A stretch of DNA of 64,000 bases from Candidatus Binatia bacterium (GTDB lineage Bacteria; Desulfobacterota; Binatia; HRBIN30; BPIQ01). Made by a program: the position numbers and the translations under genes. Positions 1 through 64,000 of the stretch are shown one piece after another (the stretch's first letter is position 1; each line of letters starts with the position of its first letter). The stretch is from NCBI GenBank assembly GCA_026004195.1, contig BPIQ01000001.1:1416311-1480310 (forward strand). Direction: 5' to 3'. The notes beneath the pieces are model-generated. The model made no database searches, was not told where the DNA came from, and saw only the letters and a list, made by a program, of their open reading frames with translations.

Positions 1-324
1 GTCTTCCTCCGGGCCCGTGAAGCGCACGTCGACGGGATGTCGTCCGTCCTCGTAGCCGAGATCGGTCCGGAATCTGGCCACTTCGACGGAAACGCCTCCT
101 TCGACGACCAGAAGCACCCCGAACTGCGCTCCGACCTCGATCGTGCGCGGAAAGAGCCGCCGCACCTCGCCGAGGGGGGCGTCCGTCGCGACGTCCACGT
201 CCTTCCCCTTCCTTCCGAGGAGGAGATCACGGACATACCCTCCCGCGAAGTAAGCGCGGTAGCCCGCCTCGTGGAGCCTGCGCACGATCTCGCGGGCAAG
301 TCTCTCTTTCTCCTCCACCACCAT
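1..324 (-). CDS. CCA-adding enzyme / poly(A) polymerase family protein, N-terminal part (runs off window)
   Basis: The visible N-terminal part has the class II nucleotidyltransferase signature: FAGGYVRDLLLGR from about residue 19, followed by KDVDVATDA, where the two aspartates bind catalytic metal, and a later EVARFRTD segment. This family adds CCA to tRNA 3' ends or adds poly(A). The C-terminal RNA-binding part that separates the two activities lies outside the window. The ATG chosen leaves about 18 residues before the GG motif, which is normal. The frame is open further upstream, so the start is not certain. It follows the upstream lipoprotein gene on the same strand after 34 bases and may share its transcript. 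Confidence 0.85.
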   Translation of the reverse strand, partial: MVVEEKERLAREIVRRLHEAGYRAYFAGGYVRDLLLGRKGKDVDVATDAPLGEVRRLFPRTIEVGAQFGVLLVVEGGVSVEVARFRTDLGYEDGRHPVDVRFTGPEED

Positions 325-358
325 CGGGCGGCCATGCTCCCTGCGGGTCGTTTCCCCG

Positions 359-1225
359 TCAAGCCGCAGGGCTTCCTCCTCCGGCCACGAGCGGCTTGCG
401 GAAAAGTTCCTCGGGATAACCACGGTCGAACTCCACGTGCTCGATCAGGTGTTCGGCCGCCATGGTCCCGACGATGTTCCCTTCGGCGTCGGCGGGGAAA
501 TACGTCCGGCGCCGCGCAACCAGGATTCCCTGCCAGTTCCGGATGTCCCGCCACTTCGCCACCCACAGGCGGTGGGGCAAAAAGGCGGCCCGCACGCGCG
601 CGTGCACACGCCGGACGAGAAGGGTTCGCGGGTCGAGGTAGAGAACCGCCCAGTCGACCGGGACGGCGGGCTCCTCGGCGTAACGCACCTCGACCTTCTC
701 CCAGCGGCGCGCACCCTCCCGGGATTCGCCGGCGTAACGAACCGCGGCGCGCGACTCGAGAATCGAAAAGGGAAGCCCGAGCCAGAAAACGCCGCTCGCC
801 GCGTCGAACCTCCCGAACGCCGAACCGAACGTGTCTTCGACGGGCCTGCCGTCGTGGAGAAACCAGCTCTCGCCCCGGTCGAAACCGAAAACGATCTCGT
901 CCGGGCGCCCGATCGACTCCACGCGGCAACGCAACCCCTGGTGCAAGAGCGCCCGGTGAAAAAAGCTCGTCGAAGACGTCCTGGTGCCGACGGAGTCGTA
1001 GAGATTGAGCGTCGACACGAAGGACACGTCCCGGAACGATCGCCAGCGCTCCCAACCACCCGCCTTCTCCACGGCCTCCTCGACCAGCGAGCGCGCCTTT
1101 TCGTCCGAGAACGAAGGACGGGGCTGCTCGGGACCTCGCGAGCAGGCCATCGAAAAAAGCGCGAACTCGGCGGCGAGCGCCGCCCGGCAGAGCCGCAAAA
1201 CCCGCTTCCGGCGCCCTGTGCGCAT
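359..1225 (-). CDS. Predicted outer-membrane-targeted lipoprotein, function unknown
   Basis: About 288 residues. A basic N-terminus (MRTGRRKRVLRLCR) leads into a hydrophobic stretch ending LFSMACS, a lipobox-like cleavage site, so the product is probably a lipoprotein. The mature part carries many aromatic beta-type segments, including WAVLYLDPRTLLVRRV, of the kind found in LolA/LolB-like lipoprotein carriers. No family could be named with certainty. The ATG was preferred to an upstream start because it sits directly before the signal peptide. It is divergent from selA and lies just ahead of the CCA-adding enzyme gene. Confidence 0.7.
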   Translation of the reverse strand: MRTGRRKRVLRLCRAALAAEFALFSMACSRGPEQPRPSFSDEKARSLVEEAVEKAGGWERWRSFRDVSFVSTLNLYDSVGTRTSSTSFFHRALLHQGLRCRVESIGRPDEIVFGFDRGESWFLHDGRPVEDTFGSAFGRFDAASGVFWLGLPFSILESRAAVRYAGESREGARRWEKVEVRYAEEPAVPVDWAVLYLDPRTLLVRRVHARVRAAFLPHRLWVAKWRDIRNWQGILVARRRTYFPADAEGNIVGTMAAEHLIEHVEFDRGYPEELFRKPLVAGGGSPAA

Positions 1226-1318
1226 GTCCGGGTCCCAGGCTACCAGCTCGTCGGGTTCCTTGCACCCGAGCGTCGGCCGGTTTGTCTCGTCCGGGAAAGC
1301 GGGGCAGCATGACGTCTC

Positions 1319-2704
1319 GTGCAACGGGACGGGAAAGGCTCGCTGCGGCTTCCCTCGGTCGACCGTGTGCTGCGGACGCCCGAACTCGAGGATTTACGCC
1401 GGCGCTTCTCGCACCGTTTTCTCGTGGATTGCATCCGCTCGGAGCTCGCCTCGCTGCGCGGAAGGGCCGGCGAGGGCTCGGAGCCGCCCGACGCGGCCCG
1501 TGTGGCAACCGCCGTCCGGAGCCGCGTCGCGAAAGCGGAAGCCCCGCCCCTCCTCCCGGTTCTCAACGCCACGGGGGTCGTTCTCCACACGAACCTCGGC
1601 CGGGCCGAGCTCGCCGAGGCCGCTCTCGACGCCCTGCGGCAGGCAGCCGGCGCGGTCGCTCTCGAGTTCGACCTTTCGACGGGAAAAAGGGGCGACCGCG
1701 AGGCGACCATCCGCGAGGACCTCGTGGCTCTGACGGGCGCCGAAGCCGCGCTCGTCGTCAACAACAACGCCGGCGCTCTCTTGCTCGCCCTCGACACGCT
1801 CGCCGAGGGGCGCGAAGTCGTCGTTTCGCGGGGGGAACTCGTCGAGATCGGCGGATCGTTCCGTCTCCCCGACATCGCCGGAAAAAGCGGGGTGCGGTTG
1901 CGCGAGGTGGGCACGACGAACCGGACCACGCTCGAGGACTACGAACGAGCCATCGGGCCCGAAACGGCGTTGCTCCTCAAGGTCCATACGAGCAACTACC
2001 GGATCGTGGGCTTCACGGCCTCGGTGCCGTTGCGGGACCTCGTGGCTCTCGGGCGGCGCCGCCGGATTCCGGTCGTCGAGGACCTGGGCAGCGGAGCGCT
2101 CGTCGACCTTTCCGCGTTCGGCCTGCCCAGAGAACCGCTCGTGACGGAAAGTGTGCGGCAGGGGGCCGATGTCGTGACCTTCAGCGGAGACAAGCTCCTC
2201 GGAGGGCCTCAGGCCGGGCTCGTCGTCGGCCGGCGGCGACACCTCCGACGCATGGAACGGAATCCCCTGAAGAGAGCCCTCCGCTGCGACAAGCTCACGC
2301 TCGCGGCGCTCGGCGCGACGCTTCGTCTCTACCGTTGCTCGCCCGAGCCCGAAAAGGCGCTTCCCACCCTCCGGTATCTCACCCGGCCGCTCGAGGAAAT
2401 CGAAAGAGTGGCCCGCGACCTCGCGCGGCAGCTACCTTCCGTCTTGGGGCCCGACTTCTCGATCGAGGTCGTGCCCGAGACATCCGAAGTCGGGAGCGGT
2501 GCCCTGCCCCTCGAGCCCCTACCCACTCGCGCCGTTGCCCTGCGCCACCCCAGGCTCTCGCCGGTCCACATCGCCGCCAGGTTTCGGTCCGCCAGGCCCC
2601 CGGTGATCGGCCGGGTACGGAAAAACTGCTTTCTCCTGGACCCGAGAACGCTGCCGGACGCCGCCGCGGTCGTCGACGCCGTGGCCCGCGGCCTTCACCG
2701 ATAG
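1319..2704 (+). CDS. selA: L-seryl-tRNA(Sec) selenium transferase
   Basis: SelA converts seryl-tRNA(Sec) to selenocysteinyl-tRNA(Sec) with selenophosphate, using pyridoxal phosphate in a large cytoplasmic ring. The 461-residue length matches the family (E. coli 463). The PLP lysine is K292 in SGDKLLGGPQAG, and the LNATGVVLHTNLGRA segment typical of SelA lies near residue 85. Translation starts at a GTG. The 3' end overlaps the convergent secreted-protein gene by 10 bases. selB lies just beyond, on the opposite strand, so the two selenocysteine genes are neighbours but not one operon. No tRNA(Sec) gene or selD was seen in the window. Confidence 0.97.
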   Translation: MQRDGKGSLRLPSVDRVLRTPELEDLRRRFSHRFLVDCIRSELASLRGRAGEGSEPPDAARVATAVRSRVAKAEAPPLLPVLNATGVVLHTNLGRAELAEAALDALRQAAGAVALEFDLSTGKRGDREATIREDLVALTGAEAALVVNNNAGALLLALDTLAEGREVVVSRGELVEIGGSFRLPDIAGKSGVRLREVGTTNRTTLEDYERAIGPETALLLKVHTSNYRIVGFTASVPLRDLVALGRRRRIPVVEDLGSGALVDLSAFGLPREPLVTESVRQGADVVTFSGDKLLGGPQAGLVVGRRRHLRRMERNPLKRALRCDKLTLAALGATLRLYRCSPEPEKALPTLRYLTRPLEEIERVARDLARQLPSVLGPDFSIEVVPETSEVGSGALPLEPLPTRAVALRHPRLSPVHIAARFRSARPPVIGRVRKNCFLLDPRTLPDAAAVVDAVARGLHR

Positions 2705-3075
2705 GCGTACCCGACGCCTCTTCGGCCCGCTTCGTAGCCGTCGACGTATCCCTCTCGCCGGCCCTCCCAGTAGCGGCGTCTCCGGCCCTCCTCCCAGCCC
2801 TGTCGGTAGCCGTCCGCATATCCTTCCGCGTAAGGGTCCGGGGGCGGCGGCGGGTAGACCACGGCTTCGGGACGTTGGGTAGCGACGAGAATCCGGTCCA
2901 GGACGATGCCACCGAGGATTCCCCCCAGGATTCCGACGGCGAGCGCGTCGCCGTGGACGTGCTTGTGCACGTGGTACGAAGGGGGCCGGTGATGGAAGCG
3001 GTAACGCCAGTCACCGGCGTAGGAAGACGACGTTGCGAGCAAAAGACCCGCGAGAATCCATACCGTCCGTTTCAT
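2695..3075 (-). CDS. Small secreted protein with GY-repeat C-terminus
   Basis: 126 residues. A signal peptide (MKRTVWILAGLLLATSSSYA) is followed by a His-rich stretch (HHRPPSYHVHKHVHGDA), a Gly-rich hydrophobic segment (LAVGILGGILGGIVLD), a PPPPP run and a C-terminus of repeated GYxxG units (EGYADGYRQGWEEGRR and onward). An AAAGG-like ribosome site lies seven bases upstream. The signal peptide resembles that of the next gene upstream (both MKxxxWILAGxL), so the two look like a tandem pair. The glycine-rich segment resembles glycine-zipper membrane segments. The function is unknown; envelope location is inferred. Confidence 0.75.
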   Translation of the reverse strand: MKRTVWILAGLLLATSSSYAGDWRYRFHHRPPSYHVHKHVHGDALAVGILGGILGGIVLDRILVATQRPEAVVYPPPPPDPYAEGYADGYRQGWEEGRRRRYWEGRREGYVDGYEAGRRGVGYAYR

Positions 3076-3102
3076 CGCGGTACCTTTCCCCGGTTTTTCT
3101 CG

Positions 3103-3363
3103 TCACCACCCCCAGTAGGGATACGGACGAGGCTCGTGCCGGTCGAAAAAATGATGACGATGGCGAAAGTGCCCGAAACCCCGGAACTTCCAGTATTCGG
3201 GGTAGTGGTGGTGGCGAAAAGCCCACGGGGGGAGAAAGACGGGCTCGCAGAGCCGGAAGGGGGAACGGTAATACGGCCTGTGCCAGCGGTGCGCCTCGGC
3301 CACCCCGGGTAGGAGGAAACTCGTCCAGAGTACGCCCGCCAGGATCCAACCTGCTGTTTTCAT
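3103..3363 (-). CDS. Small secreted His/Tyr/Phe-rich protein
   Basis: 86 residues. A clear signal peptide (MKTAGWILAGVLWTSFLLPG, then VAEA) is followed by a short mature chain very rich in His, Arg, Tyr and Phe, for example FRHHHYPEYWKFRGFGHFRH. A strong GGAGGAGG-type ribosome site lies just upstream of the ATG and supports this start over longer open frames. It is followed on the same strand by the GY-repeat protein, with a related signal peptide. The histidine content suggests metal binding in the periplasm, but no family was recognised. It lies downstream of selB on the same strand and may be cotranscribed with it. Confidence 0.7.
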   Translation of the reverse strand: MKTAGWILAGVLWTSFLLPGVAEAHRWHRPYYRSPFRLCEPVFLPPWAFRHHHYPEYWKFRGFGHFRHRHHFFDRHEPRPYPYWGW

Positions 3364-3418
3364 CGACGCCCTCCTCCTGAACCCCGTTAACGCGCGGGCC
3401 GGGAAGCGGTTGCGGCCC

Positions 3419-5326
3419 TCACCGCCGCCGGCTTGCCTTGGCTTTGCGCACGTCACCGACTCGGAGCGTGACCCCCGTGCGATCGAAGTACTCGAGCAAC
3501 GCGATCGCGTATTTGCGGCTCGTGCCCAAGAGGTCGCGAAAGGTGGCTGCCGTGACCTGCCCGTGCGCCTCGAGGTAGCCCTCGAGCAGCGAACGGGCCT
3601 CTTCCACGGCCGCCGCGGAATACCAGAGATTCGGTGCCACGCGAACGACGCGTCCCTGCCGCTCGATCTCGGGGAGGAGGGACTTCCAGTCCTGCGTCCC
3701 GAGGACCTCGTCCAGAAGGCGGGCATCCGGCGGCGAAAACCCCGCCTCTCGAAGGACGCGCTCGACGTTTTCGGCCAGAGCCCGCTGCCGCTCGTCGAGC
3801 ACGACCTCGTGCTCCGGAAGCCGCACGAGGTTTTCTTCCCGGACCACCTTCCCGGCGCGCTCCCACGATTCGACCAGGGCGCGGAAAGCGGCGGTGGAAA
3901 AACCGGACGCCAAGCGCCCGCGCAAGACTTCCAGGTCGAGGCCGCGGGCGAGCCGATTTTCCTCGTGCCAGGCGCGGAGGAAAGCCAGCACGTCTTTCTC
4001 CAGTTCCGAGACCCGGTGGGACGTCGTCACGAGCTCGGGACGCCCGGGTGCAGGAAGGAGGCAGAAGCCCTCCGCTTCCGCGAGTCGCGGGAGGAAGCCC
4101 TCGGGGCGCAAGTGGAAGACCGTGGAAACGAAAGAAACGCTCACCGGTCCCCCGCCGCTCGCGGCCACCAGAGCCCGGATCCTTTCCTCGAGACTCTCGG
4201 CCTCCTCGAGAGCCCGGAGGGCTCGGACCTCCTCCGGCCCGGGCCTCCGGGCGGGCGCCGGCCGCAAGAGCCGCCCCCCGCCCAACGTCCGCCGGGCCGA
4301 TTCCTCCCGGAGGACGAAGCGGTCCCCGAAAAAACCCGCGACGGGTTCGCGCAGGACTACCCGAGCCAAGGCTTGCTCGCCGGGCGCGATCGCGTCTCGT
4401 CCGTCGATCCGGACGATTTTTCCGAGGCAATCGGCCGTTCCCACGTGAAGGCGAATGCCCGCGTGGTTCCGAAGGGGGCGCGGCGCGTTCCGGAGAAGGA
4501 CCAGCGCGACGTCGAAGGTGGAACTCGCCTCCGCCGTGGGGCAAGCGGTGACCGTCTGCCCCCGCCGCAAGACCCTGCGGTCGGCCCCGCTCACTCGCAG
4601 GGCCACGCGCTGCCCCGCACGAGCCTCCCCGACGGTGGATCCGTGAACCTGAATCTCGCGGACACGCACCTCGAATCCTTCCGGAAGTACTCCGAGTCGG
4701 TCGCCCGTCACCACCCGGCCCGAAACGGCCGTTCCCGTCACGACGACTCCCTGCCCGGCCACGACGAAGGCGCGATCGACCGGGAGGCGGAAAAACCCCG
4801 CATCCGGGGGGCGGTCGAGAGAGCGGACTTTCGATTCGAGAAAGGCACGAAGCTCGGGAATTCCCGCTCCCGTCGCCGAGGAGACGCACACGACCGGCGG
4901 GGGAGCGGCTCCGACCTCCCGGAAAAGGTCGTGGACCTGCCGCTCGACCTCCGCCACGCGCGACGGCGGGACCAGGTCCGTCTTGGTGATGGCCACCACG
5001 ATCTCGCGCACGCCGAGCAGGCGGACGACGTCGCAGTGCTCCCGGGTCTGCGGCATGACGCCGTCGTCGGCGGCCACGACGAGCAGCACGAGGTCGAAGC
5101 CATGGGCACCCGCGATCATGTTCCGGACGAGCCGCTCGTGCCCCGGCACGTCGACCACGCCCACGAGGGTGCCGTCTCCGCAGGCGAAGGAGGCGAACCC
5201 GAGGTCGATCGAGATCCCGCGCCGCTTTTCCTCGGGGAGTCGATCCGTGTCCTGGCCGGTCAGGGCGCGAACGAGCGCCGTTTTTCCGTGGTCGATGTGC
5301 CCTGCCGTCCCGACGATGGGCGGCAT
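3419..5326 (-). CDS. selB: Selenocysteine-specific translation elongation factor SelB
   Basis: SelB delivers selenocysteinyl-tRNA to ribosomes stalled at UGA next to a SECIS hairpin. All GTPase motifs are present: GHIDHGKT (residues 9-16), [16 protein letters not shown] (59-64) and TKTD (114-117). EF-Tu-like domains 2 and 3 follow, and the C-terminal half has the winged-helix repeats that bind SECIS RNA. 635 residues is normal for the family. A small lipoprotein gene ends three bases before the ATG, so the two are probably cotranscribed. Confidence 0.97.
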
Positions 5327-5329
5327 CGT

Positions 5330-5518
5330 TCACGGCCCGGGCGGAAGCTCGCTCTCGGCGCGCTTGCCCAGATTGCGGAACGCCACGTCCTCGACCCGCT
5401 CGAGCCGCTCGAGGCGAACCGGCCCTTGCCCGGAGGTGTCGTCGCGCTCGCAGCCCGCGAGAAGCGCCGCGAGGACGACCAGAAGGACCCCGCATCGAAC
5501 TCGCCGCCGCTCCGTCAC
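5330..5518 (-). CDS. Small lipoprotein upstream of selB
   Basis: About 62 residues from a GTG. The basic N-terminus TERRRVRCG, a hydrophobic core and LLAGC form a textbook lipoprotein signal peptide. The mature part is short and charged ([19 protein letters not shown]) and no family was recognised. A TTG 36 bases further upstream would add 12 residues but gives a poorer signal peptide. The stop codon is three bases from the selB start, so it is translationally close to selB. A functional link to selenocysteine use is not implied by the sequence. Confidence 0.6.
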
Positions 5519-5616
5519 GACCCCTTCGATGCCACCCTGCGAGGGCGAGTGCAAGGAACTCGCGCCACTCCGCGCGGTGTTGTAAGGTAGCGGCCGTTTT
5601 TTCGGAGGTCGGGCGA

Positions 5617-7254
5617 GTGAGCGCGAGTTGGATCCTCGTCGGAGCGCTTGTGTGGTACGCGCTCGCGTACCGCTGGTACGGGGGCTGGCTTTCCCGCACC
5701 CTCGGGGTCGACCCCGAGCGCAAAACGCCCGCGCACGAACGGTACGACGGCGTCGACTACGTCCCCGCCAAGAACTGGGTCGTGCTTTTCGGCCACCACT
5801 TTTCTTCCATCTGCGGGGCCGGGCCGATCATCGGGCCCGCCCTCGCCGTCGCTTACTGGGGTTGGGGCCCCTCGCTCGTCTGGGTGCTGGTCGGCAGCGT
5901 TCTTCTCGGAGCCGTGGCGGATTTCACGAGCCTTTTCGTGAGCGTTCGCTCCGGGGGCTCGTCCATTCCCGAGATCGCCCGGCCGGAGATTTCGGACCGG
6001 GCGCGGCTGCTCTTTTCCTGGTTCATCTGGCTCGCGCTCGTGCTCGTCATCGCCGTCTTCGCGATTTTCTCGGCGCGCACGTTCCTCGAGCAACCCGACA
6101 CGGTGGTCCCGTCCTGGGGGCTCGTGCCCGTGGCCCTTCTCGTGGGCCATTTGCTCTACCGGACGCGGGTCCCGAACTTGCTCGCGACGTTCGTCGGGCT
6201 CGGCCTCCTCGTTCTGGCGCTCTGGGCCGGCAGCCTCGTCCCGGTCGAGCTTCCCGACCTCGGGTGGGCGAGCGCCGAGTCGATCTGGATTCTCGCGCTC
6301 CTCGCGTACTGCTTCGCGGCTTCCATCACGCCGGTCCAGACCCTGCTGCAACCTCGCGACTACATCGCGAGCTTCGTGCTCTTCGCGGCGATCGGTCTCG
6401 GCATCGCCTCCGTTTTCGTCTCGGCACCCGAGATGCAGCAAGAGGCTCTGCATTCCTACTTCCCCTCCGAGTGGCCGGGAGCCGGGCCCCTCTGGCCCAT
6501 GTTGTTCGTGACCATCGCCTGCGGCGCCATTTCCGGGTTCCACTCCCTGGTGTCCTCCGGTACCACCTGCAAGCAGCTCGCGAACGAAGCCCACGCCTGC
6601 CGGGTGGGCTACGGAGGGATGCTCATGGAAGGCCTCGTGGGCGTGCTCGTCGTTCTCTGCGTGGGCGCCGGACTGTCGCACGAGGTTCTCTCGCGCACCC
6701 TGCGCGAAGGCGGGCCCATCTCGGCTTTCAGCGCGGGCTACGGAAGCCTTTCTTTCCCCATCCTCGGGGACTACGGTCGCGTCTTCGCCGTCATGGCACT
6801 CAACGCGTTCCTCCTGACGACGCTCGACACCGCGACGCGGATCGGCCGCTACCTCACCGAGGAACTCTTCGGAGTCCGGAACCTTTTCCTCTCCACGGGG
6901 CTCGTCGTCGCCGCGAGTGGCGCTCTCGCGCTCACCGGACAGTGGGGGCGCCTCTGGCCGGCGTTCGGGACGTCGAACCAGCTCATCGCGGCCTTGAGCC
7001 TTCTCGTGGCGTCGTGCTGGCTGGTCCGGCGAGGGCGCCCGGTCGCCCCCACGCTCGTGCCCGCCCTCGTCATGCTGGTCACGACGCTGGCCGCTTTTTT
7101 CTACCAGCTCTACCGGGCGCTCCAGCGCCCGGACTGGTTCCTCGCTTCGGTCGTCGCGATCCTCATCGTGCTGGCCGTGGCCGTCTTCCGGGAGGCGGTG
7201 GCGAGTCTCGCGGGCGGGCTCAAGGCCCGCGAGGCGAGCGTCGCGCCCGGATAG
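5617..7254 (+). CDS. cstA: Carbon starvation protein CstA-family transporter
   Basis: 545 residues of polytopic membrane protein with hallmarks of the CstA/BtsT family: HERYDGVDYVPAKNWVVLFG near residue 40, HHFSSICGAGPIIGPA after it, and FHSLVSSGTTCKQL around residue 308. The family transports peptides or pyruvate in symport with protons. E. coli CstA has about 700 residues, so this is the shorter form, lacking the long C-terminal extension. A GGAGG ribosome site eight bases before the GTG fixes the start. It is monocistronic here, divergent from the selB-linked lipoprotein and convergent with the viaA-like gene. Confidence 0.93.
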   Translation: MSASWILVGALVWYALAYRWYGGWLSRTLGVDPERKTPAHERYDGVDYVPAKNWVVLFGHHFSSICGAGPIIGPALAVAYWGWGPSLVWVLVGSVLLGAVADFTSLFVSVRSGGSSIPEIARPEISDRARLLFSWFIWLALVLVIAVFAIFSARTFLEQPDTVVPSWGLVPVALLVGHLLYRTRVPNLLATFVGLGLLVLALWAGSLVPVELPDLGWASAESIWILALLAYCFAASITPVQTLLQPRDYIASFVLFAAIGLGIASVFVSAPEMQQEALHSYFPSEWPGAGPLWPMLFVTIACGAISGFHSLVSSGTTCKQLANEAHACRVGYGGMLMEGLVGVLVVLCVGAGLSHEVLSRTLREGGPISAFSAGYGSLSFPILGDYGRVFAVMALNAFLLTTLDTATRIGRYLTEELFGVRNLFLSTGLVVAASGALALTGQWGRLWPAFGTSNQLIAALSLLVASCWLVRRGRPVAPTLVPALVMLVTTLAAFFYQLYRALQRPDWFLASVVAILIVLAVAVFREAVASLAGGLKAREASVAPG

Positions 7255-7310
7255 GGCCCGGAAGCCCCGGAATCCCGGGCGCCCGCCGTTCTCTCCGAAA
7301 GGCGGCCCCG

Positions 7311-8837
7311 TCAAAGGAGCTCGAAAATCTCCCGTGTGTCCTCGTCGGTGAGCTTGCGCACCGTGGCGATCCGGTCGCTGAACTCGCGCACGGTGGCGAG
7401 CGAGTTCGGACCCACGTCGATGAGGATCGAAAAGACGGAAAAGTCGAGACGCCGCTTGGCTTCGCGGAAAGAGTCGAGCCAGCCCTTGTCCACGCGACAC
7501 TCGCCGTCCGTGATGAGCACCACGTCCGCCTTGCGAAAACCTTCCTTGCGGATGCACTCCAGGGCCGCATCGAGCGGCCTCTGGAAATCCGTCCCGCCGC
7601 CGGGGAAATACTCCGCGAGCTCGAGGATCCGCTCCAGGTCGGGTTCGTAGAGCCCGCCCCGGTTCAGGTCGAAGACCTCGAGGGGCGCGTCCGCCGAGGA
7701 GAAACAAATGGACCGGAAGCGCCGCCTCTGCCGGCGAGCCACGTCGAGCAGCGTGAGCGTCACGGCCTTCGACCAGATTTCCTTCTCGCCGGCCATCGAC
7801 GAGCTACCGTCGAGACACACCACCATCGGCCCCCGCCCCTTCTCTCCCCGGGCGCGAATGGAATATTCGAGAAGCCGTCCCTCGACGAGCCGCCGGTAGA
7901 AGTCGCGCCGGAACGTTCCGTGTCGGAGCAAACCGAGCTCGGCGGGCAGCAGACGATCGAGCGAACTCCCGAGCTCCACTTCGAACGTCTCCTCGCTGGC
8001 CCGCTCGTACATCCGCCGACGGAGCGCCCTCGCCTGTTCCCTCATCCGGCCGATCATCCGGGAAAGCCTGCGGATCTTCGGATTCCGGGCGAGCCTGCGT
8101 CCGAGCTCGACGCGGTCCGCCGCCGAACGTGAGGGTCGGCCACCGAGCGCCCGGCTCCACGCTTCCGCTTCCTCGAAGGACTCGGCGACCTCTTGCCAAG
8201 CCCGGACCACCTGGGCATCGATCCGCTGCCCTTGCCAGGAAATCGTCTCGCGGGCTCGCTCCTCGAGCGCCCTGGCCGCGTGCCCGAGCCGCCGTCGCGA
8301 CTGTTCGATTTCTCTCTCCAGCCGCTCGCCGAGCGCCTGGATCTGCCGTTTCGCGGCGTCGGGAGCGGCACTCTCGACCACGAGAGCGCTCTCCCTCTCC
8401 TCCTCCCGGGCTTCGAGCTCCGCGGTCTGACGCTCGAGATTCCAGTAGTCGAGCATTTCCCCGCGGCCGAGAATCTTCTCGGAGCGGACGAGCTCGAAGA
8501 GCCTCTCCCCGAGGAGCAGGGCGGCCAGCCCCGCGCGCGCCTCGTCGAGAACGGTCTGCTCTCGCAAGGCCCCGAGAGCCGCCTCGGAGAGGATCCTGTC
8601 GAGCAACGTGCGGTAAAAGCCCGCGCTCGGCCGCACCTCTTCCGGCGGGTAGAGCACCACGTTCATCTTGAACGTGAGGGCGAAGAGGTCCTGGACGAAG
8701 CCTTCGAAGTGCGGGAGCAACACCGAACCTTTCTCCACCAGGGTGCGCAAAGAGGGAGTATCGGAGAGAAGGCGTCGGAAGACCGCCCGGTCGTACGAGT
8801 CCGTCTCGACCCAGTTCGGTCGGAGCTTCCGCGGCAC
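7311..8837 (-). CDS. VWA-domain protein, ViaA-like partner of the adjacent AAA+ ATPase
   Basis: 508 residues. The N-terminal two thirds is helical and charged, with a predicted coiled coil around residues 155-230. The C-terminal third is a von Willebrand factor A domain with the metal-binding DGSSSM motif (D343) and the downstream GGGTDF and ITDGECR elements. This is the layout of ViaA, which works with the MoxR-family ATPase RavA. In E. coli RavA-ViaA is linked to respiratory complexes and envelope stress. The ravA-like gene lies nine bases upstream on the same strand, so an operon is very likely. Translation starts at GTG. Confidence 0.88.
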   Translation of the reverse strand: MPRKLRPNWVETDSYDRAVFRRLLSDTPSLRTLVEKGSVLLPHFEGFVQDLFALTFKMNVVLYPPEEVRPSAGFYRTLLDRILSEAALGALREQTVLDEARAGLAALLLGERLFELVRSEKILGRGEMLDYWNLERQTAELEAREEERESALVVESAAPDAAKRQIQALGERLEREIEQSRRRLGHAARALEERARETISWQGQRIDAQVVRAWQEVAESFEEAEAWSRALGGRPSRSAADRVELGRRLARNPKIRRLSRMIGRMREQARALRRRMYERASEETFEVELGSSLDRLLPAELGLLRHGTFRRDFYRRLVEGRLLEYSIRARGEKGRGPMVVCLDGSSSMAGEKEIWSKAVTLTLLDVARRQRRRFRSICFSSADAPLEVFDLNRGGLYEPDLERILELAEYFPGGGTDFQRPLDAALECIRKEGFRKADVVLITDGECRVDKGWLDSFREAKRRLDFSVFSILIDVGPNSLATVREFSDRIATVRKLTDEDTREIFELL

Positions 8838-8846
8838 GCGACGTCC

Positions 8847-9965
8847 TCAGAGCGCCTCGAGCATCCTCTGCTGGATGGACTCGATTTCCTGTTTCACGGC
8901 TTCCACGAGATCGGTCGGGCGACCGAGGGCCCGGGCCTCTTCGAGGATGTCCTGGACGCGGCGGAGAATGTTGCGGATCTTCGTGTGGGCTTCGACGAGC
9001 GCGCGGCTGCGCAGCTCGCCGTTTTCCCACTGGCGGTGGGCGTAGTCCCGGAGCTCCTGCGTCTGGAAAAGGAGCTCCTTCACCTCGTCCTGGTAACCGC
9101 GCAGGAGTTGGTGCAAGGTGGCGTGCACCTCGCCCCGCTCCCCCGGATCCCGCCAGAGTACGTGCTCGAGCAGGAAGAGGTCGTCTTCGACGACTTCCTG
9201 CCGCCCCTGCAGGAAGGCGAAGGCGCGGAGCAGTTCCACCGCCTGGCGATAGCGCCGGTCGGAAGCGACGATCTGCTTGCGCCGGAGCTCCCGACGGATG
9301 TCCGCCACGGCCCGGAGAAGAGCGGGGGAAACCCCGACCCGCTTCACCTGCCTCTGCGCTTGCCGGAGCCCCTCGAGCGAAAGCGTCGTCCGACGCTCGG
9401 GAGCTTCCATCTCGAGCATCTTGAGGAAGCGGAAATCTTCCTGGATGTAATCGACCACGTAGCGGACGAGGAAGCGGTCGTAGAGGGCCTGCAGTTCGTC
9501 CTCCTCGGGCAGCTCGTTCGTGGCTCCGATGAGGCTCACGAGCGGCACTTCCAGCACTTCCCGGCCGTTGTAGAAACGCCGCTCGTTCATGATCGTGAGA
9601 ATCGCGTTCAGGATCGAGGAGCTCGCCTTGAAGACCTCGTCCAGGAAGGCGATGTGAGCTTCGGGCAGCTTGTGCGTGGTGACCCGACGGTAGTCGTCCT
9701 GTTCGAGGGCCGCGAGGCTCACGGCCCCGAAAAGCTCTTCGGGAGTGGAGAACTTGGTGAGCAGCCACTGGAAATACCTGGCCCCCTCGAAGCGGCGGCA
9801 GATCTCGTCCGCGAGCATGGACTTCGCCGTCCCTGGCGGGCCGATGATGAGCACGTGCTGCCCCGCGAGGACCGCGGCGAGGGTGGCGTCGATGAGGTCC
9901 GCGCGCTCGAGAAACGTCCCGGCCAGCTCTTCGCGAATGCGACGCAACGCCGCGGCAGGCGTCAT
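8847..9965 (-). CDS. MoxR-family AAA+ ATPase, RavA-like
   Basis: 372 residues. Walker A GPPGTAKS (42-49), Walker B IAFLDEV (about 105-111) and sensor 1 GATNELPEEDEL are clear, followed by the helical lid domain of RavA-type MoxR ATPases. It is shorter than E. coli RavA (498) and lacks most of the C-terminal LARA-type extension, ending in a charged helical segment. These ATPases act as chaperone-like assembly factors with a VWA partner, which is encoded immediately downstream. It is divergent from gcvH, with 91 bases between the two starts. Confidence 0.9.
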   Translation of the reverse strand: MTPAAALRRIREELAGTFLERADLIDATLAAVLAGQHVLIIGPPGTAKSMLADEICRRFEGARYFQWLLTKFSTPEELFGAVSLAALEQDDYRRVTTHKLPEAHIAFLDEVFKASSSILNAILTIMNERRFYNGREVLEVPLVSLIGATNELPEEDELQALYDRFLVRYVVDYIQEDFRFLKMLEMEAPERRTTLSLEGLRQAQRQVKRVGVSPALLRAVADIRRELRRKQIVASDRRYRQAVELLRAFAFLQGRQEVVEDDLFLLEHVLWRDPGERGEVHATLHQLLRGYQDEVKELLFQTQELRDYAHRQWENGELRSRALVEAHTKIRNILRRVQDILEEARALGRPTDLVEAVKQEIESIQQRMLEAL

Positions 9966-10019
9966 CCCGAGCGATGCTACGGGAGAACCGGGCGGGGATG
10001 CAAGCCGGAGAAGAGAGGC

Positions 10020-10047
10020 TTGACAGCCGTCTTCGGCCGTCTATAGA
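10020..10047 (+). promoter_or_regulatory. Sigma-70-type promoter for gcvH, giving a leaderless or nearly leaderless mRNA
   Basis: TTGACA, a 16-base spacer and TATAGA are visible. The -10 element ends only nine bases before the gcvH GTG, so the transcript should begin within a few bases of the start codon. No Shine-Dalgarno sequence is present between the two. Confidence 0.7.
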
Positions 10048-10056
10048 AACCGAACC

Positions 10057-10491
10057 GTGGCGAAGCAGAGGAGCAAAAGTTCGGAGTCGCCGGCTTCCGG
10101 GCTTCTCTTCTCGGAAGACCACACCTGGGTACGCCTGGAGGGAGAAAGGGCTTACATCGGTCTCTCCGACTACGCGCAGAGGGACCTCGGCGAGATCATC
10201 GCCGCCGAGCTTCCCGACGTGGGGGAACGCATCGAGGCCGGAGAGCCTTTCGGGGAGCTCGAATCGAAACGTACGGTACAGGAGCTCATCGCCCCGGTGT
10301 CGGGGACGGTGACGGCGGTCAACACGGAAATCGAGAGCAACCCGGCCATCATCAACGAGGATCCGTACGACGAGGGATGGCTCGTCGAGGTCGAGCTCGC
10401 CGACGAAGAGGAGCTCGACGAACTGATGGGGGTCGACGAATACGAAGAGTTCGTGGCGGAAGAAGACGAGGAGGAAGAGGACGAGGAGTGA
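10057..10491 (+). CDS. gcvH: Glycine cleavage system H-like protein with altered lipoyl site
   Basis: 144 residues with the GcvH lipoyl-domain fold: SEDHTWVRLEGERAYIGLSD, then APVSGTVTAVN, then NEDPYDEGWLVEV. H protein shuttles the aminomethyl group between GcvP and GcvT on a lipoyl-lysine. The usual ESVKA motif reads ESKRT here (residues 69-73). In an ungapped alignment the lipoylated lysine position is Arg72, with Lys71 one residue early. The C-terminus ends in a very acidic tail. No gcvT, gcvP or lipoate genes are nearby. It may be a GcvH paralogue with another role, or be lipoylated at the shifted lysine. Confidence 0.85.
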   Translation: MAKQRSKSSESPASGLLFSEDHTWVRLEGERAYIGLSDYAQRDLGEIIAAELPDVGERIEAGEPFGELESKRTVQELIAPVSGTVTAVNTEIESNPAIINEDPYDEGWLVEVELADEEELDELMGVDEYEEFVAEEDEEEEDEE

Positions 10492-10558
10492 AGCCTCCGT
10501 CCTCCCGCTCGGGCTTCTCGCCCTCTGCGTCGGCTGCTCGAACAAGCCCTTTTCGCCG

Positions 10559-11218
10559 GTGACGGAGCAGGAGTGGAAAGCCGCCCGGCGGCTCATGGTG
10601 GAGCGCGACCTCCGGGGCCGGGGGGTGAAGGACGAGCGCGTCCTCGCGGCCATGGAAAGGGTACCGAGACACCGCTTCGTGCCCCCCGAACTGAGGGCCC
10701 ACGCCTACGAGGACCGGGCGCTGCCGATCGGACACGGCCAGACCATCTCGCAGCCCTACATCGTGGCGCTGATGACGGAACTCCTCGAGCTACGCGGAGG
10801 AGAAAAAGTGCTCGAGGTCGGGACGGGCTCGGGGTACCAGGCCGCGGTTCTCGCCGAACTGGGTTGCGAGGTGTACACGGTGGAGCTCGTCGAGCCGCTC
10901 GGGAAAGCGGCGAAGCACCGCCTCGAAGAGCTCGGTTACGACCGCGTGCACGTTCGCATCGGAGACGCGTACCACGGGTGGCCGGAAGCCGCGCCTTTCG
11001 ACGCCGCCATCTTCACGGCGGCCACGCCCAGGGTCCCCGAGCCGATCCTCGAGCAGCTCTCGGAAGGAGCCCGGATCGTGGCACCTCTGGACGAGGGAGC
11101 AGGCTACCAGACACTCGTCGTCGGAAGAAAGGAAGGAGGACGTGTCTCGTGGAGCCCGGTGGCCGGCGTGGCCTTCGTGCCCATGCGCGGGCTCGTCCGA
11201 ACCCCGGAGGAGAACTAA
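10559..11218 (+). CDS. pcm: Protein-L-isoaspartate O-methyltransferase
   Basis: 219 residues. Pcm repairs isoaspartyl residues with S-adenosylmethionine. The family motif PIGHGQTISQP (56-66) and the SAM-binding EVGTGSG (86-92) are intact, and the length is normal. The first usable start is a GTG. The same frame upstream of that GTG encodes a hydrophobic lipoprotein-like leader (SVLPLGLLALCVGCSNKPFS) without a start codon. A GTG overlapping the gcvH stop is one frame away. The native protein may therefore be exported, with a one-base frame break at its 5' end. It overlaps the convergent ftsB-like gene by four bases. Confidence 0.93.
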   Translation: MTEQEWKAARRLMVERDLRGRGVKDERVLAAMERVPRHRFVPPELRAHAYEDRALPIGHGQTISQPYIVALMTELLELRGGEKVLEVGTGSGYQAAVLAELGCEVYTVELVEPLGKAAKHRLEELGYDRVHVRIGDAYHGWPEAAPFDAAIFTAATPRVPEPILEQLSEGARIVAPLDEGAGYQTLVVGRKEGGRVSWSPVAGVAFVPMRGLVRTPEEN

Positions 11219-11538
11219 GGTCCTCCCGGTGGAGCCGACTGCGCGGGGAAGCGGTAGAGAATCTCGCCGGGTTTGACCCAGCCCAGCCGCTCGCGAATGA
11301 CGCGTTCGAGGTAACGGCGATCCGAACGCAAGCGCCGAAGGTGGCTCCTGAGCCGTTCGTTCCTTTCCTGAAGCTCGACGACCCGCCCCCGCAGAAAGCG
11401 GACGTCCCGCAGCAGAGCGGCGCGGCGAGAGACCGTGTCGGAAAGTCCGTGGAGCCCCAGGGTCGCGGCCGCAAGGAAGAACGCGAGCCAGAGAAAGACC
11501 CACCGGTGCCTTCTCCACCGCTCCGCCACCCGGGCCAT
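11215..11538 (-). CDS. ftsB: FtsB/DivIC-family septum formation initiator
   Basis: 107 residues with a short cytoplasmic N-terminus, one membrane segment (VFLWLAFFLAAATLGLHGL, about 14-32), a coiled coil (about 40-75, with RRAALLRDVRFLRGRVVELQ) and the conserved YLERVIRERLGWVKPGEILY block. FtsB-type proteins bridge FtsL and FtsQ in the divisome. The ATG was chosen because it directly precedes the membrane segment. As in many bacteria it neighbours enolase, but here it is divergently oriented from eno. Confidence 0.88.
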   Translation of the reverse strand: MARVAERWRRHRWVFLWLAFFLAAATLGLHGLSDTVSRRAALLRDVRFLRGRVVELQERNERLRSHLRRLRSDRRYLERVIRERLGWVKPGEILYRFPAQSAPPGGP

Positions 11539-11571
11539 GCGGTTTTTGAATGTACGCGACGCCTGCGGTAA

Positions 11572-12873
<1,302 letters not shown>

Positions 12874-12993
12874 AACGCCCTGCTATTCGGACCTGCGGCA
12901 CCGCTTTCCCAACGCCGTTTCGCCGTCGAAATCCGCCGTCGCTTCGGGGTCGTACCGGAATAAAAAAAAATTTGTAAAATGGCATTCTTCCTA

Positions 12994-13021
12994 TTGACAC
13001 GATTTTCGAAGCTCCTATAAT
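12994..13021 (+). promoter_or_regulatory. Perfect-consensus sigma-70 promoter with A/T-rich upstream element
   Basis: TTGACA, a 16-base spacer and TATAAT match consensus exactly. An A/T-rich tract just upstream (AATAAAAAAAAATTTGTAAA) resembles an UP element, striking in such GC-rich DNA. It points at the Lys/Ala-rich peptide gene. Confidence 0.9.
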
Positions 13022-13028
13022 CGCGCCA

Positions 13029-13049
13029 GCGTCGAGAGAGAACCGACGC
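13029..13049 (+). promoter_or_regulatory. Leader hairpin 1 (start of 5' UTR)
   Basis: GCGTCG and CGACGC can pair across a nine-base loop close to the predicted transcript 5' end. Such a hairpin could protect the mRNA 5' end; this role is inferred. Confidence 0.4.
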
Positions 13050-13079
13050 GAGAACTCGTGCGGAGGGATGGTGGTAGTC

Positions 13080-13095
13080 GCTGTTCCAAAACAGC
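13080..13095 (+). promoter_or_regulatory. Leader hairpin 2, abutting the ribosome site
   Basis: GCTGTT-CCAA-AACAGC forms a six-pair stem with a four-base loop ending directly at the AAGGAGGT ribosome site (13096-13103). It could hold the ribosome site open or serve as a protein-binding element. Confidence 0.5.
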
Positions 13096-13108
13096 AAGGA
13101 GGTAGGCT

Positions 13109-13198
13109 ATGGCAGCAAAGAAGACCGCGAAGAAGTCGGTAGCGAAGAAGAAAGCTCCGGCCAAGAAGAAAACTGCGGCCAAGAAGAAAAAGAAGTAG
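13109..13198 (+). CDS. 29-residue Lys/Ala-rich basic peptide (histone H1-tail-like)
   Basis: The peptide is almost entirely Lys and Ala, with AAKK/AKK repeats (it starts MAAKKTAKKSVAKKK) and ends in five lysines. It resembles the nucleic-acid-binding tail of bacterial H1-like proteins but lacks any globular part. Coding is supported by a near-perfect AAGGAGGT ribosome site six to seven bases before the ATG, a perfect-consensus promoter upstream and a strong terminator downstream, making it a compact single-gene unit probably expressed at high level. DNA, RNA or polyphosphate binding is inferred from composition only. The short frame is easily missed by gene callers. Confidence 0.8.
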   Translation: MAAKKTAKKSVAKKKAPAKKKTAAKKKKK

Positions 13199-13258
13199 TC
13201 CCGTAAACTAGGTTTCTCTGGGGTTTCCCTTCGCACGAGCTTGAGCCTGCGGGCTCAG

Positions 13259-13302
13259 CAAGAGAAAAAGCCCTTCGGAATTCCGAGGGGCTTTTTCTCT
13301 TG
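13259..13302 (+). terminator. Long palindromic terminator, probably bidirectional
   Basis: A 44-base near-perfect palindrome: CAAGAGAAAAAGCCC pairs with GGGCTTTTTCTCTTG around TCGGAATTCCGA, with one T-G wobble. The A-rich left arm and T-rich right arm fit termination in both directions. A smaller TGAGCC/GGCTCA hairpin lies just upstream at 13242-13257. Confidence 0.85.
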
Positions 13303-14037
13303 CGCGGGTTACTCGAGATCCTCCGTACCGACGCCGAGCGGCAAAAGTTCGAAGCACGCGTAGTCCTCGTGTGCGGACTCTGGACAGCTCCGAGGGCCTG
13401 GGCACCGTTCGCTTCCTTTCTGGCCCACCGGGGCTGGAGTTCCGTCGCCGTCGGGAGGGCGCGCGCCGCCGGAGCCCGGGACCTCTTGCGCTCCCTCCTC
13501 GATCTCTGCTCGCACGAAAGCACCCCTCCCTTCGTCGTCGGCCACGACGCGGGCGGAACCCTCGCTCTCTACCTGGAAAACGTGCGTGCCGTCGTGTGTC
13601 TCGCCCCCCTTCCTTACGGTACGTCGTGGCCTCATCCCGTGCTGCGTTCGTGGCGTTACCGGCTCGGGAGGAGGCTTTTTCGCCGGGCGCGTCCTCCCCG
13701 GCGAACCGCCTCGGAGGTGCTCGAAATTCCTCCGGGCTGCCTCCTTCCCGAAACCACCGACTGGTCGGCATCCTTGCGTTCCCTGCCACCGCCACCGCGC
13801 GGCGAAACACCGAGGCTCGTGCTCCTCGGCGGACGCGATCCCTGCGTTCCGGCCGCGTTCTGGCGAGAACGAGCCACGCTCCTCGGCGCGGAGCTCGAAA
13901 CGGTCGAGGAGTCCGGTCACGGGCTACCCTGGAACGCCCACTGGCCCGACGTGGTCTCGCGGGTTCACCGGTGGATGGTCCGACAGGGAGGGGAAGAACT
14001 CCTGCTTTTGCGGGGCGACGAGGACCTTCGTGAGTAG
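13300..14037 (+). CDS. Alpha/beta-hydrolase-like protein with Asp at the nucleophile position
   Basis: Up to 245 residues. A first strand and turn (VVLVCGLWTAPRAWAPF), the nucleophile elbow VVGHDAGG (D83), a late acid strand (LVLLGGRDPCVP) and the catalytic-histidine region (ESGHGLPWN) give an alpha/beta-hydrolase layout. Aspartate replaces the usual serine, as in epoxide hydrolases and haloalkane dehalogenases, yet there is no obvious cap domain. The first start is a TTG inside the terminator arm; a GTG at 13369 would remove 23 residues, so the start is uncertain. The 3' end overlaps anmK by eight bases, suggesting translational coupling. The substrate is unknown. Confidence 0.7.
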   Translation: MRGLLEILRTDAERQKFEARVVLVCGLWTAPRAWAPFASFLAHRGWSSVAVGRARAAGARDLLRSLLDLCSHESTPPFVVGHDAGGTLALYLENVRAVVCLAPLPYGTSWPHPVLRSWRYRLGRRLFRRARPPRRTASEVLEIPPGCLLPETTDWSASLRSLPPPPRGETPRLVLLGGRDPCVPAAFWRERATLLGAELETVEESGHGLPWNAHWPDVVSRVHRWMVRQGGEELLLLRGDEDLRE

Positions 14038-15205
14038 GGCGAAGACGGTCGCGCTCGGCGTCATGTCCGGAACTTCGGCGGACGGGATCACCGCGGCGCT
14101 CGTGGAACTCCGGCGGAGGCGGAACGGGTACCGTGCCACACTGCTCGCGTCGCGGACCGACCCCTACCCCGGCACGGTGCGTCGGACCCTCCTCGAGGCC
14201 GCCGAGGGGAAGTCCATCCCCGCCTCGCGGTGGAGCGAACTCCACACCCGGCTCGGGATCGAGTTCGCGAAGACGGCCGGCCGCCTCCTCCGGGCGACGG
14301 GACGAGAAGTCGACGTGGTGGGTTCTCACGGCCACACGGTGTTCCACGGCCCGCCCGGAAGCGGTCTTTCCCGACCGCCCTCGACGTGGCAGATCGGCGA
14401 GCCCACCTTCCTCGCTTTCCTTACCGGAGCGTGGACCGTCGCCGACTTCCGGGTCGCCGACCTCGTCGCCGGGGGTCAGGGTGCCCCCCTCGCACCTTAC
14501 GCCCACGCCCTCCTTTTCCGGCACGCGCGGCGGACCCGCGCCATCCAGAACCTCGGCGGCATCGCCAACGTCACCGTGCTTCCGCCCGCTTCGGCCACCG
14601 CGCCGGTCCTCGCCTTCGACACGGGTCCGGGAAACATGGTGGTGGACGCGCTCGTGCGCCGTTTCTCGCGGGGTCGAAAACGGTTCGACCGCGGCGGGCG
14701 GATGGCCGCCCGTGGCCGGGTGTGCGAGGAGCTCCTCGAGGAGTTCCTCGACGATGCCTACTTCCGCAAGCGGCCCCCCAAGTCCACGGGAAGGGAACGA
14801 TTCGGTCGCGCCTTCGTGGAGAAGTTCCTTCGCCGGGCACGGGCGGCGCGACTCGGACCCGAGGACACCGTGGCGACCGCGACGGCTCTCACCGCCCGGT
14901 CCATCGCCCTCGCCTACCGCCGATTCGTTTTGCCCGCCGCCGAACTCGAAGCCGTCTACCTCTGCGGTGGGGGGAGCTACAACGGGACGCTCGTCCGCAT
15001 GCTCGAGGCGGAACTCCGGGGGATCCCCGTACGCCGAACCGACGCGCTCGGGATCCCGGCGGACGCCGTGGAGGCCGTCGCCTTCGCCGTCCTCGCTTGC
15101 GAGACCTTGGCTGGCCGGCCGGGCAACCTGCCCTCGGTGACCGGAGCCAGGCAGCCCGTGCTTCTCGGGAAGCTCGTGCCGCCGCCTTCGCCTAGGCGAC
15201 GCTGA
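14030..15205 (+). CDS. anmK: Anhydro-N-acetylmuramic acid kinase
   Basis: 391 residues (E. coli 369). AnmK opens and phosphorylates 1,6-anhydro-MurNAc released by murein turnover to MurNAc-6-phosphate. The ATP-binding start GVMSGTSADGI (10-20), GSHGHTVFHGP, WQIGEP, DFRVADLVAGGQGAPLAPY, NLGGIANVT and FDTGPGNMVVDAL are all intact. GTG was chosen because it follows a GAGGA ribosome site and directly precedes the first family motif. It overlaps the upstream hydrolase by eight bases and the convergent patatin gene by 14. murU and amgK lie 1.4 kb away. Confidence 0.95.
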   Translation: MSRAKTVALGVMSGTSADGITAALVELRRRRNGYRATLLASRTDPYPGTVRRTLLEAAEGKSIPASRWSELHTRLGIEFAKTAGRLLRATGREVDVVGSHGHTVFHGPPGSGLSRPPSTWQIGEPTFLAFLTGAWTVADFRVADLVAGGQGAPLAPYAHALLFRHARRTRAIQNLGGIANVTVLPPASATAPVLAFDTGPGNMVVDALVRRFSRGRKRFDRGGRMAARGRVCEELLEEFLDDAYFRKRPPKSTGRERFGRAFVEKFLRRARAARLGPEDTVATATALTARSIALAYRRFVLPAAELEAVYLCGGGSYNGTLVRMLEAELRGIPVRRTDALGIPADAVEAVAFAVLACETLAGRPGNLPSVTGARQPVLLGKLVPPPSPRRR

Positions 15206-16541
15206 GGTTACGCCGGGGGACGTCCTCGAGCAGCACGTCGGCGGACTGTTCGAGCTCCTCGTCCCGGAGCCGGTCGACCGCGGTGCGCGCGGCTTTGCGG
15301 GTCATGAGAATGCCGTAGCTCTCGAGGATCCGCTTGAGCAGGTCGAAGTTCTGGTCGAGCGAGTCGGTCACCGAAAGGTAGCCGTGCTGCGCGGCCCGCA
15401 GGCGGTGCCAGAAAGCGAGCACGTTCATCCGGAAGAACTGGAGGTCCGTCTCTTTGGGTTCGATGACGATGATGTCGCCCTGGAAGTTCGGGTCGTCCTG
15501 GTACTGCCGGAGACCGTACTGGAGCCGGGAATGCAAAAGCGTCCGCAGGACCTGGTTGAGGACCGTCAAGATCCCCCCGTCCGCGAGCGGCTTGCCTTCC
15601 ACTTCCCAACGGTTGCGGGCCTTGTTGAAACGTCGCCGGACCCGGTTCGAGAAGGGGCGAAACGGGTTGTAGCAGATGATCAGGTCCGCCCCGTGCTCGA
15701 TCGCCACGTCGAGATTGGCGGTCCGCCGTACGCCGCCGTCGACGTAGTCGACGCCGCGGATGCGCGCCGGTTTGTAGAAGCCGGGCAGCGCCGTGGACGC
15801 CTGCACGGCTTCCGAAATCGTGAGGCTCACGTCCTCGTCGTGGCCGAAAACGACGCGCTCGGCGGTGTCGAGGTTCATCGCGGAGATGTAGAGTTCGCGG
15901 CCCGTGGCGCGGTAGAGCTCGCGGAAGTCGTTCGCGATCCCGTTTCGCTCGAGGTTTTCCCTGAGGAAAGCTTCGAGCGACGAGTTGTCGAAAATTCCCG
16001 AGGGCAGGTAGTCGAGCGCGAAGGGAAAACCACGACAACGTGCGAGCGCTTCCCCGAGGGCGTGGAGCACCTCGTTCAGGGCTTCGCTCCGCGGCGCCGC
16101 CAGCATGGACTCGAGCGGCCGCCGGAGTCGGCGGATCAGATCGGGGGCTTCCCCGAGGAGGTCCCAGACGATGCCCGGGAAGTAGAGGAGCACGTCGCGC
16201 ACGAAGGCGAGGGGTCGTTCGACGAACTCTCCGAGGTTCGGGTGGTAGAAGTCCCGGGGACGTAGCTGCGAGAACTGCTGCGAGCGTCCCTGGAGACTGC
16301 GAAGCATCTCGGCGGGCGAGACGCCGGCGGCCAGCGGCGCCGCCAGGAACGCGCCGGCGCTCAGGCCCACGTAGGTGTCGAACTCGGTCGTCTTTCGATT
16401 GACGAGAAAATCGTCGAGAGCCTTGAGCCCGCCGAGCTTGAAGGCCCCCCCGGTGACCGCCCCACCCGCCAACACCAGAGCGACCTTCGGGTTTTTCTTC
16501 TTCTGGTTCAGGTCGCTTTTCTGAACGATCGTGATGCCCAC
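15192..16541 (-). CDS. Patatin-like phospholipase
   Basis: 449 residues. The oxyanion-hole glycines GGAVTGGAFKLGG (26-38), the nucleophile GLSAG (S61) and the catalytic aspartate DGG (268-270) form the Ser-Asp dyad of patatin-type acyl hydrolases. There is no signal peptide, so it is probably cytoplasmic or membrane-associated. Translation starts at GTG, with a plausible promoter about 20 bases upstream. It sits between anmK and murU-amgK, but its strand agrees only with the latter. A role in lipid turnover is a family-level inference. Confidence 0.88.
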   Translation of the reverse strand: MGITIVQKSDLNQKKKNPKVALVLAGGAVTGGAFKLGGLKALDDFLVNRKTTEFDTYVGLSAGAFLAAPLAAGVSPAEMLRSLQGRSQQFSQLRPRDFYHPNLGEFVERPLAFVRDVLLYFPGIVWDLLGEAPDLIRRLRRPLESMLAAPRSEALNEVLHALGEALARCRGFPFALDYLPSGIFDNSSLEAFLRENLERNGIANDFRELYRATGRELYISAMNLDTAERVVFGHDEDVSLTISEAVQASTALPGFYKPARIRGVDYVDGGVRRTANLDVAIEHGADLIICYNPFRPFSNRVRRRFNKARNRWEVEGKPLADGGILTVLNQVLRTLLHSRLQYGLRQYQDDPNFQGDIIVIEPKETDLQFFRMNVLAFWHRLRAAQHGYLSVTDSLDQNFDLLKRILESYGILMTRKAARTAVDRLRDEELEQSADVLLEDVPRRNLSVA

Positions 16542-16560
16542 GACGCTCGGCCTTGGGCGG

Positions 16561-16590
16561 TAAATACGAACTTTTGACGCACTTTGTCAA
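16561..16590 (-). promoter_or_regulatory. Candidate sigma-70 promoter for the patatin-like gene
   Basis: On the minus strand TTGACA is followed after 18 bases by TATTTA, with a predicted leader of only about 12 bases before the GTG. The -35 is consensus; the -10 is a weak match. Confidence 0.55.
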
Positions 16591-17339
16591 GAAGATCCTG
16601 CGAGAAAGGAAAGCCCGACGCGCGGCACCTCTTCCCTGGCCGCCGCGAGATCCTCCGCCGTATCCACGGTACGCCAGTAGCCCCGGTAGACGTACGCCCC
16701 CACCTCGGCGCCGGAGGACAGCATCCGCGGGAGGACATCGCGGGTGAGGCTCGATTTCCCCTCGGGGAAATAGCGAAAGGCTTCGGGCTCGAAAACGGCC
16801 ACGCCCGCGTACATCGTCCGCCGCCCTCCCCCGGGCGCCTGCGGCCGGCCCAGGATCCGACGCACCTTTCCGGCTTCGTCCACCTCGACGACCCCGTAGC
16901 GCTCGACCCGCGGATCGGACCGCACGACGAGCGTCGCCCACGCCCCGCTCTCCCGATGGGCGGCGAGAAGGTCCGGGAGCGGGACGTCCTGGATGGTGTC
17001 GGCATTGAGCACGAGAAACGTCCCTCCTTCGAGAAACCACCGTGCGCGTCGGATTCCGCCCCCGGAATCGAGCAGCTCGCTCTCCCGCGAATACCGGAGG
17101 CGCACGCCGAAGGACGACCCGTCCCCGAGCGAGCTTTCCACGGCTTCGGCGAGATGATGGACGTTCACGATGACGTCGCGGATTCCGGCGAACGCCAGTT
17201 GCGCGAGAGCGTAGCCCACCAGGGGTCTCCCTCCCACCTCCACCAGAGCCTTCGGAACTCGCTCCGTCAGGGGGCGAAGGCGAGTGCCGAGACCCGCCGC
17301 GAGCACCATGGCTCTCGTCCCCGCGTTCGCCGTTTTCAT
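16587..17339 (-). CDS. murU: MurNAc-1-phosphate uridylyltransferase-like nucleotidyltransferase
   Basis: 250 residues with the sugar-nucleotide pyrophosphorylase signature LAAGLGTRLRPLTE (13-26), the lysine in VPKALVEV, the metal aspartate in LNADTI (111-116) and the late YWRTVDTAEDL block. MurU makes UDP-MurNAc from UTP and MurNAc-1-phosphate, letting recycled wall sugar bypass MurA/MurB. The assignment rests on the family plus context: its ATG overlaps the amgK stop, the order seen in known AmgK-MurU operons. Without that context a generic hexose-1-phosphate nucleotidyltransferase would also fit. Confidence 0.83.
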   Translation of the reverse strand: MKTANAGTRAMVLAAGLGTRLRPLTERVPKALVEVGGRPLVGYALAQLAFAGIRDVIVNVHHLAEAVESSLGDGSSFGVRLRYSRESELLDSGGGIRRARWFLEGGTFLVLNADTIQDVPLPDLLAAHRESGAWATLVVRSDPRVERYGVVEVDEAGKVRRILGRPQAPGGGRRTMYAGVAVFEPEAFRYFPEGKSSLTRDVLPRMLSSGAEVGAYVYRGYWRTVDTAEDLAAAREEVPRVGLSFLAGSS

Positions 17340-18406
17340 GCGAGACGCGAGAACCACGGTTCGAGCAGCCCCCGGATCTCTCGCCCCTCTTCCACGCGCC
17401 CGAAGAGCACCTCGAGCCGCCGCAGGGTCGAGGGAAGGTAGCCCAGATAGGCCCGCTTTCCTTTGACCTCCGCGAGATAGTGGAAGCGGCCGACGATCTT
17501 GAAAGCCTTCTGGAGCGCGCAACCGGAATAGACGTCCCAGAGGTGGTCGAAGTTCCAGGGCTTGCCACCCGCCTCTTCCCACCGCGTCGCGTAGTAGCGC
17601 ACGAGAGACCGCTCGTCCTCCTCGGAGAGGAACTCGAACGTGTCCCTGTCGCCGAGCAGCGTGGCGAGGTCGTAGGGAGCGGCGGCGAGGAGCGCGTCCT
17701 GGAAATCCAGGATGCGGAGCCGTTCGCCCTGCAGGAAAAGGTTCCAGGCGTGGTAGTCCCGGTGGGAAAGCACGAGCGGCTCCGCGGCGAGCTTCCGGGC
17801 GATGCGTTCGAAACACCCCCGGAGCCTCGTCCTGGTCTCCCCGGGCAGCGGACCGAGCCGTTTTTCGATCCCGTACTCGAGAAAGTGTCCGAATTCCCAA
17901 AGGTAGACGCCTTCGTGGAACGTCTGGTGGAAGGCGACGCACCGCTCGTCCCGCCGGGCGGTGCCCACGACCTGGATCCGCACGAGCTCTTCGATCGCTC
18001 GCTCGAAAAGACGCATCCGCTCGCCGGGAGCGACCTCCCCGAGGCGCTGGCGCAGCGAGGTGTCGCCGACGTCCTCGAGCAAAAGGAGCCCCTCGTCCGT
18101 GGCATCCACGTAGATCTCCGGAACCGGGACCCCGAGGCTCCGGAGGAATCGCTGGACGTTGACGAACGGAAGCTCCTCGCAGGGGGGAACTTCTCCGAGC
18201 TCCTCGGAGGAGAGGGCCGCTCCGCGGTCGGCGAGGATCATGGCGACGGCCGAGCGCGGAGCCCCGGGACCTTCGAGCCAGAGCCGCGCATACCGCCGGG
18301 TCGAAGCGTCCCCGGCGATCTCCTCCGAGCGCGCCACGGTGACGCCGGCCCCGAAGCGCTCCCGCAAAAGCTCCTCGCTCCGCCGACGCAGTACCGCGCT
18401 CTCCAC
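17336..18406 (-). CDS. amgK: N-acetylmuramate/N-acetylglucosamine kinase, AmgK-like (APH fold)
   Basis: 356 residues. Aminoglycoside-phosphotransferase fold with the catalytic loop SHRDYHAWNLF (214-224) and the metal-binding DFQDA (234-238). AmgK phosphorylates MurNAc at the anomeric carbon in the recycling route from AnmK products to UDP-MurNAc. The four-base ATGA overlap with the murU-like gene and nearby anmK support this over an antibiotic-resistance kinase. No MupP-type MurNAc-6-phosphate phosphatase was recognised nearby. Translation starts at GTG; the gene is divergent from nuoA. Confidence 0.85.
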   Translation of the reverse strand: MESAVLRRRSEELLRERFGAGVTVARSEEIAGDASTRRYARLWLEGPGAPRSAVAMILADRGAALSSEELGEVPPCEELPFVNVQRFLRSLGVPVPEIYVDATDEGLLLLEDVGDTSLRQRLGEVAPGERMRLFERAIEELVRIQVVGTARRDERCVAFHQTFHEGVYLWEFGHFLEYGIEKRLGPLPGETRTRLRGCFERIARKLAAEPLVLSHRDYHAWNLFLQGERLRILDFQDALLAAAPYDLATLLGDRDTFEFLSEEDERSLVRYYATRWEEAGGKPWNFDHLWDVYSGCALQKAFKIVGRFHYLAEVKGKRAYLGYLPSTLRRLEVLFGRVEEGREIRGLLEPWFSRLA

Positions 18407-18520
18407 GGCGCCCCGCTAGCAGACGCGTCCGCGGCAGTCAAAATCGTTCGTCTTGACTCGAAAAAGTACTTCCCATAGCAGGAAGATCGGTCCTTCGGCG
18501 TTCCCTCCTCGTGTGCCTCG

Positions 18521-18877
18521 ATGACTCGACAGTACGTGCCCGTCCTCGTGATGATGGCCATGGCTGGAGCCCTGGTAGGAAGCATGCTCTGGCTCGGTCA
18601 CGTGCTCGGGCCCAAGTCCAGTTCCCGGGTGAAGGGAGAGGCCTTCGAGTGCGGCAACCCGCCGAGCGGAACGGCATGGGGAAGGTTCACGGTACGGTTC
18701 TACATGGTCGCGATCCTCTTCCTGCTCTTCGACGTGGAGATCGTCTTTCTCTACCCGTGGGCGGTCGCGTTCCGAGAACTCGGCTGGTTCGGGTTCGTCG
18801 AAGTCTTCGTGTTCCTCGCCCTGCTCGGGGCCGGGCTCGTCTACGTCTGGCGAAAGGGTGCCCTCGAAGGGTACTGA
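18521..18877 (+). CDS. nuoA: NADH-quinone oxidoreductase subunit A
   Basis: 118 residues with three membrane helices. The family block KGEAFECGNPPSG (about 38-50) carries the conserved Glu and Cys of the loop at the quinone-chamber entrance, followed by RFTVRFYMVAILFLLFDVEI. NuoA is a membrane subunit of complex I. It opens a ten-gene run on one strand, but the next gene, seven bases on, is nuoC rather than the usual nuoB. Confidence 0.96.
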   Translation: MTRQYVPVLVMMAMAGALVGSMLWLGHVLGPKSSSRVKGEAFECGNPPSGTAWGRFTVRFYMVAILFLLFDVEIVFLYPWAVAFRELGWFGFVEVFVFLALLGAGLVYVWRKGALEGY

Positions 18878-18884
18878 ACGGTCC

Positions 18885-19391
18885 ATGCCGAAGCCTCTTC
18901 TACCCCTCCTGCGGGAGGTGTTCGGAGACACCATCCTCTCCTCGCACGCCCAGGCGGGCGACGAGACGATCGTCGTCCCGAGGGAACGCTGGCTCGAGGT
19001 CTTCCGCGAGCTACGGGATCGACCCGAGTTCCGTTTCGAATTCCTCATGGACCTCACCGTCGTCGACTACCTCGGGCAAACCCCGCGGTTCGAGGTCGTG
19101 ACCCACCTCTACTCGCTCACCCACAACCACAGGCTCCGGGTCAAAACGCGCGTGCCCGAAGAGGACCCGGAGCTCCCGTCGCTCACTCCTCTCTGGAAAT
19201 CGGCCGACTGGGCGGAGCGGGAGGCCTGGGACATGTTCGGGATCCGCTTTTCCGGGCACCCGGACCTCCGGCGGATCCTCCTCTACGAGGAGTTCGTAGG
19301 TCACCCGTTGCGGAAGGATTATCCGGTGAACCGGCGCCAACCCCTGGTTCCCGAGCGCGACCCGATCGCCGAAGGATGGAAACCGACATGA
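18885..19391 (+). CDS. nuoC: NADH-quinone oxidoreductase subunit C
   Basis: 168 residues of the peripheral-arm subunit C (30 kDa homologue). Typical segments are FEFLMDLTVVDYLG, the HNHRLRVKTRVPEEDPELPS region, WAEREAWDMFGIRFSGHPDLRR and the C-terminal GHPLRKDYP. The ATG inside the frame follows the nuoA stop by seven bases and gives normal length. Its stop overlaps the nuoD start as ATGA, so the two are coupled. It is not fused to NuoD. Confidence 0.96.
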   Translation: MPKPLLPLLREVFGDTILSSHAQAGDETIVVPRERWLEVFRELRDRPEFRFEFLMDLTVVDYLGQTPRFEVVTHLYSLTHNHRLRVKTRVPEEDPELPSLTPLWKSADWAEREAWDMFGIRFSGHPDLRRILLYEEFVGHPLRKDYPVNRRQPLVPERDPIAEGWKPT

Positions 19392-20596
19392 AGCGCCCCG
19401 GAGCGGCTCTTCCTGCGACGCAAGACCCGGTCGAAACGACGTTCGACCTCCAAATGGGGCCGTCCCACCCGGCGACACACGGGACGATCAAGTTCCACCT
19501 CCGGCTCGACGGCGAAGTCATCGTCGATTGCGACGTGGAAATCGGCTACCTCCACCGGGCTTTCGAGAAAATGGCCGAGCAGGGAACCTGGACGCAGGTC
19601 ATCCCCTACACGGACCGCCTCAACTACGTCTCGCCCCTGATCAACAACGTCGGGTACGTCATGGCCGTCGAAAAGCTCCTCGGGCTCGAGGTCCCCGAGC
19701 GCTGCCGGTACATCCGCGTGATGATGAGCGAGATTTCCCGGATCACCGACCACCTGACCTGCCTCGGCATGGCCGCCACGGAGGCGGGCGCCATGACGGT
19801 GGGCTTTCTCCTGAACGAAGCCCGCGAATTCCTCTACGACATCGTCGAGGCCGTGACCGGCGCCCGCGTCACCGTGACCTACACGCGGATCGGTGGGGTG
19901 ACGAACGATCTTCCGGCCGACATCCGGGAGCGGGTTCGAGCGGCGTTCCGTCACCTCGACGGGATCCTGCGGGACTGCGACAAGCTGCTCACCCGCAACC
20001 GCATCTTCTACGACCGCATGGCCGGCGTCGGCGTCATCTCGCCCGAGGACGCCATCTCTTTCGGTCTCACCGGGCCCATGCTGCGCGCCACCGGGGTATC
20101 CTACGACGTCCGCAAGCAACAGCCCTACCTGGTTTACGACCGGCTCGACTTCGAAGTACCCCTGGGTTCCCGAGGGGACAACTACGACCGCTTCCTCTGC
20201 CGCTTCCTCGAAATCGAACAGAGTATGCGGATCGTCGAGCAGACACTCGAGCGCATGCCCGAGGGACCGGTGAGCGTGCAGGATCCCCGCTACGTCCTTC
20301 CCCCGAAGCAGGCCGTGTACCGCAGCATCGAAGGGCTCATGAACCACTTCAAGATCATCATGGAAGGCATCAAGGTCCCGCCCGGCGAGGCGTACATGGC
20401 GGTCGAGGGTGCCAACGGGGAGCTCGGATTCTACGTCGTGAGCGACGGGACGGGACGCCCCTACCGCGTTCGCGTCCGTGGCCCCTGCTTCTGGGGCATG
20501 TCCGCGCTGGGATCCATGCTCCGGGGTCACACGGTCGCCGACATCGTCACCACGTTCGGGATGGTGAACATGATCGGCGGCGAGTGCGACCGCTGA
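19388..20596 (+). CDS. nuoD: NADH-quinone oxidoreductase subunit D
   Basis: 402 residues of the 49 kDa quinone-site subunit. GPSHPATHG near the N-terminus contains the histidines of the quinone pocket; EIGYLHRAFEKMAE and the C-terminal DIVTTFGMVNMIGGECDR are family hallmarks. The start overlapping the nuoC stop was preferred to an ATG twelve bases earlier, whose ribosome site would have no spacing. NuoD normally pairs with NuoB at the N2 cluster; nuoB is not in this operon. Confidence 0.96.
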   Translation: MKRPGAALPATQDPVETTFDLQMGPSHPATHGTIKFHLRLDGEVIVDCDVEIGYLHRAFEKMAEQGTWTQVIPYTDRLNYVSPLINNVGYVMAVEKLLGLEVPERCRYIRVMMSEISRITDHLTCLGMAATEAGAMTVGFLLNEAREFLYDIVEAVTGARVTVTYTRIGGVTNDLPADIRERVRAAFRHLDGILRDCDKLLTRNRIFYDRMAGVGVISPEDAISFGLTGPMLRATGVSYDVRKQQPYLVYDRLDFEVPLGSRGDNYDRFLCRFLEIEQSMRIVEQTLERMPEGPVSVQDPRYVLPPKQAVYRSIEGLMNHFKIIMEGIKVPPGEAYMAVEGANGELGFYVVSDGTGRPYRVRVRGPCFWGMSALGSMLRGHTVADIVTTFGMVNMIGGECDR

Positions 20597-20642
20597 GGCG
20601 AGCGCGAAGTTCGGTCGCCTTTTTCTCCTCGAGCTTCGCACG

Positions 20643-21140
20643 ATGGCAGTCGAGTTTTCCGAAAAAACGAAGGCGGAGTACGAGGCCGTGCGGCGGAGGT
20701 ATCCCACCGCGCAGGCGGCCCTCTTGCCGACGCTCTGGCTCGCGCAGAGGGAATTCGGGTGGATTTCGCACGAGGTGATGGAGTACGTCGCGCGGCTCCT
20801 CGACCTTCCCCCGGCGCGCGTGGCGGGTGTGGTGTCGTTCTACACCATGTTCTACCGGCGACCGATGGGGCGGTACCACCTCCAGGTCTGCCGCAACCTC
20901 CCCTGCACCCTGCGGGGCGCCCGGCGCATCACCGAGTGCCTCGAGCGGGAGCTGGGCATCCGCGCCGGCGAGACGACACCGGACGGGCTCTTTTCGCTGA
21001 GCGAAGTGGAATGCCTCGCCTCCTGCGGTACCGCTCCGGTCCTGCAACTGAACGACGAGTACGTGGAAAATCTCACCCCCGAAAGCGTTCTCGAGCTCGT
21101 CGAGAAACTCCGCGCCGAAGCTCGAGGGGAGAGGGCCTGA
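20643..21140 (+). CDS. nuoE: NADH-quinone oxidoreductase subunit E
   Basis: 165 residues, thioredoxin-like 2Fe-2S subunit (24 kDa homologue). The four cluster cysteines are in VCRNLPC and ECLASC, with ETTPDGLFSLSEVECLASCG between and around them. NuoE normally docks on NuoF to form the NADH-oxidising module. Here nuoF and nuoG do not follow; nuoH starts three bases after the stop codon. It is the only Fe-S subunit encoded in the cluster. Confidence 0.96.
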   Translation: MAVEFSEKTKAEYEAVRRRYPTAQAALLPTLWLAQREFGWISHEVMEYVARLLDLPPARVAGVVSFYTMFYRRPMGRYHLQVCRNLPCTLRGARRITECLERELGIRAGETTPDGLFSLSEVECLASCGTAPVLQLNDEYVENLTPESVLELVEKLRAEARGERA

Positions 21141-21143
21141 AGC

Positions 21144-22247
21144 ATGTGGTTGGAAGTGGGGCTGGCCGCGGCGAAAGGAGCTTTCGTGCTGCTCATGGTC
21201 TTGCAGCTCGCCGGGCTTCTCGGATGGATCGAACGGAAGGGAAGCGCCCTGGTGCAGGATCGCATCGGCGCCAACCGCGCGGCCATCCCTCTTTTCGGGC
21301 GCCCGATCGCCGCGGCGGGGCTCGTCAACACGCTGCTCGCCGACCCGATCAAATTCCTCACCAAAGAAGACGTCGTCCCCGCGGGGGCCGACCGGACCCT
21401 CCACACCCTGGCACCGGCCATGACGCTCTTTCCCGTGCTCCTGACCTTCGCCGTGGTCCCGTTCGGAGACGTCCTGCGGGTCGGGGAGTACGAGATACCG
21501 CTCCAGGTCGCCCCGCTCGACGTGGGGCTGCTCTACGTCCTCGCCATGGTCTCCCTGGGGGTCTACGGCGTCGTCCTGGGAGGCTGGGCATCGAACAACC
21601 GCTGGTCGCTCCTCGGGGGAATCCGGGGCTCCGCGCAGATGATCTCCTACGAACTGGCCATGGGGCTTTCCGTGGCCGCTGCGGTTCTGGTCTACGGCAC
21701 GCTCGACCTCCAGGAGATCTCCCGGGCACAGGGCACGGAGCTGGCCGGCTGGATCCCGGCCTGGGGGATCCTCTACCAGCCGCTCGGGTGCCTCGTCTTT
21801 CTCGTCGCCGGAATCGCGGAAAGCAAGCGCATTCCGTTCGACCTCCCCGAGGCGGAATCGGAGCTCGTGAGCGGGTACTTCACCGAGTACTCGGGGATCA
21901 AGCACCTCATGTTCTTCATGACCGATTTCGTCGAGATCGTTCTGGTGAGCGCCCTGGTCACGACCCTGTACCTCGGCGGCTGGCAAGTGCCGTACCTCGG
22001 CCGCGCGGGCTTCGTGTTCCCCTGGGGCACCGAAATTCTCCTCCCGCACCTCGTGGTCGTCCTCCTGCAGGTCGGAGCCTTCACGCTGAAGGTCCTCTTC
22101 CTCTGCTGGCTCCAGATCATGATCCGCTGGACGCTACCCCGGTTCCGGTACGATCAGCTCATCCGCCTCGGCTGGAAGGGGCTCCTGCCCGTCTCGCTCG
22201 CGAACCTCGTCGCCACCGCCGTTTTTCTCCTCGTCCTGGAGGCGTGA
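21144..22247 (+). CDS. nuoH: NADH-quinone oxidoreductase subunit H
   Basis: 367 residues, eight or more membrane helices. NuoH links the quinone channel to the proton-pumping arm. The family motifs ERKGSALVQDRIGANRA, IKFLTKED, GSAQMISYELAMGL, ESKRIPFDLPEAESELVSGY and the late MIRWTLPRFRYDQL are complete. It overlaps nuoJ by one base (TGATG), leaving no room for nuoI. Confidence 0.97.
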   Translation: MWLEVGLAAAKGAFVLLMVLQLAGLLGWIERKGSALVQDRIGANRAAIPLFGRPIAAAGLVNTLLADPIKFLTKEDVVPAGADRTLHTLAPAMTLFPVLLTFAVVPFGDVLRVGEYEIPLQVAPLDVGLLYVLAMVSLGVYGVVLGGWASNNRWSLLGGIRGSAQMISYELAMGLSVAAAVLVYGTLDLQEISRAQGTELAGWIPAWGILYQPLGCLVFLVAGIAESKRIPFDLPEAESELVSGYFTEYSGIKHLMFFMTDFVEIVLVSALVTTLYLGGWQVPYLGRAGFVFPWGTEILLPHLVVVLLQVGAFTLKVLFLCWLQIMIRWTLPRFRYDQLIRLGWKGLLPVSLANLVATAVFLLVLEA

Positions 22248-22741
22248 TGGAGCTCCTGGCGCTCTTCTTCCTCGGGCTCGCCACCCTCGCCTCCGCGGCG
22301 GGCGTCGTCCTCTTCCGCAACCCCGTGCGGAGTGCGCTCTCCCTGGTTCTCACGCTCTTTCTCGTGGCCGTCCACTTCGTGCTCCTCCAGGCACACATGG
22401 TCGCGGCACTCCAGGTCATCGTCTACGCGGGGGCGATCCTGGTCCTCTTTCTCTTCGTCATCATGCTGCTCAATCTCGAGGCGCAACCACGCGAGTTCGG
22501 GCCGCGGCAACGGAACCTGTTTTCCGTCCTCGCGTGCGGCCTCGTGGCTTTTCCGCTTCTCGGGGCCTTGCTCGCCGGCTCGGCAAGAGAGGCGTCCCTA
22601 CCCTCGGAGTTCGGCACGGTCGGAGCCCTGGCACGGGCGCTTTTCGGGCGGCATCTCCTGGCCTTCGAGCTCACGTCCGTGCTGCTCCTGGTGGCCATCG
22701 TGGGAGCGGTGGTTCTCGGACACAGGAGACCTTCGCGATGA
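22247..22741 (+). CDS. nuoJ: NADH-quinone oxidoreductase subunit J
   Basis: 164 residues, five predicted helices. The segment FVLLQAHMVAALQVIVYAGA followed by ILVLFLFVIMLLN is diagnostic for NuoJ (ND6). A GGAGG-like site in the end of nuoH precedes the ATG. The stop overlaps the nuoK start as ATGA. Confidence 0.95.
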   Translation: MELLALFFLGLATLASAAGVVLFRNPVRSALSLVLTLFLVAVHFVLLQAHMVAALQVIVYAGAILVLFLFVIMLLNLEAQPREFGPRQRNLFSVLACGLVAFPLLGALLAGSAREASLPSEFGTVGALARALFGRHLLAFELTSVLLLVAIVGAVVLGHRRPSR

Positions 22742-23040
22742 ACGTGGCGCAGACTTCCCTCGCGGTCGCCGCCCTCCTTTTCGGCGTGGGTGCGGGCGGC
22801 GTCCTCGTCCGCCGCAACGTGATCGTCGTCCTTTTGTCGGTCGAACTCATGCTGAACGCCGTGAACCTCGCTTTCGTGGCGTTCGCCCGCGAGTACGGGT
22901 CCATGGACGGGCAGGTGGCCGTCTTCCTCGTGATGACCGTCGCCGCCGCCGAAGCGGCGGTCGGACTCGCGCTCGTGCTCGCGGTGTTCCGCAACCGCCG
23001 CACCACCAACCTCGACGAGCTGGATCTCCTGAGGGGGTAG
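22738..23040 (+). CDS. nuoK: NADH-quinone oxidoreductase subunit K
   Basis: 100 residues with three helices, the standard length. The buried glutamates of the proton path lie in SVELMLNAVNLAFVAFAR and MTVAAAEAAVGLALVLAVFR. The C-terminus TTNLDELDLLRG is typical. The start is fixed by the ATGA overlap with nuoJ. Confidence 0.96.
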   Translation: MNVAQTSLAVAALLFGVGAGGVLVRRNVIVVLLSVELMLNAVNLAFVAFAREYGSMDGQVAVFLVMTVAAAEAAVGLALVLAVFRNRRTTNLDELDLLRG

Positions 23041-24945
23041 GTGGAAGCTCCGATGAAGGGAATGTTCCCCCTCTGGTCGATCCCCGCCTTTCCGCTGGCA
23101 AGCTCCGCGCTCCTCGCTCTCCTCGGGGGCGTCCTCCCGAGGCGGGCCGTCCACCTCGTAGCGGTCGGGAGCGTCGGCGCGGCGTTCGCGCTCGCCGCGG
23201 GGAACTTTTTCGTTCTGGCGGCTTCACCCTCGGCCGGCGCCGTCGTCGAGCCTGTTTTTTCCTGGATCTCGGCCGGCGACCTGCGGATCGACGCGACGTT
23301 CCGCTTCGACGCCCTCTCGGCCGTCCTGGCGCTGGTGGTGACCGGCGTCGGATTTCTCATCCACCTCTACTCGACCGGTTACATGGCCGAAGACCCGGAC
23401 CCGGGGCGCTACTTCTGCTACCTGAACCTCTTCACCGGCCTCATGCTCGTCCTCGTCCTCGCCGACAACCTCCCGCTGCTCTTCGTCGGCTGGGAGGGCG
23501 TGGGGCTCTGCTCCTACCTCCTGATCGGCTTCTGGTACGAAGATCCGGAGAAGGCGAGGGCGGGCCGGAAAGCCTTCGTGGTCAACCGCGTGGGCGATGC
23601 CGGGTTCCTGCTCGGCATCTTCTTGCTTTTCTGGCACCTCGGAGGAGGCGCACTCTCGTTCTCCGAAATCGAGGCGTCTCTCTCGCGGATTCCCGAAGGG
23701 GTCGCCGCGGCATGCGCGCTCCTCCTCTTTCTCGGGGCCACCGGGAAATCGGCGCAAATTCCGCTCTACGTGTGGTTACCCGACGCCATGGCCGGCCCCA
23801 CGCCCGTGAGCGCGCTCATCCACGCCGCCACGATGGTCACCGCGGGAGTCTACATGGTCGCGCGGCTCCACTTTCTCTACGCGGCATCCGCCTGGGCCCT
23901 GCCCGTGGTCGCCGTCGTCGGAGCCGTGACGGCCCTTTTCGCGGCCACGATGGCGCTCGTCGAGACGGACATCAAAAAAGTGCTCGCCTACTCCACGATC
24001 AGCCAGCTCGGCTACATGTTCCTGGGCGTGGGCGTGGGCGCCTTTTCGGCGGGCATCTTCCACCTGGTGACGCACGCCTTTTTCAAGGCGCTCCTCTTCC
24101 TCGCCGCCGGCAGCGTGATCCACGGCCTCGGGGGCGAACAGGACATCCGGAAGATGGGGGGGCTTCGGTCTTCCATGCCGCTTACCTTCGCGACGTTTTC
24201 CGTGGGAGTGCTCGCCATCTCGGGGATCCCGGGGTTTTCCGGGTTTTTCAGCAAGGACGAAATCCTGCTCGCGTCCTTCGCCCGAGAACCCGCCCTCTGG
24301 GCCCTCGCCTGGGCGGGTGCGGCGCTCACGGCCTTCTACATGGGGCGGCTCTGGTTCGTCGCTTTTTTCGGCCGCGGCTCCCACGGTCACGAGTGCCCGG
24401 CCTCCATGGCGCTTCCCCTGGTGATCCTGGCTTTGCTTTCGGTTTTCGGAGGCTACGTGGGCCTTCCGGAGTCCTGGCTCTGGGGTAACCCCTTCGCGCG
24501 TTTTCTCGAACCCGTCACGGGCGTGTTCCATCCTCACCTCGACCCCGGAGTCGAGACCGCGCTCTTCGGGCTCTCGAGCGCGGCGGGTGTCGGCGGACTC
24601 CTCGGGGCTTACGTGTTCTACGTGGCCCGGCCCGCGTGGCCCGAGGCGGTGCGACGGCGCTGGTCCGCGGTACACTCGCTTCTCCGGAACAAATACTACG
24701 TGGACGAGGCGTACGACCGCGTCGTCGTGCGACCGACGGTCGCCGCCGCCCGACGGCTCTGGACTTCGGTCGACACGCGCGCGATCGACGGTGCCGTGAA
24801 CGGCGTGGCGAGAGTGTGCTGGGAAGCCTTCGTGACGGCACGCAGGTGGCAGAGCGGGAACGTACAGCACTACGCCCTCTCCGTTCTCGTCGGAGCCGTG
24901 GTGATCCTCGGCTTCTACGCGTGGGCAGGGGGGCTCTGGCCGTGA
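23041..24945 (+). CDS. nuoL: NADH-quinone oxidoreductase subunit L
   Basis: Up to 634 residues, antiporter-like pump subunit with the long lateral C-terminal helix. Proton-path residues lie in NLPLLFVGWEGVGLCSYLL and VWLPDAMAGPTPVSALIHAA; ISQLGYMFLG and the late NKYYVDEAYD segment are typical. The frame opens with a GTG directly after the nuoK stop; ATGs at 23053 and 23062 are alternatives, so the first few residues are uncertain. Confidence 0.96.
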   Translation: MEAPMKGMFPLWSIPAFPLASSALLALLGGVLPRRAVHLVAVGSVGAAFALAAGNFFVLAASPSAGAVVEPVFSWISAGDLRIDATFRFDALSAVLALVVTGVGFLIHLYSTGYMAEDPDPGRYFCYLNLFTGLMLVLVLADNLPLLFVGWEGVGLCSYLLIGFWYEDPEKARAGRKAFVVNRVGDAGFLLGIFLLFWHLGGGALSFSEIEASLSRIPEGVAAACALLLFLGATGKSAQIPLYVWLPDAMAGPTPVSALIHAATMVTAGVYMVARLHFLYAASAWALPVVAVVGAVTALFAATMALVETDIKKVLAYSTISQLGYMFLGVGVGAFSAGIFHLVTHAFFKALLFLAAGSVIHGLGGEQDIRKMGGLRSSMPLTFATFSVGVLAISGIPGFSGFFSKDEILLASFAREPALWALAWAGAALTAFYMGRLWFVAFFGRGSHGHECPASMALPLVILALLSVFGGYVGLPESWLWGNPFARFLEPVTGVFHPHLDPGVETALFGLSSAAGVGGLLGAYVFYVARPAWPEAVRRRWSAVHSLLRNKYYVDEAYDRVVVRPTVAAARRLWTSVDTRAIDGAVNGVARVCWEAFVTARRWQSGNVQHYALSVLVGAVVILGFYAWAGGLWP

Positions 24946-24973
24946 ACGGCGCCGCAAGGGGGGGTTGACTCCG

Positions 24974-26521
24974 ATGCCCTGGCTCACGGCCATCGTCTTC
25001 TCGCCGCTCGCGGGCGCGCTCGTGCTCGGCACGCTCCCGCGCTCGAACGAGGACGCGATCAGGAGGAGCGCTTTCGTCTTCTCGCTCGTGCCCCTTGTCC
25101 TCTGCCTCGCGGTCGCCTGGCTTTTCGAGCCCGGGCGGCCGGACATGCAGTTCTCCGAGCGCGCCGCGTGGATTCCCTCGTTCGGGATCTCCTACCACCT
25201 GGGGGTGGACGGGTTGAGCCTTTTCCTCCTCCTCCTCACCGCGTTCCTCACCCCCCTCGTCGTTCTCGCCTCCTGGTCCGAAATCCGGACGAGGGTGAAG
25301 GAGTTCCACGTCCTCGTGCTCCTCCTCGAGACCGGCATGCTCGGGACGTTTCTCGCGCTCGACCTTTTTCTCTTCTACGTCTTCTGGGAGCTCATGCTCG
25401 TCCCCATGTACCTCCTGATCGGCGTCTGGGGTGGTCCGAGGCGCGTCTACGCGGCCGTCAAGTTCGTCCTCTACACGATGGCCGGAAGCCTGCTCATGCT
25501 CGTCGCCATCCTCTACCTGGCCTGGGCGCAAGCCCGCGCGGCGGGCGAGCCCAGCTTCGATCTTCTGCGTCTTTACGAGCTTGCCCTTTCGCCCGCCGAA
25601 CAACGATGGCTTTTTGCGGCGTTCGCCCTCGCGTTCGCCATCAAGGTGCCCGTCTTCCCTCTCCACACCTGGCTCCCGGACGCCCACGTCGAAGCCCCCA
25701 CGGGGGGCTCCGTGATCCTGGCGGGCGTGCTCTTGAAGATGGGCACGTACGGACTCCTGCGTTTCGCCCTGCCGCTTTTCCCCCTGGCGTCGACCGAAGC
25801 TGCACCGTACCTCGCTCTGCTCGGCACCGTGGGAATCGTCTACGGTGCTCTGGTCGCCATGGTGCAACCCGACCTGAAAAAACTCGTCGCTTACTCGTCC
25901 GTGAGCCACCTGGGCTTCGTCGTGCTCGGTCTTTGTTCTTTCAACGCCCAGGCGACCGCCGGCGCCGTCTACCAGATGCTCGGGCACGGGCTTTCCACGG
26001 GGGCCCTCTTCCTCCTCGTGGGCGTCCTCTACGAGCGGCGGCACACCCGACAGATCGCCGATTTCGGCGGTCTCTGGAAAGTCGTCCCGGTCTACGCCTC
26101 CTTTCTCCTGGTGATCACCCTCGCGTCGGTCGGGCTTCCCGGCCTCAACGGGTTCGTGGGCGAGTTCCTGATCCTTCTCGGGGCCTTCGCCGAGCACCGC
26201 GTCCTCGCCGTTCTCGCGACGAGCGGCGTCGTCCTGGGTGCGGCGTACATGCTCTGGATGTACCAGAGAGTCGCTTTCGGTCCGATCTCGCACCCCGAAA
26301 ACCGCGAGCTGCGCGACCTCACCAAGAGGGAGCTCGCCACCCTCGCACCCATCCTCCTCCTCTGCTTCGCGCTCGGTGTCTACCCCGCGCCGCTGCTCGA
26401 ACGCATGGGGCCGTCCATCGAACTCCACCTGACCCGAATGCGCGACAAAGTGGAACGCACCCTGCCGCATGCCCCGCGGCCGGCGACCGAACACGAACCC
26501 TCTTCCGTTGGCCCCTCATGA
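24974..26521 (+). CDS. nuoM: NADH-quinone oxidoreductase subunit M
   Basis: About 515 residues, antiporter-like subunit. The VFWELMLVPMYLLIGVWGG block carries the key glutamate, and PLHTWLPDAHVEAPTGGSVI is the quinone-oxidoreductase M signature. An A/G-rich ribosome site precedes the ATG; a TTG nine bases earlier is possible. The stop overlaps the nuoN ATG (ATGA). Confidence 0.96.
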   Translation: MPWLTAIVFSPLAGALVLGTLPRSNEDAIRRSAFVFSLVPLVLCLAVAWLFEPGRPDMQFSERAAWIPSFGISYHLGVDGLSLFLLLLTAFLTPLVVLASWSEIRTRVKEFHVLVLLLETGMLGTFLALDLFLFYVFWELMLVPMYLLIGVWGGPRRVYAAVKFVLYTMAGSLLMLVAILYLAWAQARAAGEPSFDLLRLYELALSPAEQRWLFAAFALAFAIKVPVFPLHTWLPDAHVEAPTGGSVILAGVLLKMGTYGLLRFALPLFPLASTEAAPYLALLGTVGIVYGALVAMVQPDLKKLVAYSSVSHLGFVVLGLCSFNAQATAGAVYQMLGHGLSTGALFLLVGVLYERRHTRQIADFGGLWKVVPVYASFLLVITLASVGLPGLNGFVGEFLILLGAFAEHRVLAVLATSGVVLGAAYMLWMYQRVAFGPISHPENRELRDLTKRELATLAPILLLCFALGVYPAPLLERMGPSIELHLTRMRDKVERTLPHAPRPATEHEPSSVGPS

Positions 26522-27942
26522 ACGCGCCCGATCTTTCCTGGACGGCTCTCCTGCCACTCCTTGTCGCCCTCGGAACGGCACTCACCGTTCTTCTTGCCGA
26601 CCTCTGGAGCGAGGGGCCCGACCGCGAAAGCCTGGGCTGGCTCGGCGTGGTGGGACTCTCCGTCCTCGGAGCCGTCTCGCTGCTCCTCTGGAACCGGCAC
26701 GAGCTCACGATCGCGGGCACGCTCGCGCTCGACCGGTTCGCCGTCTTCTTCGACCTGTTCTTCGCCTTCTCGGGCGTCTTCGCCCTGTTGCTTTCGATGG
26801 CCTTCTTCGAGAAGCAAGTGCAGCAGGTCGGCGAGTTCTACGCGCTCCTCCTTTTTTCCCTTTTCGGGATGCTCGCGATCGCGGCGACGACCGACCTGAT
26901 CACGATCTTTCTCTCCCTCGAAATCCTCTCCCTCGCCGCTTACGTCCTCACGGGCATTCGACGCGACGACCCGCGCGCGACCGAAGGGGCACTGAAGTAC
27001 TTCGTCGTCGGGGCCTTCGCGACGGGCTTTCTCCTGCTCGGCGTCGCGTGCCTTTACGGCGCCACGGGAACCACGCTTCTTGCGCCGCTCGCCGAAGCCC
27101 TCCGTTCCGGAACCTCGCGCGCGCTGGTGCTCTCGGGCGTCGCGTTCCTGCTCGTGGGTTTCGGTTTCAAACTGGCGGCCGTCCCCTTCCACCTCTGGGC
27201 ACCGGACGCCTACGAAGGTGCGCCCACTCCGGTCACGGCCTGGATGGCGGTGGCCGTGAAGGCCGCGGCCCTGGCCGGCCTTCTCCGCGTCCTTTCCACC
27301 GCGCTCGACCCGCTGGCCGCCGACTGGAAGCCGCTCGTAGCGGGGCTCGCCGCGGTCACGATGACCGTCGGCAATTTTCTCGCCCTCGGCCAGACGAACG
27401 TGAAACGGCTTCTCGCGTACTCGAGCATCGCGCACGCGGGTTACCTTCTCGTCGGCGTCGCGGCGCTCGAGTCCGGCGGCGGCTCGGCTCTGCTCTTCCA
27501 CCTCGTCGCCTACGCGCTGATGAATCTCGGGGCCTTCGCCGTCGTCGTGGCCCTCGGGGAGCGGGGCGAAGTGCTCGCGGGATTCGAGGGCGTGGGCTTT
27601 CGTTACCCGCTGCTCGGGGCGGCGATGAGTCTTTTTCTGCTTTCGCTCGCGGGGATTCCCCCCCTCGCGGGATTCGCCGGAAAGTTCTACCTCTTCGCCG
27701 CGGCCGTGCGTGCCGACTACGTCGGCCTCGCGGTGCTCGGCGCTCTCAACAGCGTGCTTTCCATGTACTACTACGCCGGCGTGCTCGTGCGCATGTACAT
27801 GAGAGAAGGCGAGCCCGAGGCCGAGATCGGCGGGCCGCTGGCCGTCACACTCTGGGTCATGGGACTCGGCACGCTTCTGCTCGGCGTTTTCCCGGCTGCG
27901 TTCCACCGCTTCGCGGAACTTTGCTTTTCGGCGCTCGGGTAG
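26518..27942 (+). CDS. nuoN: NADH-quinone oxidoreductase subunit N
   Basis: 474 residues, third antiporter-like subunit. IFLSLEILSLAAYVLTG contains the conserved glutamate, and PFHLWAPDAYEGAPTPVTAW the NuoN signature. It closes the nuo run; after the stop a short intergenic stretch holds a candidate promoter for the MoxR operon. The membrane arm is complete (A, H, J, K, L, M, N). Confidence 0.96.
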   Translation: MNAPDLSWTALLPLLVALGTALTVLLADLWSEGPDRESLGWLGVVGLSVLGAVSLLLWNRHELTIAGTLALDRFAVFFDLFFAFSGVFALLLSMAFFEKQVQQVGEFYALLLFSLFGMLAIAATTDLITIFLSLEILSLAAYVLTGIRRDDPRATEGALKYFVVGAFATGFLLLGVACLYGATGTTLLAPLAEALRSGTSRALVLSGVAFLLVGFGFKLAAVPFHLWAPDAYEGAPTPVTAWMAVAVKAAALAGLLRVLSTALDPLAADWKPLVAGLAAVTMTVGNFLALGQTNVKRLLAYSSIAHAGYLLVGVAALESGGGSALLFHLVAYALMNLGAFAVVVALGERGEVLAGFEGVGFRYPLLGAAMSLFLLSLAGIPPLAGFAGKFYLFAAAVRADYVGLAVLGALNSVLSMYYYAGVLVRMYMREGEPEAEIGGPLAVTLWVMGLGTLLLGVFPAAFHRFAELCFSALG

Positions 27943-27958
27943 TTCCGCCGGGGAACAA

Positions 27959-27987
27959 TTGACCCCCCTGGCCGAGTTCCCTACTCT
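27959..27987 (+). promoter_or_regulatory. Candidate promoter for the MoxR/DUF58/VWA operon
   Basis: TTGACC and TACTCT are separated by 17 bases, with the first gene's ATG 23 bases further on. The -35 matches consensus at five of six positions, the -10 at three. Confidence 0.4.
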
Positions 27988-28010
27988 GAAATCGTGCGGC
28001 GAGTGGCTCG

Positions 28011-29288
28011 ATGATACCGCTCGGCTTGGAGCGAGAACTCCGGGCCGTGCTCCGCCGGCGAAACCGGCGCCTTCTGGTCAGAGGGGCGCTCTTCGCTTTC
28101 GCGGCCGCTTCCCTCGCCGGGTTCCTGGCCACGTGGGCGTCGGGGCGGGGTCTTCCCCTCCGCTTCTGGGCGGCCCTCTTCTCGGTGGCCGCCGCGGCGT
28201 CGGTTTCTTTCCACCTCCTGCGGCGTCCGAGCCTTTTCCGGGTGGCGCTCCTCGCGGACCGGAAGGCCCGGACCGAAAGTCGGCTCGCCACGGCCCTCTG
28301 GGTGGAACGAACGGGCCTCGACAGCCCGCTCGCGCAGTTCGCGGTCTCCGACGCGCTCGCGCGGAAAAGCACGTGGGAGCCCGTGCTTCTACCCGAGCGG
28401 CGGCGTGCCGCGGAGTTCTTCCTTGCCGCCGCCGGTTCGGGCTGTCTCGTCGCCGCCTGGCTTCTCTCCGCGCCGACGGAAGTGCGTTCCTTCCCCCCGG
28501 CTCGCGATCTTTTTTCCGGGGCGAAAGTGAGCACGAGAGAGAACGCAGCGGAGGAGGGCACCACCGGCCGGACGCTCGCTGCCGCTTTCCTCGGCGAGAG
28601 CGGCGGGCCCGAAGCCGGTCGGGCTCGGGGGAGAAAAACGACTCGGGACGGAATCTCGCGGGAGGGATCGGAGACCGGCTCGGGCACCTCCGAGAAAGCG
28701 CGAAAGAGACCTCGAGCCGGCGGAGACGACCGCACCACCCGAGAAGCGTCGCGAAAGGAGCTCCGGTCGCGGGAAGGCGCGTCGGGGGATTCCCGAGTGG
28801 GGCACGCGGATCGGGCAGACGCCAAAAAGCGGCCCGAGCCGAATTCCCCCGACGATCGCACCGGGCGCGTGCGAGCGGAAGACCGGCGGGCGGGCCCGGA
28901 GCCCTCGAAGCCGGGCCACCGGGGAGACGGCGAGACCCCACGGAACGAAAGCACGGTACCCGGAGCCGCGGGCCGGTCGAGTTCGCCCGGGACGCTCCTC
29001 GGAAAGCCTTCGCACCGTCTTTTCGGGCCTCCCGAGGCCACCCTGCCGCTCGCCCTCGATGCGGTGTTCGGAACCGCTCCGGGAAACGAGGCGGAAAGCC
29101 GCCCTGCTCCCGTCTCGGCGGCCGCGCCGCGGCGCGACGAAACGGGGGCGCAGGACGAGCGCCCCACGGCGCGGTTCGAGATACCACCCCTCTACGAGGA
29201 AGTCGTACGAGAGGCCTACGGGAACCGGGAAAACCCGTGGGCACCGGAATCGTCCGTCTCGCGGGAGAACTCGACGTGGACGCGGTAG
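28011..29288 (+). CDS. Membrane-anchored protein with long disordered region, first gene of MoxR operon
   Basis: 425 residues. Two hydrophobic segments near the N-terminus (about 25-45 and 50-67) and a third near 135-153 are followed by about 200 residues of charged, low-complexity Gly/Arg/Glu/Ser sequence. A conserved-looking C-terminal tail ends in a PPLYEEVVREAYGN-like segment. No family was recognised. It occupies the place where MoxR/DUF58/VWA operons often have a DUF4175-like or similar membrane partner, so a part in the same complex is likely. The 3' end overlaps the ATPase gene. Confidence 0.65.
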   Translation: MIPLGLERELRAVLRRRNRRLLVRGALFAFAAASLAGFLATWASGRGLPLRFWAALFSVAAAASVSFHLLRRPSLFRVALLADRKARTESRLATALWVERTGLDSPLAQFAVSDALARKSTWEPVLLPERRRAAEFFLAAAGSGCLVAAWLLSAPTEVRSFPPARDLFSGAKVSTRENAAEEGTTGRTLAAAFLGESGGPEAGRARGRKTTRDGISREGSETGSGTSEKARKRPRAGGDDRTTREASRKELRSREGASGDSRVGHADRADAKKRPEPNSPDDRTGRVRAEDRRAGPEPSKPGHRGDGETPRNESTVPGAAGRSSSPGTLLGKPSHRLFGPPEATLPLALDAVFGTAPGNEAESRPAPVSAAAPRRDETGAQDERPTARFEIPPLYEEVVREAYGNRENPWAPESSVSRENSTWTR

Positions 29289-30316
29289 CGATCGCCCGGC
29301 AGGGGATCGAACGCTTCCAGGAAGTCTTCGAGAGGCTCCGCGAAGAGATCCGGAGCGTCATCGTGGGACACGAGGAAAGCGTCGAGCAGGTCCTCACCGC
29401 CTTTTTCGCCGGAGGACACGTCCTGATCGAGGGCGTGCCCGGCACGGGAAAAACTTTGCTCGCCCGCACCCTCGGCGAGGCTCTCCACCTCCGCTTCACC
29501 CGCGTCCAGTTCACCGTCGACCTCATGCCGGCCGACATCACGGGGACGCGCGTGGTGGCGGAGCGAAACGGGCGTCGGGAGTTCGTGTTCGTTCGCGGGC
29601 CCATCTTCACCCACATCCTGCTCGCCGACGAGATCAACCGGGCCACGCCCAAGACGCAGTCCGCGCTTCTCGAGGCCATGGCCGAGCTGCAGGTGACCGC
29701 GGCCGGCGAGACCTACCGGCTCGACCCGCCGTTTTTCGTCCTGGCCACGCTGAACCCGATCGAAATGGAGGGCACGTACCCTCTCCCGGAGGCGCAGCTC
29801 GACCGGTTTCTCGTCAAGGTCCGTCTCCCTTACCCCGGAACCCGCGAGCTGCAGGAAATCGTGGGCAGCACGACGACGAACGCCATCCGCCATGCTCGCC
29901 CCGTCTTCGACGCCGAAACCGCAGCTTCGGAAGCCGAGGAGCTCCGCCGCCTCGTGCGGGGAGTGCTCGTCGCCCCCCACGTGGAAGCCTACGCCGCGGC
30001 CCTCGTGACCGGCACGATACCGACCCACTCCAAGTTCGCGCCGCCGGGTCCCCGGCCCTTCGCTCCCGATCCCTGGATCGACCGCTACGTGAGTTTCGGC
30101 GCGAGCCCGCGGGGCGGGCAGGCCCTGCTGCTCGGAGCCAAAGTCCGCGCGCTGCTCGCGGGCCGTGCCAACGTGACCTTCGAAGACGTCGACTGGATGG
30201 CGGTTCCGGCCCTCGGACACAGGCTGGTCCTCAACTTCGCCGCGCAGGCCGAAGGCATCGACCCCGGAACGCTCGTCGAACGCACGCTCCATGCCGCAAG
30301 AAAGCTTCGAAGTTAG
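29276..30316 (+). CDS. MoxR-family AAA+ ATPase
   Basis: 346 residues from the chosen GTG; an earlier GTG at 29237 would add 13. Walker A EGVPGTGKT, Walker B LLADEINRATPKTQSALLEA, sensor 1 LATLNPIE and PEAQLDRFLVKV are typical of the classical MoxR subfamily, distinct from the RavA-like ATPase at 8.8-10 kb. MoxR ATPases work with DUF58 and VWA proteins in envelope assembly or stress tolerance. All downstream partners follow on the same strand with overlaps or tiny gaps. Confidence 0.92.
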   Translation: MDAVAIARQGIERFQEVFERLREEIRSVIVGHEESVEQVLTAFFAGGHVLIEGVPGTGKTLLARTLGEALHLRFTRVQFTVDLMPADITGTRVVAERNGRREFVFVRGPIFTHILLADEINRATPKTQSALLEAMAELQVTAAGETYRLDPPFFVLATLNPIEMEGTYPLPEAQLDRFLVKVRLPYPGTRELQEIVGSTTTNAIRHARPVFDAETAASEAEELRRLVRGVLVAPHVEAYAAALVTGTIPTHSKFAPPGPRPFAPDPWIDRYVSFGASPRGGQALLLGAKVRALLAGRANVTFEDVDWMAVPALGHRLVLNFAAQAEGIDPGTLVERTLHAARKLRS

Positions 30317-31226
30317 GGCCCGCGACCCCCTCGGCGAAGTCACGGAGCCTGCCTTCCTCGGAGCGCTCGGCCACCTGCGTTTGGTCCACGGCACGGCGCT
30401 CGGAACGCGGGTCGGGCAGACACCGCTGCGGGGTCGGTCCGAAGCCGCGGGGCTCGAGGTGGAACGCTACAAACCCTACGAGCCCACCGACGAGCTCCGC
30501 TTCGTCGACTGGAACGCTTACGCCCGCCTCGGAGATCTGATCGTCCGCCGTTTTCGGCCCGAACGGGAAGCCCCTCTGCGCGTTTTCGTCGACGCCAGTG
30601 CCTCGATGGCGGTTCCGGCCCAGGACGGAAAGTTCGAGTTCGCCGGAGCTCTTGCCCTCGCGCTCGCCTACGTCGCCCTGCGGCAACAAGACCCCGTCGA
30701 GCTCGCCTTTCTCGTGGGCGAAAGCTGTCTCGTTTCGCCCGAAGTTCGGAGCGTGTCGCTCCTTCCGGAGCTCCTGGCCTTCGCCCGCGGGGTGCGACCC
30801 TCGGGGCGGCTCGGCTACGCGGTGGCCGTCCGGCGATACCTCGAGCGCCCCCGAGGCCCGGGCCTCGCCGTCTTCCTCTCCGATTTCCTCTTCCCTCGCG
30901 AAGACCTCGAGTCCGTTTTCTCGCACGTGAGCCGCATGCGACTTCGCCCGGTCGCCATCCGAGTCCTGGGTCCGGCCGAGCGAGAGCCGGAGAGGTTTTT
31001 CCGCAGAGCGCTCGTCGTCGACGCGGAGACGGGACGCGAGAAGCCCGTCCTGCTCCACGAGCAGAACGTCGCCCGCTACCGGAAGGCGCTCGGCGACCAC
31101 CTCGGCGGCGTGGAAGACCTGTGCCGGTCGTACTCGGGCGTGTTCGCGGTGTGCGACCCCACGGGCGGATTACGGACGGCCCTTTTCCGGACGCTCGTCC
31201 GGGCCGGCCTCTTGCGGAGCGCCTGA
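30291..31226 (+). CDS. DUF58 (VWA-like) protein
   Basis: 311 residues. The DUF58 core GLEVERYKPYEPTDELRFVD, with DWNAYARLGDLIVRRF after it, is followed by a VWA-like fold with VFVDASASM. DUF58 proteins are obligate companions of MoxR ATPases. The ATG lies inside the end of the ATPase gene (26-base overlap), and the BatA-like gene begins three bases after the stop, supporting one operon. Confidence 0.9.
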   Translation: MPQESFEVRARDPLGEVTEPAFLGALGHLRLVHGTALGTRVGQTPLRGRSEAAGLEVERYKPYEPTDELRFVDWNAYARLGDLIVRRFRPEREAPLRVFVDASASMAVPAQDGKFEFAGALALALAYVALRQQDPVELAFLVGESCLVSPEVRSVSLLPELLAFARGVRPSGRLGYAVAVRRYLERPRGPGLAVFLSDFLFPREDLESVFSHVSRMRLRPVAIRVLGPAEREPERFFRRALVVDAETGREKPVLLHEQNVARYRKALGDHLGGVEDLCRSYSGVFAVCDPTGGLRTALFRTLVRAGLLRSA

Positions 31227-31229
31227 CCG

Positions 31230-33080
31230 ATGGGCCTCGGGAATCCGGCCGCGCTCTGGCTCGGGAGTCTCGTCGCGCTCCTCGTTCTTTTCTACTTGCT
31301 CGAGCGGCTCCGCCGGAAAGTATTGGTTCCCTCGCTCGTCCTGTGGGAACACCTCGAACCCGATCCGCTCGCCCGGCGTCGTTTTCGGCCCGACTGGCTT
31401 TTCGCCCTGCAGCTCGCCGCCCTGCTCGCCGTGGTCGGCGCCCTCGGGCGCCCCTTCTTCCGGGGAGGGGCGTCGCCGCCTGCCCCCCGCGAGATCCTCG
31501 TGCTCGACGCCTCGGCCAGCATGAAAGCGCGCGAGGGCAAAAGCACACGCTTCGAGGTGGCCAAACGCAGGGCCGCTCGGATCGTCCAGGCTTGGCCTCC
31601 TGCCGCGGAAGGCATGCTGCTGCTCGCCGGTCGCGTTCCGGAGATTCGCTCCGGCCCCACCACGGATCGCGCGGCACTTCTCCGCTCCCTGCGGGAAGCG
31701 AGTGCAGAGGACGTGCCCGGCGACCTCTCGGCGGCGGTGGCACTCGCCGCGAGGACGCGCGCACGGGCGACGGAACGGACGGAAATCCACGTTTTCACGG
31801 ACCTTCCTCTCTCGAGCCTCCCGTCTTCGCTGCGGCCTCTGGTGAACCACCACCAGCTCGGAAGCGAACAGGACAACGTCGCGATCACGGGGATCGAGGT
31901 CTTTCAAGCGCCGTTCGCCCGGCCGGACGACACCCGGGTGTTCGTGGAGGTCCGGAATTTCGCCTACGAAACGCGCCACGGGTTCCTCACTCTCTCGGTT
32001 CGAGGGGAGCCCTTCTGGAAAACGGGCTTCACGCTGGCGCCGCGCGAAGCCTCCACCTTCGCCGCGCCGTCGATCCCCGGGGGAGGCATCCTCGAGGCCC
32101 GGATCGAGAGCCACGACGCGCTTCCCACCGACGACGCGGCCTACGCATGGGTGGAGCCTTCGGAGCCCCGAACGGTGCTGTTCGTCTCCGAACCCACCCC
32201 GCTCGCCCCGGAAATTCTGGCGATCGACCGGGTCCTGCCCGGGCTCTTCGTCGAGTTCGTCGCCCCCGAGGACTACCCCCGCAGAGCGCGTCTCGCACAC
32301 GATGCCGCGATTTTCCACAAGGTCGTCCCCCCGAAGCTGTCCCCGGGCGCCCTCTACGTGTTTCCCTCCCGTGATACCGAGTTCTTTCGCGTGCACGGTA
32401 CGGTCACGGTGACGGGCCTACCCGAGCGCGACCCGCGCCACGAACTTTCCCCCTTGCTGCCCGGTGTCCCGAGCTTCCGGTCGTCTCTCGTGACCCGAGT
32501 CGAAGCGCCACCGGACGCCCGGCCGATTTTCCGACTCCCTTCGGGGGGACAGAAGCTCCCGCTGGCATTCACCGTCCGGCGAAACCGCGAGCGCATCGCC
32601 TGCCTCGCCACGGACCTCGAGACCGGCGGACTACGGAGAAACGACGACGTCTCGACGCTCGTTCTTTTCCTGGCTCTCGTCGAGTGGGTCTCTCGCCACG
32701 ACGCCAACGCCCCTGCGGTCCTCAGGACCGGGGACGTGTTCGAAGCCCCACCGGACCCCTTCGGCGAGCCCGTGGAAGTCCTCTTCCCCTCGGGACGGTC
32801 GTCGGCCCTCTCCGCCACGACTCCGCGAATCGAACTCCGCGAGGCCGGGATCTATCGGCTCCGCGGTTCTCGCGGGACGAAGCTCGTCCTCGCCAATTTC
32901 TTCCACCCCGAGGAGTCGGACATCGCTCGGGGAGAACCCCGGACGACCAGAGCCGAGAAAAAGGAACGCGACTCTTCCCCGAGACCCGAACGAACGGAGC
33001 TCTCCTGGTGGCTCCTCGCGTCGGCCTTGCTGCTTCTGGCCGTCGAGTGGGGGGCGTGGCGGCGGAGGAACCCGACGTGA
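31230..33080 (+). CDS. BatA-like membrane protein with VWA domain
   Basis: 616 residues. An N-terminal BatA-type membrane region (LGNPAALWLGSLVALLVLFY, then PSLVLWEHLEP) and a second helix precede a VWA domain with the metal motif LDASASM (about 92-98). A long extracytoplasmic beta-rich stretch follows, then a C-terminal helix (WWLLASALLLLAVEWGAW). This is the aerotolerance (Bat) protein layout. The stop overlaps the next gene's GTG. Confidence 0.85.
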   Translation: MGLGNPAALWLGSLVALLVLFYLLERLRRKVLVPSLVLWEHLEPDPLARRRFRPDWLFALQLAALLAVVGALGRPFFRGGASPPAPREILVLDASASMKAREGKSTRFEVAKRRAARIVQAWPPAAEGMLLLAGRVPEIRSGPTTDRAALLRSLREASAEDVPGDLSAAVALAARTRARATERTEIHVFTDLPLSSLPSSLRPLVNHHQLGSEQDNVAITGIEVFQAPFARPDDTRVFVEVRNFAYETRHGFLTLSVRGEPFWKTGFTLAPREASTFAAPSIPGGGILEARIESHDALPTDDAAYAWVEPSEPRTVLFVSEPTPLAPEILAIDRVLPGLFVEFVAPEDYPRRARLAHDAAIFHKVVPPKLSPGALYVFPSRDTEFFRVHGTVTVTGLPERDPRHELSPLLPGVPSFRSSLVTRVEAPPDARPIFRLPSGGQKLPLAFTVRRNRERIACLATDLETGGLRRNDDVSTLVLFLALVEWVSRHDANAPAVLRTGDVFEAPPDPFGEPVEVLFPSGRSSALSATTPRIELREAGIYRLRGSRGTKLVLANFFHPEESDIARGEPRTTRAEKKERDSSPRPERTELSWWLLASALLLLAVEWGAWRRRNPT

Positions 33081-35686
33081 GTCCCGTGGGTTTTTCCTAC
33101 CTCCTCTCCCATCCCGAAAGCGCATCCGTCGACCTCGAAATCCCGCTTCTCGTTCTGCTCCTTCTCGCCATCCCCCTGTTTTTTCTCGGAGCCAGGGGAC
33201 GGCGGACGACCCTGGCCGCGGTCCTCCGCGCGGGCGCCTGGTCGTGTCTCGTCGCCGCCCTCGCCGGGCTTCGGTTCGCGGTCGCACTTCCGGAGCAACG
33301 CATGACCATCGTCGGCGTCGTGGACGTCTCGGAAAGCGTGGGCGAGGCGGGAAGAGCCTGGGCCCGGTCCGTTCTCGACCGTGTGGCCGCGGCGCTCGCA
33401 CCGGGGGACGAGTTCGGGCTCGTCACCTTCGCCGCCGATCCGTTCCTCGCCCGGGTCCCCTCGCCTCCCGAGCCCGTTCGCTCGCTCCCCGTGGCCTCGT
33501 CCCGCGGCGCGACGAACATCGCGGCCGGGCTCGACGCCGCGCTCGCTCTGCTGCCGCCCGACACGGCGCACAGGCTCGTGCTGGTGACCGACGGGTACGA
33601 AACGCGGGGAAACGTGCTGCGAGCTCTCGCCCGCGCGCGGGAGCTCGAGGCTCCGGTCTACGTCCTCTCCCCGCCTCCCTCTTCCGAGCCCGACGTCTTC
33701 GTGGAAAGCGTGGAAACCCCGGCTTTCGTCCCTCTCGGGTTTCCCTTCGAAACCCGCATCCTCGTCTCCGGTGCGTCGTCTCGGCGCGAAGCGAGACTCG
33801 TCGTGCGCTCCGACGGGGTACCGATCCACGAAGCGCCGATCGTGCTCGAAAAGGAAAAGGAGTGGTGGGTTTTCCCGACGAGGTTCGACTCCGCCGGATC
33901 CCACACGCTGGAGGTCGAAGTGCACCTGGACGAGGATGCCCTCCCCTCGAACAACCGCCGCTCGGCGGTGGTGACCGTAGGGGAGCGTCCCCGCGCTCTC
34001 CTGGTGGGGGAGTCGTCTTCGCCTCTCCGTTCCTGGATCGCGGGGGCCGGATTCCAGGTGCGGTCCGTCCGGCCGGCCGAGGCTCCCCGGCGGCTGCCGG
34101 AGGTCTCGGGCTACCATCTCGTCGTCTTCGAGAACGTTTCCCGCGGGGCAGTTCCGCCGGAAACTCCGGGCGTTCTCGAACGCTACGTCCGGGAGTTCGG
34201 CGGAGGGCTTCTTTTCCTCGGAGGGAAAAAGACGTTCGGCGACGAGGGGTGGAAAGAAAGCCCGCTCGCGAGCGCCCTTCCGCTCACGTTCGAGCCGCAA
34301 GCCAACCGCCCCAAGGCCCGACTCCCGCTCGCCCTCATGGTGCTCGTGGACCGCTCGAACAGCATGGGCTACAGCGCCTTTCCGAAACCGAGCGGCTCTT
34401 TCGCGCGCAGGGATCCGGCGGAGTCCAAGCTCCACTACGCGAAAGCGGCCGCGCTCGCGGTGATCGCCCAGCTCAAGGACACGGACCACGTGGGCGTGAT
34501 CGCGTTCGACTCGCAGTCTTTTCCGATCGCACCGCTCGAGCCGCTCCGGAAAAACCGCGGCCGGCTCGAAGAGCTCATCCCCCGGCTCGTCGAGGCGGGA
34601 GGTACGGATTTCTACGACGCTCTGGAGTCCGCCCGCGTGCAACTCTCCCGCTCGCCCCTTCCGAAAAAACACGTGATTCTCCTCACCGACGGGGACACGA
34701 ACCGGAACGCCGCCGACCACGAACCCCTGATCGCCGCACTGGCGGAGGCGGGGATCGGCGTCACGACCATCCGGATCGGAGACGACCTCGTGAACGTCGA
34801 GCTGCTCCACCGCATCTCGGCCAGGACAGGCGGTCGTTTCTACCACGTCCGGGACGTGCGGCGGCTGCCGAGGCTCCTGCTCGCCGACACGAGAACGGTC
34901 CTTCGAGGCCGGGAAGAGCCTCTTGCCGTGCGACCCGAGGCCGACCTCTCCCACCCTCTTCTCGCGGGTTTGCCCGTGCCCTTTCCCGCGCTCGAAGGGT
35001 ACGCCTTCACCCGTCGAAGAACGGGTGCGGATCTCCTCCTTCGAGTGCCGTCCGAGGAGAGGCCGATTCCGCTGCTCGCCGTTTGGCAGTACGGACTCGG
35101 CCGCGTCGGCGCCGTCGCGGCTTCGACGGCCTCCGAACTGAGGGAGTGGGGGAGCTGGGAGGCGAACGCGCGTTTCTGGTCGCGGCTCGTCCGCTGGGCC
35201 ATGGCTCTGCACGTCCCCGGGGACTTCGCCGTCGAGACCCTGAGGCGGGAAGGGAAAACCTACCTCAGGGTCCGGAGCCTCGCACCGGTCGCTCCGGGTC
35301 CCCTCACCGCCCGCTCGGGTTCCGAGGAAATCCTGCTCGCCCCCGTCGACCTCCGGGTTTACGAGGGACGAATCGAGTTTCCGGCCGAAGCCGTCGTGCT
35401 TCACTATCGGGACGAGACCGGTACCGTGCGAGAGGTGCGCCGCGAGCTCCCCCGGATCGCGGCCGAACCGGCTTCCGAGGAATTCGTCGTCCCGAGGCCC
35501 AACCTCGAACTCTTGCGGCGCATCGCCGAGGAGACGGGAGGGAAGCTCGACCCGACCGTCCGCGAGATCGTGGCCCGGGAACGGGGAACGCGCCGGGAAA
35601 CGGTCGACCTCGATTTCTGGCTCGGTGCCTGTGCGCTCGTCCTCTTCTTGGCCGACGTGGGCGTCCGGAGGCTCCTGCCCGGCTGA
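33077..35686 (+). CDS. Large membrane protein with two VWA-like domains and a glutamine-amidotransferase-like region
   Basis: 869 residues. Two N-terminal helices (about 19-37 and 48-66) precede a first VWA domain with VVDVSESVG. A beta-rich part and a GATase1-like segment (YHLVVFENVSRG through EFGGGLLFLGGKKTFGD) follow, then a second VWA domain (VDRSNSMG, then LTDGDTN) and a C-terminal helix. The fold order matches membrane VWA/GATase-like proteins often found with MoxR and DUF58. The amidotransferase-like part lacks an evident catalytic cysteine, so it is likely structural. GGAGG precedes the GTG start. It ends the operon. Confidence 0.83.
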   Translation: MSPVGFSYLLSHPESASVDLEIPLLVLLLLAIPLFFLGARGRRTTLAAVLRAGAWSCLVAALAGLRFAVALPEQRMTIVGVVDVSESVGEAGRAWARSVLDRVAAALAPGDEFGLVTFAADPFLARVPSPPEPVRSLPVASSRGATNIAAGLDAALALLPPDTAHRLVLVTDGYETRGNVLRALARARELEAPVYVLSPPPSSEPDVFVESVETPAFVPLGFPFETRILVSGASSRREARLVVRSDGVPIHEAPIVLEKEKEWWVFPTRFDSAGSHTLEVEVHLDEDALPSNNRRSAVVTVGERPRALLVGESSSPLRSWIAGAGFQVRSVRPAEAPRRLPEVSGYHLVVFENVSRGAVPPETPGVLERYVREFGGGLLFLGGKKTFGDEGWKESPLASALPLTFEPQANRPKARLPLALMVLVDRSNSMGYSAFPKPSGSFARRDPAESKLHYAKAAALAVIAQLKDTDHVGVIAFDSQSFPIAPLEPLRKNRGRLEELIPRLVEAGGTDFYDALESARVQLSRSPLPKKHVILLTDGDTNRNAADHEPLIAALAEAGIGVTTIRIGDDLVNVELLHRISARTGGRFYHVRDVRRLPRLLLADTRTVLRGREEPLAVRPEADLSHPLLAGLPVPFPALEGYAFTRRRTGADLLLRVPSEERPIPLLAVWQYGLGRVGAVAASTASELREWGSWEANARFWSRLVRWAMALHVPGDFAVETLRREGKTYLRVRSLAPVAPGPLTARSGSEEILLAPVDLRVYEGRIEFPAEAVVLHYRDETGTVREVRRELPRIAAEPASEEFVVPRPNLELLRRIAEETGGKLDPTVREIVARERGTRRETVDLDFWLGACALVLFLADVGVRRLLPG

Positions 35687-35764
35687 GGGCGGACCGGGAG
35701 TCTCTCGGCCCGGATTCGCGCCGGGGGAAACCGAAGGCGCCCGGAGGCACAGGAAGCCCTTCGG

Positions 35765-36682
35765 CTACCGCTTCTCGACCGCCCGCAACTTGGCGCTTCT
35801 CGACCGAGGATTCTCGCGACGCTCTTCGTCCGAGGCGACGACGGGTTTTTTCGTGAGGATCGCGACCTCGCCTCTTCGGGCGGCTTCGCGAAAAGCCCGC
35901 TTCACGATCCGGTCCTCGAGCGAGTGGAACGAGATCACGGCGAGCCTTCCGCCCCGCGACAGAAGGCCGAGCGCCCGTGGGAGAGCTTCCTCGAGGGCCC
36001 GGAGCTCGTCGTTGACGGCGATTCGTAAAGCCTGGAAAACCCTCGCGGCGCTCCGGTCGGCGAAGCGTCGTGCCGGCGCGGGGAGCGCCGCTCGCACCGC
36101 CCGGGCGAGCTCCGCACTCGTGCGGACCGGGGCCTTCCCGAGGATTTTCCGCGCGATGCGCCGCGCGTATCTTTCCTCGCCGTAGAGCGCAAGAAGCCTC
36201 GCGAGCTCTTCGGCGGAAAGGCGGCGGAGCAGCGCGTGGGCAGGTTCCGTCCCGGGCTCCGTGGGATCGAAGCGCAGATCGAGCGGCTCGTCGCGTTCGT
36301 AGGAAAACCCCCTACCCGCCGCCTCGAGATGGTAGGAGGAGAGCCCCAGGTCGAAAAGGATTCCCTCGACGCGAGAAAATCCGGCGTCGCGGGCGATGAT
36401 CTCGAGCTCCCGGAAATTCCCGTGGAAAAGGACGAGCCGGCCCGACGAGATTTCTCGCGAGAACTCCCCACGTGCCCTCTCGACGAGCGACGGGTCCCTT
36501 TCGATCGCGAGTACCTGTCCTCGGGGGCCCACGGCTTCGAGGAGGACGCGGGCGTGTCCCCCGGCACCGAACGTGGCGTCGACGGCCCGCGCTCCCCGCG
36601 GAAGGGCCAGAAGCTCGACGACTTCCCGTAAAAGAACGGGGACGTGAAGACGGCCCTCCCCGGAAAGAGGGCCGTCCTTCAC
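35765..36682 (-). CDS. rsmH: 16S rRNA (cytosine(1402)-N(4))-methyltransferase RsmH
   Basis: 305 residues. RsmH methylates C1402 in the ribosomal P site. HVPVLLREVVELL, DATFGAGGHARVLLE, FDLGLSSYHLE with RGFSYERDEPLDLRFD, and SFHSLEDRIVKRAF are all present. It is usually the first gene of the division/cell-wall cluster, but no mra/fts/mur genes accompany it here. The GTG start lies inside a strong hairpin. The stop of the upstream lysyl-oxidase-like gene is 16 bases away on the same strand. Confidence 0.95.
   Translation of the reverse strand: MKDGPLSGEGRLHVPVLLREVVELLALPRGARAVDATFGAGGHARVLLEAVGPRGQVLAIERDPSLVERARGEFSREISSGRLVLFHGNFRELEIIARDAGFSRVEGILFDLGLSSYHLEAAGRGFSYERDEPLDLRFDPTEPGTEPAHALLRRLSAEELARLLALYGEERYARRIARKILGKAPVRTSAELARAVRAALPAPARRFADRSAARVFQALRIAVNDELRALEEALPRALGLLSRGGRLAVISFHSLEDRIVKRAFREAARRGEVAILTKKPVVASDEERRENPRSRSAKLRAVEKR
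36644..36682 (-). promoter_or_regulatory. Hairpin enclosing the rsmH start codon
   Basis: Reading the mRNA, GUGAA-G-GACGGCCCUC pairs with GAGGGCCGUC-UUCAC across an eight-base loop: fifteen pairs with one bulged G. The initiating GUG is the first paired triplet. It could couple rsmH translation to ribosomes arriving from upstream, but part of the pairing could reflect coding constraint. Confidence 0.55.
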
Positions 36683-36698
36683 GAACTCACGCGTGCCG

Positions 36699-38427
36699 CT
36701 AGAGATGGCACAGCATCCCGGTCGGTTTCGGCTGGCAGACCGGACGGGCGGAAATCGTCTGGTCGCCCACCGTGATGCAGAGGTCGAAGGCGACCGGGAA
36801 GTCGATCCCGTCGTCGTCTTCGGCGAACGGAGGCTCGGCTGCTTCGTAGTCGAGCCGAATCCGGTCTCCGACCGTGCCGAACGAAATCCGACGGCCGAAC
36901 CCGTCCTCGGCCACGAGGTCCGGGCCGATCGTCATCTCGGAGATGTGCTGTTCGGGACGCACGAGACCGGGCTCCGTGATCCAGTTCGTCATCTGCACGC
37001 GGACGACCTCACCGGGCTCCGGCGTGAGAGGACCGCACGTCCGCGGGCTCACCTGGAAGTCGAGAGTCCATGCCGAGGGCGTCGTACCAGGTCATCCGGA
37101 GCTGCGAGAGCGGGAACGAACACGTGGCTCGGCACGGTCTCGCCTCGAGCCCGGGTCCCGGGGCACCGAGTGCCGGAGTGGGAGTGGGGAGCGGGCCTCC
37201 GGGCCGCCGCGGTGTGATCGGTTTTTTCGGCGGCTTGGTGGGCTTCGGCGGCTTCGTCGGCTTGGGCGGGCGGGTAGGCCGCGGCCGTCGCGTCGGCAGC
37301 TCGCGCCGGACGGGCACGCGGCGGACGGGCGTGGGCCTGGGCGTGGGCGTGAGCCGCGGGGTTTCCGTGGGACGGATCTGTCCGTCGCGCGGTGGCCTCG
37401 TGGGTTTCGGCGGCCGCGTGGGCTTGGGAGGTCTCGTGCTCACCAGGGGCCGGCCGAAGGGCCCTCGCGTGGGCCGCGGTCTTCTGGTCGGGACGGCCTT
37501 GGTGGGTTTCGGCGGTCGGGTCGGACGCGGCGGGCGGGTGGGTCGGACGCGCTGGGGCACTTCGCGCACCGGACGCACCCTGCCGAGCCTCGGGCCCAAA
37601 ACTCTCCCGGGCGCGCGGGGAGTGACGACGGGCGGAAGCCGCGAGGGGTCGGGAGGAGCGAGCGTCACCCCTACCGGGACCCAACCCAGGTTGTTCGTGT
37701 CGTCCGTCTCCCAGATGTGGTCATCGGGGTCCACCTCGTTCACGAGGAAGTACGTGCCCAGGGGAACCTGCGGGCCGTTCGGCGGGTCGAGCAGAATGTC
37801 CTGACCCGGAAGATGACGCTCGTAGATGTCGGCCCAACCCACGGAGATTCCCTGACGGCCTTCGTGGCTTTCGCAGAGGTTGTGCTGGAGCTGTTGCGGA
37901 GGATTCTTGAAACCGAGGCTTTTCAGGACGACGTTGTCGAGGAGGCAAAACGAGGCTTTCCCGCCCGTCGCGACCACGTTCCCCGTGATCGGGTCCCCCT
38001 CGACGACCCGGTACCCGACGAAGTCGTCGAAGTGCCAGTGCCGGTGCTCGGGGTGGAACTCGAAAAACCCGGCGGCCCGCGCGCACTCGGAACCGTCGCG
38101 CCGACGGATCACCTGGAAGCCCAGCGTGAAGATCCCGGCGTCCGTGGATACGGTCATTCCTTCCATGATGAGCGGACCGTCTCCGATGTTTCCGATCGAC
38201 GTGGTGAACTGGATGACCCGGCGGCCGCCCTTGAAAATCGTGCGCACGTCCCGCGGGGTGTCCACGGGGATGAGGTCGGGGAGAAGGAGGTCCGGGTCGT
38301 CCGGGTCGCACTCCGGAAGAGTGGGATGGGGGGGCAAGGGGCCCTGGGTCTCCGGGTGGTCCGCAAAGGACGGCGAAACGAGAACGAGCGAGAACACCAA
38401 GAGAACGACCCAACGAGAAATCCGCAT
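36699..38427 (-). pseudogene. Lysyl-oxidase-like secreted protein with Pro/Thr-rich linker, reading frame broken near 37055
   Basis: The first frame (472 codons) has a signal peptide (MRISRWVVLLVFSLVLVSPSFA), a domain with the lysyl-oxidase copper motif HRHWH (128-132) in FHPEHRHWHFDDF, a Pro/Thr-rich linker (about 293-415) and the start of a C-terminal domain (CSFPLSQLRMTWYDALGM), then runs into unrelated codons to a stop at 37009. The C-terminal domain continues in the next frame from the LDFQVSPRTCGPLTPE region to 36699. A one-base change near 37053-37066 restores one protein of about 575 residues. Sequencing error, real decay and frameshifting are all possible. GGAGG precedes the ATG. Confidence 0.75.
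37183..37551 (-). repeat. Pro/Thr/Arg/Lys repeat linker in the lysyl-oxidase-like gene
   Basis: Repeated (R/K)PTRPPKPT-type units make an extended, basic, low-complexity linker between the copper-motif domain and the C-terminal domain. The DNA is correspondingly repetitive, so replication slippage or assembly error is more likely here. Confidence 0.75.
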
Positions 38428-38490
38428 GACGACCCTCCGGTAAACCCCCCGGGACTCGGGCTCTACTTTCGCACCCGGGCCGGGCGTTTT

Positions 38491-39909
38491 TCAACCCGTT
38501 TTTGCTTTCGCAAAGGGCCGAGGGCTCTCCCCGGAAAAGCCGCGACGCCTCGATTGCCGGACGAAAAGGAGACCCACGCCGAGGCAAGAAGCCACGTTCC
38601 CCAGCGCCATGATGGCAAACACCGTTCTCGCGCTCGCGCCGAAACTCGCCGTCGCGAGTGCGGCGGCAGCGGTCACCGAGACGACGCGCAGCACGATCAC
38701 GACGAGCGGAGGAACGGCTCTTCCGGTCCCCTGGAAGGCAAAGGAAAAAACCATGGCCGCGGCACCGAACGGGTAGGTCGGAGCGATGGTGCGGAGATAG
38801 AGCTCTCCCACGCGCAAAACCTCGGCGTCGTCCGTGAACATCCGGAGCCAGAGTTCCGGGCGGACGACGACCAGCAACGCGAGGGCACCCCAGGCGAGCC
38901 CGAGCAGGAGAGCGCCGCCGCGCGTGTAAGCCTCGATCCGGTCGTGCCGCCTCGCGCCCGCGGCGAAACCCACCAGCGTGAGCACCGCCACCCCGGTCCC
39001 GTAGGAAACCGTCAGCACCAGGAAGTCGAGCCGGCTACCGAGGCCGAAGGCAGCCAGGTGGGCATCTCCCATGCGCGCCACGATCGCGGTGAGCACGATG
39101 AGACCCACGTAGACGGCGAGCGTCCCTACCGAAGAGGGGATTCCTACCCGCAGGATGTCCTGGACGGGGTACCAGCGAAATCTTCGTGGACGGATCCCGC
39201 TGCGGATCACGGGCGAGCGGCCGAAGAGGTAAGGAAGGCGCAAAAACCCCCCGAGAGCCTGGCCGACGAGCGTTCCCAGGGCGGCGCCGACGATACCGAA
39301 GCCGAGCGGGAACATGAAAACAGGCACGAGCAGGATCTGCAGGACGAGCGACACGGTCGAGGCGACGGCAGGAACACGCACGTTCCCCGCCCCGCGCAGG
39401 ATGCTGTCGCAGGTCGAGACGAAGAACGTGACGAGAAGACCCGCGTAAAGAACGCGCGCGAACGCCACGGCCAAATCCAGAACCTGCCCCTTTCCGCCCA
39501 TGGCGGCGAAGACGGGGCGAGCTCCCAGGAAGAGAAGGCCCGATGCGAGACTTCCCACGCCGAGCGTGAGGGAAAAGGCGTGAGCCGCGACTTCCCGGGC
39601 CATCTCTTCGTCCGCGGCACCGAGAGCCCGAGCCACGGCCGACGAGATCCCCGAACCGATGCCGCCCGCCATGAGCGTCGTGAGAATCAGCGTGACCGGG
39701 AAGACCAGGGAGACCGCGGCGATGGCTTCGGGACCCAGGACGCTCACGAAATAGGTGTGCAGAATGTTCGAGAGGGCGGCCACGCCCATGACGGCCGTGG
39801 TCGGGCCGCTCAGGCGCAGAAGACCACGCCAGACCGAAAGCTCGAGCAGCTCCCCCGCGGCGCCGCCCGGCGTGCGCGGCCGCTCGCCGACGAGAACGGC
39901 CTCGTCCAC
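38491..39909 (-). CDS. MATE-family multidrug/sodium antiporter
   Basis: 472 residues, about twelve membrane helices in two homologous halves. LLRLSGPTTAVMGVAALSNILH at the start, PLGFGIVGAALGTLVGQALGG at the end of the first half, and VGIPSSVGTLAVYVGLIVLT at the start of the second are typical of MATE exporters, which expel cationic compounds with sodium or protons. The GTG start, five bases after the rlmD stop, is preceded by AGGGA. Probably cotranscribed with rlmD. Confidence 0.9.
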   Translation of the reverse strand: MDEAVLVGERPRTPGGAAGELLELSVWRGLLRLSGPTTAVMGVAALSNILHTYFVSVLGPEAIAAVSLVFPVTLILTTLMAGGIGSGISSAVARALGAADEEMAREVAAHAFSLTLGVGSLASGLLFLGARPVFAAMGGKGQVLDLAVAFARVLYAGLLVTFFVSTCDSILRGAGNVRVPAVASTVSLVLQILLVPVFMFPLGFGIVGAALGTLVGQALGGFLRLPYLFGRSPVIRSGIRPRRFRWYPVQDILRVGIPSSVGTLAVYVGLIVLTAIVARMGDAHLAAFGLGSRLDFLVLTVSYGTGVAVLTLVGFAAGARRHDRIEAYTRGGALLLGLAWGALALLVVVRPELWLRMFTDDAEVLRVGELYLRTIAPTYPFGAAAMVFSFAFQGTGRAVPPLVVIVLRVVSVTAAAALATASFGASARTVFAIMALGNVASCLGVGLLFVRQSRRRGFSGESPRPFAKAKTG

Positions 39910-39913
39910 CGGC

Positions 39914-41104
39914 CTATCCCTGGAGACCTCGCTCGCCTCGCTCGAGAAGAGCCACGGTCTCCACGTGCTCGGTCTGGGGCAGCATGTCGAAGGGCTCGAC
40001 ACGGGCGAGTCGGAAACCCCGGTCGACGAACCACCGCAGGTCGCGGGCGAGCGTCGTGGGCTCGCAGGACACGTAGACCAGACGTGCCGGGCACGCCCGC
40101 AACACCGCTTCCCGGGCCCGCTCGTCCATGCCCGCGCGGGGCGGGTTGACCGCCACGACGTCGAAGCCGGGGTACGTCCCAAGGAGCTCCTCGACACGGA
40201 GTGCGGCTTGGCCGCAGAAAAACCGCACGTTGTGAAAGCCGTTCCGGCGGGCGTTCGCCTTCGCGTCCGCCACGGCAACGGGAGACTCCTCGACCGCGAG
40301 GACGAGCTTCGCGCGCTCGGCGAGATGGAGGGCGATCGCGCCGACCCCGCTGTAGAGGTCGAGCACGACGTCTCCGGGACCCGGGCATGCGAGCTCGACG
40401 ACGCGGCGGTAGATCCTTCTGGCCACCGGAATGTTCGCCTGGAGAAACGCCCCCGGGTGCGCCACGAGCTTGAGGTGCCCCACCTTTTCGAGAAGCCCCG
40501 GCTCGCCGCCGCGCGGAACGGAACGCTCGCCCCAGATCACGTTGCCCGGTGTCGGGTTCAGGTTCTCGACCACGCTCGCGAGTCCTCGGACCTTCTCGAG
40601 GAGCTTCCGCGCTGCGTCGCGCACGCCCGGAAGAGGTGCGCGTGTCACCAGCACGAGCTGGGCTTTTTTCTGCCACCGGCTCACGCGCACGACGACGAAC
40701 CGGAGAAGCCCCTCCCCCGTTCGCTCGTCGTAGACGGGCCACTTCCTGCGCTCCACTTCGAGCCGCAAGGCGTCGAGCACGCGCCCGACGAGCGGGTGAT
40801 GGACCGCGCAGGCGCTCGCCTCTTCCACCCGGTGCGAGCCGGGCCGGTAGAGGCCGAATACCAGGCGGCCCCGCATGCGGCGGACCACGAGTTTCGCTTG
40901 AGTCCGGTAGCCGAAAACTTCCGGCGAGCCTTTCACCTCCGGCACCTCCACGAGCCCCCCGAGCCCGTGAGCTGCGAGAGCAGCGACGAGGGAGGAGCGT
41001 TTTTTTTCGAGCTGCTCCCCGTAGGGAGTTCCCACGTAAGGGCAACCCGCGCAGCGCGGGGCGTGCGGGCAAGGGACAGGAAGAAGACGCGCAGCAGCTC
41101 TCAC
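39914..41104 (-). CDS. rlmD: 23S rRNA (uracil-C5)-methyltransferase, RlmD/TrmA family
   Basis: About 396 residues from a GTG. The 4Fe-4S cysteines CPHAPRCAGC (C12, C18, C21) with a fourth at C99 match RlmD-type enzymes. The SAM site DLYSGVGAIALHLAE, the NPPR motif and the nucleophile cysteine in VYVSCEPTTLARDL are intact. It methylates uracil in 23S rRNA (U1939 or U747 in E. coli). The frame is open far upstream, so the start is a judgement based on the first cysteine motif; no TRAM domain is seen. Confidence 0.88.
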   Translation of the reverse strand: MRAAARLLPVPCPHAPRCAGCPYVGTPYGEQLEKKRSSLVAALAAHGLGGLVEVPEVKGSPEVFGYRTQAKLVVRRMRGRLVFGLYRPGSHRVEEASACAVHHPLVGRVLDALRLEVERRKWPVYDERTGEGLLRFVVVRVSRWQKKAQLVLVTRAPLPGVRDAARKLLEKVRGLASVVENLNPTPGNVIWGERSVPRGGEPGLLEKVGHLKLVAHPGAFLQANIPVARRIYRRVVELACPGPGDVVLDLYSGVGAIALHLAERAKLVLAVEESPVAVADAKANARRNGFHNVRFFCGQAALRVEELLGTYPGFDVVAVNPPRAGMDERAREAVLRACPARLVYVSCEPTTLARDLRWFVDRGFRLARVEPFDMLPQTEHVETVALLERGERGLQG

Positions 41105-41413
41105 CGGGAGGCGACGATATCGGAGGGGTGGAAAACCGTCCAGACACGTCCCGGCAGGGCTCTCGGCGCCCCGCGGAGTCCACGTCGGGCAAAAACCCCG
41201 CAGCCCTTCGCGAAGCGGCATGCGTACCGCTCCGCCGAACCCCGGTGGCACCCCGGCCGGCGGACGCCCCGCGAGCGCGATCTCGCGGTGCGGCACCCGC
41301 ATCCGGTGCGCCGCTGCGATGTTCGCCACTCCCCTCGACCCACTCTCGGCAAGCGGGCCGATTCGTGCTCTCGGCGAGATGCCTCGGCGCGGCGCACGCC
41401 GAGCACACACGGC
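41105..41413. other. Intergenic stretch, no gene recognised
   Basis: About 309 bases between the chosen rlmD start and the CobS-like stop. The rlmD frame stays open through it but the translation is Arg/Pro/Gly-rich without recognisable features, as expected of GC-rich noncoding DNA. Confidence 0.4.
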
Positions 41414-42115
41414 CTACGTGCCGGGCGCGATCCGCACGATGCCGAGTGCAAGGATCTCCACGAACGTTCCCGCGGCGAGAAGCCCCTCCGGGTCCACGCC
41501 GCCCAGCCGCCGCAGAATCCAGCGCAAGCCGACGGTCGCGGCCGCGAGCACCGTCACGAGAAAAATCCCGAACGCCTCCCACACGTGGAAGACGACGGCG
41601 CACGCGAGGACGCTCGCCCAGCCGAACTCCGAAAAGCCGATGCCCCGGACGAACGACGCGTGCTCGGATGGACGCACGGCGTTGCCGTAAGCGGACACCA
41701 CCATGGCCCACCGCCCGAGGAGCGGCGCGAAAAGGAACGCCTCCTGCCGCCGCGCCTCGAGCGTCGCGTAGCAAACGAAACGCGCGGCAAGGCAGAGAAA
41801 CACGACCGCCCCCGGCAGCCAGACGAAAGCAGGGTTCCGCGCGCGCGAGGCCACGATGCGGTAGAGCGCCCGCTCGTGGGTCGCTCCCGTCAGCAGGAGA
41901 AAGACGACGACCTCCGCGAGGGCCGCCCCGTGCGTGGCCGCGCCACCGAGAGAGCGATCGACGAGGAGGAGGACGGCGCCCAGAGCGACACCGCAGATCG
42001 GAAAAAACAGGGCGGCGGCTCCGCGGCTCGGAACCCGGGAAGACGCGCCCAGGAGCGTCGGCAAAAGGAAACGGAACGCCTCGAGCAAAGACCCGAGAAG
42101 GGAGCGGGGATTCAC
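41414..42115 (-). CDS. CobS-like (cobalamin-5'-phosphate synthase family) membrane protein lacking the metal motif
   Basis: 233 residues, about six helices. AFRFLLPTLLG, AALFFPICGVALGAVLLL, FAPLLGRWAMVVSAYGN and the C-terminal RRLGGVDPEGLLAAGTFVE correspond to CobS, which joins adenosylcobinamide-GDP to alpha-ribazole. The metal-binding DGxxDxxDG loop that should follow TGATH is missing: the chain passes directly to ERALYRIVASR. Cobalamin synthesis by the usual mechanism is therefore unlikely; it may be a relative using another substrate, or an inactive one. No other cob genes are adjacent. Confidence 0.7.
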   Translation of the reverse strand: MNPRSLLGSLLEAFRFLLPTLLGASSRVPSRGAAALFFPICGVALGAVLLLVDRSLGGAATHGAALAEVVVFLLLTGATHERALYRIVASRARNPAFVWLPGAVVFLCLAARFVCYATLEARRQEAFLFAPLLGRWAMVVSAYGNAVRPSEHASFVRGIGFSEFGWASVLACAVVFHVWEAFGIFLVTVLAAATVGLRWILRRLGGVDPEGLLAAGTFVEILALGIVRIAPGT

Positions 42116-42203
42116 GAAAGCCGTTTCTTTCGCCGCGACGCACTCGAAGCAAGGGCATGGAGGGGCGCGTCCCGCCTCCGAGTCCTCTTCCCGAGGCCCG
42201 AGC

Positions 42204-42233
42204 TTGCTCTCGCGCCCGTGCCGTCAGTATAAA
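42204..42233 (+). promoter_or_regulatory. Candidate promoter for sppA, leaderless spacing
   Basis: TTGCTC and TATAAA are 18 bases apart. The -10 ends eight bases before the ATG and no ribosome site lies between, as at gcvH. The -35 is weak. Confidence 0.45.
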
Positions 42234-42241
42234 GGCGCGCC

Positions 42242-43213
42242 ATGCGGTGCGTCGCGAAAGCCCTGGCCGGGCTGCTTCTCCTCTTCTCCGTCCCGGGCTG
42301 CGCCTTCGTTTTCGCGGAGATCGACCTCCTGAAACGAAAACCCGAGCCTCTCGAGGAGCACGTCGTCGAAGGCAAGGGCAAAGCGAAGATCCTCCTCGTC
42401 GAAATCTCGCGGACGATCACGGCGACCGGCGAAGAGGGGCCGCTCGGCCTCTCGCGGAAAGAGGCCACGCTCGACCGCGTGAAGGCCGAGCTCGGCCGAG
42501 CGTCACGGGACGACGACGTGAAGGCGCTCGTCTTGCGTATCGACAGCCCCGGCGGCTCCGTCACGGCGAGCGACACCATCTACCGAGAGATCCGTCGCTT
42601 CGCGGAAAAACGCCACGTGCCCGTCGTCGCCCACCTGATGGACCTCGGCACCTCGGGCGCCTACTACGTGGCGCTCGCCGCCGACTCGATCGTGGCACAG
42701 CCCACCACCGTCACGGGGAGCATCGGGGCCGTGCTCTACGGCCTCAACGTGGAAGGCCTTTTCCGCAAGCTCGGGATCGAAGACCAGACGGTGAAAGCGG
42801 GAGAACACAAGGACATCGGCTCGCCGCTGCGCAAAATGACGCCCGAGGAAAGGGCCATCCTCGAGCGCGTCCTCTCCGAGATGCGGGACCGTTTCGTTTC
42901 CCTCGTCCACGAGCGGCGACCCGCGGCCCCGAGAAACGGGAGTTGGGCGGACGGCCGCATTCTCACGGCCGAGCAAGCGCTCGCCGCGGGACTCGTGGAC
43001 CGCATCGGCTACCTGGACGAAGCCATCGAAGAGGCCCGAAAGCGGGCCGGCGTGAAAAAAGCTCGCGTCGTCCTCTACCGCCGGAGCGACGAGCCGCAGG
43101 AAACGGTTTACGCCATGGCCGGAAGCGCTTCGTCTCGGGCTTTTCCGCTCGAAGCCGGTGCTTTTCTCACACCGCGCTTTCTTTACCTCTGGCTTCCGCC
43201 CACGGGCCCCTGA
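42242..43213 (+). CDS. sppA: Signal peptide peptidase SppA-type lipoprotein
   Basis: 323 residues. The lipoprotein signal MRCVAKALAGLLLLFSVPGC ends at C20. The S49 protease core has RIDSPGGSVTASD, the nucleophile S138 in DLGTSGAYYVA and the general-base lysine K190 in AGEHKDIGSPLR, so the Ser-Lys dyad is intact. SppA degrades leftover signal peptides; the short form acts as a multimer. Here the anchor is a lipid rather than a helix. The next gene starts 22 bases after the stop. Confidence 0.9.
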   Translation: MRCVAKALAGLLLLFSVPGCAFVFAEIDLLKRKPEPLEEHVVEGKGKAKILLVEISRTITATGEEGPLGLSRKEATLDRVKAELGRASRDDDVKALVLRIDSPGGSVTASDTIYREIRRFAEKRHVPVVAHLMDLGTSGAYYVALAADSIVAQPTTVTGSIGAVLYGLNVEGLFRKLGIEDQTVKAGEHKDIGSPLRKMTPEERAILERVLSEMRDRFVSLVHERRPAAPRNGSWADGRILTAEQALAAGLVDRIGYLDEAIEEARKRAGVKKARVVLYRRSDEPQETVYAMAGSASSRAFPLEAGAFLTPRFLYLWLPPTGP

Positions 43214-43235
43214 ACGGCCGACCGCGCGAGACCGC

Positions 43236-44714
43236 GTGCCCCGCGAGACGGCCTTCTGGTTTTTCCTCCTCGTCACGTCCTCCCTCTACCTTCTCTCCGA
43301 TCCGACCGCCGACAACGACCTCTGGGTCCACCTGAAGAGCGGCCTCTTCATCCTGGAGAGCGGAGCCGTCCCCCGTACGGACGTTTTCTCGTACACGGCC
43401 GCGGGACACCCCTGGGTCGACCACGAGTGGCTCTCGCAAGTCCTTCTGGCCTGGATTTACGGCACTTTCGGTAGCCGCGGGCTTTTCGCGTGGAAGCTCG
43501 TTCTGGGTCTTCTCGCCCTCGCCCTTCTCGCCGCGGACGTTCTGCGCACCCGGCTCCCGCTTCCGCTTCGTGTCGTTCTTCTCGTTCTCGGTCTTTCCGT
43601 CCTCTCGCGGGGTTTCGCGCCCCGGCCGCAAATTTTCACCTACGCCGCCCTGGCAGGTCTTTTTTTCGTCCTCCGCAGGACACCCTCCCCTTCGCCCTGG
43701 GCTCTCGCCCTCGCTTTCGCCCTCTGGGCGAACCTGCACGGGGGAGTACTCGCGGGACTCGGCGTTCTCGGCGTGCGCGCCGTCTGGAACGCGTTCGTCC
43801 TGCGTTCGGAGGCGCGCCGCTCGGCGCTCGGGTGCCTCGCGGCACTCCTCGCCTTTCTCTTTCTCAATCCCTACGGCCCGTCGCTCGGCCTCTACGTGCG
43901 CGAAGAGCTTTTTTTCCCCCATCCCATCACGGAATGGCAGCCGCTCGCCCTCGAGCCCGCGCAGGGGACCTTCCTTCTTCTTGCGGGCGGATTCGTTCTC
44001 ACGCTCTTCCGTACCGAGTTCCGAGGACGGGGCTGGGAAGCCGGGCTCGGCGTGCTCTTTCTGGTTTTCGCCTTCCGACACCAGCGCCACACGCCGCTCT
44101 TCGCCCTCGCGGCGCTGCCGCTTCTTGCCGAGAACCTCGAGCGCTTTCTCGCTTCTCCACCTCCGGCTTTTCTCCGGTTCGGGCGAACGCTTTTCCTTTC
44201 CGAACCCGCACGGCGGATCCTTCTCGCCGGCGTGGCCGCCGTCTCCGTGCTCCAGCTTTCTCTTCTGATCGCGCGGGCTTTCGAGCACCGCTTCCGTATC
44301 GTCTACGACCGAAGGGACTATCCCGTGGGGGCCGTCACCTACCTCCGGGAGTGTGGCATCGGAGGGAACGCAGCCGTGCCGCTCGACTGGGGAGGCTACG
44401 TCCTCTGGCACCTCTCCCCGGACGTGCGAGTCTCTCTCGACGGACGGTTCGCGACCGTCTATCCCGTGCGCGCCGTCCGGGACAACTTCGACTTTTTCGC
44501 GGGCGAGAGGGTCGAAGGGTTTTTGCGGCGCTACGAAACGGACCTGGTGTTCGCCCCCACTGGCTCGCCGCTCGACCTCTCGCGCGTGCCCGGCTGGCAC
44601 CCGATCTTCCGGGACGATACGTGCCTCCTCTGGGCGCGGACGCCGATCCTCGAAAAGGCGCGAAGCTGCCCCCCGGTCCGGACGCCCCGTTCGCCCCGGC
44701 TCTTTTTTCCGTGA
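43236..44714 (+). CDS. Polytopic membrane protein with C-terminal soluble domain, function unknown
   Basis: About 492 residues from a GTG. Nine or ten hydrophobic segments cover the first 370 residues. An early loop DNDLWVHLKSGLFILESG and the HPWVDHEWLSQ motif resemble the first extracytoplasmic loop of GT-C-type membrane glycosyltransferases, and a compact C-terminal part follows (VPLDWGGYVLWHLSPDVRVS). The Asp/His-rich loop suggests a polyprenyl-linked sugar transferase, but the acceptor is unknown. A longer start is possible; this one follows the sppA stop. Confidence 0.65.
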   Translation: MPRETAFWFFLLVTSSLYLLSDPTADNDLWVHLKSGLFILESGAVPRTDVFSYTAAGHPWVDHEWLSQVLLAWIYGTFGSRGLFAWKLVLGLLALALLAADVLRTRLPLPLRVVLLVLGLSVLSRGFAPRPQIFTYAALAGLFFVLRRTPSPSPWALALAFALWANLHGGVLAGLGVLGVRAVWNAFVLRSEARRSALGCLAALLAFLFLNPYGPSLGLYVREELFFPHPITEWQPLALEPAQGTFLLLAGGFVLTLFRTEFRGRGWEAGLGVLFLVFAFRHQRHTPLFALAALPLLAENLERFLASPPPAFLRFGRTLFLSEPARRILLAGVAAVSVLQLSLLIARAFEHRFRIVYDRRDYPVGAVTYLRECGIGGNAAVPLDWGGYVLWHLSPDVRVSLDGRFATVYPVRAVRDNFDFFAGERVEGFLRRYETDLVFAPTGSPLDLSRVPGWHPIFRDDTCLLWARTPILEKARSCPPVRTPRSPRLFFP

Positions 44715-44944
44715 GTGCTGCTCCTCCTTGTCCGTGAGTACCGGAGCTCCCCGGCTCTCCTTTCACGCCGCCGAACTCTTCGGCCTCGCTTGCTGTTCGC
44801 TGTTCTTTTGTCTGCCCGCGCTCACCCGCGCTTGCCGCGCCGTCGCCCACGGCTCGACGCCTGGTCGCGGCGTTCTCGAGCGTCGGGCGGCTACCCGTGT
44901 CCCGCGCAAGCGCGATCGGGCGGCCACGGGCCCGGGCGGCCCAT

Positions 44945-45952
44945 TCAGAGGACCGTGGACTCTTTGGCTCCCTTGGCCACGTAGAGCACGAGCCCGTCCC
45001 GCTCCTCGCACTCCACCTGGCCGAGCCGCATCATGTGGCGGAGGTGTGCGAGAGTCTCGAACGTGGCCGGAAACTGCACGGTAAGCGGACTTTCGGGCGT
45101 GAAGTCGAACACGCGCGACGCGATCTCGTAGGCCGGCTTGGGCCGCTTGCGGATCACGTCCAGGATCTCGCGCATCCGGTAGTCGTGATGCTGGATGATC
45201 TGGGCCGCCCGCCGGCGGTGGTCGGTGTAGACGGGCCCGTGGGCGGGAAGAACGAAGTCCACGTCGTCGAGCGACGCCACCTTGCGCTGGGAGTCGAGGA
45301 AGTCCCCGAGAGGATCCGGGGGGCCGTTCGGGAACCAGCCGACGTGGGGCGTGATTTTGGGGAGCAGGTGATCCCCCACGACGAGGACACGCTCGCGGGG
45401 AAGATGCACGACGCAGTGCCCCGGCGCGTGGCCCGGCGTCCAGACGATCCGGAACTCGCGCTTTCCCACCTCGAGGACCTGTCCGTCCTCGAGAAAGCCG
45501 TCCGGTTCACCCGGGGCGTAAAGCTGCGACCAGAACTCGCCCTGCGACGGCACGCGCGGGAGGCGTTCGAGCGGAATGCCGTTCGCTCGAAAAAATGCGA
45601 TGGCTTCCGGAGGGCGGTCCCGGCTCGCGAAGGTTCGAGAGCGGTCGAACTCGAGGGAATGGACGAGAAGTCGCGCGCCCGTCTTCTCTTTGAGCGCACG
45701 CGAAGCCCCGAAATGGTCGGGGTGGTGGTGCGTGCAGACGATGGTGGAAATCTCGGCCGGCGGGCAGCCGATCGCGCGCAGCAAAGCTTCCCAGGTGGAG
45801 AGGCTCTCGGGGCTCCCCACGCCCGTGTCGACGAGAACCCACTCGCCGTTGCACCGAACGAGGTAAGTGTTGACGATCGTCGGGCGCATCGGGAGCGGGA
45901 GAAAGAGTTCGAAGATCCCGGGCAGGATTTCTCGGTACTTCGGCTCGGACAT
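44945..45952 (-). CDS. MBL-fold metallo-hydrolase
   Basis: 335 residues. The metal-binding motif THHHPDH (74-80), the later GHAPGHCVVH and VVGDHLLP, and AHGPVY give a complete metallo-beta-lactamase fold. The C-terminal helical extension with RMREILDVI and a winged-helix-like end resembles the LACTB2/hydroxyacylglutathione-hydrolase-like group. The substrate is unknown. The dodecin gene lies 18 bases upstream on the same strand. Confidence 0.88.
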   Translation of the reverse strand: MSEPKYREILPGIFELFLPLPMRPTIVNTYLVRCNGEWVLVDTGVGSPESLSTWEALLRAIGCPPAEISTIVCTHHHPDHFGASRALKEKTGARLLVHSLEFDRSRTFASRDRPPEAIAFFRANGIPLERLPRVPSQGEFWSQLYAPGEPDGFLEDGQVLEVGKREFRIVWTPGHAPGHCVVHLPRERVLVVGDHLLPKITPHVGWFPNGPPDPLGDFLDSQRKVASLDDVDFVLPAHGPVYTDHRRRAAQIIQHHDYRMREILDVIRKRPKPAYEIASRVFDFTPESPLTVQFPATFETLAHLRHMMRLGQVECEERDGLVLYVAKGAKESTVL

Positions 45953-45970
45953 CGCGACGGGAGGATGCGA

Positions 45971-46183
45971 TCACTCGTGGAGCTGGTCGTGAACGCCGAA
46001 CGTGACCTTCACGCGAACGCGCCAGAGCGTGATCGCGTTGTCCTCCACCTCGGCGCCGATCTCGACGACCTCGACGCGGCGAATCCCTTCGATCGTGACC
46101 CCGGCCCTCGCCACGGCCAGGGCCACGGCGTCCTCGATGCCCGCCGCCGACGCACCCGTGAGCTCGATCGTTTTTTCTACCAT
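45971..46183 (-). CDS. Dodecin family flavin-storage protein
   Basis: 70 residues with the dodecin pattern MVEKTIELTGASAAGIEDAV, then IEGIRRVEVVEIGAEVEDNA, then WRVRVKVTFGV. Dodecins form hollow 12-mers that bind riboflavin or FMN/FAD pairs and buffer free flavin. A GGAGG site five bases upstream supports the ATG. It is cotranscribed, by spacing, with the metallo-hydrolase. Confidence 0.9.
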   Translation of the reverse strand: MVEKTIELTGASAAGIEDAVALAVARAGVTIEGIRRVEVVEIGAEVEDNAITLWRVRVKVTFGVHDQLHE

Positions 46184-46369
46184 GCACGCCTCCGGTGTCC
46201 CGGTGTCGGCGCTACCGTACTCCGGGCGCACTCGGGCGACAAGGACGGACGCCGGGTCCCGGACTTTCCAGTGCCACCTCCGCCACCGAATTGCGAAACG
46301 ACCCCGAGCATCCCTGGCCTTTCGCTGTCGGCTTCCGCCTTCCCCCACCGCCGAAGCTGCAACGGCGGC

Positions 46370-46411
46370 GAGGCGGGCGGCGCCCCGTAGCTTCGGAGCG
46401 CCGCCCGCCTC
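46370..46411 (-). terminator. GC-rich 14-pair hairpin after the pilin gene
   Basis: GAGGCGGGCGGCGC and GCGCCGCCCGCCTC pair perfectly around a 14-base loop, nine bases past the pilin stop. No T-run follows on the pilin strand; a short TTTT follows on the other. It may end or stabilise the pilin mRNA. Confidence 0.5.
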
Positions 46412-46419
46412 GGGGCTTT

Positions 46420-46806
46420 TCAGTTCTGCATCCCGCCTGCCGCGCTGTCGTAGGAAAACGTCTTCCCCGTGCCGCGACTGGACTTCGCCGTCCCCTGGAA
46501 GCTCACGTCGCCGTTGTTCGTCATGGCGAGCGTCACGGTCTCGGAGATGTGAAGCCCCGGCAGTTGCGGGGGCGACGCCGGTCCGGTCGTCGCAGCGAGG
46601 TCCACGTATTTCTCGTACGTCGAGAAGTACGCCTCTTCCGAAGTGGCCGCGTTTCGCAGGTCCGAGTTCGCGCGCGCGTCGTAACCGCGCTGGCGGTAAG
46701 CCGCGAACTGCGGAATCGCGATGGCCGCGAGAATGCCGATGATGGCCACCACGACCAGAAGCTCGATGAGCGTGAACCCACTTTCCTGCCTTGTCCTTGG
46801 CTGCAT
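46420..46806 (-). CDS. Type IV pilin, PilA-like major or minor pilin
   Basis: 128 residues. The prepilin peptidase site G10/F11 precedes FTLIELLVVVAIIGILAAIA with the Glu at +5, then QFAAYRQRGYDARANSDLRN and a short C-terminal domain with no obvious disulphide pair. A strong AAGGAGGG site precedes the ATG. No pilus assembly genes are nearby, so this is an isolated structural gene. The short size and YDARANSDLRN start of the globular part resemble short PilA/GspG-type proteins. Confidence 0.9.
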   Translation of the reverse strand: MQPRTRQESGFTLIELLVVVAIIGILAAIAIPQFAAYRQRGYDARANSDLRNAATSEEAYFSTYEKYVDLAATTGPASPPQLPGLHISETVTLAMTNNGDVSFQGTAKSSRGTGKTFSYDSAAGGMQN

Positions 46807-46932
46807 TCGTTCTTCCCTCCTTGGTTGGGTGATTTTCGGAACTCGCGAACACGAACTCACGCCGCATGTCCCGGCGGCGCGCGAGAACCCTGTCCCGAAA
46901 AGAGCATCCGTGCTCCGTCGCCGACTCCCCGT

Positions 46933-47184
46933 TTACGCGAGGGGCTTCCGGTCTGTCAAGTCGCGCGGGCGAGGGCGACCACCGGTCCGCCCCCCCCGAA
47001 GAAATCTTCGGAGTGCTGCCAGTGCCTTCCTTGCGTTGCCGACCGTAGGCACTAGCAGAATGTCAGGGTCTTTCGTCGCGCGGGGACGGGCGTGAAGAGC
47101 CACCGCGTGCGCGCCGACGACCAGGTAACGAACTCCATGGGCATTCAATGCGGCGATGAACTCTTCGTAGTCTCGGGACGCCAT
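46933..47184 (-). pseudogene. Truncated MNT/AbiEii-type nucleotidyltransferase (toxin-antitoxin relative)
   Basis: 83 residues. EEFIAALNAHGVRYLVVGAH, then ALHARPRATKDPDILL, is the N-terminal signature of nucleotidyltransferase-fold proteins found in HEPN/MNT and AbiE-like systems. Homologues normally run to 150 or more residues, while this frame stops soon after the first fold element and ends in Arg/Gly-rich codons. The second catalytic aspartate reads DPDILL rather than DLD. Probably a non-functional remnant. Confidence 0.6.
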
Positions 47185-47362
47185 TCCGTCCTCGCACTTC
47201 GAGGCAGCTTTCGAGTGCCTCTCCGACCGCCGCCACCCTCTCTTCGGGCGTGAGCCGTTCGTACCAGAACTCGAAGTCCCTCTGCTCCGCCTCCTCCCAA
47301 CGCACTCGGGAAACGGTCCAGCTCTTCCCCTTACGAGGAACTACCGCCTTCGTTCCAGGCAT
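47063..47362 (-). CDS. Small protein upstream of the nucleotidyltransferase remnant, possible partner
   Basis: Up to 99 residues. The middle part (RVRWEEAEQRDFEFWYERLTPEERVAAVGEAL, split here only for reading) resembles short helical proteins often encoded just before such nucleotidyltransferases. The frame overlaps the nucleotidyltransferase gene by 122 bases and its last 40 codons look noncoding, so a frameshift or truncation near 47185 is likely. The start is uncertain. The low confidence reflects short length and overlap. Confidence 0.35.
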   Translation of the reverse strand: MPGTKAVVPRKGKSWTVSRVRWEEAEQRDFEFWYERLTPEERVAAVGEALESCLEVRGRNGVPRLRRVHRRIECPWSSLPGRRRARGGSSRPSPRDERP

Positions 47363-47513
47363 CGCCCTCGAACGAACATACACGACGCCGAGCCGGAGGC
47401 CAACCAAGAGACGGGGCCAGGTTCGCACCGGGCCCGTTGCAGCGAGTTTGCGGCCGCGGTTCCCCGTGTACCCGGTAAGAACGCCGCTTTCGGACCGGCG
47501 CCGGGGCACCGAA

Positions 47514-48377
47514 TCAGAGCAACCGGCAGAAGAAAAGCTGCGTCGCATACGCGACGAGTCGCGGTTCCACGCGCCCCTCGGCCCCGCAGTCCCAGAGCGC
47601 CATGTCGGCCGAGGCATAGCCGCAGCCCGCGTGGCGGGCCCGATTGTGGCCGAGTACCCACTCCGAGCGGCAACTCTCGAGGAGGTGGACGGAAAGATCG
47701 AGGCTCGGCCCGAACCACGGCCCTTCCTGCTTTCCCAGCTTTTCTGCAACCGCCCCCGGCATCGTGTCAGCCAGAACCACGAGCGAGAAGGGATCCATCG
47801 TGCCGTCCTCGAGGAGAGGGGATTCGTCGAAGCGATACCAGTAGGCTCGCTCCGCTCGGCCCGGAGCGTAGTCCTCCCAGGGAGCGTGGCCCAGAGCGGA
47901 GCGACCCTCCACTCTCTCCTGCCAGAAGGGCACGGGCTCGAAAGGACCGGCCTCCGGGGGGAGCGGGTCGCGAAACGAGGGGCATTCGGCAGGCCGTGGC
48001 ACGCCGCGCGGGGGCTCCAGGTCCTTGAACTCGAAGCCGGCCCTCGGGGCCCCGAAAATGGCCGTCGTCAGGTGGCCGCGTCCCGAGCCCGGGTTCCGGA
48101 CCTCCGCCCGCAGATGGGACATCGACCGTCCCCGCCGGAGAACCTCCACGTCGATTTCGACCGGGCCGTGGGCCACCTGGCCGACGAACGTCGTGTGGAG
48201 GCTCCGAAGCCGCTGATCCGGCTCTGCGAGCTCCGCAGCCATCGCGCGCAGCGCTACGGCCGTCACAATTCCGCCTTGCGGCAGGGGCCGCAGGTTCCAG
48301 GAGGCATCGATGTGCCCGGTGTAGTGCCCCTCTCCCCTCGGCTCGACCCTGGTCGCTTCGGCGAACGCGCTGACCAT
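47514..48377 (-). CDS. Acyl-CoA thioesterase-like protein (TesB-type double hotdog)
   Basis: 287 residues. Two hotdog halves: the first has NLRPLPQGGIVTAVALRAMA and the LRSLHTTFVGQVAHGPVEID strand-turn, the second LVVLADTMPGAV and SLDLSVHLLES. Together they match the TesB/thioesterase-like family that hydrolyses medium- or long-chain acyl-CoA in the cytoplasm. The length is normal and the ATG is clean. It stands alone beside the toxin-antitoxin patch. Confidence 0.85.
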   Translation of the reverse strand: MVSAFAEATRVEPRGEGHYTGHIDASWNLRPLPQGGIVTAVALRAMAAELAEPDQRLRSLHTTFVGQVAHGPVEIDVEVLRRGRSMSHLRAEVRNPGSGRGHLTTAIFGAPRAGFEFKDLEPPRGVPRPAECPSFRDPLPPEAGPFEPVPFWQERVEGRSALGHAPWEDYAPGRAERAYWYRFDESPLLEDGTMDPFSLVVLADTMPGAVAEKLGKQEGPWFGPSLDLSVHLLESCRSEWVLGHNRARHAGCGYASADMALWDCGAEGRVEPRLVAYATQLFFCRLL

Positions 48378-48481
48378 AGGGCTTCGTACTGGTCGGACAA
48401 AGCGGCGTCAACGCAAGAGTTCCGACGATCGTCGAGAGGGGGGAGAAAGGTGACTCACCCTACGATCATCTCGAAGCTCGA

Positions 48482-48537
48482 ACTTAACTCGAACCACAGG
48501 ATTACCCCTTCCGCTGGCCTCGCACTTAACGTGAACC
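48482..48537 (+). promoter_or_regulatory. Direct repeats upstream of the 182-residue/RelE pair, candidate operator
   Basis: ACTTAACTCGAACC (48482-48495) and ACTTAACGTGAACC (48524-48537) match at 12 of 14 positions and start 42 bases apart, close to four helical turns. They end 41 bases before the first gene of the pair, where an autoregulatory operator would be expected. Confidence 0.45.
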
Positions 48538-48578
48538 CCCGGTTCGTGTAGCTACCTGTGTAGTACATAGGAGAGGAC

Positions 48579-49127
48579 ATGGAGACCTACAGGATTTGCA
48601 TCGAAGGCGAGGGCCTAAAACTCGAGCGGGAGGTGCCGAGGGAAGTTGCCGATCGGGTCCTGCTCCTCATTCTGACGGGGCGGGAAGAGCCAAAGGCTCC
48701 AGCCGACCTGAGACACCCCGGCTCAGCGGACGCGTCAGGGGGCATCACAGGACCCCCCACGAGGACGTCGGTTTCTGTCCGCGAATATTTGGATGACTGC
48801 CGAGCAAGGCGAAACCCAGACAAAATCGCGGCGATCGGAACATTCCTCAGAGAGCATAGGGCACAGGAGACCTTCACCCGCGCCGATCTCGAGAGGCTCT
48901 TTCAGGAGGCAGCCGAGAGGGTGCCGAAGAATCTGGCCCGCGACCTGAAGTGGGCCGTACGAGTCGGCTGGATTGCGCCCAAGCCCGGTGAGCGAGGCGC
49001 CTACTTCGTCACGACGAGGGGAAGCGAGGTCGTACACAGTAAATTTCCCGGCTCTATTGTGAAAACGACGCGCCAAGTGGCGGCTACGGCGAGAGGGCGG
49101 CTTAAGAAGGACGGCGCCAAGGGGTAG
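48579..49127 (+). CDS. Uncharacterised protein paired with a RelE-type toxin
   Basis: 182 residues. The N-terminus (METYRICIEGEGLKLEREVP) looks like a beta-strand domain. A variable Pro/Gly linker (about 45-65) leads to a helical C-terminal part with SVREYLDDCRARRNPDKIAA, then FTRADLERLF and DLKWAVRVGWIAP, which reads like a winged-helix domain. A GAGAGG site lies close to the ATG. The RelE-like gene begins three bases after the stop, so the pair is an operon. No standard antitoxin family was recognised; an antitoxin/DNA-binding role is inferred from position. Confidence 0.7.
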   Translation: METYRICIEGEGLKLEREVPREVADRVLLLILTGREEPKAPADLRHPGSADASGGITGPPTRTSVSVREYLDDCRARRNPDKIAAIGTFLREHRAQETFTRADLERLFQEAAERVPKNLARDLKWAVRVGWIAPKPGERGAYFVTTRGSEVVHSKFPGSIVKTTRQVAATARGRLKKDGAKG

Positions 49128-49130
49128 CTT

Positions 49131-49478
49131 TTGCCGCGGCGAGGAACAACCGGGAAGAAGCCCGGTCCGGGCCAGCATGTGCAAAATTCGGCACGGACAC
49201 GCCTACTTCGCGTCCCCGACTATGTCGCCGCTTCGGTGCGCAAGCTGCCCCCGAGTATCAAGCGTAAGGTCCGAGAAGGGCTGAGGAACATCCTACGCGA
49301 GCCGACCATCGGGAAGGCGCTCAAAGGAGAGCTTGCAGGATTGCGGAGCTACAAGGTCAGGAGACTGCGGATCATCTACCGGGAAGCGCCAGGCCGGGTG
49401 GTCGAAATCGTAGCAGTCGGGCCACGCCGGACCATTTACGAAGAGACGACGCGGTTATTGCGGAAAAGCGACCGCTGA
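49131..49478 (+). CDS. RelE/ParE-type toxin (mRNA interferase-like)
   Basis: Up to 115 residues from a TTG. The core has the RelE pattern: SIKRKVREGLRNILREPTIG, then LKGELAGLRSYKVRRLRIIY, VVEIVAVGPRRTIYE. RelE toxins cut mRNA in the ribosomal A site. The catalytic basic and tyrosine residues typical of the family have plausible counterparts (R in RRLRIIYR, Y in TIYEE). The first 25 residues are probably not part of the fold; a later start would be possible. It is translationally close to the upstream 182-residue gene instead of a usual RelB/Phd. Confidence 0.8.
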   Translation: MPRRGTTGKKPGPGQHVQNSARTRLLRVPDYVAASVRKLPPSIKRKVREGLRNILREPTIGKALKGELAGLRSYKVRRLRIIYREAPGRVVEIVAVGPRRTIYEETTRLLRKSDR

Positions 49479-49752
49479 GTCGCCCTGCGGCGGCTTGGAG
49501 AGCCTCTTGGCGGGCATGGGCAGGCCCGGTGACGCCCGACCGCAAGGCAACCTCCCACCTGACAGAACCCGTCCTCAGGCCTCCTCGGAAGAGGAGTCGA
49601 AAGGTCGGTCACGGGGCCGCTATTCCCGGGGACATTCCGGGCCCTGAACCGCACGCCGCGGGGTGAATCGTACCCTCCCACCGCTCAGGCCCCCGGCCCT
49701 TCCCGCCGGACTCAGCCCTCAGGGCCGGCAGCACTCGCCACGGGCCCCCGCG

Positions 49753-50013
49753 TCAACCGAGCAACTCTTCGAGCGTGTAGAGACGAGCTCGCTTGGACTG
49801 GAGGGCGGCAAGCCCCTTTTTGATCTCTTCCAGGAGCTCGGGCTGGTTACGGACGGCTACGGTTTCCTTCCAGCTTTCGAACTCGTCCGGACTGATGAGC
49901 ACGGCCGCAGGTCGGCCATTCCGAATGATGACGACCCTCTGGTCGGAGCGCCCCACGGCGTCCACCAAGCTCCCGAGCTCCCGTTTTGCGTCGGACAAGG
50001 AAAGCTTCTTCAT
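49753..50013 (-). CDS. Phd/YefM-family antitoxin (apparently orphan)
   Basis: 86 residues. MKKLSLSDAKRELGSLVDAV, then RVVIIRNGRPAAVLISPDEFE, is the Phd/YefM DNA-binding N-terminal domain; the C-terminal helix (ELLEEIKKGLAALQSKRARL) is the usual toxin-binding tail. It would normally be followed by a RelE or Doc toxin on the same strand, but none is encoded within the 270 bases after its stop. The RelE-type toxin beyond is on the opposite strand and convergent. Confidence 0.85.
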   Translation of the reverse strand: MKKLSLSDAKRELGSLVDAVGRSDQRVVIIRNGRPAAVLISPDEFESWKETVAVRNQPELLEEIKKGLAALQSKRARLYTLEELLG

Positions 50014-50380
50014 CCTGGACCTCATTCTGGAGCCAGAGCGCTACGCCGAGAATATGTGAGCCTGACATTTTCGTCAAATGCGACGCTCGAACAGCAGGCA
50101 AGCGAGGCACGGGACCCCTGCAAGCCCCGAACCAGAGGGACGAAGCACTACCTGAAGAGCATCCTCAAGCAGGCTATCGAAGGTACCCGGGCGGCAGCTG
50201 TGTGACCAAGACGGTGAGGGCGGTACGGCGCCGTGGCGAGGTCTCATGTGACGCCCGGCAGCACGTCGGCCAGCGGAAAAACGGGGTGGACGGTATTCCG
50301 ATCGAGAACTTTCTACGCGAGCCCGTCGCGCATTGGACCTCTCGATGAGAGCCGTGGCCGAAGTTCCAGCCTGACTCCCC
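50014..50380. other. Intergenic stretch within the toxin-antitoxin patch
   Basis: About 367 bases with no recognisable gene. It probably contains the upstream region of the Phd gene and the point where the MazF-like fragment lost its N-terminus. Confidence 0.4.
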
Positions 50381-50569
50381 GTGGGCGTCGCGACACAGGG
50401 CCGAAATCCCGAGGTCGTGATATGGGGGAAAGCCCGAGGAGCCATCCTTTCCGACCAAGTGAAAAGCTTGGACTGGCGTGCGAGAAAGGCAGCACTTTTC
50501 GATCGTGCTCCGCACGAGGTCGTTGCGGAGGTCACGGCCGAACTCCTCGCGCTGGTCGACCCGGACTGA
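50381..50569 (+). pseudogene. C-terminal fragment of a MazF/PemK-type toxin
   Basis: 62 codons. GAILSDQVKSLDWRARKAAL, then HEVVAEVTAELLAL, matches the last third of MazF-type endoribonucleases, where SDQVKSLDWRAR is a well-known block. The N-terminal two thirds, with the RGD/W and RPALVLS regions, is not found upstream in any frame. A remnant rather than a working toxin. Confidence 0.6.
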
Positions 50570-50688
50570 GCGGCTCTAACGTCGAAAAGAACGAGGAGCG
50601 AAGGCTCGGCCGGGAAGGCTCCAGTGGCTCCGGACACGTGAGTGGCTCGTTGGAGAAGCTCGTTCGAGAAGAAGGAGAAAACCAGGCG

Positions 50689-51669
50689 TCAGCCGAAGGG
50701 CACCCACCCCCGCAGTGCGAGCTCCCGGGGATCGGGATCGAGGTAGAGCTGATCCCGCAGGTAGGCGACATCCAGGACGCGGGCGTAGTGAGCCACGAGC
50801 GTGAGCGGAACTGCGAGAGGCAGGAGACCCTTCCGGTACTTTTCGATCGATTCCCGAAGCTCGGCGCGCGCCGCCGGGTCGAGCTTTTCCCGGAAGTATC
50901 CCATCGCGTGCTCGAGCGCATTGGCATGCCGCCCGCGCGTGGCATGCCGGGCAAGAGCTGCCATGAAACCCTCCTCGTAACGCGCGCGCAGCTCGGCCCG
51001 CGGAAGTTCCCTGGCTCGTGCGACGAGGCGACCGAGGTGGCGGTACGCTTCCGGCGAGTGGGCCAGGAGGACAAGCTTGTGCACCCGGTGGAATTCGACC
51101 AGGTCCGCGGCCCGCCACGGCTTCCGCCAGAGGCTCTGCAACCTGTGGTACGCGAAGACGCGCTCGACCCAGTTCTCGCGAACTTCCGCGTCGTAGAGGT
51201 CGCCCTCTTCGGCGACGGGCAAGTTCGGAAACCGCTCGAGAAGCGCGCGGGCGAAAAAACCGCGGCCGTCGCGCCTCGAGCGGCCGCCCGCGTGCTCGAC
51301 GGGCACCCCCACGAGGCCGCAGCTCGGCGACTTGCTCTTGAGAACGAAACCCGCGATCCCCACACGCCCGAGCTCCCGGACGCGGCGGCGCGCGAACTCG
51401 CGCATCGCGCGCGTGTGGTCCTTCCTGCTCCGGACGCCGAGGAGCCGGATCTCCCCACCCTCTTCGACCAGATGGACGGGCTCGCGCGGCACGCCCATAC
51501 CGAGTTCCACCTCGGGGCAGACGGGCACCCACTCGACGTAGCGCCCGAGAACGTCCGTAAGAAACCGCTCGTGCTTGTGCCCGCCGTCGTGGCGGACCCT
51601 CTCGCCGAGAAGACAGAGCGAAACGCCGACGCGGACCGGTTCCCGAACGGCCTTCCAGGAGGAGCTCAC
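50689..51669 (-). CDS. DUF523/DUF1722 (YbgA-like) protein
   Basis: About 326 residues from a GTG. The DUF523 half has VGVSLCLLGERVRHDGGHKH and KSKSPSCGL with conserved cysteines; the DUF1722 half has WRAADLVEFHRVHKLVLLAH and a late HYARVLDVAYLRDQLYLDP. DUF523 relatives include sulfur-transfer or desulfurase enzymes and the pair is often linked to DNA photolyase genes, but no photolyase is nearby. The frame is open further upstream; this start puts a few residues before the first motif. Confidence 0.85.
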   Translation of the reverse strand: MSSSWKAVREPVRVGVSLCLLGERVRHDGGHKHERFLTDVLGRYVEWVPVCPEVELGMGVPREPVHLVEEGGEIRLLGVRSRKDHTRAMREFARRRVRELGRVGIAGFVLKSKSPSCGLVGVPVEHAGGRSRRDGRGFFARALLERFPNLPVAEEGDLYDAEVRENWVERVFAYHRLQSLWRKPWRAADLVEFHRVHKLVLLAHSPEAYRHLGRLVARARELPRAELRARYEEGFMAALARHATRGRHANALEHAMGYFREKLDPAARAELRESIEKYRKGLLPLAVPLTLVAHYARVLDVAYLRDQLYLDPDPRELALRGWVPFG

Positions 51670-52277
51670 GAGATCGTGATTCTTCCCACGCAAGGCCCCG
51701 GCGACAAGACGAGGGCGAAAAGTTCCTGCGCAATCCTCCGTTGGGACGATTCGCCCCAGGATTCCCCGTAAGACACGTCGACTGCCATGCCTCGGCGGCC
51801 GGGAATCGGACCTTTCCATGGGGCCCGAACCGCTGGCCGCCAAGAGACGAGCGAGCTATTCGAGAGCCCCACGGTCCGGGCAAGAGCTCGCGTCCCTGGG
51901 GACTCCGAACGCGGACTCCACGCCCGCTCGGAACCCCTGGCCGTTTTCGGGGGTTTTCCCTGGCGTGGGTGAGAGCTTCGAGAGCGCCAAGACGGGAGAG
52001 CGAGGGTCACCGTGGCCTTCCGGCCGAGAAAGTCGGGAGGCAACCAGGAAGCGGTCGGGTGCGTACTGTCGGATGCCGCACCCGGCCGGGCAGAACCCGG
52101 CGCGGAGAACGCGAAGGGTGACCCCGCGCCGCAGCTTGCCAGCGAGACTTGCCAGCAAGAGAGGAACGGAACTAAACGTGGCCACGGGAGGCGGGGGCAG
52201 CCCTCGAACGAAACGCCCGAGAGACCGGCGAGGGGGCTCGAGCCGGTCCTGACCAGAGCTTCGTGGAGGAGAGAGAA
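51670..52277. other. Long intergenic region
   Basis: About 608 bases with no convincing gene. It holds CTTGCCAGC twice, 13 bases apart (52135-52156), and an AACCCC/GGGGTT hairpin followed by TTTT near 51932-51957. The direct repeat could be a regulator site for the downstream fusion gene, and the hairpin a terminator; both are guesses. Confidence 0.4.
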
Positions 52278-54689
52278 GTGGGCGCAACGCTATCCGAGAA
52301 AAACTCCGAGCGGCTCGTGACTCCGCCCGACTCCGTTCGGGGAACGGGTCGCGAAGACGCGAAAAAGGAGGCCGTTTCGTCCTCGGCCACCCGATCGAGC
52401 AGAATCCTACGAGGGCTCGCAGCAGCGGCGGCTCTCGCGGCGATCCTCGTAGCGGCGCAAGCCTTCGACCTGCAAGACCGTCTGCTCGCCCTGGTCGCCT
52501 GGGTCCGGGGCGCGGGCTCGACGGGCATCGCCGTTTTCGTCGCCGCCTACGTGCTCGCGACCGTGGCGCTGCTTCCCGGGTCGGTGCTCACCCTGGGCGC
52601 GGGCTTCGTGTACGGCGTCGTGCTCGGTACGGCAATCGTCTGGGTAGCGTCCAACCTGGGCGCGGCCCTGGCCTTCGCCCTGGGACGGACGCTCGCGCGT
52701 GACTGGGTGGCGGCGCGAGTGGAAGGCAACCCCCGGTTCGCCGCGATCGATCGCGCCGTCGGGCGGGAAGGCTTCAAGATCGTGCTGCTTGCGCGACTTT
52801 CGCCGATCTTTCCCTTCAACCTCCTCAACTACGCCTTCGGGCTCACGCGCGTCTCCGCACGCGACTACGTCCTCGGCTCGCTGGTCGGCATGATTCCGGG
52901 GACGCTCATGTACGTTTACCTGGGCTCGCTCGTGACGAGTCTCACCGAGCTCGCGGCCGGCCGTCCCGCCGGCGGTCCGCTCGAGCGGGCGTTCTACTTC
53001 GGCGGCCTCGTGGCGACCGTCGTCGTGACCGTGTACGTGACACGTGTGGCCCGCCGCGCGCTCGCACAGGCGACCGAACTCGAAGCGGGCCGAAGTGCCG
53101 TGCCGGGGAGCCGTGCCGAGCGCTCGGCACGGGAAGGCACGCCTGCCGGGGAGTCCGCTCCTGCGGCGACCCCGCTCGTCAGGCCGGACGACGAGCACAA
53201 CCGAAAACTCGTCTCCTACGTCCATCCGCCCCGCTGGACGAACCCCACACCCGCGGAGAGGTACGACCTCGTGGTCGTCGGGGGAGGAACGGCGGGTCTC
53301 GTCGCTGCAGCCGGAGCGGCGGGCCTCGGTGCGAGAGTGGCGCTCGTCGAGAAGCATCTGCTCGGCGGAGACTGCCTGAACGTCGGTTGCGTGCCCTCGA
53401 AGGCCGTGATCCGCGCCGCTCGCGCGGCCGCCGAAGCCCGTGCGGCCGGAGCCTTCGGTGTGCACGTGCGGTCGGTCGAGGCCGACTTCGCGGCCGTCAT
53501 GGAGCGGATGCGCCGTCTTCGGGCCCGACTCGCCCCGCACGACAGCGCCGAGCGCTTCTCGGAGCTCGGCGTCCACGTCTTCCTCGGCGAGGGGCGTTTC
53601 ACCGGCCCCTCCACCGTGTCCGTCGACGGAAGGACTCTGAAATTCGCCCGTGCTCTCGTCGCCACCGGTGCGCGCGCGGTCGGCCTGGGAATCCCGGGGC
53701 TGGAAGAAGCCGGCTATCTCACCAACGAGACCGTCTTCACCCTCACCGAACTCCCGCGCCGGCTCGCCGTGATCGGGGCAGGACCCATCGGCTGCGAGCT
53801 GGCGCAGGCCTTCTCGCGGCTCGGAAGCCGCGTGACCCTCTTCGAGGCGGAACCCCGTATCCTGCCGCGCGAGGACCCGGACGCCGCGGCCATCGTGGAG
53901 CGCCGCCTCCGGGAGGAGGGGGTGCAGCTCGTGCTCTGCGGGCACGTGACCGCCGTCGAGCGACGCGGACGCGAAGTCGTGATCCACTGCGAGGCCCGGG
54001 GGATGCGGGAGACGCTCGCGTGCGACGCGATTTTGCTCGGCATCGGCCGAGCGCCGAACGTCGAGGGGCTCGGCCTCGAGGCGGCGGGGGTCGCCTACGA
54101 CAAGAGCGGCGTGCTCGTGAACGACTACCTCCAGACGACGAACAAGCGCATTTACGCGGCGGGCGACGTGGCCTCGCCGCTCAAGTTCACCCACCTCGCC
54201 GACGCCCACGCGCGCATCGTTTTGCAGAACGCGCTCTTCGGCGGAAGGGCCAAGGCGAGCGCACTCCACGTCCCCTGGTGCACCTACACGTCTCCGGAAA
54301 TCGCTCACGTGGGCCTTTACGAAGCGGACGCCGTCGCCCGTGGCATCCCTGTCGACACGATCACCATTCCCATGCGCGAGGTCGACCGGGCGGTGCTCGA
54401 CGGGGAGGAAGAGGGTTTTCTCCGGGTCCATCTCCAGAAGGGCACCGACCGGATTCTCGGCGCGACGATCGTGGCCGAGCACGCGGGCGAGATGATCTCC
54501 GAGATCACCCTGGCGATGGTGAGCAAGCGGGGTCTCGCCACGATCGCCAAGACCATCCATCCCTACCCGACGCAGGCCGAAGCGATCCGGAAGGCCGCCG
54601 ACGCGTACAACCGGACCCGCCTCACGCCGACCGTGAAGAAAATCCTCTCTTCGTGGCTCGCGCTGCGCCGGGCCTTCGCGAGAGCTTGA
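52278..54689 (+). CDS. TVP38/TMEM64-family membrane domain fused to mercuric-reductase-like flavoprotein
   Basis: 803 residues. Residues about 40-250 form a DedA/TVP38-type membrane domain ([20 protein letters not shown], then [20 protein letters not shown]). From about 330 follows a pyridine-nucleotide-disulphide oxidoreductase: FAD site [10 protein letters not shown], redox pair [13 protein letters not shown] (C366, C371), NAD site [10 protein letters not shown] and the dimer domain with [16 protein letters not shown]. There is no N-terminal heavy-metal-binding domain and no C-terminal Cys pair, so mercury reduction is doubtful; membrane-linked quinone or disulphide chemistry is possible. 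GGAGGA precedes the GTG. Confidence 0.88.
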
Positions 54690-54771
54690 AAACGCTCGCC
54701 GATCGGCGCAAGCGGAAGTGATCCAGCGGCCGGTGCGCTCGGGCGGCGCGCGATCGAGGAGTTCCGATCCG

Positions 54772-55305
54772 ATGACCATCGATTGGCTCTGCATCGACAC
54801 GATTCGCACCCTCTCGATCGACGCGGTGCAACGAGCCCGCTCCGGACATCCCGGGACGCCCATGGCCATGGCCCCGGTCGCCTACGCCCTGTGGCGCCGC
54901 CACCTTCGATTCGATCCCGACGACCCGATCTGGCCCGACCGCGACCGGTTCGTGCTTTCGGCGGGCCACGCTTCCATGCTCCTGTACTCCCTGCTTCACC
55001 TCACCGGAGTTCAGGCCGTGGATCCGCAGTACGAGACGCTCGGCCAGCTGGCGGTGACCCTGGACGACATTCGCCGCTTTCGCCAGCTCGACAGCAAATG
55101 CCCGGGTCATCCGGAATACCGGTGGACCTCCGGCGTGGAGACCACCACGGGACCTCCGGGGCAGGGGATCGCCACGAGCGTCGGGATGGCCATCACGGGC
55201 TGCTGCCTCGCGGCGCACTTCAGCCGGCCCGGGTTTCCGCTGTTCGAAGGGCTCCGTAGGCCGACCGCAGGAGGAACAGGAGGCGAGAGATGCAAGTGGG
55301 AATGA
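54772..55305 (+). pseudogene. Transketolase, N-terminal fragment only
   Basis: 177 codons. [20 protein letters not shown], then [20 protein letters not shown] and [20 protein letters not shown], are the thiamine-diphosphate domain of transketolase up to just before the metal-binding GDGxxxEG motif. Sequence then changes after PGFPLFE and stops; the full enzyme has about 660 residues. gnd starts inside its last codons behind a good AGGAGG site, so the rest was lost cleanly. The fragment cannot be active alone. It heads the gnd-zwf-pgl set. Confidence 0.85.
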
Positions 55306-56304
55306 TCGGACTCGGGCGGATGGGCGCGAACATGGTCCGGCGCCTGATGCGCGGCGGGCACGCGTGCGTCGTCCACGACGTCTCCCCGGAAGCAGTGGAG
55401 CGACTCGTCGCCGAGGGAGCCTCGGGGGCGACGTCTCTCGAAGAGTTCGTCGCCCGGCTGCAAGTGCCGCGCGTCGTGTGGCTCATGGTCCCCGCCGCCT
55501 CCGTCGACGCCACGGTGGACGCGCTCCTGCCGCGACTGACTGCGGGCGACATCGTCGTCGACGGCGGCAACTCGTACTACCGGGACGACATCGAGCGCGC
55601 CCGGCGCCTCGCCCCGCACGGCATCCACTACGTGGACTGCGGGACGAGCGGCGGCGTGTGGGGCCTCGAGCGGGGCTACTGCCTGATGATCGGCGGCGAG
55701 CCGCAGGTGGTGCGCCACCTCGAGCCCCTTTTCGCGACCCTCGCGCCCGGCACCGATCCCTCGCAGTCCGAGCGCGACCCTCGCCTGGGCACGGCCCCGC
55801 TCGGCTATCTCCATTGCGGCCCGGTGGGCGCCGGGCACTTCGTGAAGATGGTCCACAACGGCATCGAGTACGGGCTCATGGCGGCGTACGCGGAGGGCTT
55901 CGGCATCCTCCACCGCGCCGGAATCGGCAAGCAGCCGCGCGCCGCGGATGCCGAGACCGCACCCCTGCGCCATCCGGAGGATTACCCCTTCGATTTCGAC
56001 CTGGCACGCATCGCCGAACTCTGGCGGCACGGCAGCGTGATCTCCTCCTGGCTCCTCGACCTCACGGCCGCCGCGCTGCGCGAGCGATCCGGGCCTCGAG
56101 CGCTTCGCGGGGCGAGTCTCCGATTCGGGCGAGGGCCGGTGGACGCTGCACGCGGCGATCGACGAAGGCACGCCCGCGCCCGTCCTCGCGGCCGCCCTGT
56201 TCCAGCGCTTCAGCTCTCGCGGCGAGGCGGATTTCCAGAACCGGCTGCTCTCCGCCCTGCGCTTCGAGTTCGGCGGCCACCGCGAAAAGGAGCCGCAGCC
56301 GTGA
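55290..56304 (+). pseudogene. gnd: 6-phosphogluconate dehydrogenase (GndA/YqeC short form), frameshifted near 56085
   Basis: The N-terminal two thirds has the NADP site [19 protein letters not shown] and the catalytic [11 protein letters not shown]. The frame changes after [12 protein letters not shown]: the next frame continues smoothly as [19 protein letters not shown] to the normal C-terminal FEFGGHREK and a stop overlapping the zwf GTG. One extra C near 56085 accounts for it; repaired, the protein has about 337 residues, right for the short form. The enzyme oxidatively decarboxylates 6-phosphogluconate. Assembly error and real mutation cannot be told apart here. Confidence 0.85.
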
Positions 56305-57695
56305 AGCGCTCCGATGCGCTGGTCTTCTTCGGGGCCACGGGCGACCTCGCCTACAAGAAGATCTTTCCCGCACTCCACGCGCTCACGCGCCGCGGGCTGC
56401 TCGACGTGCCCGTGATCGGCGTGGCGCGCGCCAGGTGGACGCTCGAGATGCTGCGGGAGCGAGCCCGCGAGAGCATCGAAAAGCACGGCGGCGGTGTGGA
56501 CGAAGAAGCCTTCGGGCGACTCTCCGCACGCCTGCGCCTGGTGGGAGGGGACTACGAGGACCCGGCGACGTTCCTCGCGTTGCGCCGCGCGCTGGGCGAT
56601 GCCGAGTGCCCGCTCCACTACCTCGCGATCCCGCCGAGTCTCTTCGCCACCGTCGTGCAGGGGCTCGAACGCTCGGGCTGCGCCAGGAACGCCCGCGTCG
56701 TCGTGGAAAAACCCTTCGGCCGCGATCTCGAATCGGCGCGTGCTCTGAACGCGACCTTGCACGCCGTTTTCGACGAATCCGCGATCTTCCGCATCGACCA
56801 CTATCTCGGAAAGGATTCCGTCCAGAACCTGCTCGTCTTCCGCTTCGCGAACACGTTTCTCGAACCGATCTGGAACCGCCATTACGTCGAGAGCGTTCTG
56901 ATCACCATGGCGGAGAGTTTCGGCGTGGAAGGCCGAGGGCGTTTCTACGAAGAAGTAGGAGCGATTCGTGACGTCATCCAGAACCACCTGTTGCAAGTCG
57001 TCGCGCTCCTGGCCATGGAGCCGCCGGCCACGATGGACGCGGAGGGGATTCGGGACGAAAAGGTAAAGGTCTTCAAAACCACCCGGCCGCTCGGCCCGGG
57101 GGACCTGGTTCGCGGCCAGTTTCGCGGCTACCGGAACGAGCCCGGCGTCGCCCCCGATTCGCAGGTGGAGACGTTCGCGGCCGTGCGGCTCTCGATCGAC
57201 TCCTGGCGTTGGGACGGGGTCCCGTTCTTCGTCCGCGCGGGGAAATGCCTGCCCACCACGGCCACCGAGGTGCTGGTGAAACTGCGGCGGCCACCTCTGA
57301 GCAAGCTCTCCCCGGGCGAGAGCAACTACGTCCGTTTCCGCCTGAGTCCGGAAGTGACGATCGCGATCGGCGCGCGCGTGAAAAAGCCGGAGGAACTCGT
57401 GGGTTCGGAGCCTGCGGAACTCGGGGTCGTCCACCACCCCCGGGGCGACGAGATGGGCGCTTACGAACGCCTGCTGCGCGACGCCATGGTGGGCGACGCG
57501 ACACTCTTTACGCGGCAAGACGGAGTGGAGGCGGCATGGGCGATCGTGCAGCCGGTTCTCGACGCGCCCACTCCCCTCTACGAGTACGCACCGGGCACCT
57601 GGGGTCCGCCCGAGGCCGAGCAGCTCGCGGCCGAAGTCGGAGGCTGGCATTGCCCGGGATGCGCAGAGGAAACGCCGCGGAGCGGTGCCCCGTGA
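56301..57695 (+). CDS. zwf: Glucose-6-phosphate 1-dehydrogenase
   Basis: 464 residues. First enzyme of the oxidative pentose-phosphate route. Nucleotide site [17 protein letters not shown] at the N-terminus, the catalytic [13 protein letters not shown] (about 164-176) and EKPFGRD before it are intact, with a full C-terminal domain. The GTG overlaps the gnd stop and its own stop overlaps the pgl GTG, so gnd-zwf-pgl is a tight operon. Pieces of its 3' half recur imperfectly 1.1-1.4 kb downstream. Confidence 0.96.
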
Positions 57696-58528
57696 GTGGC
57701 GGGAAACAGAAAGCACGAAGACGCGGGGTCGTCGAGTGGCATGCCCGGCACGGCGACTCCGGCCTCGCGATCCTCCCGGATCGCGAAGCCCTGGCCCGCG
57801 CCGCGGCAGCACGGTTCGTCTCTGCGGCACGCCGGGCCATCGGAGCCCGGGGGCGCTTTGCCGTGGCGCTCTCCGGAGGCTCGACCCCCCGCCGCCTCTA
57901 CGACATCCTGGCGACCCGCCGGTATGCAGCCCGGGTCGACTGGGCCCGTGTCCACGTCTTCTGGGGGGACGAGCGCTGCGTGCCGCCCGACCACCCGGCC
58001 AGCAACTACGGCGCGGCGCGCCGCGCGCTCCTCGACCACGTTCCCGTGCCCGAGGCCAACGTGCACCGGATCCGGGGAGAAGACGATCCCGCCCGCGCTG
58101 CCGTCGACTACGAAGGCGAACTGCGTGCTTTTTTCCGGACTCCCGGCGGGCCGCCCCGTTGCGCGGCCGGAAGCCGGTTCGACCTCGTCCTTCTCGGCAT
58201 GGGTGCCGATGGCCACACGGCGTCACTCTTCCCCGGATCGCCTTCTCTGGAAGAGCGCGAGCGGTGGGCCGTGGCCGTGTGGGGCGCGGGCATGTGGCGC
58301 GTGACCCTGACCCTTCCCGTCATCAACGCAGCCGCCGAGATCGTGGTCCTGGTCGCGGGGCGGGAAAAAGCAGCCGTTTTGCAAAAGGCCCTGCGGGGCG
58401 CCCGGGGTGCCGACGAGCTTCCGGTGCAGCGGATCGATCCGCCCTCGGGTCGCCTGTGGTGGCTCGCCGATGCCTCCGCCGCGAGCGGCAGCGCGCCGAG
58501 CGGAGGACGGGAAAGCGTGGCGCAGTGA
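57692..58528 (+). CDS. pgl: 6-phosphogluconolactonase
   Basis: 278 residues. The [20 protein letters not shown] start and [18 protein letters not shown] (about 170) match the DevB/Pgl family, which hydrolyses the lactone made by Zwf. The GTG overlaps the zwf stop; the first 30 residues are basic and may be dispensable. With zwf and a repairable gnd it gives the oxidative branch of the pentose-phosphate pathway. Confidence 0.93.
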
Positions 58529-58546
58529 AGGCACCCGCCCGGGTCC

Positions 58547-58686
58547 GACGAGCCGCACGGTCATCATCCAGAGCGACGCGTGAGCTTGCCGGGCGTCCCA
58601 CGGGGTCCCGTTCTTCGTCCGCGCCGCGATGCCACGGTGGGCGGCGCGACGCCCAACGCGTCAAGACGGAGTGGAGGCGGTGTGGG
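58547..58686 (+). repeat. Mosaic of imperfect copies of downstream and zwf sequence
   Basis: Bases 58547-58600 match 62425-62478 at 49 of 54 positions. The next 24 bases equal 57215-57238 in zwf exactly. Then 58626-58686 resemble 57480-57542 in zwf with one small gap, including 19 identical bases (CAAGACGGAGTGGAGGCGG). Source segments lie kilobases apart but are joined here end to end. Confidence 0.8.
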
Positions 58687-58708
58687 AGCCGGACGCGGGC
58701 ACCGGAAA

Positions 58709-59290
58709 TCAGCGCTGCTGCACCGAGTAATACAGCAGCGGCACCGCCATGCGGCTGATCAGCAGCGACGCCACCTCGCCGGCCATCAGGGAGACCGCGA
58801 GCCCCTGGAAGATCGGATCGAAGAGGATCACCGCCGCACCCACCACCACCGCCATCGCCGTCAGCAGCATCGGCCGGAACCGCACCGCCCCTGCTTCCAC
58901 CACGGCCTGGTCGAGCGGCAGCCCCTGGGCGCGACGCAGTTCGATGAAGTCGACGAGAATGATCGAGTTCCGCACCACGATTCCCGCTCCCGCCATGAAG
59001 CCGATCATCGACGTGGCCGTGAAGAACGCGCCCAGAGCACCGTGAGCAGGCAGGATGCCGATCAGGGAAAACGGAATGACGGCCATCACGATCAGAGGGG
59101 TCACGAACGACCCGAACCAACCGACCATCAGGCCGTAGATCAGCACGAGGACCGCGCCGAAAGCGACTCCCAGGTCGCGGAAGACCTCGATCGTGATGTG
59201 CCACTCGCCGTCCCACTTCAGCGCCAGCCGATGATCGTCGAAGGGCAGGGAGAAGTTCAGGATCGGCAGCTCGCGCTGTGGCTCGCCGAA
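58709..59290 (-). pseudogene. C-terminal fragment of an RND (AcrB/HAE1-like) efflux pump
   Basis: About 190 codons with homology from [18 protein letters not shown] through the last membrane helices: [40 protein letters not shown] and [12 protein letters not shown] full RND pump has more than 1000 residues; the rest is absent and homology stops about where a TolC-like frame begins on the opposite strand. The fragment cannot transport alone. Boundaries are approximate. Confidence 0.8.
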
Positions 59291-59326
59291 TCTCCGCATG
59301 TCCAGCCGCCACAGCTTCTCGTCGAG

Positions 59327-59590
59327 TTCTTGCCCGTCGTGCAGGCCCGCACGAGCTACGTGCGCACGGACAACCCGATGCTGGCGTTCGGTGCGATCCT
59401 GAACCAGGAGGCGTTCCGGCCGACGCTGGACTTCGACGATGTGCCGGTGACGGACAACCTCGATGTGACCGGGCGCGTGGGGATCACCCTGTTCGCCGGC
59501 GGGCGCCGGCTCGCCGCCTTGCGCGCGGCACGCGCGGGCGCGAGGGCCAGCGAAATGGAGCTGGAGACCGTTCACCGCGATCTCGCTGAT
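59327..59590 (+). pseudogene. Fragment of a TolC-family outer membrane channel
   Basis: About 88 codons: [20 protein letters not shown], then [20 protein letters not shown] and [13 protein letters not shown], typical of the first half of TolC-type efflux proteins. No start, signal peptide or second half is found. It abuts the RND fragment tail to head in the opposite orientation. Confidence 0.65.
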
Positions 59591-59716
59591 CGGCATCGGC
59601 CTCGCGTACGCCGTGCACTCCGATCGAGATCCGGAGCCGATCCTGAACGGGAAGCTGGCCGCCGAGTGCCGGAGCCGTCGCTCCTCGCGGCCGGGCAACC
59701 CCACCCCGGGCGGAGC

Positions 59717-60676
59717 TCACGCAGTACCGTTCTCGCGCTCGAGCTGCGCGGCTACCTCCCCGAAGTCCGCGCGTTCCAGAGCCCTTCGCGTCGCCGCCCG
59801 CACTTTCGGGCTATCCACGTGCGGAGCCACGGGCACCTCCGGAGCCTCGCGCAACCGCGCCGCCACCTCGTCCCCGTCGCCATCGAGAATCCTCTCGCAC
59901 TCCCGGTAGAGACCTCCGGGCCCTTCCTCGGTCGCGTTGTGGGCCTCCAGTACCGAGCGCAGGGCCGCCGCGACCGCGCGCGTCGGCGGGGGAACCAACA
60001 ACGCCGCAATCGCCCCGTGCTCGAGGCGAAGCCTCGCGGCGATCGGAAGCGGCTCCCCGCCGCGGCGCCGCTGAACCTCGGGCAAGAGGATCTTCTCCTC
60101 CATGGCGATGTGCTTGAGCAAGCCGGCGCGAAACTCCGCATAGGCCGCCCCGTCCACCCGATCCGCCGCCACCGCCTTCCGGAGCAGGGCATCGAGGCGG
60201 GCATGATCCGCGGCTAGAAAACGGTACAGCGCGCCACCCTCGCGCGCCGCCGGATTGGCCGGACGCTCGCCCGAGCGCTCGAGGAACCGGTTGCACGCCT
60301 CGATGTTCGCCACGTGGCGCTGCTTCATTTCGCGGAGAAACTCCCCGACCTCGGAGGGCAACTCTTCGGCCAGGAGCGCCTCGAGCCGCTTCACCACCCA
60401 TCCCTGCCCCCGGTTGAGAAGCTGCAACCGCGCGGCGAGCGTCGGTTCGGCGATCACTTTAGCCGCGAAATCTCCCCTGCCCTGCGACACGGGACCGCCC
60501 AGGCGCGCGGCGGCCCGCGCAAGCCCGGCACAGCTCCACGCCTCGTCCCCGCGCACGCGCTCCAGGAGCTCCCGCAACTCGGCACCGCTCGCCTCGGACA
60601 GGAGCCGCGAAGCCACTTCCACTCCGGCGCGCTCCGCCTCCAGGAGTTCGTTCAACCGCTGCACCACGGTGTCCAC
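59717..60676 (-). CDS. Hemerythrin HHE-domain protein with N-terminal ferritin-like helical domain
   Basis: About 319 residues from a GTG; a TTG would add 12. The N-terminal 110 residues are helical (LNELLEAERAGVEVASRLLS, then LLERVRGDEAWSCAGLARAA) and resemble DUF6306/ferritin-like helices. The C-terminal half has the HHE metal pattern: FLAADHARLDALL, LLKHIAMEEKILLPEV, LEHGAIAALL and LEAHNATEEGPGGLY. Such domains bind a di-iron centre and act in oxygen, NO or metal sensing or defence. No partner genes are evident. Confidence 0.82.
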   Translation of the reverse strand: MDTVVQRLNELLEAERAGVEVASRLLSEASGAELRELLERVRGDEAWSCAGLARAAARLGGPVSQGRGDFAAKVIAEPTLAARLQLLNRGQGWVVKRLEALLAEELPSEVGEFLREMKQRHVANIEACNRFLERSGERPANPAAREGGALYRFLAADHARLDALLRKAVAADRVDGAAYAEFRAGLLKHIAMEEKILLPEVQRRRGGEPLPIAARLRLEHGAIAALLVPPPTRAVAAALRSVLEAHNATEEGPGGLYRECERILDGDGDEVAARLREAPEVPVAPHVDSPKVRAATRRALERADFGEVAAQLERENGTA

Positions 60677-60978
60677 GAGCGCTACCCTACGCGCAGGCGC
60701 AGCGTGCTGCAACGCAGCCGCCGCTCTTCACGGCGCAGGCCGGATCCCGAGCCAGCGCCCTCGGCAAGTTCAAGGGGCATCGACCTGCCCGACCCGACGG
60801 TTCCGGTCTCCAAGCCGGTGAACGTCACGCCGCAGGTGGGGAAGCGCGACGCGGGCATCTGCTCCGGGCAGAGGTTCACCGGCGCGGAGTGAGGGCGAGC
60901 GCACCCGGTGCGGCGAACGCGGTGCGCATCTTGGAGGCGGTGAAGAAGCAGGCGGGTCCGGCGGCAGCGGACCGCCGC
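60677..60978. other. Intergenic stretch, no gene recognised
   Basis: About 302 bases between the hemerythrin-protein start and the CBM9-like stop. Short frames exist on both strands but none shows family features; it may hold further decayed sequence like the mosaic at 58.5 kb. Confidence 0.35.
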
Positions 60979-62676
60979 TCATTCCAACACGAGCCACACG
61001 GGGTGGTAGGAGCGGAAGTCGTCGCCGATGTAATGCTGGGCTACCTCCGCCCGCGCTCCGAGGGTGAAGGGGTGGCGAGCGTCGATGCCCGCGTCCTCGA
61101 GCGTCACGCGAGCCTCGAACGTGCGCGCGCGGCCCGCCTCGGTGAGGCCCGCCCCACCTTCGACGGCGAACAAGCCGCACTCGTTGAAACGGATGCCCTT
61201 CCAGCGCTCTTCTTCCGGCCATCCGCCGGGAGGCGGTCTCTCGGGGAAGCGCACCCGCTCGGCGATCCGGCAGCCGTGGCTCGCGTAACCGTGCGGGCCG
61301 TCCGCGTAGACGAAGAAATACTGGTAATCCAACCAGCGCGAGAGCCCCGGCTGCAGCAGCAAAGCGAGCGAGGCACGTTTCGCGATGTCCACCCCCGGCG
61401 GGAGGTCCTCCGCTGCCACGATCACCGCCGCGTAGAGCGCGCCATCGTGCCAGCCGAGCCGGAGCCTGCTCCGGGCGGCGGGCGACGCACCGGGAAGCCC
61501 CAAAGACAAGGCGCGCGACCAGGCCGGCTCGTCCGGCACGCCGTCGATGCGCGGCGGCTCGGCGAGCTCCGGCACCGCGTGGACCTCGACGCCGTCCGGG
61601 GGAGTGCGCCGAGCAGCCAGCGCCAGCACCACCTGCCGCACGGCCCGCTCTTCCGGATACCAGAGAGGCTGCAGTCGCTCGGCAAATGCCCGCTGCTCGA
61701 GTCGCGAGTCCGACCGCAATCGCTGGTAATGCGGGCGGCGCATCTTGCACTGGAAAAGCGCCTCGAGCGCGTCCTCGGATACCGCCTCGCCCACCCGAGC
61801 GATCTCGGCAAGCAGGTTCGGGCAGGGGGAGGATCCAGGCTCGGGCAGGGGTGCCACCGGCCTCCGGGCCTCCGCCTCCTCGGCGATCTGCCGTCGGGAC
61901 GCCTCTCGCTCGCGGATCCGCTCGAGCTCCATCTGTTTCCAGACCCATGTGGCAGCGACGACCAGGAGAATCGGAACCACCAGCCAGATGCCGCCCTGCC
62001 GTACCGGGACCGGTACGGTCGGGAGAGGCGGCGCGGTGGCCGGCACCCGATACCGAGGCTCGTCGTAGAGACGCAAAACGTAGCGCCTCACCAGGAACGC
62101 GAAGAGCGATCCCACGAGGACAAGGCCGAGGAAGATTTTCGGCAGCGGACCCGAGCCCAGCTCACCTCGGCTCCAGAGAACGTACGCGACGACGAGCGGC
62201 GCCGCTGCAACCAGTGCGGTGACGACGCTCACGGCACGCCGAACTTTTTCCGGATCCGTCTCGATCCTGCGCAGCGTCTCGTTCTCCCCGAGGCCCGTGT
62301 CTTCGCCGCGGACGAGCCGCGCAAGCGCCTCCTCCACGGTCTCGGGGGCCTGCCCCGGTCGAGCGTGCAGGCGGCGCGCCTGATCTCGTGCCATCCGGCT
62401 CACGACCGAAACCAGCACGGGGCCGACGAGCGGCACGGCCATCATCCAGAGCGGCGCGTGACCTTGCCAGGCGTCCCAGGCGGCGGGTAGGCCGAGCAGG
62501 AACCACAGGACACTGAACAACGCTACGAACCGCGGCGGGAAGCCTCCCGCGGGCTCGCGTTCCGATTCGCCCTCCCGCCCCCGGCCTCCGGGGTCCGTCC
62601 GGCGCTCCGGGCCACCCGGGTGCCGGGCGAATCCTGCTGCGAAGCCCAGCAAAACGAGTCCCGCGAGAAGGTTCAC
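60979..62676 (-). CDS. Multi-span membrane protein with C-terminal CBM9/DOMON-like domain
   Basis: About 565 residues from a GTG. Five hydrophobic segments lie in the first 320 residues (NLLAGLVLLGFAAGF first), separated by a charged loop (ARDQARRLHARPGQAPETVE). The C-terminal 190 residues follow the CBM9-like beta-sandwich pattern IDGVPDEPAWSRALSLGLPG, RLRLGWHDGALYAAVIVAAE, ending HYIGDDFRSYHPVWLVLE. CBM9/DOMON domains bind sugars or haem. Function unknown. GGAGG lies about ten bases before the GTG. 54 bases of this gene recur near 58.55 kb. Confidence 0.78.
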   Translation of the reverse strand: MNLLAGLVLLGFAAGFARHPGGPERRTDPGGRGREGESEREPAGGFPPRFVALFSVLWFLLGLPAAWDAWQGHAPLWMMAVPLVGPVLVSVVSRMARDQARRLHARPGQAPETVEEALARLVRGEDTGLGENETLRRIETDPEKVRRAVSVVTALVAAAPLVVAYVLWSRGELGSGPLPKIFLGLVLVGSLFAFLVRRYVLRLYDEPRYRVPATAPPLPTVPVPVRQGGIWLVVPILLVVAATWVWKQMELERIREREASRRQIAEEAEARRPVAPLPEPGSSPCPNLLAEIARVGEAVSEDALEALFQCKMRRPHYQRLRSDSRLEQRAFAERLQPLWYPEERAVRQVVLALAARRTPPDGVEVHAVPELAEPPRIDGVPDEPAWSRALSLGLPGASPAARSRLRLGWHDGALYAAVIVAAEDLPPGVDIAKRASLALLLQPGLSRWLDYQYFFVYADGPHGYASHGCRIAERVRFPERPPPGGWPEEERWKGIRFNECGLFAVEGGAGLTEAGRARTFEARVTLEDAGIDARHPFTLGARAEVAQHYIGDDFRSYHPVWLVLE

Positions 62677-62949
62677 GAGAAACTCGCCTCCGACGCCCGG
62701 ACACAGCCAACGCTGGGACGGACCGCGTTCACGACCTCGTAGAGTCCGACCCGCACCCGCCAGGCCCGCAGGAGCCCGGCGGGAGCACCGGACACTCCGA
62801 CGCGACCGAGCGCGCACACCTCCGCGTTTTGTGGCCGGAACCGCATGTCACCGTGGAAGATGACGAAGACATCGAGCGAACCAAGCAGCACCCGTGCCAG
62901 GCGGGTCGGGACCAGGACTTGCTCGGCTCCGGGGCCACGCCGCCGCGTG

Positions 62950-63885
62950 TCAGACCCTTCCGCGCGTCTCGACGCGACGATACGAGCCCCTCGGAATCCG
63001 GTGGGCGAAAAAGCCGGGCTGGATGAGGCCCGCGAGAAGCTCGGCACTTTCGGCGATCCGCGGGCCGGGGCGATTCAGGTAGGCGTTCCCGTCGGCCACG
63101 TACACCCGCCCGTTCCGAAAGGCCGGAAGGTCTTCCCAGGGTGCCCGGCGCAAGAACGCATCGAGCTCGGCAAACGTCCGCTCGACCGAAAAGCCGCAGG
63201 GCATCAGAACGAGCACGTCGGGCTCGAACTCGCGAATTTCCTCCCAGGAGACGACCCGGCTCGGCTCGCCACGACCGACGAGGGGGCACTGGCCGCCACC
63301 GAGCTCCACGAGCTCGGGAATCCAGTTGCCCGCCACCATCGGTGGATCGAGCCACTCGAGGCAGAGAACCCGAGGCCGGCTCCGGAAACTCGGATGCCGG
63401 GCACGCAAGCTCGCCATACGCTCGCGGATCTCGGCGACGACCTCGCGGGCCTTCGTCTCCCTGCCCGTCGCCTCGCCCACGCGGAGGACGTCCTCGAAGA
63501 TCCCTTCGAGCGACCGAGCCGAGAGAAGGACGAGCCGCGCCTCGATCCCGGCGCACGCCCGGAGGGCCTCTTCGACCTCTTCCCCCGAGACGGCGCAGAC
63601 CGCACAGCGGTCCTGGGTCACGACCACGTCGGGCCGCAAGCGCGCGAGAAGGTCCGCGTCGAGATCGTAGACGGAAAGCCCGCGGTCGAGAAGCGAGCGG
63701 ACACTCGTGTCGATGTCGGCCGACGGGGCGTGCGTCTCGACCTTGGCACGCGTGAGCGCGGGCAGCTTCCGTACTTCTTCCGGGTAGTCGCACTCGTGCG
63801 ATCGCCCGACGAGGTTCTCCCCGAGCCCGAGAGCCCAGACGATTTCCGTGGCGCTCGGAAGGAGGGAAACGACGCGAAAATCCAT
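62950..63885 (-). CDS. BtuF-like periplasmic-binding-fold protein
   Basis: 311 residues. VVSLLPSATEIVWALGLGEN at the very N-terminus, VVTQDRCAVCAVSGEEVEEA, LCLEWLDPPMVAGNWIPELV and DGNAYLNRPGPRIAESAELL are typical of cobalamin-binding-like ABC substrate-binding proteins (BtuF family). There is no signal peptide, so the product may be cytoplasmic as in the short BtuF-like group. No ABC permease or ATPase gene is in view. ATG start. Confidence 0.88.
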   Translation of the reverse strand: MDFRVVSLLPSATEIVWALGLGENLVGRSHECDYPEEVRKLPALTRAKVETHAPSADIDTSVRSLLDRGLSVYDLDADLLARLRPDVVVTQDRCAVCAVSGEEVEEALRACAGIEARLVLLSARSLEGIFEDVLRVGEATGRETKAREVVAEIRERMASLRARHPSFRSRPRVLCLEWLDPPMVAGNWIPELVELGGGQCPLVGRGEPSRVVSWEEIREFEPDVLVLMPCGFSVERTFAELDAFLRRAPWEDLPAFRNGRVYVADGNAYLNRPGPRIAESAELLAGLIQPGFFAHRIPRGSYRRVETRGRV

Positions 63886-63913
63886 TTGCTGCGCTGCCTT
63901 CGGGCTTTCCCTG

Positions 63914-64000
63914 TCAGCGCCTTCCGGACCCGGTCAAGGGGAAGGGGTCCGTGGGCGGCTCGACGGTCTCTCCGCATGTGGAGCCGCACTCGGCGCAGAG
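63914..64000 (-). other. Possible 3' end of a Cys-rich gene running in from outside
   Basis: 28 codons open to the window edge end in a stop 28 bases upstream of the BtuF-like ATG. They read LCAECGSTCGETVEPP and on, with a CxxC...C pattern. Too short for a family call. Confidence 0.25.

Follow-up and report, generated by a model that had tools for sequence, protein, structure and literature searches.

A small lysine- and alanine-rich gene of Binatia with covarying complementarity between the two ends of its predicted transcript

The window, i.e., the whole analysed stretch of 64,000 nucleotides from a Candidatus Binatia bacterium, carries on its plus strand a compact unit of promoter, leader, short open reading frame (ORF), trailer and terminator (Table 1). 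The perfect TTGACA/TATAAT promoter described in an earlier note on this DNA had been placed correctly, and shuffled sequences contain practically nothing comparable; it is the sole promoter-like site that the promoter scan listed between 11400 and 14600, where none was listed on the minus strand. The A-rich tract upstream and the ribosome site claimed in the same note are present as well, the latter ending 5 bases before the ATG. The peptide has the frame and the 29 residues proposed there, but "almost only Lys and Ala" has to be reduced to 23 of 29 residues (15 Lys and 8 Ala; the remainder are M, T, T, S, V and P). An Abhydrolase_6 gene follows the microprotein gene at 13318-14034.

Table 1. 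Positions of the elements of the microprotein unit in the window.
Feature	Coordinates	Strand	Sequence or detail	Basis
A-rich element 5' of the -35 hexamer, probably UP-type	12960..12993	+	A-rich stretch proper 12960-12979	comparison with relatives
Sigma-70-type promoter TTGACA-16-TATAAT	12994..13021	+	-35 TTGACA 12994-12999; -10 TATAAT 13016-13021; spacer 16 bases	12/12 consensus matches; shuffles mean 0.0 (sd 0.1)
First leader hairpin	13029..13049	+		predicted fold
Clamp helix P1, 5' strand	13055..13068	+	CTCGTGCGGAGGGA; pairs with 13226-13239	fold, helix search, covariation
Hairpin directly 5' of the ribosome site	13080..13095	+	GCTGTT-CCAA-AACAGC	predicted fold of whole transcript
Shine-Dalgarno sequence	13096..13103	+	AAGGAGGT	identical 8-mer in 29/78 loci, shorter versions in the rest
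ORF, 29 aa	13109..13198	+	MAAKKTAKKSVAKKKAPAKKKTAAKKKKK + TAG; ATG at 13109	synonymous-change test on relatives
Clamp helix P1, 3' strand	13226..13239	+	TCCCTTCGCACGAG; pairs with 13055-13068	fold, helix search, covariation
Hairpin between clamp and terminator	13243..13256	+	GAGCC-TGCG-GGCTC	predicted fold; hairpin at the same place in the order-alignment consensus
Intrinsic terminator, near-palindrome	13258..13303	+	21-bp stem, 4-base loop	sequence and fold

Counting the one in the window, 78 loci were parsed, and these represent 15 of the 17 families of the class to which the window belongs, Binatia (f1-f17 in the numbering of the tool; the window sequence is the only member of its family). 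They comprise 74 loci and 4 added later and come from 77 genomes, one of which (G018) gives two; the inspection covered part of the 148 genomes of the class. The first set was obtained by a DNA search of 58 related genomes, which yielded 40 loci; in 30 of them a recognisable promoter is followed by a short Lys-rich ORF. Nine of the 40 had no such ORF, among them L007, L033 and L034, which were recovered later, and L029 and L035, longer K-rich proteins without the promoter, were left out. A GGAGGT-like site was among the selection criteria for relatives and the Lys-rich composition was itself a filter, thus only the extremeness of that composition is news.

In the first set, enolase lies upstream in 17 of 30 loci and an alpha/beta hydrolase downstream in 18, the flanks often being only 1.5 kb long. 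Enolase-based sampling, with 118 class genomes searched, 110 matched and 40 downstream regions taken, found the gene in 16 regions, i.e., 15 and L068, which has a run of unknown bases and is not among the 78. The earlier proposal to look for relatives after eno holds for many families, but in f5, f11 and f12 the gene was found away from enolase. The next gene on the same strand encodes an alpha/beta hydrolase of the Abhydrolase_6 family in 40 of the 78 loci and 11 of the 15 families, even where no enolase is adjacent, and this gene was not detected within 450 nt in the other 38. A pattern of ribosome site plus start matched 46 of the 148 class genomes, and a family-wise pattern 16 of 41 in f12. 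A loose pattern gave 3 matches in 2 of the 9 genomes of f14, none with a K-rich ORF, and the single f6 genome matched neither search pattern. The phylum search of 198 genomes, 191 of them outside the class, returned one match, inside the class, and says little because the pattern at 1 mismatch finds a minority even inside the class. Four loci stayed unparsed (L126 and L062, which do contain the ORF, and L123 and L127, which gave none), as did the f12 extras L130, L132, L133 and L134, which stand outside the 78. Repeats of genes already counted were left out (e.g., L041-L044, L046, L087, L089 and L097; further L106, L109-L113 and L116). L045 matched the promoter pattern, has no such ORF and was taken as chance.

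Peptide length in the relatives ranges from 13 aa (f5) to 120 aa (f16), while the composition is kept. Lysine makes up 36-69% of the residues (median 50%), and the 78 peptides together contain 7 acidic residues, no aromatic residue or His and no Cys. Codon changes were counted in 30 disjoint within-family pairs of close relatives, which cover 60 of the 74 parsed loci. Among 392 differing codons, 277 were synonymous and 115 non-synonymous, compared with 83.3 synonymous changes expected if the same codons had changed uniformly at random (P = 3e-97); transition bias, which is not part of this test, would raise the expected 83, though hardly to 277. The differences at codon positions 1, 2 and 3 number 91, 71 and 343, and even the f5 peptides of 13-17 aa show 29 synonymous and 0 non-synonymous changes over five pairs. 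The ORF is under protein-level selection in the relatives and is not a chance ORF. Loss of the frame in relatives had been named beforehand as the outcome that would speak against a peptide; as the frame is conserved and selected at the protein level, the peptide reading withstands that objection. Since the window sequence is alone in its family and outside all 30 pairs, its own coding support comes by homology.

Most families share a consensus-like promoter and a strong ribosome site. A promoter site scoring at least 10 (of a maximum of 12.6) precedes the gene in 57 of the 78 loci, and a spacer of 18 occurs in 21 of the 30 loci of the first set; f8 has no such site in any of its 14 loci, and no good promoter was found there. 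The predicted accessibility of the Shine-Dalgarno sequence is middling, with a median of 0.42 unpaired over the 78 loci. Read from these sequence signals, the peptide is probably strongly expressed and abundant. Within the order of the window, and likewise in f5, f10, f11 and f17, the gene is preceded by an A-rich element similar to that of the window, as are the second gene copies in f8; the element is degenerate in f9, takes another A-rich form in f12 and is absent from f7, f13, f15 and f16. The 60% consensus of the region before the -35 hexamer over 30 loci is TTnAAAAAAnnTTTCCAAAATGnnnTTnTTCT. Of 20 relatives searched with the 28-base consensus at up to 3 mismatches, 10 have a single match each, in every case at the microprotein gene; the window's own genome has no match. 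The element is therefore not a general strong-promoter element in the genomes that carry it. We regard it as probably an UP-type element; a dedicated regulator is possible, as occurrence once per genome is unusual for a plain UP element.

The earlier note missed a predicted helix between leader and trailer, P1, that can close the mRNA around the ORF like a clamp. In the window, its gapless score was matched by none of 73 other-family trailers and none of 100 shuffles, and with bulges allowed 1 of 100 shuffles was as good. The strand sequences differ by family, e.g., CTCGCCTGAG/CTCAGGCGAG in f10, GAGTTCGAGACGGGGG with CCCCCGTCTCGAACTC in f4 and GCTTCGCTTC with GAAGCGAAGC in f8. When one leader and one trailer per family were drawn from 15 families (200 draws, 2000 permutations each), no permutation in any draw reached the sum for own leader:trailer pairs (z 4.9-8.6). 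When the own trailer was shuffled with dinucleotides kept and bulges allowed, the mean z was positive in 14 of 15 families and the combined z, i.e., the sum of family means divided by the root of 15, was 9.0; in 32 of the 78 sequences at most 5 of 100 shuffles were as good. By this test f2 is weak (mean z 0.35) and f15 has no clamp helix (-0.40). Relatedness inflates tests on alignments, thus the permutation and trailer-shuffle tests carry the weight.

In the alignment of the window's order (15 sequences), 81% of cells were paired versus 70% in shuffles, and double-change cells numbered 53 versus 23, a value reached by none of 500 shuffles, while the number of pair types was unexceptional (63 of 500 shuffles). 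Double-change cells were also in excess in f12 (12 sequences; 16 versus 4.5) and in f9-f11 (3 versus 0.2), each with 0 of 500 shuffles, and marginally so in f7 (4 versus 1.9; reached by 28 of 500). The clamp was not significant in the f8 alignment, nor in that of f5 and f17 (1 versus 0.2; 79 of 500), where the strands hardly vary. Whole-duplex energies, which pair entire strands and are a poor measure of a clamp, supported it weakly (median p 0.0055, worst value 0.13). With the gapless helix score, which misses bulged helices, the own trailer beat all other-family trailers in 12 of 74 sequences, and one draw of one sequence per family lay beyond all 20000 permutations. Leader:trailer pairs above 0.8 are contained in 51 of the 78 predicted folds. 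These computations show that leader and trailer sequences are complementary in a covarying way across families; the two ends of the mRNA can thus meet and enclose the ORF. In some families the clamp is weak or absent. The choice between a peptide and a structured RNA, as the earlier note had framed it, is thus not an either/or, because the RNA structure is conserved through this helix as well as the reading frame.

The whole transcript of the window is predicted to fold far better than shuffles (z -6.45; 0 of 200 as good), whereas the leader alone with its hairpins folds no better than they do (z -0.92; 34 of 200). Both leader hairpins pointed out before can be located (Table 1); the one next to the ribosome site appears in the whole-transcript fold, and the leader-only fold picks another pairing instead. 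The terminator, previously given as a palindrome of 44 bases, is near-palindromic and 46 bases long because of its 21-bp stem and 4-base loop. A simple terminator scan did not list it, probably because the T-run is itself part of the 3' stem arm; in the relatives, terminator-like hairpins were seen by eye after the clamp. An RNA G-quadruplex was also considered for the leader. Four GG runs at the spacing used are present in 28 of the 78 loci (families f2-f4 and f9-f11, e.g., L002, L004 and L006, and two loci in f12) and not in the window leader. Such G-rich leaders could, judged by their sequence, give rise to an RNA quadruplex of two tiers or serve as a binding site for a protein.

A second layer of pairing was noticed in f5 and f17. 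In their 12 sequences CGCCTGAG/CTCAGGCG and GGGAGGGTTT/AAACCCTCC are nearly invariant, while synonymous sites of the ORF change. The leader GGGAGGGTTT is complementary to the trailer AAACCCTCC in an order that crosses the clamp, and with small variations the same leader is complementary to the trailer AAACCCTCCTTA, again crossing the clamp, in L033, L007, L114, L115 and L117-L122. Alternatively, CCTCCTT of the trailer can pair with the ribosome site AAGGAGG in most of the 12 sequences; this trailer also matches the anti-Shine-Dalgarno sequence. The crossing helix may be a pseudoknot, and the pairing over the ribosome site a switch of the icaR kind; both were seen in these families only.

The "histone-tail-like" description given earlier fits the composition, but no family model matches the peptide. 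It hits no Pfam or NCBIfam family, and five longer relatives stay below the cut-offs, the best match being 19.4 bits to a Burkholderia H1-like model with a cut-off of 80. No solved protein chain matches the peptide at E up to 10. H1-like proteins such as Chlamydia Hc2, its Bordetella and Burkholderia relatives and the C-terminal domain of AlgP are likewise low-complexity chains rich in Lys, Ala and Pro, a character that the peptide shares, although composition was also the selection filter. As two studies describe, they vary in length through repeats, those of Hc2 being lysine-rich (PMC2848022; PMC9239181), and fragments of the lysine-rich AlgP tail bind DNA, and cells need this tail to space their polyphosphate granules evenly (PMC9239181). 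These proteins measure about 165-320 aa, whereas the peptide here has 29 aa (13-120 in relatives) and amounts to the tail only. By analogy it would work like an H1-like tail at most, and by the tests made it is not a member of the H1-like proteins. Lacking a hydrophobic core, the peptide is unlikely to adopt a fold and would be expected to act through its charge.

We hypothesize, with a probability of about 0.58, that the unit is a stand-alone gene for a polycationic, mostly Lys/Ala microprotein, retained in most families of the class, whose product acts by charge in the manner of an H1 tail and whose mRNA is stabilised or insulated by the end-to-end clamp. The strong promoter, the A-tract and the full Shine-Dalgarno sequence would yield abundant peptide. 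The clamp would protect both ends of this short transcript against decay, or would let RNase III trim them; the ribosome site would stay outside it, with 27 bases between that site and the 5' strand of P1. Together with the small hairpins and the terminator, the clamp would leave few free ends, and few free ends may slow the decay of a short mRNA. The released peptide could neutralise or condense polyanions, i.e., DNA, RNA or polyphosphate, as lysine-rich H1-like tails may do. A point against this reading is that the f5 peptides of 13-17 aa are very small for proteins that bind nucleic acids and would come free while still within the tunnel of the ribosome.

It is less probable, although it deserves attention, that the unit mainly produces an RNA, structured or with a dual function, whose ORF is secondary, serves to keep ribosomes bound or encodes a peptide ligand of that same RNA. 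The layout of the transcript persists even where the peptide is down to 13 aa, and the near-invariant strands of f5 and f17 point the same way. However, the shortest peptides, those of f5, are under protein-level selection too, expansion to 120 aa inside a loop would be unusual for a structured RNA, and no Rfam family reached the gathering score anywhere in the window, the 15 matches of a permissive search all lying below it. As for known RNAs of this shape, tmRNA likewise has its two ends held together by a long helix that encloses a short ORF; the unit, unlike tmRNA, has its own Shine-Dalgarno sequence and ATG, and the tmRNA of this genome (158.6 bits) was located at G000:C1:25315-25665, with the window at C1:1416311-1480310.

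A regulated mRNA of the icaR or hok kind, in which the trailer pairs with the ribosome site and stops translation until release or RNase III cleavage changes the output, seems an improbable account of the unit. The mRNAs of hok and other type I toxins do combine a small ORF with end-to-end pairing, but the toxins are hydrophobic membrane peptides, whereas the peptide here is half Lys and without an aromatic residue. As regards an antisense RNA from the opposite strand, another mark of such systems, the promoter scan of 11400-14600 listed no minus-strand site. In icaR mRNA of Staphylococcus aureus, leader and trailer pair across the coding region as they are predicted to do here, and one study describes that the trailer there masks the ribosome site, reduces translation and creates a target for RNase III (PMC3868564). 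The CCTCCTT motif of f5 and f17 would allow such pairing. Pairing of trailer and Shine-Dalgarno sequence was, however, rejected for the window, where P1 ends 27 bases before the ribosome site and leaves it outside, and where no CCTCC occurs in the trailer before the terminator; the icaR helix is experimental and lies on the ribosome site, while that of the window lies upstream of it and is supported by evolution only.

We give similarly little credence to a version in which the transcript is a chassis, its covarying helix displaying the polycation ORF so that the nascent peptide binds the closed RNA that encodes it, or else RNA or DNA nearby; a ribonucleoprotein or condensate would build up in abundance, with the RNA as important as the peptide. 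A lysine-codon attenuator, where translation of a leader peptide decides between termination and read-through into the next gene, would suit a short Lys-rich ORF followed by hairpins, a terminator and, in those 40 loci, a hydrolase gene, but is very improbable given that the next gene in the window is Abhydrolase_6 and not a lysine-metabolism gene, that 38 loci have no detected hydrolase gene, that ORFs reach 120 aa and that the distance from stop to clamp varies. A lineage-specific, very small ribosomal or ribosome-bound protein can hardly be credited either, for although tiny basic ribosomal proteins exist and the size, Lys content and strong expression signals would agree, the ninefold length range, the low-complexity sequence and the lack of any solved-chain match at E up to 10 speak against it.

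Pairing of UTRs is already known in bacteria from icaR, and polycationic proteins are known from the H1-like group. To our knowledge, a bare polycationic microprotein inside a covarying clamp, found class-wide, is new. The open-licence papers searched yielded no report of the gene, which is weak evidence of novelty, and the Binatota genome paper (PMC8262859) contains none of the terms looked for in it. A peptide of 13-30 residues composed almost entirely of two amino acids is shorter than gene callers usually accept and, because of low-complexity filtering, escapes homology searches; here codon selection and covariation of the transcript ends independently show that such a gene is real. If abundant, the peptide would be the smallest H1-like polycation that we are aware of and a natural minimal system for the condensation of DNA, RNA or polyphosphate by bare charge. 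The clamp would be among the few bacterial 5'-3' UTR pairings supported by evolution rather than by one strain, so that the part played by mRNA closure is open to direct testing.

Two f8 genomes carry two copies of the gene, G018 (L034 and L056) and G064 (L062 and L096). In each pair one copy lies behind enolase, and the shorter copy, located elsewhere, has a long leader with CCGCCTAGGGCTC and GGGGTTCCC; these paralogues may have divided functions. Elsewhere in the window, positions 22001-28000 and 43001-45000 show strong negative AT skew (-0.23 to -0.38), which perhaps reflects long genes on one strand.
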